This document shows, piece by piece, positions 1-45,111 of a DNA stretch of 45,111 nt (position 1 is the first letter of the stretch; each line of letters starts with the position of its first letter). A model generated the notes under the pieces. That model did not search any database. It saw nothing but the letters and a program-made list of their open reading frames with translations, and was not told where the DNA came from. Made by a program: the position numbers and the translations under genes. The stretch lies in the NCBI GenBank assembly GCA_017480495.1, contig JAFVAQ010000018.1, forward strand, positions 1 through 45,111. The letters are read 5' to 3'. Source of the DNA: Eubacterium sp. Lineage in GTDB: Bacteria > Bacillota > Clostridia > Lachnospirales > Lachnospiraceae.

Positions 1-150
1 CCGACGAGGGACGGGTCTGGGCGGAGCCCAGTATTGCAAAGAAGTTAAATGTATAGTAAAATCAGCGCATCTAATAGCTGAGCACTCAGCTATCTTTGGT
101 GGGTTCCCACATTTAATTTCCGAATGTAAATTTACGCTGTCAACGCAATT
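1..150 (+). other. Structured non-coding leader upstream of dnaX, identity unknown
   Basis: No open reading frame is convincing here. The first 35 bases are clearly GC-richer than what follows and contain CTGGGC-GGA-GCCCAG (about 18-32). Further on are TAGCTGA-GCAC-TCAGCTA (about 75-92), GTGGG-TT-CCCAC (about 99-110) and ACATT...AATGT (about 109-127). CAGCG (63-67) can close on CGCTG (135-139), enclosing the last three hairpins as a multi-branched structure. Firmicutes often carry the SRP RNA gene just upstream of dnaX, but I do not see the conserved GGAAGGAAGC-type core, so this is not called as ffs. It may be the 3' part of an RNA gene beginning before the window. Confidence 0.4.
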
Positions 151-177
151 CAACTTGTGGAAATTGTATGTGAAGTG

Positions 178-186
178 TGGTAGAAT
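178..186 (+). promoter_or_regulatory. Candidate extended -10 promoter for dnaX
   Basis: TGG-TAGAAT forms an extended -10 element about 45 bases before the dnaX ATG. A TTGTGG at 155-160 is the best -35 but sits 20 bases upstream, which is long, so the call rests on the extended -10. Confidence 0.35.
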
Positions 187-234
187 GACTATATTGTTTT
201 TGCAACATTTAAGGGACGAAAGAAGCATAGTATT

Positions 235-2022
235 ATGTCATATTTGGCACTGTATAGAAAGTTCCGTCCGGACAGCTTTGATGAGGTCAAAGGACAGGAA
301 CATGTAGTAACAACTTTAAAGAATCAAATAGCACATAACAGAGTAGGGCATGCATATCTGCTTTGCGGTACAAGAGGTACAGGTAAAACTACCATAGCAA
401 AGCTGATAGCTAAAACTATGAATTGTGAGAATCCTACTGAAAATGGTCCATGTGGAGTATGCGAGAGCTGCAAGGCGATAGCTGACGGCAGCTCTCTTAA
501 TGTTGTCGAAATAGATGCTGCAACTCATAATGGAGTTGATAATATCAGACAGATAAATGAGGCTGTTCAGTATGCACCAGCACAGGGTAAGTATCTCGTG
601 TATATAATCGACGAGGCACATCAGTTATCTAAGGGTGCATATAATGCTCTTCTAAAAACGCTGGAGGAGCCACCAGAATATGTAATGTTCATTCTGGCGA
701 CAACGGATGATTCGTCACTTCCGGTTACTCTTAGATCTAGATGTCAAAGATTTGATTTTCATCGAATATCCATAGAGACTATCGCGGACAGAATGGAAGA
801 GATTCTCGCTAGAGAAGGAGAAAGTGCTACTAGAGATGCACTCATGTATATAGCGAGACTCGCGGATGGATCCATGCGTGACGCACTTTCTATTCTGGAT
901 GAATGTCTATCTGTTAATATAGGACAGGAGCTAAACCGAGAGAGCGTTCTGAAGATAGTCGGAGCCGTTGCGGTCGATGTATATATCCGTATGTTTAGGG
1001 CTATCGTAAATAAAAATGCAGAAGAGGCACTTGATATAATCAATGAGACTATCTGGGATGGTAAAGATCTTACAAAGTTCGCGGATGATCTAGCGTGGTT
1101 TGTAAGAAATATGCTCTTCCTTAAAATTTCTCCAGGAATTAAGGAGGAGCTGGATATGACCTCCGAAAATGCCGAAGAGCTGCGGGCAATGGCAGAGAGC
1201 TATTCACTAGAAGAACTGGCGGGATATCTAAATTCACTTCAGCTTCTATGCTCTGAGATTAGAAAATCTTCTGTCAAGAGAATCACTCTTGAAATGACTA
1301 TTATAAAAATGATGTATCCAAGTGCAGCAATCGTACCAACAAGTGGAAATGTAGATGTACCGACAGCACCCCTTCAGGATTCAGATAAAGCTGCTGGAGA
1401 GTCTCCAAGATCTGAGACAGCTACCTCCGGAGCAAGCGATAATAGACCAGCTGGTCTTACAGATAGAGAAGTGGAAGCTCTGGTTGATGCGAAAGTGGAT
1501 CGCGAGCTGGAACGCCGTATAGGCGAGGCACTCAGAACTATAAAGTTTCTGGATCAGGATTTTGCAAGCGTAGGCACAGCCCAGCAATATGATGATAGTC
1601 AGCAGAGTGATATAGTTGTTGAAAATATCAAGAACGATTTCCCTGAGGCTGTTCAAGCGGATATACTGAAGCTTGCTCAAGACTGGAAGGGCATAGTAGA
1701 AAAGCTCAATCCAATCCATAGGAGATATGCTCGTGCGGTGGATGTAGAACCCTCAACCGATTACGATGTAAATGGACCAGCTAGATTAAATGTTATCCTT
1801 TATGATGCTAATAAAGGAAAGATAACAAATACCTATTTCGAAAATGAAAAGAATAGAGAATTTTTGGCTGAGGCTATATCGGAGATAATCAAGAAAAAAG
1901 TAGAGCTTGGTGTAATAGTTAGAAAAGGCGTGAGAAGTGAACTTGATAAGACCTCCCGCGCTATAAATAGAATTAAATTTAACGTAACAGTTATGGAAAG
2001 TGAGGAAGAAAGAAATGGCTAA
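235..2022 (+). CDS. dnaX: DNA polymerase III subunit gamma/tau
   Basis: DnaX is the AAA+ clamp-loader motor that places the beta sliding clamp on primed DNA during replication. The 595-residue product shows the Walker A motif GTRGTGKT at residues 45-52, four zinc-binding cysteines at 64, 73, 76 and 79, a Walker B IIDEAH stretch near residue 125 and the SRC motif (LRSRCQ) near residue 170. The tail beyond about residue 370 is low-complexity and then a tau-like C-terminal domain. The ATG at 235 is preceded by the purine stretch AGAAG at 221-225. Its 3' end overlaps the ybaB start by 8 bases, so the two are translationally linked. An AAAAAAG run lies near the 3' end but is too late to yield a normal gamma form. 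Confidence 0.97.
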
Positions 2023-2368
2023 GAGAGGCGGATATCCAGGAGGCATGATGCCAGGAAATATGAATAACCTGATGAAGCAGGCTCAGAGAATGCAGAAGCA
2101 GATGGAGGAAACTCAGGCTGAGCTTGAAGCTAAGGAATATGAAACTTCAGCCGGTGGTGGAGTTGTAAAGGTTAAGATCAACGGACAGAAGGAAATAACT
2201 GAAATGTTTATTGATAAAGAAGTTGTTGATCCTGATGACGTAGAGATGCTTCAGGACCTTATCATGGCTGCAGTAAATGAAGCTATCAGAATGCAGGCGG
2301 ATGATGAGAAAGAACAGCTAGGTAAGATTACTGGCGGCATGGGTGGAGGCCTCGGAGGTCTATTCTAA
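2015..2368 (+). CDS. ybaB: YbaB/EbfC nucleoid-associated protein
   Basis: A small DNA-binding protein of the YbaB/EbfC family, which coats DNA as a dimer and is almost always encoded between dnaX and recR. The product is 117 residues from the ATG at 2015, which has GAGG at 2002-2005 as its ribosome site. An in-frame GTG at 2000 would add five residues but lacks a site of its own. The protein has a Gly/Met-rich N-terminus, the conserved helix [13 protein letters not shown], and a core with [14 protein letters not shown], and ends in a Gly-rich tail ([11 protein letters not shown]). It overlaps recR by one base (TAATG). Confidence 0.95.
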
Positions 2369-2964
2369 TGAACTTATATGGTGAAGAAGTAAGCCGACTT
2401 ATAGAAGAGCTGGGGAGACTACCTGGAATAGGTGCGAAGAGTGCTCAGAGACTAGCCTTTCATATAATCGGCATGCCAGACGATAGAGCAATGGCTCTGT
2501 CAGACGCAATAGTAAATGCAAAACACAAGATAAGATATTGTAAGGAATGCTACACTATCACTGATAGCGAAGTGTGCCCTATATGTTCGGCTCCTGGAAG
2601 AGACCATAAGGTCATAATGGTAGTAGAATCGCCAAGAGATATGGCTGCCTATGAGAAAACAGGAAGCTATGAAGGTGTTTATCATGTTCTACATGGGGTT
2701 ATCAATCCTAGTCAAGGAATAGGTCCTCAGGAAATCAAACTGAAGGAACTTATGGTCAGACTTAGGGGCGATGTTGATGAGCTGATAATCGCAACCAATT
2801 CAAGTGTTGAAGGAGAAGCTACAGCGATGTATATCTCCAAACTTGTAAAACCGGCAGGTATCAAGGTTACACGAATAGCCAGTGGTGTGCCTGTTGGTGG
2901 CGACCTTGAGGTAACGGATGCAGTTACTCTTGCAAGGGCGTTGGAAGGTAGAATTGAATTATAA
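2368..2964 (+). CDS. recR: Recombination mediator RecR
   Basis: RecR works with RecO (and RecF) to load RecA on single-stranded gaps. The 198-residue product is normal length. It has a helix-hairpin-helix motif ([16 protein letters not shown], residues 17-32), a four-cysteine zinc finger (C58, C61, C70, C73), a TOPRIM domain from about residue 80 ([10 protein letters not shown]) and a C-terminal Walker-like segment. It follows ybaB with stop and start overlapping as TAATG, giving the classic dnaX-ybaB-recR unit. Confidence 0.97.
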
Positions 2965-3017
2965 TTTTATTCTGAGCGTAGCGAAGAATTTCTAAATAGC
3001 AAAAGGAGGGGTAATTA

Positions 3018-4094
3018 ATGAAGAAGATAGGAATTTTAACAAGTGGTGGCGATTGCCAGGCGCTAAATCCAACAATGAGAGGTGTAGTAAAGGGACTGGA
3101 AAATCTTTTGGGAGATGTTGAAATCTATGGTTTCCTGGAAGGTTACAAGGGTCTCATATATGGCAATTATAAGAAAATGAAGCCTATGGAATTCTCAGGA
3201 CTTCTTGCTAAGGGTGGTACAGTTCTTGGAACATCAAGAGTTCCATTTAAATATCTGGATACACCTACAGAGGATGGAATCGAGAAGGTTCCTGCTATGA
3301 TAAAGACATATAAGAAACTGGATCTGGATTGTCTATATGTTCTGGGAGGAAATGGTTCTCAGAAGACCGCCTACAGATTGTTCCAGGAGGGACTAAATGT
3401 TATAGGTCTTCCAAAGACTATAGATAATGATATATATGGAACAGATGTTACATTTGGATTCCAGAGTGCTATAGATGTTGCGACTCATGCAATTGATTGT
3501 ATCTATACAACTGCAGAGTCTCACAATAGAGTTTTTGTAATAGAAACAATGGGTCATAAGGTTGGATGGATAACCCTTTACGCAGGAGTAGCGGGTGGAG
3601 CTGACGTTATTCTTCTTCCAGAGATTCCATATGATATGAAGAAGGTTTACAAGACCATCGAGAAGAGACAGAAGATGGGAAAGAAGTTCGCTATAATCGT
3701 TGTTGCAGAAGGTGCCATTTCTAAGGAACTGGCAAAGCTTCCTAAGAAGGAAAGAAAGCAGAAGATAGCTGAACGCCCATATCCATCAATTGCGTACGAA
3801 ATAGCAAAGGATATTCAGGAGAAGTATCCTACCTCAGAGGTTAGAGTTGCTCTTCCTGGTCATACACAGAGAGGTGGAAATCCTGATGCGTATGATAGAG
3901 TACTTTCTAGCCGTTTCGGTGCAAAGGGTGCTGAGCTCTTCAAGGCTAAGGATTTTGGAAAGCTTGTTGTCTTCAGAAATAATGAAGTTACGGCTATTCC
4001 TATGGAAGAGTCTGCTGGTAAGCTGAAGTATGTTGATCCAGATAATCAGCTGATTCAGGAGGCTAAGACACTTGGTATATCCTTCGGAGACTAG
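3018..4094 (+). CDS. 6-phosphofructokinase, group with PKTIDND motif
   Basis: Phosphorylates fructose 6-phosphate to the 1,6-bisphosphate in glycolysis. The 358-residue product starts with the nucleotide loop GILTSGGDCQALN (residues 5-17) and has the catalytic PKTIDND motif at 132-138. The phosphate-donor motif reads GGNGS at 110-114. Gly at the position that is Asp in pyrophosphate-dependent enzymes argues for ATP, but the Lys of PKTIDND is more typical of PPi-type or long-form enzymes, and the usual Asp of GGDGS is Asn. Donor specificity is therefore open, and no pfkA/pfp symbol is assigned. AGGAGGGG stands just before the ATG. It lies 53 bases after recR with no terminator between, so it may be read from the same transcript. 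Confidence 0.9.
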   Translation: MKKIGILTSGGDCQALNPTMRGVVKGLENLLGDVEIYGFLEGYKGLIYGNYKKMKPMEFSGLLAKGGTVLGTSRVPFKYLDTPTEDGIEKVPAMIKTYKKLDLDCLYVLGGNGSQKTAYRLFQEGLNVIGLPKTIDNDIYGTDVTFGFQSAIDVATHAIDCIYTTAESHNRVFVIETMGHKVGWITLYAGVAGGADVILLPEIPYDMKKVYKTIEKRQKMGKKFAIIVVAEGAISKELAKLPKKERKQKIAERPYPSIAYEIAKDIQEKYPTSEVRVALPGHTQRGGNPDAYDRVLSSRFGAKGAELFKAKDFGKLVVFRNNEVTAIPMEESAGKLKYVDPDNQLIQEAKTLGISFGD

Positions 4095-4113
4095 AAATTA
4101 AACAGGTAAGAAA

Positions 4114-6786
4114 ATGGTAAAGCGTGTACTTTTTGGGTCGTTCCTATTTATACTTATATTTATAGGAGCGGCTCTCTCCTTTAACTTCATACAGAATAGA
4201 AATCGTGATACCAGACCAGTAGAGGGCTACAATCCAACAATGGGAAAGGCTTATATACTCTGCGATGGTCAGCAGATAAATGGTATGCAGGGATATAAAT
4301 ATTCTATTAATACGAGTCTTTACAGGGATAGTATATTTACTGTTGACTCTGAGAAGAATGTAAATATTCTACTGCCGGATTCTATAGATAACGGAGCTGA
4401 TATTAAATATGAGCTCCGTAGTTTTGATGGCGTTAATCTAGTAGAGGACGGCGATTTTAGATTTGTATCTACTGATGATGGGATGACACAGTACACCGCG
4501 AGTCTCAGAATGGATATGACAGTAGGTACAGAATATAGCTTTGTGATCAAGGTCGAGAAGTCTAGAGAGGATATTATCAGATACTACACTCGTGTGGTAA
4601 GACTGGAGTCTTCCAGACTAGGAGATTTTGTTACATATGCTAAGAACTTTAGTGATGCTGTATTTGCTGGAAATACTGAATATCAGTCTATGGCATCTAT
4701 GACAGATGCTATAGAGGAAGAAGCAGCAGGGCTTCCTATGGCTACCAGCACGGATGCGATGGCGGGTGTAAGAGTACCAGATATCACAAATGTTTTTGGT
4801 AGTGCGGATGCGCTTAGTTCTATGTACAATGCTGAAAAGGCGGATGATGTTACATCAGATGGTAATCCAGGATATGTAACCCTCAACTCTTCCTATGAGG
4901 ATGTCATTTATGATGGTATGAAAATACAAAGAATAAGTGACCCGATTCCAAAGGTAAGAGAAATAACTCCAGACAGCGTTGTTATGGAACTTATATATAA
5001 GGTTATTACTGAGACAGATAATGGGGCTGATACCTTTGCTATATCTGAGTATTTTACAATGGATTATAACAACGGTGCAGCTAAAATTGAGGTTACGGAT
5101 TACCGTAGAAGAATGGACCAGGATTTTACTGGCGAGGGCTTTGACGTTGTATCTAATAGTGTAAGCCTTGGAATAACCTCTGATAGAGATCCTCAGTTCA
5201 TGGCGAGTGAGGATTCCAAGATAGTATCCTTTGTGGCTGATAATAGTATCTGGGTTTACAACAATAAGTCGGGAACCTACTCAAATGTCTATGGAACTTC
5301 TTCCGAGGAGGCACTAGAGGAAAGGATTCCTCAGGAAGGATATGACATTAGACTCTTATGCCTTAAGGATGAAGTAATCGACTTCGTTATTTTCGGTAGA
5401 ATAAATGAGGGACCTAGAGAAGGTCAAAATGGTATAGCTCTCTTCGAATATAGTGTTCAGGATGCAAATCTTAAGGAACTGGCATTTATCAGAAGTGATC
5501 TGAACCTTGATGCTATGGAACTATCCGTGGGACGTTTCTGTTATTTTGATAAGAAGAATAGACATTTCTATACTCTAGTAGGCGACAATCTATTGGATGT
5601 AGATATATTCTCTGGACAGAAAGAAACTATGGTTTCAGATATCCCTGCCAGTCAGTTCATGATATCAGAAGATATGAATATAATCGCTTATCCGGACAAG
5701 GCGGATCAGACAGATGTTCAGTGTATAAACGTAGTAAATTTTGATAATGGAAAGAAAATAGAGAAGAAGGAATCAGGTCACAAGATGGCTCCGCTAGGCT
5801 TCGTGGGGGAGGATTTCCTCTACGGTGTATCTGAACCGGAATACGTCAGCAGAGATGCAGATGGAACACCTAGATTCCTGTTTGATAAGCTATATATCAT
5901 TCGTAATGATGGAAGTATAGTTAAGAAGTATGAAGTAGAAAACGTATTAGTATCTGGTATTACATTTGAAGAAAATACTATTTATCTGAAGAGAATAGCG
6001 GTTGATCCAGAGGCTGGTACGGCGGCAGCTGCTTCAGATGATTACATCTCCTATAAGCCTCAGGCTGAGGTGGGAGGAATCAGAGTCCGCGTCATTAAAA
6101 ACGAGAAGGATAATGATGAAGTACAACTAAAATTCCCTGATAATGTATTCCTTAACAGAAGTAATGAAGAACTCTTTACTAAGGTGTCCTTTAATTCAAA
6201 TGCTGTCGAGCTACGGGATGAGGAGTCACAGATAGATAAAAGTGCAATATATATATATTCTCCACTAGGAATAAGTGGTTCTTCCTATAGTGTTGGAAAG
6301 GCTATAGGTCAGGTTTATGAGGATGGAGGATTTGTAGTAGATTCGAGCGGAGCTACTCTTTATCGCGAGAAGGCCTCCAGACCATATCTGACAGTTGCTG
6401 GAACCTTTGAATATAAAGCAGTGGATAATCCTGATGATTCTTTTGCAGCTTGTAATTATATGTGTACCCTTGCGGCTAATCTTCCTGCAAACTATGACGA
6501 AGTAAGAAATAGTGCTGGCTGGGAAGATAGTTTCCTAAAATATGGAAATGACTATAAGGGTATAAATATTTCTGGGGTTAAACTAGATACAGCTATTGGA
6601 TATCTAAGTGATGGCTATCCATTTGCAGCGAAGATAGATGATAGATATGTATTAGTTGTCAGCTACAATGATGACTTTATCAGATACTACGATCCTGTAG
6701 AGGATGAAGAGGTTAGAATTCAGAGGTATTCCTTCCAACTTAAGTGCGAGGATAAAGGAAATGAGTTCTATACCTTCTATAGATAA
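4114..6786 (+). CDS. Large membrane-anchored extracytoplasmic protein with a C39-like tail
   Basis: Not recognised as a named protein. The 890-residue product begins with a basic end and one hydrophobic helix (about residues 5-27) that would anchor it outside the membrane. The long middle is rich in beta-strand-like alternation and Asp/Tyr/Gly, with several stretches that look like propeller blades, but I cannot assign a family. The last about 110 residues look like a degenerate C39-type papain-fold peptidase: cysteines at 780 and 784 followed by TLAANL, then GYPFAAKI (834-841), a hydrophobic VLVVSYND stretch (846-853) and a YYDP (858-861). The His that normally precedes the VLVV-type strand is replaced by Arg-Tyr, so activity is doubtful. 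It follows the phosphofructokinase by 19 bases. Confidence 0.6.
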   Translation: MVKRVLFGSFLFILIFIGAALSFNFIQNRNRDTRPVEGYNPTMGKAYILCDGQQINGMQGYKYSINTSLYRDSIFTVDSEKNVNILLPDSIDNGADIKYELRSFDGVNLVEDGDFRFVSTDDGMTQYTASLRMDMTVGTEYSFVIKVEKSREDIIRYYTRVVRLESSRLGDFVTYAKNFSDAVFAGNTEYQSMASMTDAIEEEAAGLPMATSTDAMAGVRVPDITNVFGSADALSSMYNAEKADDVTSDGNPGYVTLNSSYEDVIYDGMKIQRISDPIPKVREITPDSVVMELIYKVITETDNGADTFAISEYFTMDYNNGAAKIEVTDYRRRMDQDFTGEGFDVVSNSVSLGITSDRDPQFMASEDSKIVSFVADNSIWVYNNKSGTYSNVYGTSSEEALEERIPQEGYDIRLLCLKDEVIDFVIFGRINEGPREGQNGIALFEYSVQDANLKELAFIRSDLNLDAMELSVGRFCYFDKKNRHFYTLVGDNLLDVDIFSGQKETMVSDIPASQFMISEDMNIIAYPDKADQTDVQCINVVNFDNGKKIEKKESGHKMAPLGFVGEDFLYGVSEPEYVSRDADGTPRFLFDKLYIIRNDGSIVKKYEVENVLVSGITFEENTIYLKRIAVDPEAGTAAAASDDYISYKPQAEVGGIRVRVIKNEKDNDEVQLKFPDNVFLNRSNEELFTKVSFNSNAVELRDEESQIDKSAIYIYSPLGISGSSYSVGKAIGQVYEDGGFVVDSSGATLYREKASRPYLTVAGTFEYKAVDNPDDSFAACNYMCTLAANLPANYDEVRNSAGWEDSFLKYGNDYKGINISGVKLDTAIGYLSDGYPFAAKIDDRYVLVVSYNDDFIRYYDPVEDEEVRIQRYSFQLKCEDKGNEFYTFYR

Positions 6787-6824
6787 AAGGATAATCAAAT
6801 AAATATAATTTTAGACAACGTAAA

Positions 6825-6850
6825 AGGGAGCTGTTTGGCGACAGCTCCCT
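6825..6850. terminator. Hairpin between convergent genes, probable terminator
   Basis: AGGGAGCTGT (6825-6834), loop TTGGCG, ACAGCTCCCT (6841-6850) is a perfect 10-bp stem. On the minus strand it is followed by TTTTACG, fitting a terminator for the HD-GYP gene. On the plus strand it closes the 890-residue gene but lacks a good T run. Confidence 0.65.
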
Positions 6851-7009
6851 AGTATGAAAAATGTGGGGGAAGGTATAGAATCCTTCATTTGGAACAATTA
6901 CAATATATCAATCTTTTATGTACTTAATTAGTACATATTGTGAAGAAAATGTGAATTCTTATTATCTAAACGGAATATTTAGTGGTTATGTAAATCAAAT
7001 CCGTCTAAA
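6851..7009. other. AT-rich spacer between convergent genes
   Basis: No gene. Contains GAAGG...CCTTC (about 6870-6887) and a near-palindrome ATGTAC-TTAATTA-GTACAT around 6917-6935. Either could be a weak second terminator or a protein site. Neither has a clear T run. Confidence 0.35.
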
Positions 7010-8269
7010 TTAGGTACTTAGTATAGAAGTTGGCATACTTCTGTCCCAAGTCTTATCAGAAAATACCATGTCCATATTTGTCACAATCGACATATCCAGC
7101 TCACCCTTAATGACCATATCACGCATAATTGAAATAGCTTTATCGTGAGAGAAACCTTCCTTGTAAGTACGTTCCTCAGTGAGCGCCTGATATATATCAC
7201 AACAGGTCATGAGTCTCTCTTCCATAGTGAGTTCCTCTTCCTTCAGCTTGAAAGGATAACCTGTACCATTTAATTTCTCATGGTGGTGTGATGCCCATAT
7301 CGTAATATCGTTCATGTTCTTGATATTCTTCAGTATTTCATATGTGTAATAAGCATGCTGCTTCATTACTTCATACTCAGCATCATCCAGTCTGTCAGGC
7401 TTCTGAAGGATTGCGTTCGGAATCATCAGCTTACCAACATCGTGAAGTGCTCCTGCTAAGTAGAACTTTGTAGCTTTCTCGACTGGGAACTTATAGTGCT
7501 CAGCCATCTTCTTACAATTAATAGCAACACCAACTGAGTGCTTACAGGAGAAATGTGACTTGGAATCTATTATCATAGCAATCAGATATGCTAGATGATA
7601 TACCTCGTGAGGAGAGTATTCATCATTAAAATGCTTTGTTGATTTTCTAAGGAAATTATCTACATTCGAAAATGTAAGATTGTTCATATGCTTTGATTTG
7701 AAAGATTTACAGAAAGCATCAACAATCTCCCTTGAGAATAGTGTGCCGGCATTAGACTTAACATAGTAAATAATGGCACCATAGGTATCCTTATTAGTAG
7801 GATTAAAAAGATCAAAATTATTATCTATACAATCGGCTAGATGGATTATCTGTGCCTTGATAGGGGTTCTATCATAGGTTCTTCCCTGAGGACCTGATCC
7901 ATCAGCATTCTCATGATGCAACAGGATTACATCTCTATTATTTGTTCTAAAAGGCACATATTTGGAATTGGTCTCTCCAAGAATACATCTTCTTATATTA
8001 AAGTAACTTTGAGTGTACCCTTGTCCATTGTTGTACTTTTTATATTCATTTTCTTCTTGATTAACCTGTGTGAGAGCGTTGTCATGAAGTATAGAAAAAG
8101 CGGCTAGGTCAGTAAGCTCATTAGGGGTTAGTCCCATGGCTTTGCCTAGCATAATAGAAAGGGCAGCTATTCTTTTACAGTGCCCATTACGTGTTCCAAG
8201 AAGCTCCTGCTCAACAGAGTCAAGACCTGTGGAAACAGAGTATAGAATTTCATTAAGATCTATCTTCAA
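7010..8269 (-). CDS. HD-GYP phosphodiesterase with a second, degenerate HD domain
   Basis: Probable cyclic-di-GMP phosphodiesterase. From the TTG at 8269 the product is 419 residues. The C-terminal half is a standard HD-GYP domain with HDVGK at 276-280, HHEKLNGTGYP ending at residue 339, and a following AD/CD-type helix. The N-terminal half repeats the fold in reduced form: HD at 62-63 without the GK, and HHENADGSG at about 118-126 without GYP. The TTG start is preferred because family members begin close to this point, AAAGAGG lies at 8281-8287, and a good minus-strand promoter lies at 8312-8340. Earlier in-frame starts (TTG 8377, ATG 8362) would put the start inside the lon promoter and CIRCE box. 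It diverges from lon. Confidence 0.85.
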   Translation of the reverse strand: MKIDLNEILYSVSTGLDSVEQELLGTRNGHCKRIAALSIMLGKAMGLTPNELTDLAAFSILHDNALTQVNQEENEYKKYNNGQGYTQSYFNIRRCILGETNSKYVPFRTNNRDVILLHHENADGSGPQGRTYDRTPIKAQIIHLADCIDNNFDLFNPTNKDTYGAIIYYVKSNAGTLFSREIVDAFCKSFKSKHMNNLTFSNVDNFLRKSTKHFNDEYSPHEVYHLAYLIAMIIDSKSHFSCKHSVGVAINCKKMAEHYKFPVEKATKFYLAGALHDVGKLMIPNAILQKPDRLDDAEYEVMKQHAYYTYEILKNIKNMNDITIWASHHHEKLNGTGYPFKLKEEELTMEERLMTCCDIYQALTEERTYKEGFSHDKAISIMRDMVIKGELDMSIVTNMDMVFSDKTWDRSMPTSILST

Positions 8270-8311
8270 CTTGTATGCAACCTCTTTATGTTTTTCATCT
8301 CTCAACTTATA

Positions 8312-8340
8312 ATAATACAGTATAAATTTGATACTTGCAA
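8312..8340 (-). promoter_or_regulatory. Promoter of the HD-GYP gene
   Basis: Read on the minus strand: TTGCAA (8340-8335), 17-base spacer, TATTAT (8317-8312). The -35 hexamer is a palindrome and is also the -35 of the lon promoter on the other strand. Confidence 0.6.
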
Positions 8341-8362
8341 TTAAAAAAATATGTAGTATCAT
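8335..8362 (+). promoter_or_regulatory. Promoter of lon
   Basis: TTGCAA (8335-8340), 16-base spacer, TATCAT (8357-8362). The expected transcription start falls at about 8369, inside the CIRCE box, which is a standard arrangement for HrcA repression. Confidence 0.6.
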
Positions 8363-8366
8363 TATG

Positions 8367-8393
8367 TTAGCACTCAATGAGTCGAAGTGCTAA
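8367..8393. promoter_or_regulatory. CIRCE operator (HrcA-binding site) upstream of lon
   Basis: TTAGCACTC (8367-8375), nine bases, AAGTGCTAA (8385-8393). This matches the CIRCE consensus TTAGCACTC-N9-GAGTGCTAA at 17 of 18 arm positions. HrcA is the heat-shock repressor of groESL and dnaK in Firmicutes. Here the box overlaps the predicted start of lon transcription, so lon is likely heat-inducible through HrcA. Confidence 0.9.
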
Positions 8394-8421
8394 CAAACGA
8401 TTTGATATTAAGGAGATTTAG

Positions 8422-10689
8422 ATGATTACAATACCTATTTATGATACTATTCTTCTCCCTGAAGTTACATTTTATTTCAAAAAAGAAGTTATTGATGGAT
8501 GGAATATTAATGATTTTGAAAATGGTTCAATCATAGCATTTGCCATGCTTAAAGAGGACATAGATATTAGAACAGTGACTATGGAGGATATCTATCCTGT
8601 AGGCGTTTCTGCAAGAGTTGAATCTGTGGATTCAGAGGGGAATGTAAAGGTCAGAACTATTGAAAGAGTTAAGTTCATTTCGCTCACTAGAGATCATGAT
8701 GGAACTACTGAATCAGAGATAGTTGGACTGCCTGAGATAAAGGATATGGACGAGGAAGAGAAGAATGAACGTTTTGAGAGACTTCGTTCTAAATTCCTGA
8801 AGTTCGTTCAGAACTATCAGTGGGGACTCTGGGCTAGAGGCTTCATACTTCAGTGGAAAAATATAAATGAACTGGCCTGCTCGATGACGGGATATTTCAG
8901 CATTACTTGGGAAGAAAAGTTTGCCATAGTGGAAACTGATAGTGAAGCTGAGAGATTTGATCTGATTGAGCATAGCTCTTATGAGTTTATGGAAATGGCA
9001 GATGTTGCAGAAGGCGCTGAGCTGGAGCAACAGGCTAGAAACGAAAGCATTTATCGAGAGGATGCTATAAAGAAACAGATAGAAATACTTCAACGTGAGC
9101 TGGATGAAATGCACCCAGAGAATATATCTGATGTCAGAAGATTCGAGAAGGAAATATCTGAGTCTGGAATGAATGAGACTGCTGAGAAGGAAGCTCGCAA
9201 GGTGCTTAATCGTATGAAGCAGGAAGGACAGGATGGACATGAGTATGGAATGCTCTATGACTATCTAGATTTCGTTACCAGTTTATCTTGGAAGCCGGAA
9301 GAATTTAAACCTATAGATCTTGAGTATGCAGAAGAGGTTCTCGATAAGGATCATTATGGACTGAAGAAGGTAAAGGAGAGAATCATTCAGCAGCTTGCTG
9401 TTATGGCGCTCAATAAGAAACAGTCAGGCTCAATACTTCTGTTTGTTGGTCCTCCAGGAACAGGAAAAACAAGTATTGGTCAGAGTATTGCCAAGGCACT
9501 TGGAAGAGAGTATGTAAGAATATCTCTTGGTGGCGTTAGGGACGAAGCTGAGATAAGAGGACACAGAAGAACATATATTGGTGCTATGCCAGGTAGAATA
9601 ATGGAAGGTATGAAGCGTAGCGGAGCTTCTAATCCTGTTATGGTTCTAGATGAGGTGGACAAGCTGGTTCGTGACTATGGCGGCGATCCATCTTCGGCAC
9701 TTCTGGAGGTGCTTGATCCAGAGCAGAATTTCAGCTTCACAGATCATTACATGAATGTTCCATATGATCTGTCAAATGTACTCTTTGTATGTACAGCAAA
9801 CTCAACAGATACTATTCCTGAGCCATTACTTAACCGTATGGAGATTATAGAGTTCCCAGGATATACTGCTACAGAGAAGTTCCACATAGCTAGAAAACAT
9901 CTCATACCAAAGGCTATGAAACAGACTGGAATAAAGCGTAAGGATATAAATATAACAGATGCTGCAGTACGCAAGCTAATATCTGACTACACTATGGAAT
10001 CTGGTGTAAGAGGTCTCAAGAAGCAGGTTGAAACTTTGATGAGATATGCGGCAGTCAGAATGGTTAAGGGCCAGGGCGAGAAGCTGTCGGTTAAACCAGC
10101 AAACCTAAGAGAATATATAGGCCATAGAGGTGTATCTCACGATATCATAGATAAGAAATCTGTACCGGGTGTTGTAACTGGACTTGCCTGGACCATGGCA
10201 GGCGGCGAGATATTATTTATAGAAACCAAGACAGTTCATGGAAATGGCAAGACCATAATTACAGGACAGCTGGGCGATGTCATGAAGGAGTCTGTAGAAA
10301 TTGCGATAAGTCTTGTCAAGGATATGTATCCAGAAGAGACTAAGATTCTGACGGAAAGAGACTTGCATATACACGTGCCTGAGGGGGCTGTTCCAAAGGA
10401 CGGACCTTCGGCTGGTATTACTTTAGTTACTGCCCTTACATCTCTTGTGACAGGAAAATCGGTAGCTCCAAATATAGCTATGACGGGAGAAATATCCCTT
10501 CGTGGAAATGTCATGCCTATAGGTGGGCTTCCAGAAAAACTCATGGCTGCAGTAAGAGCAGGAGTAAAGACTGTATTTATTCCAGAGAAAAATGTAGAGG
10601 ATCTGGAAGATGTTGCGGAAGAGGTTAAGAAAGAACTAAACATAGTTCCAGTTAAAAAGATAAAGGATGTTATAAGTCAGGTTCTGTAG
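8422..10689 (+). CDS. lon: ATP-dependent endopeptidase Lon
   Basis: Lon unfolds and degrades damaged and regulatory proteins in the cytosol. The 755-residue product has an N-terminal substrate-binding domain (about 1-200), a coiled-coil linker, an AAA+ domain with Walker A GPPGTGKT at 343-350 and Walker B MVLDEVDK, and a C-terminal serine peptidase domain. The catalytic dyad is visible: S663 in PKDGPSAG and K706 in GGLPEKL, 43 residues apart as in E. coli Lon. AAGGAG at 8410-8415 fixes the ATG at 8422. A CIRCE operator lies about 30 bases upstream of the start codon, so heat-shock repression by HrcA is likely. Confidence 0.97.
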   Translation: MITIPIYDTILLPEVTFYFKKEVIDGWNINDFENGSIIAFAMLKEDIDIRTVTMEDIYPVGVSARVESVDSEGNVKVRTIERVKFISLTRDHDGTTESEIVGLPEIKDMDEEEKNERFERLRSKFLKFVQNYQWGLWARGFILQWKNINELACSMTGYFSITWEEKFAIVETDSEAERFDLIEHSSYEFMEMADVAEGAELEQQARNESIYREDAIKKQIEILQRELDEMHPENISDVRRFEKEISESGMNETAEKEARKVLNRMKQEGQDGHEYGMLYDYLDFVTSLSWKPEEFKPIDLEYAEEVLDKDHYGLKKVKERIIQQLAVMALNKKQSGSILLFVGPPGTGKTSIGQSIAKALGREYVRISLGGVRDEAEIRGHRRTYIGAMPGRIMEGMKRSGASNPVMVLDEVDKLVRDYGGDPSSALLEVLDPEQNFSFTDHYMNVPYDLSNVLFVCTANSTDTIPEPLLNRMEIIEFPGYTATEKFHIARKHLIPKAMKQTGIKRKDINITDAAVRKLISDYTMESGVRGLKKQVETLMRYAAVRMVKGQGEKLSVKPANLREYIGHRGVSHDIIDKKSVPGVVTGLAWTMAGGEILFIETKTVHGNGKTIITGQLGDVMKESVEIAISLVKDMYPEETKILTERDLHIHVPEGAVPKDGPSAGITLVTALTSLVTGKSVAPNIAMTGEISLRGNVMPIGGLPEKLMAAVRAGVKTVFIPEKNVEDLEDVAEEVKKELNIVPVKKIKDVISQVL

Positions 10690-10738
10690 TATACTAGAGT
10701 CGTAACTAGAGATTAGTACTTAGTTTTGGAGAATTAAA

Positions 10739-11317
10739 ATGGCTCGTGAGAAAAAATTATCATTTACCTATAATGCACCGGTAACCCTTACATTTGCTCT
10801 TATTTCAATCCTTGTGCTGGTTGCAAGCTGGATAACACATGGAAAGAGTACCAGACTTTTTTTCGAGGTTTATAGGAGTAAAATATCTGTCGCATGGTTT
10901 GTAAGGCTGTTCGGTCATGTTTTGGGACATTCATCCCTTGCTCATTACGCAGGAAATATGACATTGTTCCTTCTGCTCGGACCTGTACTTGAAGAAAAGT
11001 ATGGAGGACTTACCCTTGTAGAAGCATTTGGACTGGTTGCAGTTATTTCGGGACTTATAAATATAATATTCTTCCCAGGTACGGCGCTGCTGGGGGCAAG
11101 TGGACTGGTTTTCATGATGATCATTCTCGTTTCTGCCTCGGATCTGAGACGCGGAGAGATTCCAATAACTATGATTTTGGTTATCATTATCTACATGGGA
11201 TCGGAGCTTTGGGAGATGATTACAGTTAGGGATAATATATCTCAACTGACACACATTATCGGTGGACTTTGTGGTGCGATTTTTGGACTGGTTCTGAATT
11301 CTACGAAAAGCCGATAA
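10739..11317 (+). CDS. Rhomboid family intramembrane serine protease
   Basis: A 192-residue polytopic membrane protein that should cleave single-pass membrane substrates within the bilayer. The rhomboid features are the loop-1/TM2 segment GHSSLAHYAGNM, the catalytic serine S121 in LGASG, and the catalytic histidine H172 in THIIGG. About six hydrophobic segments can be drawn, the usual bacterial core. TTTGGAG stands about 7 bases before the ATG. It follows lon by 49 bases with no terminator, so co-transcription from the heat-shock promoter is possible. Confidence 0.85.
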   Translation: MAREKKLSFTYNAPVTLTFALISILVLVASWITHGKSTRLFFEVYRSKISVAWFVRLFGHVLGHSSLAHYAGNMTLFLLLGPVLEEKYGGLTLVEAFGLVAVISGLINIIFFPGTALLGASGLVFMMIILVSASDLRRGEIPITMILVIIIYMGSELWEMITVRDNISQLTHIIGGLCGAIFGLVLNSTKSR

Positions 11318-11376
11318 ATGAATAGAAAATATAATAAAAAAGGGCTCACAAAGGCGTGGTTATAAGTAATATATAC

Positions 11377-11405
11377 TTGTAACTGCGCGTTATTTGTTTT
11401 ATACT
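11377..11405 (+). promoter_or_regulatory. Promoter of the ATP synthase operon
   Basis: TTGTAA (11377-11382), 17-base spacer, TATACT (11400-11405). Start of transcription would be near 11412, leaving a leader of about 70 bases before atpB. Confidence 0.6.
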
Positions 11406-11423
11406 TAAGAGATGTTTGGAAGG

Positions 11424-11447
11424 CTAAAAAACGAAGGGGTTTTTTAG
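11424..11447 (+). terminator. Leader hairpin before atpB, possible attenuator
   Basis: CTAAAAAAC, loop GAAGGG, GTTTTTTAG gives a 9-bp stem made mostly of A-T pairs and followed by TTTTACG. It begins about 12 bases after the predicted transcription start. It could be an attenuator or simply a weak leader hairpin. Confidence 0.35.
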
Positions 11448-11482
11448 TTTTACGAGAAAGAGGTTGAAAGGAGAAAAAGGTT

Positions 11483-12334
11483 TTGGACAAAGGAAAAAGA
11501 ACCAGATTTCTTGTAGTAACTGCTATAGTTCTGGTACTGCTCCTGGTCAGTATTTTCATAACATATAAGGGAGGCGCAAATCACGAATCTTTAAAGACCG
11601 TGATGAGAGATGCCGTTATCCATGAAGAGAACAAAATGAACTTCTTTGGACTCACGGTTAATCCTTCACTTATAGCAGGCTATCTAGTCTCAGCAATACT
11701 TTTATTTATTGCATTAATGATTAGAATCTTCGCTATACCTCGTTTCAAAACTGTTCCTGGAAAGTTCCAGATAGTAATTGAAACCTGGGTAGGATATTTT
11801 GATAATCTGGCTAAAACGAACAGTCCACATTTGAATGGTGCTCTTGGTGCATACATATTTGCGGCAGGATCATATATCTTCGTGGGAACTATATTTGAGC
11901 TTTTTGGTGTACAGTGGATGACAACAGCAGGTAATCCAATGGCACTTCCGGCGCCGCTCTGTGACATAAATGGAGCGATAGCTATGGGTGTATTCTCATA
12001 TGGCTTTATCATGTCAGGTGGTATAAGGAAGAACAAATTAAAGGGAATCGGACTTACGCTGAAAGAGTTTTCACTTCCGATATCCATGAGTTTCCGTCTA
12101 TTCTGTGCACTCCTATCTGGAGCACTCGTTACGGAACTTGTTTATTACACTATTATGCTCAGCTTTGTGCTTCCAGTACTGGTAGGTGTTCTCTTTACAC
12201 TGATACACGCAGTGGTACAGGCTTACGTTCTTACAATGCTGACATCGATATATTATGGTGAGGTGTCAGAGGTTCATGAGAAGAAGCCTAAGAAAAAGAA
12301 AGAGAAGAAAACTGAAGTCGCAGTAGAAGCGTAG
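11483..12334 (+). CDS. atpB: ATP synthase F0 subunit a
   Basis: Subunit a forms the ion half-channels next to the c-ring. The product is 283 residues from a TTG start, which has AAAGGAG at 11467-11473. It has the expected hydrophobic helices. The essential arginine is R205 in MSFRLFCALLSG, the segment that corresponds to the LRLFANILAG motif of other a subunits. The C-terminus is an unusual Lys/Glu-rich tail (EKKPKKKKEKK). It is first in the atp operon; no atpI or atpZ precedes it. The next gene is atpE after about 50 bases. Confidence 0.93.
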   Translation: MDKGKRTRFLVVTAIVLVLLLVSIFITYKGGANHESLKTVMRDAVIHEENKMNFFGLTVNPSLIAGYLVSAILLFIALMIRIFAIPRFKTVPGKFQIVIETWVGYFDNLAKTNSPHLNGALGAYIFAAGSYIFVGTIFELFGVQWMTTAGNPMALPAPLCDINGAIAMGVFSYGFIMSGGIRKNKLKGIGLTLKEFSLPISMSFRLFCALLSGALVTELVYYTIMLSFVLPVLVGVLFTLIHAVVQAYVLTMLTSIYYGEVSEVHEKKPKKKKEKKTEVAVEA

Positions 12335-12386
12335 AAGTCAGATTAAAATATAGATATTAAATATACGGGAAAAAAGAGGTATAAAA

Positions 12387-12764
12387 ATGAAACTAATGAA
12401 GAAAGCATTGATAACACTTTTATTATTATTTGCAGCATTTGGAGTATTCTCAGCGGTTGCACCTGCATCAGTATCCTATGCGGCAGAAGAAACTACAGCA
12501 ACTGAGGAAACAGAAGATGCAGAAGCAGCAGAAGGTAACTCAACAGCTGGTAAGGCTATAGGCGCTGCTATCTCAATTGGTATTGCAGCAGGTCTTGGTG
12601 CATTAGGTATGGGTCTTTGCGTTGGTAAGGCTGCTGAAGGAATCGCTCGTCAGCCAGAAGCTGAAGGTAAGATCAGAACAACAATGATCCTTGGTATCGT
12701 ATTCATAGAGACAGCTGTTCTTTATGCACTGGTTATATCGATACTGATTATATTCGTCCTATAA
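12387..12764 (+). CDS. atpE: ATP synthase F0 subunit c with signal peptide and acidic linker
   Basis: Subunit c forms the rotor ring that carries the coupling ion. The usual protein is 70-90 residues; this one is 125. Residues 1-32 look like a signal peptide (basic start, hydrophobic core 7-25, cleavage near SYA-A), then comes a Glu/Thr-rich linker (34-49), then the ordinary hairpin from about 54 with the ARQPE loop (87-91). The ion-binding carboxylate is E108, with T109 and Y113 at positions used by Na+-type rings. The glutamine of helix 1 that marks Na+ rings such as Ilyobacter Q32 is M75 here, 33 residues before the Glu as in that protein, so H+ coupling is more likely but not settled. Confidence 0.93.
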   Translation: MKLMKKALITLLLLFAAFGVFSAVAPASVSYAAEETTATEETEDAEAAEGNSTAGKAIGAAISIGIAAGLGALGMGLCVGKAAEGIARQPEAEGKIRTTMILGIVFIETAVLYALVISILIIFVL

Positions 12765-12826
12765 CGAAGAGAAGGTAAAGATATTTTCGAATAAAGATTT
12801 GTTATACGAAAAAGAGAGGTAAGAAA

Positions 12827-13309
12827 ATGCCATTAGGAATAGATATAACACAGATTTTACTTCATATGTTCAATGTAGTATTACTCTTTGGCGGTCTGTA
12901 CGTTATTATATACGCTCCTGTTAAGAAGATAATGCAGGAAAGAGAGAATCATTACAAAGAACTAGATGAGCAGGCTCAGAGTGCTCTTGCTGAAGCTCAG
13001 CAGAAGAATGAAGAGGCAGAGGGTAGACTGAAGGAGCTGGAGGGTGAGATATCTCAGCAGAAGAGAAAGGCTTCTCTTGATATAGCTGCTATGAGATCAA
13101 ATGCCGAAGCAGAAGCTAAAGAATCTGCTAACAAGATAATTGATAAGGCTAAGAAGGATGCCGAGAATCAGAAGCAGGCTATTATTGAGTCCGCTAAGAA
13201 GGATATTACTGAGATGGTAGAGGAAGCAACTCGTAAGGTTGTTCTATCAGGAAACACTAGTGAGGCATATGATATGTTTCTTAAGAATGTTGAAAGGAGC
13301 GGTAGTTAA
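12827..13309 (+). CDS. atpF: ATP synthase F0 subunit b
   Basis: Subunit b forms the peripheral stalk linking F0 to F1. The 160-residue product has one N-terminal membrane helix (about 8-28, MFNVVLLFGGLYVIIYAPV) followed by a long charged helix rich in Ala, Glu, Lys and Gln that would pair as a coiled coil. Length is normal, so no delta N-terminal domain is hidden at its C-terminus. GAGAGG precedes the ATG. Its stop codon is followed directly by the GTG of atpA, where an atpH gene would normally lie. Confidence 0.93.
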   Translation: MPLGIDITQILLHMFNVVLLFGGLYVIIYAPVKKIMQERENHYKELDEQAQSALAEAQQKNEEAEGRLKELEGEISQQKRKASLDIAAMRSNAEAEAKESANKIIDKAKKDAENQKQAIIESAKKDITEMVEEATRKVVLSGNTSEAYDMFLKNVERSGS

Positions 13310-15067
13310 GTGGCAGAAGAGAAAAAAACACGCGCCTGTTTATATGCCCTTTCGGAACCTGATGAATCTCAGAAAGCCAAGTTTGCCAGCTTTATAGCAG
13401 AAAGATATGGCGAAGGAATAGAGCTTGAGTGGAAAAAAGACGAGAGCTTAGGGACTGGCTTTAAGCTTGTTGTTGGTGAAGAAGTATATGACTGGACCAA
13501 CACAGGAAGACTCCATCAGCTAGAGGAAATGCTTAGAGCCCTTCGTGAGGAGAAGGTAGACTCAGGAAATGAGCTTATATCCCTGATGAAGAGTAGTATA
13601 AATGATTGGGAGCCGCATGTAATCGCAGAGGAAGAAGGTCATGTAGAAACTGTCGGAGATGGAATAGTTTTCGTAGATGGACTTAAGTCTGCAATGTATG
13701 GAGAAATAGTCATTTTCGAATCTGGCGTAAGAGGAATGGTGCAGGAGTTAAGACCTGATGATATAGGTGTCATTCTCTTCGGTGATGACACAGATGTTAC
13801 TGAGGGAAGCCGTGTTATGAGAACCGGCAAGACTGCAGGTATTCCTGTAGGTGATGGATTTTTGGGCCGTGTAGTAGATCCTTTGGGTAATCCAATAGAT
13901 GGAGAAGGTCCAATTGAGGCAGAAGGATATAGAGCGGTTGAAGAAGCTGCTCCTGGTATCATCGCAAGACAGTCCGTTGATACTCCTATGAACACAGGAA
14001 TCCTGTCTATAGATTCAATGTTCCCAATAGGTAGAGGTCAGCGTGAGCTTATTATAGGTGATAGACAGACCGGTAAGACTGCTATCGCCCTCGATACAAT
14101 ACTAAATCAAAAAGATAACGATGTAATATGTATATATGTTGCTATAGGTCAGAAGGCAAGTAGTGTTGCTCAGTTAGTAGGAACCCTTAAGAAACAGAAT
14201 GCTATGGACTACACTATAGTAGTTGCGGCAAATGCATCTGAGACAGCACCTATTCAGTATATAGCACCATATTCAGGAACATCCCTGGCAGAGTATTTCA
14301 TGTATAAGGGTAAGGATGTACTTATCATATATGATGACCTGTCAAAGCATGCTATAGCGTATAGAGCTCTTTCGCTTCTTCTTGGAAGATCTCCAGGACG
14401 TGAGGCATACCCAGGAGATGTATTCTATCTTCATTCAAGACTTCTTGAGAGATCTGCGCATCTTTCAGAGGAACTAGGGGGAGGAAGTATTACAGCTCTA
14501 CCAATAGTTGAAACACAGGCGGGCGATGTATCCGCTTATATTCCAACAAATATCATTTCCATCACGGATGGTCAGATATTCCTAGAAAGTGATCTGTTCT
14601 TTGCTGGACAGAGACCAGCGGTAAATGTTGGACTTTCGGTATCCCGTGTTGGTGGTGCTGCACAGACCAAGGCTATGAAGAAGGCTGCGGGTAGCCTCCG
14701 TCTAGATCTGGCACAGTATCGTGAGATGGAAATATTCACACAGTTCTCCAGTGATCTGGATGAAACAACAAAGAAACAGTTGCAATATGGACAAGGACTT
14801 ATGTATTTGCTGAGACAGCCTCAGAACCATCCATTTAAACTGCATGAACAGGTTGTTATTCTTGTATCAGCAACTGCACATGTTATGCAGGAGATTCATC
14901 CTGACGATATAGCAGATTTTAGAACAAAGCTTCTTGCATATTTCCATGAGGAAGAGGATGCTCTCTGCAAGCAGATTGATTCTACAGGACAGCTATCTGA
15001 TGATGATAAGCAGATGATAATTGACGCAGCAAATAAATTCCGTGATTCATATATAAACAATAAATAA
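13310..15067 (+). CDS. atpA: ATP synthase F1 alpha subunit with fused delta C-terminal domain
   Basis: Non-catalytic subunit of the F1 hexamer. The product is 585 residues, about 80 more than normal, and its Walker A (GDRQTGKT, 250-257) is shifted 81 residues from its E. coli place at 169. Ordinary alpha starts near residue 84 ([12 protein letters not shown]). The first 82 residues align with the C-terminal domain of delta (AtpH): the AKF..FIAERYG helix, [11 protein letters not shown] matching the VKLNCKIDKSV strand of E. coli delta, [12 protein letters not shown], and [10 protein letters not shown] matching GRLERLADVL. No atpH is present in the operon. The GTG start is fixed by AAAGGAG at 13293-13299, immediately after the atpF stop. 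The delta N-terminal domain is not seen anywhere in the window. Confidence 0.95.
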
Positions 15068-15084
15068 TTTAACTATTAAAAATT

Positions 15085-15987
15085 ATGCCAAATACTAAAG
15101 AGATAAAAAATAGAATAGGAAGTGTTCAGAATACTCAGAAGATCACTAATGCTATGTATCTCATTTCCTCTACAAAGATGAGGAAGGCAAAGGAAGAACT
15201 GGACAAGACCAGACCTTATTTTGAAATGCAGGAGAATGAGATTCGTCGTATTTTCCAGACTGAGATAGATATCATGAGCCGATATTTCTATCCTAAAACA
15301 GGACGAAAGCCGGCAGAGACATATGCATATCTGGTGATCACTGCTGATAAGGGACTAGCCGGCGCATATAACCATAATGTTATTAAGCTCGCAGAACAGG
15401 AAATGGCGAAGCATAAGAATGTTAAGTTATATGTAGTAGGTGAATACGGACGTCGTTACTTCAAGAAGAAGGATTATGGTATGGAACAGACATTTCTCTA
15501 TACCGCACAGAATCCTACCTTTTCTAGGGCTAGAGAGATAAGCTCGATACTTCTTGAAGAATACGATAGTAAGCGTATAGATGAGATAAGAGTTATCTAT
15601 AGTGATATGGAAAGTGAGTTCCTTACTACAGTTAAGATGATGAGACTTCTTCCTTTTGACCGAAAGGAATTTTGGACTAAAAAGGATGAGAGAGATTTGA
15701 AGGATGTTCATTATGAATTCTCTCCTTCTGTTGACGAAGTACTTAATCGTGTTATTCCGGGATATGTAGCTGGATGTATATATGGTGCACTCGTAGACAG
15801 CTTCTCTGCTGAACAGAATGCGCGTATGACAGCTATGAATTCTGCTAACAAAAATGCAGAAGCACTTCTAGATGAACTAAGAATCGAGTATAACAGAGTT
15901 AGACAGGCGGCTATCACTCAAGAAATAACTGAGGTAGCTGCAGGAGCTCGTGCTCAGAAGAAAAAACGTATTAAAGAGGAGGCTTAA
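15085..15987 (+). CDS. atpG: ATP synthase F1 gamma subunit
   Basis: Gamma is the central shaft that couples c-ring rotation to catalysis. The 300-residue product has the family start KEIKNRIGSVQNTQKIT and the matching C-terminal helix (VRQAAITQEITEVAAGARA). It follows atpA by 17 bases. The ATG has no clear Shine-Dalgarno sequence (TTAACTATTAAAAATT precedes it), unlike its neighbours, which may lower gamma output relative to alpha and beta. There is one gamma per three alpha-beta pairs. Confidence 0.95.
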   Translation: MPNTKEIKNRIGSVQNTQKITNAMYLISSTKMRKAKEELDKTRPYFEMQENEIRRIFQTEIDIMSRYFYPKTGRKPAETYAYLVITADKGLAGAYNHNVIKLAEQEMAKHKNVKLYVVGEYGRRYFKKKDYGMEQTFLYTAQNPTFSRAREISSILLEEYDSKRIDEIRVIYSDMESEFLTTVKMMRLLPFDRKEFWTKKDERDLKDVHYEFSPSVDEVLNRVIPGYVAGCIYGALVDSFSAEQNARMTAMNSANKNAEALLDELRIEYNRVRQAAITQEITEVAAGARAQKKKRIKEEA

Positions 15988-17789
<1,802 letters not shown>

Positions 17790-17790
17790 A

Positions 17791-18180
17791 ATGGTATCGG
17801 ATGTTTTGTCGAATGATGTATGGAAGAGGACGATTAGAAATATCCTTATACTGGGTCTTTTTGGCGTCGTATATTATTTTGTAGCAAGATTTACAGACTT
17901 CGGAATCAAATGCTATGTATACGAGCTGACAGGACTTAAGTGTCCTACCTGTGGCGCGACTAGAATGGCTATTGCATTAAGTAAGCTAGATTTTAAAAGC
18001 GCTTTTAGGTATAATGGTTTTATACTTGTTTCGTTGCCTTTTATTATAGGAGAGATAATGTATCTGTTCTACGTAAATGAGGCCAAGGTGAAAGTAAATA
18101 AGAAAAATGCTGTCGTGATGTATGTTTGGGTAGGACTGCTAGTTATTTTTGGTATAGTCAGAAATATTTTTGGTTTCTAA
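17791..18180 (+). CDS. DUF2752 membrane protein
   Basis: A 129-residue membrane protein of the DUF2752 family, function unknown. The family signature is clear: LTGLKCPTCGATRM with a CxxCGxTR core near residue 50, then a hydrophobic helix. About three membrane segments are visible. The ATG at 17791 is one base after the atpC stop codon, so it is probably translated by coupling from the atp transcript; an upstream in-frame TTG at 17752 lies inside atpC and is not preferred. The family is not known to be part of ATP synthase. Confidence 0.8.
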   Translation: MVSDVLSNDVWKRTIRNILILGLFGVVYYFVARFTDFGIKCYVYELTGLKCPTCGATRMAIALSKLDFKSAFRYNGFILVSLPFIIGEIMYLFYVNEAKVKVNKKNAVVMYVWVGLLVIFGIVRNIFGF

Positions 18181-18250
18181 TCTACGATATTTCTGAATAT
18201 ATATATGTAACTAATATTTAAACACAAAGGGGTTTATAAAGGAGGTAAGT

Positions 18251-18964
18251 ATGGAAAGTATTAAGAAGTATATTGCAGAATTTATTGGTACATTTACACT
18301 TGTATTTATAGGATGTGGTACTGCCATGTTAGTAGGCTGTGATGCTGTGAATGGATGCGGTTATATCCTTACTGCATTTGCATTTGGTCTAGCTATTGTT
18401 GCACTAGCTTATGGCGTAGGCAACATTTCAGGCGGACATGTAAATCCAGCTGTGTCACTCGGAGTTCTTATTAGTGGTGGAATGACAGTTGCTGATTTCT
18501 GCGGCTATGTAGTAGCTCAGATTCTTGGAGCACTTGCTGGTTCAGGTTTACTGGCAGCTATCTTCGACATGGGCGGTGTAGAGGACAAGACAGGCGGCCT
18601 TGGAACAAACGGTTTAGGCGGTGTGAATGGAAGCGCTGGAGCGGGAGTTCTAGTTGAAATTGTTCTCACATTCCTATTTGTTATTCTTATACTGGGAGTT
18701 ACTTCAAAGAATCAGAGTCATGGTTCTTTCGGAGGACTTATCATTGGACTTACTCTTGTTGCTATTCATATAATAGGTATTGGACTTACAGGTACTAGCG
18801 TTAATCCTGCTAGAAGCCTTGGACCTGCAATAGTAGCTGCTATTCAGGGCAATACTGAACCAATCGGAGTTGTTTGGGTATTTATAGTTGCTCCTCTTAT
18901 TGGTGGAGCTTTGGCAGCATTTGTATATAAATTCCTTGAGAGTGCTAAAGCAAGCGAGGAGTAA
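18251..18964 (+). CDS. Aquaporin, water-type MIP channel
   Basis: A 237-residue MIP-family channel with six membrane helices and two half-helices. Both NPA motifs are intact (GGHVNPAVSLG and GTSVNPARSLGPA). The selectivity filter looks like a water channel rather than a glycerol facilitator: the TM5 histidine is present (VAIHIIGIG, comparable to H174 of E. coli AqpZ) and the arginine follows the second NPA. GGAGG precedes the ATG by 5 bases. A loop between TM3 and TM4 is Gly/Asn-rich. Confidence 0.92.
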   Translation: MESIKKYIAEFIGTFTLVFIGCGTAMLVGCDAVNGCGYILTAFAFGLAIVALAYGVGNISGGHVNPAVSLGVLISGGMTVADFCGYVVAQILGALAGSGLLAAIFDMGGVEDKTGGLGTNGLGGVNGSAGAGVLVEIVLTFLFVILILGVTSKNQSHGSFGGLIIGLTLVAIHIIGIGLTGTSVNPARSLGPAIVAAIQGNTEPIGVVWVFIVAPLIGGALAAFVYKFLESAKASEE

Positions 18965-18989
18965 TTAGATTTTTTGGAGGTTTTAATAA

Positions 18990-19598
18990 ATGGACGAGAA
19001 TCAGATCAACAATCCATATGCTGGAGACCCAGCAGGACCATCATTTGGAAATGAACCACAGCCAAGCGTAGATCCTTATGGACAGCCAGCACAGCCAAGT
19101 GCAGACCCATATGGACAGCCATCAGATCCATACGGACAGCCAGCACAGCCAAGTGTAGATCAATACGGACAGCCTTCGGATCCATATGGACAGCCGGCAC
19201 AGCCTACACAGCCAACAGGCAATATGTATAGTGCAAATCCTGGTCCTGCACCAAGTGCAGATCCATATACACAGCCATACAACCCAACTGCTTCACCAAA
19301 TTATGGACAGGGTAACTATAATTTTAACGGAAGTAGTACATTAGGAGAGCCTGAAGATGGTAAAGCTACAGGCGGTCTTATATGTTCTATACTTTCTATT
19401 GTATTCTGTTGCTGTTGGCTAGGTATTATCTTAGCTCCAATAGGAATGATACTTAGTAAGTCAGCTATTAATGCAGGAAATACAACTGATAAGGCAAAGG
19501 CTGGATGGATAGTTGGTATAATCGGACTTGTTATTAATATTTTGATAATACTCGGATATGTTCTGGCTATTATAGCTGGTATTGCTGAAAGCTATTAA
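18990..19598 (+). CDS. Membrane protein with repetitive DPYGQP N-terminus
   Basis: A 202-residue protein in two parts. The first about 120 residues are low-complexity, with DPYGQP units alternating with AQPS-type linkers (DNA repeats at about 19059-19210). The rest is a small two-helix membrane domain (ICSILSIVFCCCWLGIILAPIGMI and GWIVGIIGLVINILIILGYVLAI) of the DUF4190 kind, joined by a short charged loop. TTGGAGG stands before the ATG. It follows the aquaporin by 25 bases and is closed by a strong terminator. Function unknown. Confidence 0.75.
   Translation: MDENQINNPYAGDPAGPSFGNEPQPSVDPYGQPAQPSADPYGQPSDPYGQPAQPSVDQYGQPSDPYGQPAQPTQPTGNMYSANPGPAPSADPYTQPYNPTASPNYGQGNYNFNGSSTLGEPEDGKATGGLICSILSIVFCCCWLGIILAPIGMILSKSAINAGNTTDKAKAGWIVGIIGLVINILIILGYVLAIIAGIAESY
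19059..19210 (+). repeat. In-frame tandem repeats coding DPYGQP/AQPS units
   Basis: Near-repeats of GATCCATATGGACAGCC with AGCACAGCCAAG linkers, in frame with the host gene. Copies differ at a few third positions. Confidence 0.75.
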
Positions 19599-19610
19599 AT
19601 AATTAAATGT

Positions 19611-19650
19611 AAAAGCAATACAGGAGTGTCAACTTCTGTATTGCTTTTTA
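19611..19650 (+). terminator. Intrinsic terminator after the DPYGQP protein
   Basis: AAAAGCAATACAG, a 12-base loop, then CTGTATTGCTTTTTAT: a 12-13 bp stem with a T run. Confidence 0.85.
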
Positions 19651-19667
19651 TATCATAAGGGGAAAAT

Positions 19668-21968
19668 ATGTCAGAAATTAGTGAGTTAGAGGTACGACTG
19701 GCCGAGAGCCAGAAAAAACTTAAAGAGGTTCAATTTGAGATAAATGCTATCCAAATGGAACTTATCAACCTCAAGGGTGGAGGACCGGTAACGGCGCAGC
19801 AACCTCCGGAAGTTGCTATGTCTCCGTACAGAAACCTTCGTCCACAGGGACAGACAAGTATGCCGCCACAGGGCCAACTAGGAGTTCCACCACAGGGCCA
19901 ACTAGGAATGCAACCACAAGCGCAGCTAGGAATGCCATCACAGGGACGACCAGGAATGCCACCGCAGGGACAGCCAGGTATGCCGCCTCGTCCGGGTCAA
20001 CCAGGTTCACAGGCTCATCCGGGAATGCAGGCTCATCCAGGAGCACAGCCTCAGGGTATGCCGCCAAGGCAGGGGCAACCAGAGCAAGGATACTGGGCAC
20101 AGGGTAATCCACATAGACAAGGTGCGCAGCCAGCTCCTAAGAAGAGTGGAAATGCCGAGTCTGTTGTTGGTATCAAGGTAATGGGAATAGTTGCATCAGT
20201 GCTTATCTTTATAAGCTTCATTTTGTTTGCAATGATATTTGTTCCTGTTCTTCCAGATCCAGTCAAGATGGCTATGATGTTCATTATAAGTGGAATAATG
20301 GCTCTAGTAGGACTCGTTGTATGGTTCAAACAGAAGGAAAGCGTTCTGTTTCTATCGATTGGAGCCTGTGGTATAGGAGCCATATATATTTCGCTTTTTG
20401 TAAGTAATATTTATTTCCATATAATTGGTCAGATACCTTTATATATTCTGCTGATAATATGGGCGGCAGGAGTTCTTTATCTATCGAAGTTCAAGAAGCT
20501 GCTGTTTGAAATAATAGGTCTTTCAGGAATAATCATTTCTGTATTCTTTGGAGCTATAGAATGTGCATACACAGATGATTCAATGCTTCTCGGAGTACTT
20601 GCAATTTACTTCATAGTTGGGGTTCTGGCATTTATGCTTCTCAGACTGAAGGATAATGTCAGTCTTATTATTACGAATATTTCAGCCCTGCTGGGAGCAT
20701 TTGTTCTGGTAATAATTGCTGGTGGAATGCACGAAGATGCAATAGTCACATCGGCTATAATGGGAGTATTCAGTATAGGAATTATTATTCTGAATGTTAT
20801 GATGATTAACGAAGAGAATTATCAATATCTTCCATTTATTTGTCTGCTTCATACAATAAATATGTATGTCGCAGTTGCAAGTATTATAAGAGATCCAGAT
20901 TCAAATGCAATTATAACGCTACTTATATCGGGTATCATATATGTTTCAATTGAGGCGTACTATAGACTAACGCTAAGAAATAGTCTGATAAGTGCGACTG
21001 CGAAGGGGGCAGGTCTAGTAGCCTGGGAGATACTTCTGCTTAGTGTAGCTTCCCTATGCATAATTAACTTAGATACATTTAATGAATATATTGGACTTAC
21101 TATTTTAGTTATTCCATTACTTGTATATGGATATTTGGTAGATTCGAGACAAGCAAAAATATCTGCTATAGTCTTATATGGATGTAGAGTACTCACTTGG
21201 GACAATATCAATTATCCAATAGCATTATTCTTCGTGATAGCAGTATTTGCGCTGTTCCTTGTGTTCCTTTATAAATGGGCAGGACAGTATCATATAGCCT
21301 TTAAACTGGTGCCATATTGTTTCTTTATGGTAGGACTTCATATGTGCGTACTATTAATGGGAGAGGAGCTTGAATGGGACTTTGAAATATTAATGCCGCT
21401 ACTTATGCTTGTGGCAGGAGTAATTAACTTCCTTTCTGTAAAGACACCATTTAAGGAAAATGTTCTTACAAAAGAAGAAGAGCTTCCAGTGACAATAGTT
21501 TCCTATGTCATAAATGCATGCCTGATGCTAGAGGCGACAATCCTGATGTTCGCTATAGATGATGATGTAATGCATGTTATGGTTGTGCTTATGGCAATAC
21601 TTCTATTTGTAATTAATTCCTACAATCTGTTGAAGGATAGACAGGCCTACAAATCAATATATGTGGGAATCAAATTTACAATTCTTCTTATATGTATCCT
21701 AGCATCCTTCGGTGCGCCAAACTATGTACTGAGTATTGCGGTATTTGCTATGTCAGTGGGATTCATAATGCTTGGATTCAAGCTTCAGATTAAGAGTCTT
21801 AGAATATATGGACTGGTTACAACAATGATCTTCGCTATCAAGCTGATAATGTTTGATATAGCATATGATAATATACTTGGAAATGCACTGAGCTTCTTCC
21901 TGAGTGGACTTATGTGCTTTGGAATAAGTGCACTGTATAGTGTGGCAGAAAAGAAAATGTCTCAGTGA
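19668..21968 (+). CDS. DUF2339 polytopic membrane protein with Gln/Pro/Met-rich segment
   Basis: A 766-residue protein. Residues 1-36 form a coiled coil (LEVRLAESQKKLKEVQFEI). Residues about 59-140 are low-complexity, built on PPQGQLGM-like units (DNA at about 19843-20090). From about residue 165 to the end there are some twenty hydrophobic helices with few charged residues, which is the pattern of DUF2339 predicted membrane proteins. AAGGGG precedes the ATG. It lies just after a terminator, so it needs its own promoter, and its last codons overlap the convergent minus-strand small gene by 7 bases. Function unknown. Confidence 0.75.
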   Translation: MSEISELEVRLAESQKKLKEVQFEINAIQMELINLKGGGPVTAQQPPEVAMSPYRNLRPQGQTSMPPQGQLGVPPQGQLGMQPQAQLGMPSQGRPGMPPQGQPGMPPRPGQPGSQAHPGMQAHPGAQPQGMPPRQGQPEQGYWAQGNPHRQGAQPAPKKSGNAESVVGIKVMGIVASVLIFISFILFAMIFVPVLPDPVKMAMMFIISGIMALVGLVVWFKQKESVLFLSIGACGIGAIYISLFVSNIYFHIIGQIPLYILLIIWAAGVLYLSKFKKLLFEIIGLSGIIISVFFGAIECAYTDDSMLLGVLAIYFIVGVLAFMLLRLKDNVSLIITNISALLGAFVLVIIAGGMHEDAIVTSAIMGVFSIGIIILNVMMINEENYQYLPFICLLHTINMYVAVASIIRDPDSNAIITLLISGIIYVSIEAYYRLTLRNSLISATAKGAGLVAWEILLLSVASLCIINLDTFNEYIGLTILVIPLLVYGYLVDSRQAKISAIVLYGCRVLTWDNINYPIALFFVIAVFALFLVFLYKWAGQYHIAFKLVPYCFFMVGLHMCVLLMGEELEWDFEILMPLLMLVAGVINFLSVKTPFKENVLTKEEELPVTIVSYVINACLMLEATILMFAIDDDVMHVMVVLMAILLFVINSYNLLKDRQAYKSIYVGIKFTILLICILASFGAPNYVLSIAVFAMSVGFIMLGFKLQIKSLRIYGLVTTMIFAIKLIMFDIAYDNILGNALSFFLSGLMCFGISALYSVAEKKMSQ
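19843..20090 (+). repeat. In-frame PPQGQLGM-type repeats
   Basis: Imperfect CCACAGGGCCAACTAGGA-like units inside the DUF2339 gene. They code Pro/Gln/Gly/Met units and lie between the coiled coil and the first membrane helix. Confidence 0.7.
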
Positions 21969-22147
21969 TTCTTAGCGGTTTCATCTATCGCCTCATCGTA
22001 GCCCTTTAGGGCTGCGAATGGGGCGAATATTTTTGCTCTATTTTCAATAGACATCTTAGGATGGCGCGCCTCGAACTCGTCACCGTCATGGACTGGACGC
22101 TGCTTATCTATTATATCTTTGTAGCTTTCAGAATAATCAGTAATCAT
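21962..22147 (-). CDS. Small protein encoded with the Y-family polymerase
   Basis: A 61-residue protein with the conserved core HPKMSIENRAKIFAPFAALKGYDEAI. Similar short proteins, with a MS..dRAA.FAPFAALtGY motif, are commonly seen next to UvrX-type polymerases in Clostridia; their role is unknown. Its ATG at 22147 overlaps the polymerase stop codon by four bases, so the two are co-translated. Its 3' end overlaps the tail of the convergent DUF2339 gene. Confidence 0.75.
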   Translation of the reverse strand: MITDYSESYKDIIDKQRPVHDGDEFEARHPKMSIENRAKIFAPFAALKGYDEAIDETAKNH

Positions 22148-23529
22148 GACTTGTGACCTCCTATCTGAGAATTTCGCTCTCTCGTTGTAGCCCCCTCGAG
22201 ATAATTAGTTCCTTTCAAAATGGCATTTTTGCCATATTTATCCTGTATTTCAAGGAGAGCCCTTTGAAGGCTTTTCTCCTGTTCTTCTTGTTCTATATCT
22301 GTGAATAGATCCAGCTGTCTATACATTTCCGCTTCCTTTTTTAGGTTGTTAGCAGAAATGGTTACTCTACGGACGGAAACTCCCTGCATTATAATCTTGT
22401 CAAAGAGTGCTAGCATAGCGCTCATTATTTTTTGGGTGGAACTGGTATGCTCACCGAAGTTTGCTGTTCCGTGTGAAGGAACAGGAACCATACGTCCGTA
22501 ATAGTCGATTGCGACATCCCCATCATAGGTTCCATTATCCACGGACTCCCTATCATAATTGATGGTCAGTGTAAAAGAATCTGATACGAAGCCCTTCTTT
22601 ACCATGTCGAGGACTAGAAGGTCTGTCATTTCGCTGACTATAATACGAGCCTTGTGAGTAGGGTAAGGTTCCTGAAGTACCTGTCCAGAGGAGAGAGAGT
22701 TGGTGGTTGGTTTATAGCTCTTGATATATTTAATTTCGGTAGGCTCTATTCCCCATGCGTGGTCTATCAGAATCTCAGCATCAACTCCGAAGATTTTATA
22801 GAGATACTCCTCGTTATAGAGGCTCTCCCTTGCAAGTTCCCCCATTGTTCTTATATTCATCTTAGCAAGTCTTCTGGCGGTTCCAGGACCGATTCTCCAG
22901 AAATCTGTGATAGGCTTATGGCCCCAAAGTAAGCGGCGGTAGGACATTTCATCTAGCTCTGCAATTCGTACACCGTCACTATCTGCATCCATATGCTTTG
23001 CAACAATATCCATAGCAATCTTTGCGAGATACATATTTGTGCCGATTCCTGCGGTAGCTGTGATGCCGGTTTTGGATAGCACATCCTTAATCATTTTGAT
23101 AGCTAGCTCGTGGGCGGTAAGACCGTAGATTTTGAGGTAGCTGGTCGCATCTATAAAAACCTCGTCAATACTATAGACATGTATATCTTCAGCGGAAATG
23201 TAATTCAGATAAACATTATATATAGTGGTGGAAAACTCGATATACTTAGCCATTCTTGGAGGCGCAATAATAAAATCCACGTGCTTGCCCGTACGTTTCT
23301 CATAGTCATTTAGAACCTTCTTGGCTTCGAATAGTCTGGCTCTACCAGATATTCCATAAGCCTTGAGAGAAGGTGATACAGCAAGACAGATAGTTTTATC
23401 TGTTCGTGACTCATCGGCAACAACTAGATTCGTGGTTAGTGGATCCAGGCCACGCTCGAAGCATTCTACAGATGCGTAGAAGGATTTCAGGTCGATGGCG
23501 ATAAATTGTTTAGTAGTTTTTTCGTTCAT
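22144..23529 (-). CDS. Y-family DNA polymerase (UvrX/UmuC-like)
   Basis: A translesion polymerase of 461 residues. The catalytic palm is intact: IDLKSFYASVE at about residues 12-22, with D13 as first metal ligand, and the SIDEVFID motif near residue 120 for the other carboxylates. A helix-hairpin-helix follows (near GPGTARRLAKMNIRTMGEL), then a little-finger domain. The ATG at 23529 has GAGGTGG just upstream; a GTG two codons earlier overlaps that site and is less likely. It is divergent from the EAL gene. I see no GAAC-N4-GTTC LexA box, so SOS control is not shown. Confidence 0.9.
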   Translation of the reverse strand: MNEKTTKQFIAIDLKSFYASVECFERGLDPLTTNLVVADESRTDKTICLAVSPSLKAYGISGRARLFEAKKVLNDYEKRTGKHVDFIIAPPRMAKYIEFSTTIYNVYLNYISAEDIHVYSIDEVFIDATSYLKIYGLTAHELAIKMIKDVLSKTGITATAGIGTNMYLAKIAMDIVAKHMDADSDGVRIAELDEMSYRRLLWGHKPITDFWRIGPGTARRLAKMNIRTMGELARESLYNEEYLYKIFGVDAEILIDHAWGIEPTEIKYIKSYKPTTNSLSSGQVLQEPYPTHKARIIVSEMTDLLVLDMVKKGFVSDSFTLTINYDRESVDNGTYDGDVAIDYYGRMVPVPSHGTANFGEHTSSTQKIMSAMLALFDKIIMQGVSVRRVTISANNLKKEAEMYRQLDLFTDIEQEEQEKSLQRALLEIQDKYGKNAILKGTNYLEGATTRERNSQIGGHKS

Positions 23530-23546
23530 TTCCACCTCGCTTTTTC

Positions 23547-23575
23547 AGTGTACATCCTTACTTTGCCACGTGCAA
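23547..23575 (-). promoter_or_regulatory. Promoter of the Y-family polymerase operon
   Basis: Minus strand: TTGCAC (23575-23570), 17-base spacer, TACACT (23552-23547). The leader would be only about 11 bases. The -35 hexamer is shared with the divergent EAL promoter. Confidence 0.4.
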
Positions 23576-23598
23576 GTTTTTCGTAATTATGGTATAAT
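23570..23598 (+). promoter_or_regulatory. Promoter of the EAL gene
   Basis: GTGCAA (23570-23575), 17-base spacer, TATAAT (23593-23598), with TGG before the -10 making it extended. Confidence 0.55.
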
Positions 23599-23638
23599 AT
23601 CTCGGGGTTTAAAGTGAAGGTAGATGGAGTGAGAATCC

Positions 23639-25525
23639 ATGGCCAACGTGCAGATACAGTTATGCGGACTCATTTTTGATCTGCTACTTATTTTTTTTGT
23701 TTTAAGACATGAGAGTGTAGGACTATATAGTGAGAAGATATTTAAGCAGTGCGTGCTGGTTTACTCATCGTGCATAGTTTTGGATATCCTTTCTTGTATT
23801 GCAATTATGAATGATGAGAAAATACCTGGTTTTCTTGTCCTCCTTTCTTGTAAGGCTTATCTTGTGAGCCTTGCTCTTTCAGCCTATTATGGTTTCCTAT
23901 ATACCTATAATGACGTTAAAAGACTTAGAGAAAACTTTAGTTTTCAGATAGGTACATTTGTTGTTGCTGTTATAGGTATAATCTTCATATGTATACTTCC
24001 GATCAATTATCTCTATGATGGTAAAGATATCTTATATAGCTATGGCTATTCTGCAATGATGACGTATATAGTTACGATTCTATATATTGGATCCTCGATC
24101 GTAATTACATTTGTATATGCAAAACAGATGAATCCTCACAGAAGAAATGCAGTTAGAGCGTGGATGTTAATTGAGACTGTTATGGCTGCGATTCAGTTTA
24201 TTTTTCCAGAGCTCCTAGTAGTTGGTTTTGGTTCTGCTCTTGGAATGTACATTTTATATTCTGAACTTGAAAACCCAGAGGTTTATCTGGATAGAATTAC
24301 GGGCTGTTTTTCTGAGGAGACATTTAAGAAATATGTTGAACAGGAATATGAGCAAAAAAAACCATTCTCTGTAATCTTTGTTTGTAATGAAAAAGATTGG
24401 AAGGTAGGCGATGAGACAGAGAAGAGGATTCTTGTGGAAATGTCTGAGTTCCTGAATTCTTTTGCTTATTCGAAGCTTTTCAGAATAGCTAATCACGATT
24501 TTGCGCTGGTTTATGATAAGAACGAGAAGGAAATGAATGAGATAGAGAGTGCAGTTAATCTGGATGTTATCAGGCAGAGATTTGCCATCTCTTGGCCAGA
24601 GCTTTCAAGATCAAAATTTCTTTATGTTCCAGATGGACATATTACATCCTCAGTTGAGGAAGCGCGTATGGGATATACGAGAAACCGTGATCTGTTTGAA
24701 CAGGGCGAGGATATGAGAATTCTGGATGAGAGTTCAGTGAATCAGATTCGAGAGTTTAACAGTATGGTCGTTGAGATCGGTAAAGCACTTGAAGAGGATA
24801 GGGTGCAGGTTTATTACCAACCTATATATTCTATCGAGACAGGAAAGTTTGTGTCGGCTGAGGCACTTGCTAGAATGGTTGGAACAGATGGCAAGCTTAT
24901 AATGCCTATGAAATTCATACCTGTAGCTGAGGAGACAGGTCTGATTGAGAAGATAGGAGAGAGGGTGTTTGAAAAAACCTGCAAATGTATAAAACAAAAT
25001 GATCTTAGAAATAAAGGGATTGATTATGTTGAGATTAACTTATCAGTTACTCAATGTGAGAATTCACTTCTGTCCACAAAATTCCAGGAAATAATAAGTA
25101 ATCATTCCGTTTCTCCAGATGAGATAAACCTTGAGATTACTGAAAGCTCAACACTAAGGAGTAAAAAAGTACTGCTTAAGAATATGAATGAGTTAATGCG
25201 ATATGGATGTAGTTTTTCGCTTGATGATTTTGGTACTGGCGAATCCAATCTGAATTATATAGTTGATATGCCGGTCAAGCTGGTTAAGTTTGACAGAAGT
25301 ATGGTTCAGGAATACTTCAAAAACGAAAAGGCAAAGTTGGTTATGTCGGCTACAGTAAAGATGATTAAGGAGCTTAGCCTTAAGATAGTTGCTGAGGGTA
25401 TCGAGACAGAAGAACAGGTTAATGAAATAAAGAATCTGGAGATAGATTATATTCAAGGTTATTATTATTCCAAGCCTCTATCAGAGAGTGACTTTATAAA
25501 GTTTATAGATGCTCATAATATGTGA
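23639..25525 (+). CDS. Membrane EAL-domain cyclic-di-GMP phosphodiesterase with degenerate GGDEF
   Basis: A 628-residue protein. Residues 1-210 form about seven membrane helices. Next comes a GGDEF-like domain (about 213-370) starting DRITGCFSEETF, in which the GGDEF motif itself is replaced by ANHDF (in FRIANHDFALVYD), so it should not make cyclic-di-GMP. The C-terminal EAL domain looks active: E408-A-L410, the INLSVTQ strand, EITES, DDFGTG at 529-534, AEGIE and QGYYYSKP. The likely role is hydrolysis of cyclic-di-GMP in response to a membrane or bound signal. GGAG about 10 bases before the ATG marks the start. Confidence 0.92.
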   Translation: MANVQIQLCGLIFDLLLIFFVLRHESVGLYSEKIFKQCVLVYSSCIVLDILSCIAIMNDEKIPGFLVLLSCKAYLVSLALSAYYGFLYTYNDVKRLRENFSFQIGTFVVAVIGIIFICILPINYLYDGKDILYSYGYSAMMTYIVTILYIGSSIVITFVYAKQMNPHRRNAVRAWMLIETVMAAIQFIFPELLVVGFGSALGMYILYSELENPEVYLDRITGCFSEETFKKYVEQEYEQKKPFSVIFVCNEKDWKVGDETEKRILVEMSEFLNSFAYSKLFRIANHDFALVYDKNEKEMNEIESAVNLDVIRQRFAISWPELSRSKFLYVPDGHITSSVEEARMGYTRNRDLFEQGEDMRILDESSVNQIREFNSMVVEIGKALEEDRVQVYYQPIYSIETGKFVSAEALARMVGTDGKLIMPMKFIPVAEETGLIEKIGERVFEKTCKCIKQNDLRNKGIDYVEINLSVTQCENSLLSTKFQEIISNHSVSPDEINLEITESSTLRSKKVLLKNMNELMRYGCSFSLDDFGTGESNLNYIVDMPVKLVKFDRSMVQEYFKNEKAKLVMSATVKMIKELSLKIVAEGIETEEQVNEIKNLEIDYIQGYYYSKPLSESDFIKFIDAHNM

Positions 25526-25544
25526 GTTAGAGCTCAGAAAACGA

Positions 25545-25570
25545 AGGGTGGTCGATAAAATGACCACCCT
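25545..25570 (+). terminator. Hairpin after the EAL gene, probable terminator
   Basis: AGGGTGGTC (25545-25553), an 8-base loop, GACCACCCT (25562-25570). The stem is strong but the downstream T run is poor (CCTGTGTT). Confidence 0.5.
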
Positions 25571-25574
25571 CCTG

Positions 25575-25583
25575 TGTTATAAT
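25575..25583 (+). promoter_or_regulatory. Extended -10 promoter for the SbcDC-like pair
   Basis: TGT-TATAAT, 65 bases before the next start codon and directly after the hairpin. No good -35. Confidence 0.5.
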
Positions 25584-25647
25584 GTGCTTGTTAGTTTTAA
25601 AATGATTACTATATGTTAAATAGAAAGCTTTGCTTTAGGAGGACGTA

Positions 25648-26787
25648 ATGAAAATAATACATACTGCGGACTTGCATCTCGACTCCAGCCTGTCTCGTCA
25701 TCTGGGGGATGAGAGAGCGAAGGAAAGAAGAAATGAGCTCCTAGTTACATTTCAAAAGATGGTTAAATATGCTGCGGATGAGGGCGTATCAGCTATTATA
25801 ATTGCTGGAGATTTATTTGATACCAGGCGTATATCAGCGACGGCTAGAAATGCAGTTGTTGCGGCGGTACAGGATCATCCGGGTATAACCTTCTATTATC
25901 TTAGAGGAAATCATGATGCAGGAAGCTTCATAGATGATGTTGTTAAGAAATTCGGAGCACTTCCTGATAATCTTCTGCTGTTCGGAGATGAATGGAAGAG
26001 CTATGAGCTAAGTGATGGAAGTGATAGCGTGACTATTACGGGAGCTGAGCTTAGTGCTGACAACAATATGAAACTTGTATCATCGCTTGTTCTTGATCAG
26101 AACAGGATGAATATAGTAACTCTGCATGGACAGGAGGTTTATTCTGCACTTAAGAAGGATGCTGAGGTTATTCCGATTAAGGATTACAGGAATAGAGGAA
26201 TCGATTATATGGCGCTAGGTCATATACATTCCCCTTCTATAGAGAAGCTGGATAGTAGAGGCATTTATTCCTACAGCGGATGCCTGGAGGGACGAGGCTT
26301 TGACGAGTGTGGCCCTCGTGGTTTTAATATGCTTACGATTACAAGTAACGAGACGGGCGTTCAGAATCTAGAAGTTGAGTTTATCCCCTTTGCGTCCAGA
26401 GTGCTTCATGAGATAAGAGTGGATGTTTCAGAGTGTGAGACCTCTGATGATGCGGTTAAGAAGATAAGGGACGAAGTTCAGGAAAGAACTGTTATATCTG
26501 ACGATCTGCTTAGAGTTCTTCTTGTCGGAGAGGTGCCAGTGGATGCTGATATCGATGCTGACTATATCAAGAAGAATCTTGATAATGATTACTATTTAGT
26601 ACAGGTAAAGGATAAGACGAAAACCTTTGTTGATTTCGCTGGTTTTGCTGGAGATATGACTCTCAAGGGGGAGTTCGTTAGAATGATACAGGAGGAGCAA
26701 ACTTCTGGAAATCTGACAGATGATGAGGCGGCAGAGATCATCAAAACGGGTATAATGCTTCTTGCAGGAGAGGAGGTACTGAAATGA
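25648..26787 (+). CDS. SbcD/YhaO-type metallophosphoesterase
   Basis: Nuclease subunit of an SbcDC/Mre11-Rad50-like complex that processes DNA ends and hairpins. The 379-residue product has the calcineurin-type metal motifs in order: ADLHLDS (residues 7-13), GDLFDTR (about 52-58), RGNHDAG (about 88-94), then LHGQE and GHIHSP. It resembles the shorter YhaO form seen next to YhaN in Bacillus. AGGAGG is before the ATG at 25648. Its stop overlaps the next start by four bases (ATGA). Confidence 0.9.
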   Translation: MKIIHTADLHLDSSLSRHLGDERAKERRNELLVTFQKMVKYAADEGVSAIIIAGDLFDTRRISATARNAVVAAVQDHPGITFYYLRGNHDAGSFIDDVVKKFGALPDNLLLFGDEWKSYELSDGSDSVTITGAELSADNNMKLVSSLVLDQNRMNIVTLHGQEVYSALKKDAEVIPIKDYRNRGIDYMALGHIHSPSIEKLDSRGIYSYSGCLEGRGFDECGPRGFNMLTITSNETGVQNLEVEFIPFASRVLHEIRVDVSECETSDDAVKKIRDEVQERTVISDDLLRVLLVGEVPVDADIDADYIKKNLDNDYYLVQVKDKTKTFVDFAGFAGDMTLKGEFVRMIQEEQTSGNLTDDEAAEIIKTGIMLLAGEEVLK

Positions 26788-28823
26788 ATCTGATTAAATG
26801 TCATATAGAGAATTTTGGTAGACTCTCCAATGTGGATTTTGATTTTAATAAGGGCGTTAACTCTATCCTAGAAGAAAATGGTTGGGGTAAAACAACCCTG
26901 GCTGCATTTATAAGATGTATGTTCTATGGCCTGGCAGGAAGTAGAAAGAAGGAATATATAGAGAATGAACGTGCTCAGTACCAACCATGGAATGATGGAT
27001 TCTTTGGCGGCGAGATTACATTTGAAGTAGATGGCAAGACCTATATTATTAGAAGAAACTTCGGCAAGAAGGATAAGGATGCGACCTTCCAATTAGTAAA
27101 TGCTAGTACTGGACTGGATTCTAGTGATTATTCTGAAAATATCGGAGAGGAGCTCTTCGGAGTTGACCGTGCCTCTTTTATGAGGACTTCGTTCGTGGAT
27201 CATACGAGTCTACGGTACGAAGGAATTAGTAGCGCTATAAGTGCGAAGGTTAGCTCGGTGTCACAGAGAGGCGATCTTGAGAATTATGACAGGTCGGCAG
27301 ATAAACTTACTGCATATCTGAACGAGAACTCTCCTACAAGGAAGAGTGGTAAGCTTGCAAAAATAAATGAAAGTATTAAACAACTGGAATACGATCTGTC
27401 TGTTGAAGAGGATACTAGCAAGAGAATTCAGGAGCTTAGAGATAAGCGCGAGGTGGAGGAAAAGAAACTGAAGTCCTTTGAGGCGGCGAGTAGAAGTATC
27501 GGAGAATATAATACTTTGAAGAGTAATGCAGAGGGAATGAAGCGCTCAATTGACAGCATGCCGGTAAGTGGAAATGACAGACTGGAGGAGCTGTCCAAAC
27601 TTTTTGCGAATGGGGTTCCAGCGGAGTCTGAGGTTCAGGAACATATTGGGCTGAATAATGAAGTTCAGAACCTAGTACAGAAAAATTCTTCTTTAGATAA
27701 GCTGATAATAGATGAGACTAGAATAGTAGAGGCCGAGAAAACGAGAATACAGGAGTCTCAGATAGAAAATGATAGAAAGGCTAAGAACAAAAAGCTTGCC
27801 GGTATAGGCATGCTTGCGGCTGGAATAGTGTTGGCGTTAGCAGTGCTACTTTTATCAGGGGCATTTAAAATTCTTATCCCTGTTTTGGGAGCTGTACTGA
27901 TTATAGCTGGAATTTTAGTTTGTGTGACGGCTGGAAAGTCTTCAGCGCCTGTTGGAAACATAGATGAGAGCCGACTTAATAATATAAAAAATGAAAGACA
28001 GGCTAATGAAGCCGAGATAGCTAAGAATCAGCAGCGGGTTGCGGCATTTCTAAGTAGATTTGGTATAGAATATGGAAATGATGCCGAGGCGAATCTCTAT
28101 AGTATCAAGTCTAAAGTGGAGGAGTATGAAGGTCTTAAGAAGGGTAAGGCTGACTACGACTCTAAGATAGCCGAGATGAAGGCGACTTATAATGAGGCTT
28201 TGGTTAAGCTAAATGAATACGTGGAGGCTCATCCGGAACTAGCTGGAGAGGACGTAAATCATAATGAAATCACAACAGGAATCTCTGAGGCTCAGGCTAA
28301 CATAGCTGCTTATGATAGGCAGTTGGATGAGGCGATGGAGAAACTTGATGAGCAGGAGGAGAAGAAGGAGACTCTTGCTGCTATGAAGGAAGAGATGGCG
28401 GAGCTGAAGGCTCACTACGAAGTGGTTAAGAAAACATCTGATTACTTGCGTGAGGCTAAGGAAAGATTTGTAGCGAGATTTATGAGCCCAATCATGACTA
28501 GCTTTGAAAAGTATCACAAAATTATGGTGGGTACGGATGCAAAGGACTTCATTATAGATGCTAATATGGACATATCTAAGAAGGAAGAGGGGGAGTACCA
28601 TGATATAGAAGCGCAGAGTGATGGCCTCGCGGATATGCTTGGACTCTGTATCCGTGTAGCACTTCTTGATACAATGTATACAAAGGAGAAGCCATTTATT
28701 GTAATGGATGATCCATTTTCTAATATGGACGAAGCGAAGATAAATGGTGGTAAGAAGTTCTTAGATGAGATATCAAAGGAATATCAGGTTATATATCTGA
28801 CCTGTCATAAGAGCAGGATGTAG
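26784..28823 (+). CDS. SbcC/YhaN-type AAA ATPase with central membrane hairpin
   Basis: ATPase partner of the gene before it. The 679-residue product has an atypical Walker A, EENGWGKTT (near residues 31-39), with the start NLIKCHIENFGRL as in SbcC/RecF proteins. Two coiled-coil arms surround a strongly hydrophobic pair of helices (about 335-385: IGMLAAGIVLALAVLLL and ILIPVLGAVLIIAGILV). The C-terminal half ends with a signature-like QSDGLADML and Walker B/D-loop FIVMDDPFSNMD. The membrane hairpin in place of a zinc hook is known in YhaN-like proteins and suggests a membrane-attached end-processing complex. It is shorter than B. subtilis YhaN. Confidence 0.88.
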   Translation: MNLIKCHIENFGRLSNVDFDFNKGVNSILEENGWGKTTLAAFIRCMFYGLAGSRKKEYIENERAQYQPWNDGFFGGEITFEVDGKTYIIRRNFGKKDKDATFQLVNASTGLDSSDYSENIGEELFGVDRASFMRTSFVDHTSLRYEGISSAISAKVSSVSQRGDLENYDRSADKLTAYLNENSPTRKSGKLAKINESIKQLEYDLSVEEDTSKRIQELRDKREVEEKKLKSFEAASRSIGEYNTLKSNAEGMKRSIDSMPVSGNDRLEELSKLFANGVPAESEVQEHIGLNNEVQNLVQKNSSLDKLIIDETRIVEAEKTRIQESQIENDRKAKNKKLAGIGMLAAGIVLALAVLLLSGAFKILIPVLGAVLIIAGILVCVTAGKSSAPVGNIDESRLNNIKNERQANEAEIAKNQQRVAAFLSRFGIEYGNDAEANLYSIKSKVEEYEGLKKGKADYDSKIAEMKATYNEALVKLNEYVEAHPELAGEDVNHNEITTGISEAQANIAAYDRQLDEAMEKLDEQEEKKETLAAMKEEMAELKAHYEVVKKTSDYLREAKERFVARFMSPIMTSFEKYHKIMVGTDAKDFIIDANMDISKKEEGEYHDIEAQSDGLADMLGLCIRVALLDTMYTKEKPFIVMDDPFSNMDEAKINGGKKFLDEISKEYQVIYLTCHKSRM

Positions 28824-28834
28824 AGCAGGATGTA
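28811..28834 (+). repeat. 12-bp tandem duplication at the YhaN-like stop codon
   Basis: GAGCAGGATGTA occurs twice in direct tandem. The first copy supplies the last codons and the stop of the ATPase gene, and the second lies just after it. Confidence 0.7.
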
Positions 28835-28879
28835 ATCAACTCGAGTCATTATAAGTGGATATTTATAGGAGGAAAACAA

Positions 28880-29059
28880 ATGAATATACCAAATGATCCA
28901 ATAATGCTGATGAGCTTTCTCAATACCCAGTTGAGGGATAATTATAGTTCTCTCGAAGATTTGGTGAAGAGCAATTCTCTGGATCAAAAAGAAATAGAAG
29001 AAAAACTAGCTAATGCTGGCTATCACTACGATGTCGAAAGAAACCAATTCGTAAGATAA
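28880..29059 (+). CDS. DUF4250 small protein
   Basis: A 59-residue protein of the DUF4250 family, common in Clostridia and of unknown function. It begins NIPNDPIMLMSFLNTQL, followed by RDNYSSLEDL, and ends with GYHYDVERNQFVR, which match the family's conserved blocks. The ATG has an excellent site, ATAGGAGG at 28866-28873. It lies 56 bases after the ATPase gene and may share its transcript. The fold is probably a small helical (winged-helix-like) DNA- or protein-binding module; that is an inference. Confidence 0.85.
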   Translation: MNIPNDPIMLMSFLNTQLRDNYSSLEDLVKSNSLDQKEIEEKLANAGYHYDVERNQFVR

Positions 29060-29088
29060 AACCAGTGAGTATGTAAAAAGGAAATATC

Positions 29089-29117
29089 TTGCGAAATAGT
29101 GTGAAATCATTTATAGT
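29089..29117 (+). promoter_or_regulatory. Promoter of gpmI
   Basis: TTGCGA (29089-29094), 17-base spacer, TATAGT (29112-29117). Confidence 0.55.
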
Positions 29118-29184
29118 ATCAGTTGGACTTTGAATTAATTAACCTTAACTTTAAATACATATAAATAGAAGGAGATATAATCTA

Positions 29185-30777
29185 ATGAGTAAGAAACCAG
29201 TAGTATTAATGATACTAGATGGATATGGTGAGTCTGATATCCAGGATTCAAATGCAGTTGCAATAGCTAAGACTCCTGTTATGGATAAGCTTAAGGCAGA
29301 GTGTCCTTACCAGAAGGGACTTGCTTCAGGTATGGCAGTAGGTCTTCCTGATGGTCAGATGGGTAATTCAGAAGTTGGACATATGAATATTGGTTCAGGC
29401 CGTATCATATATCAGGATCTCACACTTATAACAAAATATATCCAGGATGGAGAATTCTTCAAGAATGAAGAGCTTCTCAGAGCTATCAACAATTGTAAGG
29501 AGAAGAATTCAGACCTTCATCTATGGGGACTTCTTTCAGATGGTGGTGTTCATAGCCACAATACACATCTCTATGCAATCCTTGAAATGTGCAAGAGAGA
29601 AGGACTTGAGAATGTATATATTCATCCATTCTTTGATGGAAGAGATACACCTCCTGCATCAGGTAAGGATTATCTCCAGGAACTCGTTGATAAGACAAAG
29701 GAAATCGGTGTAGGTAAGGTTGCTTCTCTTAGCGGTCGTTACTACGCAATGGATAGAGATAATAACTGGGATAGAGTTCAGAAGGCTTATGATTCACTTG
29801 TAACAGGTGAAGGAAACAAGGCAACTGATCCTATAGCTGCTATGCAGGCTTCATATGATGACGGAGTAACAGATGAGTTCGTAATCCCAACTGTTATCAC
29901 AGATGAGGCTGGTAATCCACTATCCCTTGTTAAGGAAGGCGATTCAGTTATCTTCTTCAACTTCCGTCCTGATAGAGCAAGAGAGATAACAAAGGCATTC
30001 TGCTTCAAGGATGAGGATATTGCTGCTCAGGAGGGGGATGCATCAGATAGTAAGTCTATTAAGTCTCTCAAGAGAGCTAATGGATATATGGATATAACAT
30101 ATGTATGCTTCAAGGATTATGATGAGACTATTCCAAATAAGTTCGTTGCATTCAAGAAGCAGGAAATCACAAATACATTTGGTGAGTATCTTGCTAACCT
30201 AGGAATGAAGCAGCTTAGACTTGCAGAGACAGAGAAGTATGCTCATGTAACTTTCTTCTTTAATGGTGGTCTTGAAGAGCCTAACAAGAATGAGGACAGA
30301 ATTCTTGTTAATTCACCTGCAGTTGCAACATACGATCTTCAGCCTGAGATGAGTGCACCAGAAGTTGGAGAGAAGCTTGTTGCTGCTATCAAGTCAGATG
30401 AATATGATGTAATCATTATTAACTTCGCTAACCCAGATATGGTTGGTCATACAGGCGTTCTCGAAGCTGCAGTTTCAGCAGTTGAAACAGTAGATAAATG
30501 TGTTGGAGATGCAGTTGAAGCTGTTAAAGAAAAAGACGGAGTTCTATTTATCTGTGCTGATCACGGAAATGCTGAACAGATGAAGAACTATGAGACAGGC
30601 GAGCCACATACAGCTCATACAACAAACCCTGTTCCATTTATTCTTTATAACTATGATGAGAACTATACCCTTAAAGAGGGCGGTAAGCTCTGTGATATCG
30701 TTCCAACACTTCTCGAAGTAATGGGACTTGAGCAGCCAGCAGAGATGACAGGACAGTCACTCCTGGTTCGTAAGTAG
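29185..30777 (+). CDS. gpmI: 2,3-bisphosphoglycerate-independent phosphoglycerate mutase
   Basis: Interconverts 3- and 2-phosphoglycerate in glycolysis using two Mn2+ ions and a phosphoserine. The 530-residue product has the alkaline-phosphatase fold hallmarks: VVLMILDGYG at the start (metal Asp), the catalytic Ser in MGNSEVGHMNIG, HPFFDGRDTPP, FNFRPDRARE, and near the end NFANPDMVGHTG and CADHGNAE plus EPHTAHTTNPVPF. Length is slightly above the usual 510. AGAAGGAG lies before the ATG. Codon use is more biased to common codons than its neighbours, as expected for a highly expressed enzyme. Confidence 0.97.
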   Translation: MSKKPVVLMILDGYGESDIQDSNAVAIAKTPVMDKLKAECPYQKGLASGMAVGLPDGQMGNSEVGHMNIGSGRIIYQDLTLITKYIQDGEFFKNEELLRAINNCKEKNSDLHLWGLLSDGGVHSHNTHLYAILEMCKREGLENVYIHPFFDGRDTPPASGKDYLQELVDKTKEIGVGKVASLSGRYYAMDRDNNWDRVQKAYDSLVTGEGNKATDPIAAMQASYDDGVTDEFVIPTVITDEAGNPLSLVKEGDSVIFFNFRPDRAREITKAFCFKDEDIAAQEGDASDSKSIKSLKRANGYMDITYVCFKDYDETIPNKFVAFKKQEITNTFGEYLANLGMKQLRLAETEKYAHVTFFFNGGLEEPNKNEDRILVNSPAVATYDLQPEMSAPEVGEKLVAAIKSDEYDVIIINFANPDMVGHTGVLEAAVSAVETVDKCVGDAVEAVKEKDGVLFICADHGNAEQMKNYETGEPHTAHTTNPVPFILYNYDENYTLKEGGKLCDIVPTLLEVMGLEQPAEMTGQSLLVRK

Positions 30778-30809
30778 ATAGATATTCTTGTAGAAATAGC
30801 CAATTAAAA

Positions 30810-30953
30810 TAGGCGAGCTAAATGGGCGAGCAAAATAGGCGAGCAAAAATAGGGACAGTTCTAATTTACTCATTCTCTTGCGAGAACGAGTAAATTTAGA
30901 ACCGTCCCATTTTGCTCACCTGAGTAAATAAGAACCGTCCCTATATACTCATT
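30810..30953. repeat. REP-like palindromic element with GGGACnGTTCT / AGAACCGTCCC arms
   Basis: An inverted repeat runs from 30852 to 30908: GGGACAGTTCTAATTTACTC against GAGTAAATTTAGAACCGTCC, with an inner CTC-TTGC-GAG loop. A third arm, GAGTAAATAAGAACCGTCCC, follows at 30922-30941 in the same direction as the second. Upstream are near-copies of GGGCGAGCAAAATAG, and TTTTGCTCACC at 30910-30920 is close to their complement. The AGAACCGTCCC core is one I associate with REP-type repeats near Y1 transposases in Clostridia. No transposase lies in the window. Confidence 0.75.
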
Positions 30954-30962
30954 ACTGCTAGC

Positions 30963-30991
30963 TTGCAAAAAGAAGGTATTTTTGGTATCGT
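30963..30991 (+). promoter_or_regulatory. Promoter of the NSS symporter
   Basis: TTGCAA (30963-30968), 17-base spacer, TATCGT (30986-30991), preceded by TGG as an extended -10. Confidence 0.4.
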
Positions 30992-31033
30992 ACTAGGTAA
31001 TGTTGTTCATTTTAATGAATCGAGGAGACGAAT

Positions 31034-32431
31034 ATGGAAACTAAGCAAAGAAATACCTTTTCAGGTTCAATAGGATTTGTTCTTGCCGCTGCGGGAAGTG
31101 CAGTAGGACTGGGAAATATATGGAGATTTCCTTATCTGGCGGCAAGAGGTGGAGGGGGTTTATTTCTTGCTGTATATCTGATACTCGCGCTTACTTTTGG
31201 ATATGCAATGCTTACTACTGAGGTAGGTATAGGTCGTAAGACAAAGCAAAGTCCACTTACAGCTTATGGTGAAATGAAGAAGGGCTGGGGCTGGCTTGGA
31301 GTTATAGCTAGTATAGTACCTTTTATGATAATGCCATATTACTGTGTAATTGGTGGATGGGTACTGAAGTATTTTATAGTTTATGCAACAGGTCATGGCG
31401 CTGATGCAGCACAGGATGGTTTCTTCACAGGCTTTATTACAAGCCAGTATGAGCCAATCATCATGCTTGTTATATTCCTTCTTGTATGTGCAGTTATCAT
31501 ATACATGGGAGTAGAAAGCGGTATAGAAAAGTTTTCAAAGGTTATCATGCCAGTTCTGCTTATCCTTGTTATTGGAATAGCTATCTATTCCCTTACAATT
31601 CATCACAAGGATGCAGACGGTACTATAAGAACTGGACTTCAGGGCTTTAAAACTTATATTGTTCCAAGTCTTGAAGGTATAACATTCCAGAAGTTCTGCA
31701 TGATTGTAATGGATGCTATGGGTCAGCTGTTCTACAGTCTATCCGTTGCTATGGGTATAATGGTTGCCTATGGTTCTTATGTTAAAGATGACGCAAATCT
31801 GGTTAAGTCAATCAATCAGATAGAAATATTTGATACAGCAGTTGCATTCCTTGCTGGAGTTATGATCATACCGGCGGTATTTGCATTCAATGGTCCTGAG
31901 GGAATGTCAGCTGGTCCATCACTCATGTTTGTATCACTTCCAAAGATATTCGCTGAGATGGGTGCAGTCGGAAATGTAATTGGCGCTCTATTCTTCGCGA
32001 TGGTTCTATTTGCAGCAGTAACAAGTGCTATGTCAATTCTAGAGGCAATCGTATCTGGACTTATTGATAAGTTCAAAATGTCAAGACATGGTAGTACAGT
32101 TCTTGAGACTGTAGTAGCGCTTGTTCTTGCTATTATTGTTTGTTTAGGTTACAATATTTTATATTTCGAGGTTAAGCTACCAAATGGCTCTATAGCACAG
32201 ATTCTGGACATTATGGACTATATCAGTAACAACGTACTGATGCCTGTAGTTGCCATTGCTTCATGTATTTTGATCGGCTGGGTACTCAAGCCACAGACTA
32301 TAATAGATGAGGCTCAGAAGAATGGTGAGAAGATGAGACGTAGGGGACTCTATGTAGTCATGATCAAGTTTGTTTCACCTGTACTTCTATTGATTCTGCT
32401 CTTAATCTCACTAGGAATCTTGAAGTTTTAG
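31034..32431 (+). CDS. NSS-family sodium-dependent transporter
   Basis: A neurotransmitter:sodium symporter, probably taking up an amino acid with Na+. The 465-residue product has 11-12 membrane helices. The TM1 signature is intact: GFVLAAAGSAVGLGNIWRFPYLA, with the unwound GSAVGLGN segment that holds sodium and substrate. TM6 carries QLFYSLSVAMG, which matches the F-S-L binding region of LeuT. The helix count fits a bacterial form without TM12. GAGGAG stands before the ATG. The substrate cannot be read from sequence. Confidence 0.93.
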   Translation: METKQRNTFSGSIGFVLAAAGSAVGLGNIWRFPYLAARGGGGLFLAVYLILALTFGYAMLTTEVGIGRKTKQSPLTAYGEMKKGWGWLGVIASIVPFMIMPYYCVIGGWVLKYFIVYATGHGADAAQDGFFTGFITSQYEPIIMLVIFLLVCAVIIYMGVESGIEKFSKVIMPVLLILVIGIAIYSLTIHHKDADGTIRTGLQGFKTYIVPSLEGITFQKFCMIVMDAMGQLFYSLSVAMGIMVAYGSYVKDDANLVKSINQIEIFDTAVAFLAGVMIIPAVFAFNGPEGMSAGPSLMFVSLPKIFAEMGAVGNVIGALFFAMVLFAAVTSAMSILEAIVSGLIDKFKMSRHGSTVLETVVALVLAIIVCLGYNILYFEVKLPNGSIAQILDIMDYISNNVLMPVVAIASCILIGWVLKPQTIIDEAQKNGEKMRRRGLYVVMIKFVSPVLLLILLLISLGILKF

Positions 32432-32457
32432 TAATTATTTAGTGAAGGGAAAGAAAA

Positions 32458-33351
32458 ATGCAATTAAAATCAGATAATGGACCAAACGAGGGAGTTAATC
32501 CATCTGCGGCAAATAATTATGGAACTAACAACTCCGGCGGCAACAGTTATTATGATAATCTTGGTACACCTAGTGGCCAGACACCTTATCAGGGTGGCCA
32601 GACTCCATACCAGGGTGGCCAGACTCCATACCAGGGCGGCCAGACTCCATATCAGGGCGGCCAGGCTCCTTACCAGAGACAGCAGGCTCCATATCCAGGA
32701 AGCCAGTCACCATATCAGCCTTCAGGGGCTGCTCCAGCAAAGAAGGGAATTAATCCACTTTTTATTATAATTCCTATACTAGTTATTTTTATTTTTGTTT
32801 GTGGTACTCAGTTCAAGAAAATATTTGGTAAAGCAAACTATATACCAGGTACTGTTGAAGGATCGACATATACAAATGAGTATTTTGGAATCAAAGCTGA
32901 ATTCGGTTCTGGTTGGGAAATAACAAGAGAGGTTGATGATCCTGAGAAGGTAAAGGAAACTCTCAATAATAAACAAGCAGTCAGTGAGCTTTACGCTAGT
33001 CAGAAAACAAGCGTTGAGCTTATGGATATAACAGTTACTCAGACTCCATACAATGTAAAAGAGTCGGGTGCAAATGTAGAGAAGCTCATGGGTAGCTTCA
33101 AGGATGAATATGTAAAGGAGCTGGAAAGCCAGGGCTTTACAGTTGATAGTATCACACAGGATAAGATGACTATAGCTGGTAAGACCTGTGATGGATTCTA
33201 TATCACATGCTCTATGATGGGTACAAAGGTGAGCATTGTTCAGTTCTTTATGTTCAAGGGTAATTATGCGGCAGCCATTACAACTGGTTCTACATCAGAA
33301 GGAAAGGCAAAGCTGATAATAACAAATAATATAAAATCTATTGGGGAATAG
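32458..33351 (+). CDS. Single-pass membrane protein with QGGQTPY repeats
   Basis: A 297-residue protein, function unknown. Residues 1-95 are low-complexity, with about five QGGQTPY units (21-bp DNA repeats). A single membrane helix follows (about 101-118, LFIIIPILVIFIFVC). The remaining about 170 residues are an extracytoplasmic domain resembling PsbP/DUF-type small folds (TYTNEYFGIKAEFGSGWEI; then MTIAGKTCDGFYIT and MFKGNYAAAITTGS), a pattern seen in lipoprotein-like domains of Clostridia. GAAGGGA is before the ATG. The repeats should lie on the cytoplasmic side. Confidence 0.7.
   Translation: MQLKSDNGPNEGVNPSAANNYGTNNSGGNSYYDNLGTPSGQTPYQGGQTPYQGGQTPYQGGQTPYQGGQAPYQRQQAPYPGSQSPYQPSGAAPAKKGINPLFIIIPILVIFIFVCGTQFKKIFGKANYIPGTVEGSTYTNEYFGIKAEFGSGWEITREVDDPEKVKETLNNKQAVSELYASQKTSVELMDITVTQTPYNVKESGANVEKLMGSFKDEYVKELESQGFTVDSITQDKMTIAGKTCDGFYITCSMMGTKVSIVQFFMFKGNYAAAITTGSTSEGKAKLIITNNIKSIGE
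32577..32700 (+). repeat. 21-bp tandem repeats coding QGGQTPY
   Basis: About four good copies of CAGGGTGGCCAGACTCCATAC and two diverged ones, in frame. Two central copies are identical, so slippage or recombination could change copy number. Confidence 0.85.
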
Positions 33352-33375
33352 ACTATTATTTGAGAAGGGGTTACG

Positions 33376-33900
33376 GTGATTAATATGAAAACAGAGGCAT
33401 CTATTGAAGAGTTACGTCGTATTAGTAAGATGTTAGAGGAGAAGGATACTTCTAATGCGGCACTATGGTTAAACCAGGAATCCTTTGGTATTGCTTACAG
33501 ATTCATGCTTAGATATGTCCGCAGCTATAGAAGCGTGGCGTATAGAGCATTAGTTACTCTGAATCAGAAGTCTGACTCATACGGAGTAGAGGAGTTTGTT
33601 GGAATATCTGATGAATTTGGTAAGATTATCAATCATTCTCTCAGAAAGAGTGATGTGATGATGCAGAGTAAACCTAATCAGTATTTCCTACTGCTTCCTG
33701 AGTTATCAGAGGAAAATATCGAGTCAGTATTCGCTCGTATCAGAAATGAGTGGAAGAAGACCGATTATTATGACAAGACTACTATTCGTTTCGATGCTGA
33801 GCTTGTTAAGAGTGATGAAGAGGTAGTAGAAGATAAGAGAGATTATGGTCGAGTGAACCTTGTACCATATGACTATTTTGACAAGAAAATAGACGAGTAA
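33376..33900 (+). CDS. Degenerate GGDEF-like protein
   Basis: A 174-residue soluble protein. It looks like a lone GGDEF fold whose signature is lost: the block FGKIINHSLRKSDVMMQSKP then NQYFLLLPELSEENIE aligns with the usual LR.SD...R.GGDEF..LLP pattern, with KPNQY in place of GGDEF. It is therefore unlikely to make cyclic-di-GMP and could be a sensor, a GTP- or cyclic-di-GMP-binding regulator. The GTG at 33376 is 5 bases after AAGGGG; the ATG at 33385 is too far from it. It is closed by a strong terminator. Confidence 0.65.
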   Translation: MINMKTEASIEELRRISKMLEEKDTSNAALWLNQESFGIAYRFMLRYVRSYRSVAYRALVTLNQKSDSYGVEEFVGISDEFGKIINHSLRKSDVMMQSKPNQYFLLLPELSEENIESVFARIRNEWKKTDYYDKTTIRFDAELVKSDEEVVEDKRDYGRVNLVPYDYFDKKIDE

Positions 33901-33903
33901 TTG

Positions 33904-33940
33904 AAGGCCCCCTTAGTAAACAGGGGGGCTTTTTGTGTTT
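33904..33940 (+). terminator. Intrinsic terminator after the GGDEF-like gene
   Basis: GGCCCCCTTAG...ACAGGGGGGC followed by TTTTTGTGTTT. GC-rich stem and clear T run. Confidence 0.9.
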
Positions 33941-33974
33941 AAAATAAAAAATATAAATTAAATGCAACAGATGG

Positions 33975-34005
33975 AGCTATAACGAACACTATAGAGTTAT
34001 AAGCT
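33975..34005. promoter_or_regulatory. Inverted repeat upstream of the sigma factor
   Basis: AGCTATAAC (33975-33983) and GTTATAAGCT (33996-34005), 12 bases apart, 30 bases before the sigma-factor ATG. It could be an operator or a leader hairpin; no consensus regulator site is recognised. Confidence 0.4.
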
Positions 34006-34035
34006 TATAAATCATGGCCAAGAAGGAGAAGTATT

Positions 34036-34587
34036 ATGGATGAAAAGGAAAGGATGAAGGCATTAGTTAGTCAGGCTAAAATGGGTGATGCTCATAGCTT
34101 TGCTACACTATATGAAATGCTGTATCAGGATTTATACAGAGCGGCGCTCTACACATTAGGTAATCCTGATGATGCAGAAAATGTAGTGAGTGACACAGTT
34201 ATGGATGCTTACTCAGGACTTACAAAGCTTAGAGATGATAGTGCATTCCGTGGTTGGATATTCAAAATATTAGATAATAAATGTAAAAAATATTTGAAGG
34301 AATATATTCATAGACGAGAGGTTCAGTCAGCTGTTCCGGTGGAGGATATGGCAGAAACGCTTCCTACAAATGGAAATGTCATACAGGGCGCTGAGAATAG
34401 AACGATGATTCAAGATGCATTTTCGGTTCTAAACGAGGAGGAGAAGAGAATCGTAACCATGACGGTTTACGGTCAGTATGACAGTGGCGAAATTGCCACG
34501 ATGATGGGTATTAACAGAAATACCGTCAGGTCGAAATATTCGAGGGCACTTTTGAAGATGCGTAACAGACTTGGAGGCCAAGCGTAG
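34036..34587 (+). CDS. ECF-type RNA polymerase sigma factor
   Basis: A 183-residue sigma-70 family protein with only regions 2 and 4. Region 2 is at about 22-90 (FATLYEMLYQDLYRAALYTL, then NPDDAENVVSDTVMDAY and the DSAFRGWIFKILDNKCKKYL core). Region 4 is at about 125-180 (LNEEEKRIVTMTVYGQYDSGEIATMMGINRNTVRSKYSRAL: a helix-turn-helix). AAGGAGAA is before the ATG. The next gene follows after 34 bases and looks like its anti-sigma partner. Its own promoter is not obvious. Confidence 0.92.
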   Translation: MDEKERMKALVSQAKMGDAHSFATLYEMLYQDLYRAALYTLGNPDDAENVVSDTVMDAYSGLTKLRDDSAFRGWIFKILDNKCKKYLKEYIHRREVQSAVPVEDMAETLPTNGNVIQGAENRTMIQDAFSVLNEEEKRIVTMTVYGQYDSGEIATMMGINRNTVRSKYSRALLKMRNRLGGQA

Positions 34588-34621
34588 ACCTGATTTTTGT
34601 AGAATGTAAGGAGGATATATC

Positions 34622-36766
34622 ATGGATAATAGAGATAAGATCATCGAAGATCAGATGAGGAATAGTAATGAAATGATTCCTGAATCTCTTAGACCAGATA
34701 ATATAGAGAAGAAACTGGCAAGTATGACTATTGAAGAAAGGTATAAGAGAAGTCAGAGCGAAGATATACCTAGCGAAGTGACTGCTAAACCTAAGAAGGG
34801 TAAGGGTAAGGTTGTTATCCCACTTGTTCTTGCAGCTTCACTTCTAACAGTGTTTGGAATAGGCGTTGCACTCGGTGTGAGTGGTAACAGAAAAGTGAAT
34901 GATGATAACACTCCAGGTATATTTGGCAAGAAAGATAATGACAAGGATAAAGACAAGGACAAGGATAAGGGTGGACTGTCATCAATCTTTGGTGGCGATG
35001 ATGAAAACTATGATGAGGTTTATAGCTATTTCAAAGCCTATAAGGATCATATGGATAATATCGTATATGAGGATGTTGTTGATTATGAAATGGTAGAAAG
35101 TGCTGATGAAGCACCTGCAGGTGACTCAGCAAAAAGCGACAGCACAAGTAGTAAACAAACGTTAGCAGGTACGACTACTGCAGGAACTAATGAAGAAGAT
35201 GTTGAATTCACAGATACAAATGTTCGTACAGAAGGTGTTGCAGAGGCAGATATTGTTAAGACAGATGGCAAGTATATCTATGAATATGATTCAATGACAG
35301 AACATCTTGTTTTCTATAGCGTAAAAGATGGAGAGATAAAGAAGGAAGGAACAGTAAATGTTCTGGAGGATGATTATCACTTCATCGAAATGTATATATA
35401 TGGCGACAAACTCGTTCTTGTTGGAACAGAGTCAGAAGCATCAAGCTATTATTGGTATGATAATAATGCATCAACTTATGTTGCAGTATATGACATCAGT
35501 GATAAGGGTGATCCTGAGCTAGAGGATACCTTTGTTCAGGCTGGTGGATATTATACCTCCAGAATGGTGGATGGAAAGCTTTATACATTTTCTAAGAAGA
35601 CCTTCAATGTGGATGATATTGAGAAGAAGGATTATGAGACATATATTCCAGAGGTAGATGGTGAGCTGGTAGATAACGATGATGTCTATATTCAGAAGGA
35701 TACATATAATACTACATTTGTAGTCCTCACATCTATTGATATAGATAAGTTAAAGTATGTAGACAAGATGGCTGTGCTTGGTGGAAGCAATGTTGTATAT
35801 GTAAGTGCTAACAATATTTATCTCACAGATATGAATTACAACTGGGTTGACTATACATACAAGGATGAGACACTTATAGCAAGAATCTCATACGATGATG
35901 GAAAGATGGAATTCGAGTCAAAGGGACATTTCCCAGGTTACCTGAATGATGACTACAGCATCGATGAGTATGATGGAAATATCAGACTTGTAACAACATA
36001 TAGAGATGCAGATTACCAGAGATACAATGCGCTATATGTTCTGGATGAAGAGCTCAGCAAGGTCAGCGTAATAAAGAAACTTGCAGAGGGTGAGTCTATC
36101 AAGTCAGCAAGATTCATGGGAGAGACAGCATATTTTGTAACCTTTAAGAACAGGGATCCGCTCTTTGCAGTAGACCTTTCCGACCCTGAAAACCCAAGGG
36201 TTACAGATTATTTGAAGATTCCAGGTTTCTCAGCATACCTTCACCCATATGGAGAGAATAGACTTCTCGGAATAGGTTATGATGCAAATGAAGAGAATGG
36301 CTGGACTAAGGGACTTAAGCTTACAATGTTTGATACAAGCGATCCTTATGATATCAAGGAACTTGATACAATGCTTCTCAATAACTACAGCGATGCATCA
36401 GTTCTTCAGGATAGAAATGCATTCATGTTCAATGGAAACGATGGAACCTTTGGTATATCAGCTGTTTCAGACTGGGGATGGCTTATCGATGATGATTATA
36501 GCTGGGCTGAAGAATACTATGGAGAAGACTTCGTTGATAGTCTGGAGAAAGACATGGACGGATCCTACTATATGGTATTCGATTACGAAGAAGGTAAAGG
36601 CTTCGAAACTAAGATGAATGAGAAGCTGGATGAGAATATCTATTCAGTAGGAATGAATGATGTCAGAGGTATAGTAATAGGTGATTATCTCTACGTAGTA
36701 TCTACTGGAGTTGGAATAAAGTCCTATGATACGACTGATTATGAATTAGTCAATGAATGTGATTAA
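34622..36766 (+). CDS. Membrane-anchored beta-propeller protein, putative anti-sigma partner
   Basis: A 714-residue protein. The first about 55 residues are cytoplasmic and charged, followed by a single membrane helix (about 62-85, VVIPLVLAASLLTVFGIGVALG), then a low-complexity DNDKDKDK linker. The rest is a secreted beta-propeller of the PF09826 type: EGVAEADIVKTDGKYIYEYD at about 204-223 is the family signature, followed by repeated strand/loop units. Its position 34 bases after an ECF sigma factor, and the cytoplasmic tail, suggest it holds the sigma factor and senses something outside. No known anti-sigma domain is recognisable in the tail. AGGAGG precedes the ATG. Confidence 0.8.
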   Translation: MDNRDKIIEDQMRNSNEMIPESLRPDNIEKKLASMTIEERYKRSQSEDIPSEVTAKPKKGKGKVVIPLVLAASLLTVFGIGVALGVSGNRKVNDDNTPGIFGKKDNDKDKDKDKDKGGLSSIFGGDDENYDEVYSYFKAYKDHMDNIVYEDVVDYEMVESADEAPAGDSAKSDSTSSKQTLAGTTTAGTNEEDVEFTDTNVRTEGVAEADIVKTDGKYIYEYDSMTEHLVFYSVKDGEIKKEGTVNVLEDDYHFIEMYIYGDKLVLVGTESEASSYYWYDNNASTYVAVYDISDKGDPELEDTFVQAGGYYTSRMVDGKLYTFSKKTFNVDDIEKKDYETYIPEVDGELVDNDDVYIQKDTYNTTFVVLTSIDIDKLKYVDKMAVLGGSNVVYVSANNIYLTDMNYNWVDYTYKDETLIARISYDDGKMEFESKGHFPGYLNDDYSIDEYDGNIRLVTTYRDADYQRYNALYVLDEELSKVSVIKKLAEGESIKSARFMGETAYFVTFKNRDPLFAVDLSDPENPRVTDYLKIPGFSAYLHPYGENRLLGIGYDANEENGWTKGLKLTMFDTSDPYDIKELDTMLLNNYSDASVLQDRNAFMFNGNDGTFGISAVSDWGWLIDDDYSWAEEYYGEDFVDSLEKDMDGSYYMVFDYEEGKGFETKMNEKLDENIYSVGMNDVRGIVIGDYLYVVSTGVGIKSYDTTDYELVNECD

Positions 36767-36933
36767 CAAAAATGCCCAACTAATCGGCTGATTTTATAAC
36801 AATTTTAACGAAAATATTTTTGCTTCTTACTTAATGCAAACTAGTGTGTTAAGATAGATGTGGACGGTTATGGCCTAAGAATAGTGCCAAGAAAATGTTA
36901 TAAGATAAGCGAATGATTAGAGGAGTGTTTGGA

Positions 36934-37437
36934 ATGTTTGATGTAGGCGATTTTATTATCTATGGTAGTAATGGTGTCTGCAAAGTTACAGATGTAGGTC
37001 CTATGAAAATGCCTGGCATACCAAAGGACAAATTATATTATACAATGGTACCTTGCTATATACGTGACAGCGAGATCTTTACACCTGTAGATAATGAACG
37101 AGTAGTGATGAGAAAGGTGATGTCAAAGGATGAGGCTGAGGATTTTATCAGTAGTATGCCTGACATCGGAGAACTGGAAATAATTGAAGAAAAGAAGAGA
37201 GAACTGGAATATAAGCAAGCTGTTCTGACCTGCAATCCAACTGTTTTGGTAGAGCTTATCAAGACGATTCAGATTCGTATGGATGAGAGAATAGCAGAAG
37301 GCAAGAAGGTTACTTCCTCAGATTCAAAATATTTCCACCTAGCAGAAGACAGCCTGTATGGAGAACTTGCTATATCGCTAGATATGGAAAAAGACGAAGT
37401 TAAGGACTATGTTAAAAACAAGGTAATTGCAGGTTGA
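36934..37437 (+). CDS. CarD/CdnL-like transcription regulator
   Basis: A 167-residue protein of the CarD_CdnL_TRCF group, which binds the RNA polymerase beta subunit and stabilises open complexes. The N-terminal RNAP-interacting domain is clear: FDVGDFIIYGSNGVCKVTDVG and then YYTMVPCYIRDSEIFTPVDN. The rest is helical, as in CdnL. The ATG at 36934 is chosen because AGAGGAG lies 8 bases upstream; an ATG at 36913 has no site. A strong terminator follows. Confidence 0.88.
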   Translation: MFDVGDFIIYGSNGVCKVTDVGPMKMPGIPKDKLYYTMVPCYIRDSEIFTPVDNERVVMRKVMSKDEAEDFISSMPDIGELEIIEEKKRELEYKQAVLTCNPTVLVELIKTIQIRMDERIAEGKKVTSSDSKYFHLAEDSLYGELAISLDMEKDEVKDYVKNKVIAG

Positions 37438-37458
37438 GTTTATATGCATTATAATTAG

Positions 37459-37492
37459 AAGTCGGTAGTAGATATGCTACCGACTTTTAACT
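37459..37492 (+). terminator. Intrinsic terminator after the CarD-like gene
   Basis: AAGTCGGTAG (37459-37468), loop, CTACCGACTT (37477-37486), then TTAACTTTTT. Confidence 0.85.
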
Positions 37493-37523
37493 TTTTAAGG
37501 ATATTCTTTATTCGGAGATTAAT

Positions 37524-39002
37524 ATGGAGAAGAATGACATTTTCGCTATAAAAATCGAAGATATGTCAGATGACGGAATGGGTATAGGCCATATCGATGG
37601 AATGGCAGTATTTGTAAAGGATACTGCTCCTGGTGATGAGGCTGAAATTAAGATCGTCAAGGTTAAGAAGAGCTATGCCTTTGGCAGACTTAGACAGATA
37701 CTTAAGCCGTCACCTTATAGAATAGATCCGGCCTGTCCTGTGGCGAGACAGTGCGGTGGATGTACTCTGCAACACATTTCCTATGAGAAGGAGCTGGAGC
37801 TTAAGAAGGACAGGGTTATTAATTGTCTAAAAAGAATTGGCGGAATAGAAAAGCCTGAGGATTATCTGGATGAGGTTTCAGGTGGAGAGGCCTATAGATA
37901 TAGGAATAAAATGCAGTTTCCTGTGGGCAGTAGAAAAACGTCTGATATATATGGTGGCAGAAATGATAATTTTGATGCCTTTAGCTGTCGTACAAATACA
38001 GTGCTTGGTTTCTATGCAGGAAGAACTCATACTCTGATTCCTGTAGAAGACTGTCATATCGGACACCCGATTAATAAAAACATTATAAGGTCTGTTTGTA
38101 GATGGGCTGATAAATACCAGATAAGTGTATATAACGAAGAAACTGGAGAAGGAACCCTAAGGCATATTCTTACTAGAGTTGGATTTGCAACTGGAGAGCT
38201 GATGGTATGTATTATCACATCTACTCAAAGGGTTGATAATCTAGATAAGCTCGTTAGTATGTTGGCCTCTGAGGTTGATAAGTATAATTCTCGCGAGGAT
38301 AAGACAGGAGAGATTCTTCTCAAGTCTGTCGTAATGAATGTAAATAGAGACAGAACTAACCGAATACTGGGTGACAAGACTATACTGGTAAATGGGCAGA
38401 ACTATATAACTGATCTTATTGGAGATGTAAAGTTCCATATCTCTGCGGAATCTTTCTATCAGGTGAATCCTGAACAAACTGCAAAGATATATGGAAAGGC
38501 ACTGGAATATGCTGCGCTTACTGGTAAGGAGATAGTTTGGGATATGTATTGCGGTATCGGTACCATTTCACTTTTTGTTGCACCGCATGCAAAAAAAGTG
38601 TATGGTGTTGAGGTTGTTGGAAGAGCTATTCAGGATGCTCATCGCAATGCAGAGATAAATGATATAGAGAATGCAGAATTCTTTGTAGGTAAAGCTGAGG
38701 AAGTTGTTCCGGACTGGTTCGAGAATAGAGTCGGAGACTACGATACAGATGAAGCAAAGATAAGAAAGCAGGTGGATGTAGTCATAGTTGATCCGCCGCG
38801 TAAGGGCTGTGATGAGAGACTTCTGGAGACTATTATCGAAATGAAACCTGAAAAGATGGTATATGTTTCGTGTGATCCTGCAACACTTGCGCGAGATATA
38901 AAGAGACTAACAGAGAAGGGCATGAAGCTGGAGAAGTTTTCTGTATATGATCAGTTCTCGAGGAGCATGCATTGTGAAACGGTTGCATTACTTAAGAGGT
39001 AA
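37524..39002 (+). CDS. 23S rRNA (uracil-5-)-methyltransferase, RlmD/RlmCD type
   Basis: Makes m5U in 23S rRNA using SAM. The 492-residue product has an N-terminal TRAM RNA-binding domain (about 1-62), then the iron-sulfur cysteines C71, C77 and C80 (CPVARQCGGC) with a fourth in VEDC further on. The SAM fold contains WDMYCGIGTISLF and VDVVIVDPPRKGC, and the nucleophile is C450 in YVSCDPATLARD. This pattern is shared by RlmD and the Gram-positive RlmCD, so the exact target uracil is not assigned. It follows a terminator, so it has its own promoter. Confidence 0.92.
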   Translation: MEKNDIFAIKIEDMSDDGMGIGHIDGMAVFVKDTAPGDEAEIKIVKVKKSYAFGRLRQILKPSPYRIDPACPVARQCGGCTLQHISYEKELELKKDRVINCLKRIGGIEKPEDYLDEVSGGEAYRYRNKMQFPVGSRKTSDIYGGRNDNFDAFSCRTNTVLGFYAGRTHTLIPVEDCHIGHPINKNIIRSVCRWADKYQISVYNEETGEGTLRHILTRVGFATGELMVCIITSTQRVDNLDKLVSMLASEVDKYNSREDKTGEILLKSVVMNVNRDRTNRILGDKTILVNGQNYITDLIGDVKFHISAESFYQVNPEQTAKIYGKALEYAALTGKEIVWDMYCGIGTISLFVAPHAKKVYGVEVVGRAIQDAHRNAEINDIENAEFFVGKAEEVVPDWFENRVGDYDTDEAKIRKQVDVVIVDPPRKGCDERLLETIIEMKPEKMVYVSCDPATLARDIKRLTEKGMKLEKFSVYDQFSRSMHCETVALLKR

Positions 39003-39058
39003 AGGGGCTACAAGTATTAATGGTTCGGGGGAATAATTAATATTAGAGGCAATAAAAA

Positions 39059-40255
39059 ATGGATAAACTAGAAATTCTGAGGAGCATAGCAATTATTATT
39101 ATTACGGCTAAAGGCTTTGGTCTTATAGCCAGAAAACTGAAAGCCCCTCAGGTTGTAGGAGAAATAATAGCCGGTCTGATCCTCGGACCGAGCCTACTGA
39201 AATGGGTAGAGCCAAGCGATTTCATTTCCGGAGTTGCAGAGATAGGTGTAATACTTCTTATGTTCAGTGCTGGTCTGGAGACTAATCTGAATCAGCTTAA
39301 GAAGACTGGTGCTAAAGCAACTCTCATTGCATGTGCAGGAGTTTTTGTTCCTTTGATTGGTGGAGCGCTGCTTTATTTTTGCTTTTATGATTTTGCACCT
39401 ATAGGTAGTGAAGAATTCTTTAGAGCTGTATTTATAGGTACTATACTTACAGCGACTTCTGTAAGTATAACTGTGCAGGCACTTAAAGAATTAGGAAAGC
39501 TTACTGATGAAGTCGGAACAACGATTATGAGTGCTGCTATAATAGATGATGTTATAGGAATTCTTGTTCTTACGATTGTAATAAGCTTCAGAGATCCTAG
39601 TAGTAAAATAGGTGATGTAGTGCTTAGAACTGTTGGATTCTTTATCTTAGCAGTTGTTGTTGGAATCGTTCTATATAAGATAATGGAGTGGGTAGATAAT
39701 CGATACCCTCATACACAAAGAATACCAATTATTGGTCTAGCACTTGCGCTTGCACTTTCTTATATAGCAGATAAATTCTTCGGGATTGCGGATATAACGG
39801 GAGCATATGTAGCAGGTATAATCCTTAGTTCACTTAAGGATTCTAAGTATATAGATAGAAAAATGGATGTAAACTCTTATATGATATTTGGTCCTGTATT
39901 TTTTGTTAGTATAGGACTGCAAACAGATCTGAAGAGTCTGGATATGTCTATACTTCTATTCTCAGTTGGATTTGTTCTTGTAGGACTTCTCGCTAAGATT
40001 ATTGGCTGCGGTCTTATGTCTAGATTATGCGGATATAAGGGAATAGATACTTTGAAAATTGGTGTCGGAATGATGACTAGAGGAGAGGTTGCACTTATCG
40101 TTTCGAAAAAAGGGCTAGAGGTGGGAATGCTTGATAGTAAGTATTTTACTTCAGTAATTCTTCTTATTATAGTCAGCTCAATACTTACGCCAGTTATACT
40201 CAAGCTTCTTTATTCGACCAAGGCAGAGACTGAGAAAGCGGTGGAAAAGAGTTAA
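39059..40255 (+). CDS. CPA2-family cation/proton antiporter
   Basis: A 398-residue, roughly 12-helix membrane protein of the KefB/Na+:H+ antiporter family. The family blocks are LKAPQVVGEIIAGLILGPSLL near the start, the ion-binding pair in SAAIIDDVIGILVL (DD near residues 167-168), and KIGVGMMTRGEVALIVSKKG near the end. There is no C-terminal TrkA-N domain, so it is the short form. It probably exchanges Na+ or K+ for H+. The start at 39059 has weak purine-rich sequence before it (TTAGAGGC). Confidence 0.9.
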   Translation: MDKLEILRSIAIIIITAKGFGLIARKLKAPQVVGEIIAGLILGPSLLKWVEPSDFISGVAEIGVILLMFSAGLETNLNQLKKTGAKATLIACAGVFVPLIGGALLYFCFYDFAPIGSEEFFRAVFIGTILTATSVSITVQALKELGKLTDEVGTTIMSAAIIDDVIGILVLTIVISFRDPSSKIGDVVLRTVGFFILAVVVGIVLYKIMEWVDNRYPHTQRIPIIGLALALALSYIADKFFGIADITGAYVAGIILSSLKDSKYIDRKMDVNSYMIFGPVFFVSIGLQTDLKSLDMSILLFSVGFVLVGLLAKIIGCGLMSRLCGYKGIDTLKIGVGMMTRGEVALIVSKKGLEVGMLDSKYFTSVILLIIVSSILTPVILKLLYSTKAETEKAVEKS

Positions 40256-40283
40256 ATCATAAGTGCACTTAATAAGGTAATAA

Positions 40284-40330
40284 AAAAAGGATTATCCTTC
40301 ACGCTTAGCGTATAGTGATAATCCTTTTTT
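40284..40330. terminator. Bidirectional terminator between antiporter and cyclophilin
   Basis: AAAAAAGGATTATC against GATAATCCTTTTTT with an inner ACGCTTAGCGT hairpin. A- and T-runs on both sides allow it to end both convergent genes. Confidence 0.9.
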
Positions 40331-40352
40331 GGTCTTATGAAAAGTTCTTCAA

Positions 40353-40871
40353 TTACATTTTCTCTGGTTCTGGATAATCCACACCCTGAGTATCTACGGT
40401 GACAGTCTTCATAACCTGTGGAGTGATTGGCTTATCAGCCCATCCAGTCTTTGTTGTTGCAATTCTATCAACGACCTCCTGTCCCTCTGTTACTTTACCG
40501 AATGCAGCGTAGTCTCCATCAAGATGAGGTGAATCAGCGTGCATAATGAAGAACTGTGATCCAGCACTGTCCGGCATCATTGAACGAGCCATAGACAGAA
40601 CACCAACAGAATGCTTCAGATCATTTGCGAAACCATTAGAAGCAAATTCTCCCTTTATGCTATATCCTGGTCCGCCAGTTCCGCGTCCATCAGGATCGCC
40701 ACCCTGAATCATGAATCCAGGAATAACTCTATGGAATACAAGTCCATCATAGAATCCCTTCTTGATAAGAGAAATAAAGTTGTTTACAGTGTTTGGTGCG
40801 ATTTCTGGATAAAGCTCAGCCTTTATCACGCCACCATCTTCCATTGTGATAGTTACTATTGGATTTGCCAT
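40353..40871 (-). CDS. Peptidyl-prolyl cis-trans isomerase, cyclophilin type
   Basis: A 172-residue cytoplasmic cyclophilin that speeds proline isomerisation in folding. The core is normal length: ELYPEIAPNTVNNF, the active-site stretch FHRVIPGFMIQGGDP (Arg of the catalytic site), AGSQFFIMHADSPHLDGDYAAFGKV. No signal peptide. GAGGAC precedes the ATG. The gene diverges from guaA with a shared -35 hexamer. Confidence 0.95.
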   Translation of the reverse strand: MANPIVTITMEDGGVIKAELYPEIAPNTVNNFISLIKKGFYDGLVFHRVIPGFMIQGGDPDGRGTGGPGYSIKGEFASNGFANDLKHSVGVLSMARSMMPDSAGSQFFIMHADSPHLDGDYAAFGKVTEGQEVVDRIATTKTGWADKPITPQVMKTVTVDTQGVDYPEPEKM

Positions 40872-40906
40872 TAGTAAGTCCTCGCTTTCGTTTATATATA
40901 TTAATG

Positions 40907-40935
40907 ACTATAAACTGTGGTTGATTATATTTCAA
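40907..40935 (-). promoter_or_regulatory. Promoter of the cyclophilin gene
   Basis: Minus strand: TTGAAA (40935-40930), 17-base spacer, TATAGT (40912-40907). Confidence 0.65.
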
Positions 40936-40958
40936 GAAAAAAATCTTTGTGCTATAAT
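40930..40958 (+). promoter_or_regulatory. Promoter of guaA
   Basis: TTTCAA (40930-40935), 17-base spacer, TATAAT (40953-40958), with TGC before the -10 (extended). The -35 overlaps that of the cyclophilin promoter. No purine riboswitch was seen. Confidence 0.6.
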
Positions 40959-41005
40959 GGGAATACGTTTTGTTTCGGAAATAATAATATAAGAGGAGGA
41001 TTACA

Positions 41006-41986
41006 ATGTTAGAGTCAAGACCAGACAATATGGAACGTATAACAACCGAGGAGCAGGCAAATGAATTTATCGCAGATCAGATAGAGAAAATGCAGGCTCA
41101 GATAGGAGATAAGAAGGTTCTGCTTGCACTTTCAGGCGGAGTTGATTCATCAGTTGTTGCAGCACTTCTGATTAAAGCAGTAGGACATCAGCTCGTATGT
41201 GTTCATGTAAATCATGGACTTCTGAGAAAGGGTGAACCAGAACAGGTTATAGATGTATTCGGAAAAGAACTGGGTGCAAATCTTGTATATGTAGATGCTA
41301 CAGACCGTTTCCTGGATAAGCTTGCTGGAGTAACGGATCCAGAGCAGAAGAGAAAGATTATTGGTGGCGAATTCATAGAAGTATTCGCTGAAGAAGCTAG
41401 AAAGTTGGACGGAATCGAGTTCCTTGCACAGGGAACTATTTGGCCAGATATCTTAGAGAGTGATGCTGGAATCAAAGCTCATCACAATGCAGGCGGACTT
41501 CCTGAAGATATGAACTTCGAGCTTGTTGAGCCAGTAAGAATCCTTTTCAAGGACGAAGTTCGTGTTGTAGGTAAGGCACTTGGCCTTCCAGATAATATGG
41601 TATATCGTCAGCCATTCCCAGGTCCAGGACTTGGAGTTAGATGTCCGGGTGCAATCACACGCGACCGCCTTGAGGCAGTACGTGAGTCAGATGCAATCCT
41701 CAGAGAAGAATTCGAGAAGAATGGCCTTGCCGGAAAAGTATGGCAATACTTTACAGTTGTTCCAGACTTCAAATCAACAGGAGTTAAAGACGGTAAGAGA
41801 ACCTTCGACTGGCCATGCATCATCCGTGCCATCAACACAACAGATGTTATGGAAGTTACAGTAGAACATCTCTCTAACGAACTCATCGACCACCTCGTAA
41901 ACCGTATCATCACAGAGGTTCCGGGAATCAACAGAGTCCTGTTCGATTATACACCAAAACCTCCAGCCACGGTGGAGTATGAGTGA
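41006..41986 (+). CDS. guaA: GMP synthase, ATP-pyrophosphatase part only
   Basis: Aminates XMP to GMP. The product is 326 residues, against about 510-525 for the usual two-domain GuaA. It has the P-loop SGGVDS at 43-48, the HVNHGLLRKGE strand, GTIWPDILES, and the C-terminal dimerisation domain to FDYTPKPPATVEYE. The N-terminal glutamine amidotransferase domain is absent; the ATG has AGAGGAGG 8-15 bases upstream and there is no coding sequence before it. It may use free ammonia, or a separate glutaminase subunit as in archaeal GuaAa/GuaAb. Known in some bacteria, so not a truncation by itself. Confidence 0.92.
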   Translation: MLESRPDNMERITTEEQANEFIADQIEKMQAQIGDKKVLLALSGGVDSSVVAALLIKAVGHQLVCVHVNHGLLRKGEPEQVIDVFGKELGANLVYVDATDRFLDKLAGVTDPEQKRKIIGGEFIEVFAEEARKLDGIEFLAQGTIWPDILESDAGIKAHHNAGGLPEDMNFELVEPVRILFKDEVRVVGKALGLPDNMVYRQPFPGPGLGVRCPGAITRDRLEAVRESDAILREEFEKNGLAGKVWQYFTVVPDFKSTGVKDGKRTFDWPCIIRAINTTDVMEVTVEHLSNELIDHLVNRIITEVPGINRVLFDYTPKPPATVEYE

Positions 41987-41992
41987 TAACGA

Positions 41993-42131
41993 GCCAAACT
42001 TAGATTAATATACAGCGGTCACGTAGTGACCAATCGGAATAAAATCAGCCCTGCAAGCTTGCTTGCATAGGGCTGATTTTTGTTTCGATTAGTAGCTGCG
42101 AAGCAGCGCTGTATATTAATCTGAGCTTGGC
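41993..42131. repeat. Cloverleaf-like inverted repeat with 25-bp arms
   Basis: The left arm (41993-42017) and right arm (42107-42131) are inverted copies at 23 of 25 positions; the shared core includes AGATTAATATACAGCG. The 89 bases between them fold into three smaller hairpins: GGTCAC-GTA-GTGACC (42017-42031), a long one containing the guaA terminator (42032-42090), and GCTGC-GAA-GCAGC (42095-42107). Together they make a four-way, cloverleaf-like form. The arms look like the ends of a miniature inverted-repeat element, or a structured RNA. Confidence 0.75.
42032..42090 (+). terminator. Terminator of guaA inside the cloverleaf
   Basis: AAAATCAGCCCT...AGGGCTGATTTTT, with AATCG (42032-42036) and CGATT (42086-42090) extending the stem. 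T run in TTTTTGTTT. Strong. Confidence 0.9.
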
Positions 42132-42140
42132 GACAACATA

Positions 42141-42173
42141 CATCGGGACTATGGCATAGCCATAGTCCCGATG
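42141..42173. repeat. Perfect 15-bp hairpin with ATA triloop
   Basis: CATCGGGACTATGGC, ATA, GCCATAGTCCCGATG. All 15 pairs are Watson-Crick. No T run follows, so it is not a plain terminator. Confidence 0.85.
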
Positions 42174-42263
42174 AGCATATGAGGATAAAGCGAAGTCCGA
42201 ATGAATGTCATCCGCAAGCATGCATAGGTATCTGTATTTACGGTATAAATGCGGCTCGTTTTT
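42174..42263. other. Non-coding spacer before hsdM
   Basis: No gene. A weaker inverted pairing exists (GCAT...GGAT with ATCC...ATGC, about 42174-42223). The rest is plain AT-rich sequence leading to the hsdM promoter. Confidence 0.35.
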
Positions 42264-42272
42264 TGCTATAAT
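42264..42272 (+). promoter_or_regulatory. Extended -10 promoter for hsdM
   Basis: TGC-TATAAT, the same -10 form as guaA, about 60 bases before the hsdM ATG. No good -35. Confidence 0.5.
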
Positions 42273-42331
42273 ATGTATTTGGGAAAGTCTATCCAAGATA
42301 AGGATAAAATAGTAAAAACGGAGAAAAAATA

Positions 42332-43954
42332 ATGGCAGATACAAAGAAAGAACAGGAACGTGATGAGCTTCATAGAGCTATATGGGCAATAGCAGATGAT
42401 CTCAGAGGGAGTGTTGATGGCTGGGACTTTAAGTCATATATCCTCGGATTCATGTTCTATAGATATATATCAGAAAACCTTACTACAAAGATAAATAAGG
42501 ATGAGTGGGATGCTGGTGACTTAGATTTTGATTATGCAAAGCTGAGTGATGAAGATGCTGAGATGGCAAGAGAGGATATGGTCCAGACAAAAGGATTCTT
42601 CATACTTCCATCAGAGCTTTTCTGTAATGTAAGAAGAGATGCAAAGGATACAGAGGCTACATTTAAGAATAAAGATGGAAATGTCCGCAGTGTCGTGGAG
42701 AATCTCAATGAGAAGCTGGAAATGGTATTTCAGAACATAGAGAATTCAGCAAATGGAAGTGAGAGTGAGGACGACTTCGCAGGCCTTTTCGATGATATAG
42801 ATGTTAATAGTAATAAGCTGGGAGCTACTGTTGCCAAGAGAAATGATAAGCTGGTCAAGCTTCTGGATGGTATTGGAGAAATGAAACTTGGTGATTTTCA
42901 GGAGAATACCATAGATGCTTTTGGTGATGCATATGAATATCTTATGGGTATGTACGCATCAAATGCAGGTAAGTCAGGTGGAGAGTACTATACACCTCAA
43001 GAGGTCTCGGAGCTTCTTACCAGACTTGCAGTTGCCGGAAAGTCTGAAATAAATAAGGTATATGATCCCGCTTGTGGATCTGGATCACTCCTTCTTAAAG
43101 CTGCGAAGATACTCGGAAAGGAACATGTAAGACAGGGCTTTTTTGGCCAGGAAATCAACCTGACTACCTATAACCTCTGTCGTATAAATATGTTCCTTCA
43201 CGATATAGACTTTGATAAGTTCGATATAGCAAATGAAGATACGCTGGTTTCACCACAGCATTGGGATGATGAACCTTTTGAGGCAATCGTATCGAATCCG
43301 CCATATAGTATCAAATGGGAGGGTGATGATAATCCTGTACTCATAAATGATCCGAGATTTTCACCAGCAGGAGTACTTGCACCTAAGTCAAAGGCAGATA
43401 TGGCATTTATTATGCATTCACTTGCATGGCTTGCAACAAATGGTACTGCTGCTATCGTATGCTTCCCTGGAATAATGTATCGCGGAGGTGCAGAGAAGAA
43501 GATTCGTCAGTATCTGATAGATAATAACTATGTAGATACAATTATACAGCTTCCTTCTAATCTCTTCTTTGGCACATCTATAGCTACCTGTATTATGGTG
43601 CTTAAAAAATCTAAGAGTGAGAATAAGACGCTATTTATAGATGCTTCAAATGAATGTGTAAAGGTAACAAATAACAATAAGCTTACACCTGAAAACATCC
43701 AGAAGATAGTTGATACATTTATGGCAAAAGAGGAAGAAGTGAAGTACTTCTCCAGACTTGTACCAAATAGCGAAATAGCTGAGCAGGATTATAACTTATC
43801 TGTTAGCACATATGTTGAACCGGAAGATACAAGAGAAAAGATAGATATTAAAGTTCTGAATGCTGAGATTAAAGAGATAGTAGCAAGAGAACAGGTTCTC
43901 AGAGCTGAGATAGATAAGATAATAGCTGAAATCGAAGAGGGAAACGATGAGTAA
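42332..43954 (+). CDS. hsdM: Type I restriction-modification methyltransferase subunit HsdM
   Basis: The adenine-N6 methyltransferase subunit of a type I system. The 540-residue product has the N-terminal HsdM helical domain (about 1-180), the SAM-binding motif [11 protein letters not shown] at 245-255 and the catalytic NPPY at 322-325. Order and spacing are typical. GGAG lies 8 bases before the ATG. Its end overlaps hsdS by 8 bases. It needs HsdS to find its target; hsdR is not in the window and may lie past the end. Confidence 0.97.
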
Positions 43955-45111
43955 ACTTGATGAATTGATAAAAGAATATTGTCCGGATGGGGTGGAGTAT
44001 AAAGAATTAAAGCAGATTCTTACGATTAAAAATGGAAGTGATTATAAAAAATTTGGAGAGGGTGATATCCCAGTTTATGGATCTGGTGGAATAATTGCCT
44101 ATGTAGATACAGCGATTTATGATGGACCTACTGTTTTGATTCCAAGAAAAGGATCAATAGATAAGCTTTATTATGTAGAAGGTCCTTTTTGGAATGTTGA
44201 TACAATTTTCTACACAATTATAGATGATTCTATTGCTATCCCGAGATATGTATATCATTGTTTATTAAGAGAACATCTTGAGAAATTCAATACTGCCGGC
44301 GGCGTGCCAAGTTTAACACAAGCAGTGCTTAATAAGGTGCAGCTCCCTGTACCTCCTCTGGAGGTACAACGTGAAATAGTCCGCGTGCTGGACAAGTTCA
44401 CGTTACTTACAGCCGAGCTTACAGCCGAGCTTACAGCCGAGCTTACAGCTCGTAGGAAACAGTATGAATATTATAGAGAGAGCTTATTATCGTTTAAGGA
44501 TAGTGAAATAATAGTAAAAAAAATAGGAGAATTATCAAAGTTTCGGAGGGGCTCATTTCCTCAACCATATGGAAGAAAAGAATGGTATGATGGGGATGGT
44601 GCTATGCCATTTGTACAAGTTGCAGATATTTCGGATAATTTAAGGCTTGTCGAAGATACAAAAAGAAAAATATCAGTGCTTGCACAACCGATGAGCGTTT
44701 TTGCACCGGAGGGTTCTATTATTATAAGTTTACAGGGGAGTATAGGGAGAATAGCAATTACTCAGTATGATTCATATATAGATCGCACAGTTGCTATTTT
44801 TCAGGATATATCTGAGATGGTGTTACCAAAGTATTTTGTGTATCAATTACAAAGAATATTTGGCATTAAAGAAAAAAAGGCAAAAGGAAGTACAATAAAA
44901 ACAATAACAAAGGAAGAATTTACTGATTTTCCAATTGCTGTTCCGCCAAAGGAAACACAGGAACGCATAGTGAATATTCTTGATAACTTTGAGTCGATAT
45001 GTTCTGATTTAAATATTGGACTCCCCGCCGAGATAGATGCACGCCAAAAACAATATGAGTTTTATCGTGATCAGTTGTTGACATTTGTTGAGAAGGGCGA
45101 AACAATCCTTA
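43947..45111 (+). CDS. hsdS: Type I restriction-modification specificity subunit HsdS, partial at window end
   Basis: Reads open from the ATG at 43947 to the end of the window, 388 codons seen. It has two target-recognition domains (about 1-140 and 190-345), each followed by a conserved coiled-coil segment: [19 protein letters not shown] and later [19 protein letters not shown], each ending in a [10 protein letters not shown] or [10 protein letters not shown] type stretch. In the central spacer are three TAEL units in tandem. In EcoR124I-type enzymes two or three TAEL units set the gap between the two half-sites. The target sequence cannot be read from here. hsdM overlaps by 8 bases. Confidence 0.93.
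44409..44444 (+). repeat. Three tandem 12-bp repeats coding TAEL in hsdS
   Basis: ACAGCCGAGCTT three times without a mismatch, then a partial ACAGCTCG. In frame, residues 155-166 of HsdS. Confidence 0.97.

Follow-up and report, generated by a model that had tools for sequence, protein, structure and literature searches.

How an F-type ATP synthase holds its peripheral stalk when its operon lacks a delta gene, and how many stalks it could hold when the stalk-binding part of delta has been joined to alpha, is the question raised by an operon in the window, by which we mean the whole stretch of 45,111 nucleotides that was analysed (contig JAFVAQ010000018.1 of Eubacterium sp.). The genes lie on the + strand in the order a-c-b-(delta-CTD)alpha-gamma-beta-epsilon, where CTD denotes the C-terminal domain:

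11483..12334, + strand: atpB, subunit a (PF00119, E = 6e-16)
12387..12764, + strand: atpE, subunit c, with a long N-terminal extension that is hydrophobic and then acidic (PF00137, E = 2.5e-15, residues 58-121)
12827..13309, + strand: atpF, subunit b, with a C-terminal YDMFL motif (PF00430, E = 2.9e-11)
13293..13299, + strand: Shine-Dalgarno sequence AAAGGAG of the fused alpha gene (from the sequence)
13310..15067, + strand: fused atpA, delta C-terminal domain plus alpha, 585 aa (ORF, PF00213, TIGR00962)
15085..15987, + strand: atpG, gamma (PF00231, E = 4.6e-89)
15994..17382, + strand: atpD, beta (ORF; match to the atpA model below the cut-off, as expected of beta)
17379..17789, + strand: atpC, epsilon (PF02823, E = 1.1e-19; PF00401, E = 6.7e-9)

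The atpA model TIGR00962 matches the alpha protein with 745.5 bits (cut-off 484.45), as an F-type alpha should, and its alignment begins at residue 87, so that about 82 residues are additional at the N-terminus. A previous reading of the sequence alone had put the excess at about 81 residues and assigned it to the C-terminal domain of delta; the HMM search that it called for agrees, with PF00213 (OSCP/delta) matching residues 1-82 alone with an E-value of 9.3e-8 (32.8 bits; gathering cut-off 22.3) and the whole protein with an E-value of 3.1e-6. Its account of the translation start is also borne out: the start codon is GTG, the AAAGGAG lies 10 nt upstream of it, and the b ORF (12827-13309) stops with a TAA (13307-13309) directly 5' of the GTG. 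The Pfam scan likewise found no delta among the operon genes (beta being identified from its ORF and the atpA-model match), in line with the claim that atpH is missing from the operon. The delta C-terminal domain and alpha thus lie in one open frame, the arrangement of a delta-deltaN-alpha fused FoF1, and the fusion is confirmed as real and well supported.

The match to OSCP in the protein begins at profile position 99, which means that the delta N-terminal domain is absent. At the nucleotide level the match in the window spans 13103-13534 (profile positions 31-172), crossing the C-terminus of b and the stop codon, and the same backward extension is seen in other members of the genus in which b and alpha share a frame. 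An N-domain suggested by a match from position 31 was rejected, as the alignment runs back through b in the same frame. The N-terminal part of the fused protein can be divided as follows:

13316..13534, + strand: delta (OSCP) C-terminal domain, residues 3-75 (PF00213 positions 99-172; predicted strand-helix-three strands-helix, residues 9-79)
13535..13567, + strand: linker, residues 76-86 (spacing from G66 of GRL to G110; alignment to PDB chain 9jc1)
13565..13606, + strand: alpha N-terminal amphipathic helix, residues 86-99, retained (model; conserved hydrophobic positions)

An AlphaFold2 model of the protein, for which 45 fused sequences (that of the window and 44 relatives) were aligned, has a mean pLDDT of 76.6, with block means of 75-84 over residues 11-70. 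It places strands at residues 9-13, 39-43, 51-55 and 58-61 and helices at 19-33 and 64-79, followed by a distinct helix (86-99) ahead of the alpha barrel. Four strands and two helices are the pattern of the chloroplast delta C-domain as described in a review (PMC6131620), and the prediction therefore supports the delta identity. In the structure search with the whole model, the 50 matches listed are alpha chains whose alignments almost all begin at residue 82 or beyond, which leaves the search neutral on the fold of the extra domain. The residues P17, G50 and F51 are invariant across the 45 fused proteins. The spacing between G66 (in GRL) and G110 is 44 in the window, which is also the median in 63 CTD-only fusions (range 39-57). 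The hydrophobic positions of the alpha N-helix are conserved although the delta N-domain that this helix normally serves is gone. At residue 100, just after the helix, 62 of 64 unfused alphas have Tyr, all 63 CTD-only fusions have Trp or Phe, and the six full-length delta-alpha fusions have one of Phe, Thr and Ser.

The window genome is an assembly of 41 contigs that is 65.6% complete; its OSCP match is the fused gene alone, and it has one F-type alpha above the cut-off together with an A-type ATPase on a different contig. Its incompleteness is answered by relatives: G302, a single contig of 3,191,482 bases (99% complete), has the fused gene as its sole form of delta and one F-type alpha, and G352 (91% complete) has only the fusion. 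The alpha of one relative (L087) is 98% identical to that of the window. The sequence-only reading had staked itself on delta similarity in the extension and on there being no complete atpH elsewhere in the genome. The similarity is present, and a separate full-length atpH, as an ordinary F-ATPase would have, was found for this enzyme neither in the operon nor in the window genome or G302.

That reading had also proposed a survey for atpH and long alphas. Among 61 genus genomes, one of them the window's, 57 carry the fused gene, and it is in frame in all 57 re-extracted loci, some of which end at contig ends; an OSCP match of any kind is found in 58 of the 61. A separate full-length delta, in a frame of 178-188 aa, is present in 23 of the 61 genomes, 22 of which also have the fusion, leaving 35 with the fusion only, one with a separate delta only and three with neither. 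The separate delta looks like part of a second, ordinary F-ATPase. Among nine close sequences the median dN/dS is 0.135 for the delta domain, 0.157 for the linker, 0.113 for the alpha N-helix and 0.049 for the alpha core (of 36 pairs, 25, 23, 20 and 36 were usable, respectively), values that are rough because dS, at about 1-1.7, is near saturation. The fused delta domain is under purifying selection, and it evolves faster than the alpha core.

This faster evolution, together with the weak similarity seen in single-sequence comparison (the best plain delta chain in the PDB has an E-value of 0.02), is what could be cited for an extension created by faulty annotation or assembly, or for one that is still translated yet is an idle leftover in decay. 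The 57 of 57 loci in frame, the purifying selection, the profile match over a curated cut-off and the presence of the extension in the single-contig G302 all speak against this, and we regard it as highly improbable. A different concern is whether every alpha in the ring carries the domain, as a ring of one fused and two plain alphas could arise if plain alpha were supplied by internal initiation, by proteolysis or from a second gene. The 22 genus genomes in which the fused gene occurs beside a separate delta would allow such a mixture, as would the unfused F-type alpha that accompanies the fused one in G304 (a member of the genus), G361 and G363 (not members), but the window genome and G302 have a single F-type alpha. 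An internal start giving plain alpha was sought in 70 fused genes as an in-frame linker start with a Shine-Dalgarno energy at or below -6 kcal/mol. Ten of the 70 have one, and the candidate was rejected, as the rate per start codon in the linker (12.8% of 86) is close to that at controls inside alpha (11.4% of 1437). The 5' starts of the fused genes reach 90% of 70, a figure flattered by choosing the best-scoring candidate per gene, which does not affect the comparison of linker and control. The window linker has two ATGs, with energies of 0.4 and -1.9 kcal/mol. With neither an unfused F-type alpha found in these two genomes nor a conserved internal start, three fused alphas per F1 are to be expected unless proteolysis intervenes; on the gene content, all three alphas should thus carry the delta C-domain, and a mixed ring is unlikely, although less so than an artefact.

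The nearest counterpart of known structure is an engineered enzyme. According to Ueno et al. (2025; PMC12229609), the delta N-domain, sitting on the three-fold axis, is argued to limit ATP synthase to one stalk; in Bacillus PS3 FoF1 this domain was deleted, the C-domain was fused to alpha and the structure was solved by cryo-EM. The particles had zero, one, two or three stalks in 15, 51, 26 and 8% of cases, subunits a and b were 2.2 and 1.8 times as abundant as in the wild type by gel, and the H+/ATP ratio was 5.8 compared with 3.0; stalks and a-subunits each numbered as many as three. With window residues 1-150 as the query, the top PDB match is the fused delta-alpha chain 9jc1 (E = 4.9e-11), which from its name and sequence we take to be this construct. 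The alignment passes through the junction, and the natural linker is one residue longer. The three PDB chains found at or below 1e-180 with full-length window AtpA are plain or hybrid alphas, not 9jc1, so the likeness to the construct lies in the junction rather than in the alpha core. (In the structure search with the whole model, in which the extra domain lay mostly outside the alignments, 9jc1 is missing among the 50 matches listed.) The junction match and the like spacing thus give the window enzyme the anatomy of the construct.

The window gene encodes a natural delta-deltaN-alpha fusion, in which a linker of about 11 residues covalently connects the delta C-domain, the part that grips the ends of the b-dimer, with the N-terminal helix of alpha. 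With the C-domain tied to alpha, the delta N-domain, the usual clamp on F1, would not be needed; the sequence-only reading had held it to be dispensable, and the match that starts only at OSCP position 99 agrees with this. The fused domain is very probably a working replacement for delta. Each F1 would then bear three docks for b-dimers, one per alpha, and with the stalk-limiting domain on the three-fold axis gone, one, two or three b2-a stalks could bind, their number varying as in the engineered PS3 enzyme of the same design. Several stalks would raise the H+/ATP ratio and could make ATP synthesis possible at a low proton-motive force (pmf); alternatively, more ions would be pumped per ATP against a low pmf. 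We infer the three copies per F1, the docking of b, the presence of more than one stalk and the raised H+/ATP from this anatomy; a model of a b-alpha read-through, meant for docking, reached a pTM of just 0.29 and is uninformative. For the combined proposal (fusion, three docks, one to three stalks and raised H+/ATP) we consider the chances to be even, and for the formation of more than one stalk in vivo, by analogy with the engineered enzyme, slightly below even.

The competing arrangement is an enzyme with a single stalk, in which one of the three delta C-domains holds the sole b-dimer and two stay empty, be it through the supply of a and b or the space around the c-ring. About half of the engineered particles described in PMC12229609 are one-stalked and 15% have none, and the operon holds one a gene and one b gene, as is usual. 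Full-length delta-alpha fusions in relatives should by the same logic have one stalk, so that fusion by itself is compatible with one. Against this, the loss of the N-domain, in the CTD-only members as in other classes, removes the very limiter named in that work, and the window linker is about as long as that of the multi-stalk construct. A single stalk with two idle docks is a serious possibility that stays somewhat under an even chance, and we hold it to be nearly as likely as one to three stalks. The sequence-only reading had pictured three delta-like domains facing one b-dimer; as stalk numbers from none to three are seen in the engineered counterpart, that is just one possibility.

Some of the neighbouring subunits have features of their own. 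Of the b proteins from CTD-only operons, 50 of 53 end in a YDxFL-type C-terminal motif, as do five of seven from operons with full or partial fusions and six of 55 with an unfused alpha, all six in the window's own alpha lineage; the b proteins were chosen by a script on composition, and some may be missed or wrong. Subunit a (11483-12334) has similarity at about 1e-90 or better in seven CTD-only operons, including those of Helcococcus and Neofamilia, and at just 1e-6 to 1e-11 in operons with a full-length or separate delta; one further CTD-only operon (L203) is unlike the seven, at 1e-7. Judging from these sequences, a distinct type of subunit a accompanies the window's sublineage. In subunit c, about 57 residues (12387-12560) precede the Pfam match, hydrophobic and signal-like and then acidic, and the ion site reads ETAxxY with Met at one position. 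Na+-type c subunits carry Gln there; with Met in its place, the ion is probably H+. After epsilon there is a small membrane ORF (17752-18180) with the motif GLKCPTCGATR, which resembles DUF2752.

The fusion extends well beyond the genus. An OSCP match occurs in 250 of 299 genomes of the family (best-scoring places only, with fused and separate forms counted together). Of 80 relatives kept from 238, 70 have the extension in frame, nine have an unfused alpha and one is a contig starting inside alpha. CTD-only carriers include Lachnospiraceae AC2031 and NE2001, Helcococcus sueciensis and Neofamilia massiliensis, and six of the 70 fused genes, among them those of Anaerosacchariphilus polymeriproducens and Parasporobacterium paucivorans, have a full-length delta fused to alpha. 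One relative (L095) has an upstream stretch that is possibly an N-domain remnant. An uncultured Clostridia bacterium (L079, 4404-6758) encodes an alpha of 785 aa with two delta N-domain matches and a C-domain, in an operon that also has two tandem c genes (3320-3890). In a class sample of 393 genomes (the window's included; completeness of at least 90 for the others), 32 match the profile of the fused N-terminus at 1e-28, 29 of them, from 11 families, without a stop in the matched frame. In a phylum sample of 398 genomes, 104 match at 1e-15, mostly through adjacent delta and alpha separated by a stop, and 11 are in-frame fusions. Six in-frame fusions lie outside the class (G399, G442, G541, G458, G646 and G689), besides a 246-aa fragment (G566); in all five of those outside the class that were scanned with Pfam, the OSCP match starts only at position 99-104, i.e. 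the N-domain is missing. No other delta was found in the genomes G399, G442, G541 and G458, and G646 and G689 each have another delta besides the fusion.

The fusions from outside the class are separated from the window's lineage on the alpha tree (100/99), which suggests that fusion accompanied by loss of the N-domain arose more than once. A quick tree of 134 rows requires at least five changes of the fused state, and a topology uniting all fused rows is better by 47 log units. A careful tree of 79 rows requires at least four; here a single clade of all fused rows is not rejected (p-AU 0.124) and one of CTD-only rows is borderline (p-AU 0.059). With the fusions of other classes added (69 rows), at least ten changes are needed, G399 and G541 falling beside a genome with a separate delta (96/79) and G458, G646 and G689 forming another group (97/98). 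We read these trees as more than one origin of the fusion, with gain and loss indistinguishable on them.

A second rotary ATPase appears, from sequence matches, in all 11 genomes scanned for one. A second F-type alpha is present in G304, G361 and G363, and the A-type B subunit was confirmed in G302, G325, G326, G327 and G337; G362, G364 and G399 show the same pair of match lengths and are read by us as A-type. G361 (Lachnoclostridium sp. An181, locus L069; contigs C34, C51 and C10) has three F-type alphas: an ordinary one of 504 aa, one of the window's lineage with a separate delta (522 aa) and the fused one of 606 aa. Across the 61 genomes of the genus, 31 have an A-type ATPase, 23 a separate delta, none both and seven neither, six of these seven being less than 90% complete. 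The exclusion gives a Fisher p of 5e-11 with related genomes treated as independent; on the tree, only two changes, and at most two independent pairs, account for it, so that the real sample is very small and the exclusion is a hint rather than a statistic. The gene rnfC is present in 23 of the 61 genomes, and 19 of these are among the 23 with a separate delta.

In the boldest reading, which we put forward tentatively and as somewhat less probable than its opposite, the fusions form a large natural class of multi-stalk ATP synthases, with up to three b2-a units on one c-ring. Such an enzyme would share the work with a rotary ATPase of the conventional type, serving as the gear for low pmf. If this is true, the H+/ATP ratio would be roughly doubled or tripled in such a class, which would bear on the life of fermenting gut anaerobes at low pmf, and gut and rumen bacteria may have made a multi-stalk machine before engineers did. 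The existence of natural multi-stalk enzymes with an altered gear ratio becomes directly testable: the full-length delta-alpha relatives are possible natural single-stalk controls, and some genomes hold fused and ordinary enzymes together.

Among the papers listed by searches of the open-licence literature, none was found on the clostridial lineage, the full-length delta-alpha form or the form with tandem N-domains, and of those consulted only PMC12229609 was seen to describe a delta-alpha fusion. Its authors state that an FoF1 with more than one a-subunit had yet to be identified, and predict natural multi-stalk structures for delta-deltaN-alpha proteins from three entries: Acidaminococcus fermentans, UniProt G4Q3K6 and A0A1I2C5T3. 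The present lineage adds many candidates to those three, including isolates with only the fused gene. Compared by the description given there, these proteins, like that of the window, are delta-alpha fusions without the delta N-domain; the window's lineage differs from the Acidaminococcus case in taking in Lachnospiraceae, other Clostridia and full-length delta-alpha relatives.

The mycobacterial b-delta fusion (NF009961; chains 7jg5 and 8j0s) also has delta covalently tied to a neighbouring subunit, but there the delta is full-length and the tie is to b, whereas the window b is a protein of 160 aa separate from alpha and carries no delta. The mycobacterial fusion is present in one copy per enzyme. 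The b-delta fusion is described in PMC5709465. The N-ATPase (TIGR03321 b, TIGR03324 alpha) likewise does without a separate delta, but any tether would be to b, its gene order begins with beta and epsilon, and it has two extra genes. Neither that order nor that alpha is found in the window (613.3 bits against TIGR03324, below the cut-off of 750.5), and the C-terminus of the N-ATPase b (TIGR03321 positions 188-243) resembles the window delta C-domain with an E-value of 0.003, far below the cut-off. The longer b of N-ATPases has been likened to the A-type E subunit (PMC5706428); ProAD (PMC11738941) describes delta as fused with b in N-ATPases and makes no mention that we found of a fusion to alpha.

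The engineered Bacillus PS3 enzyme is the closest in kind, with the same order of domains, the N-domain removed and a near-identical spacing at the junction. It was designed, with a glycine-serine linker and a truncated epsilon, while the window protein is natural, belongs to a distant alpha lineage and is accompanied by a full epsilon. The sequence-only reading had called the geometry unlike that of any textbook enzyme, which holds for textbooks; in 2025, however, PMC12229609 presented an engineered enzyme of this design with its cryo-EM structure and named natural cases, and the window enzyme is a further member of the kind, known until now as a construct and from a handful of species.
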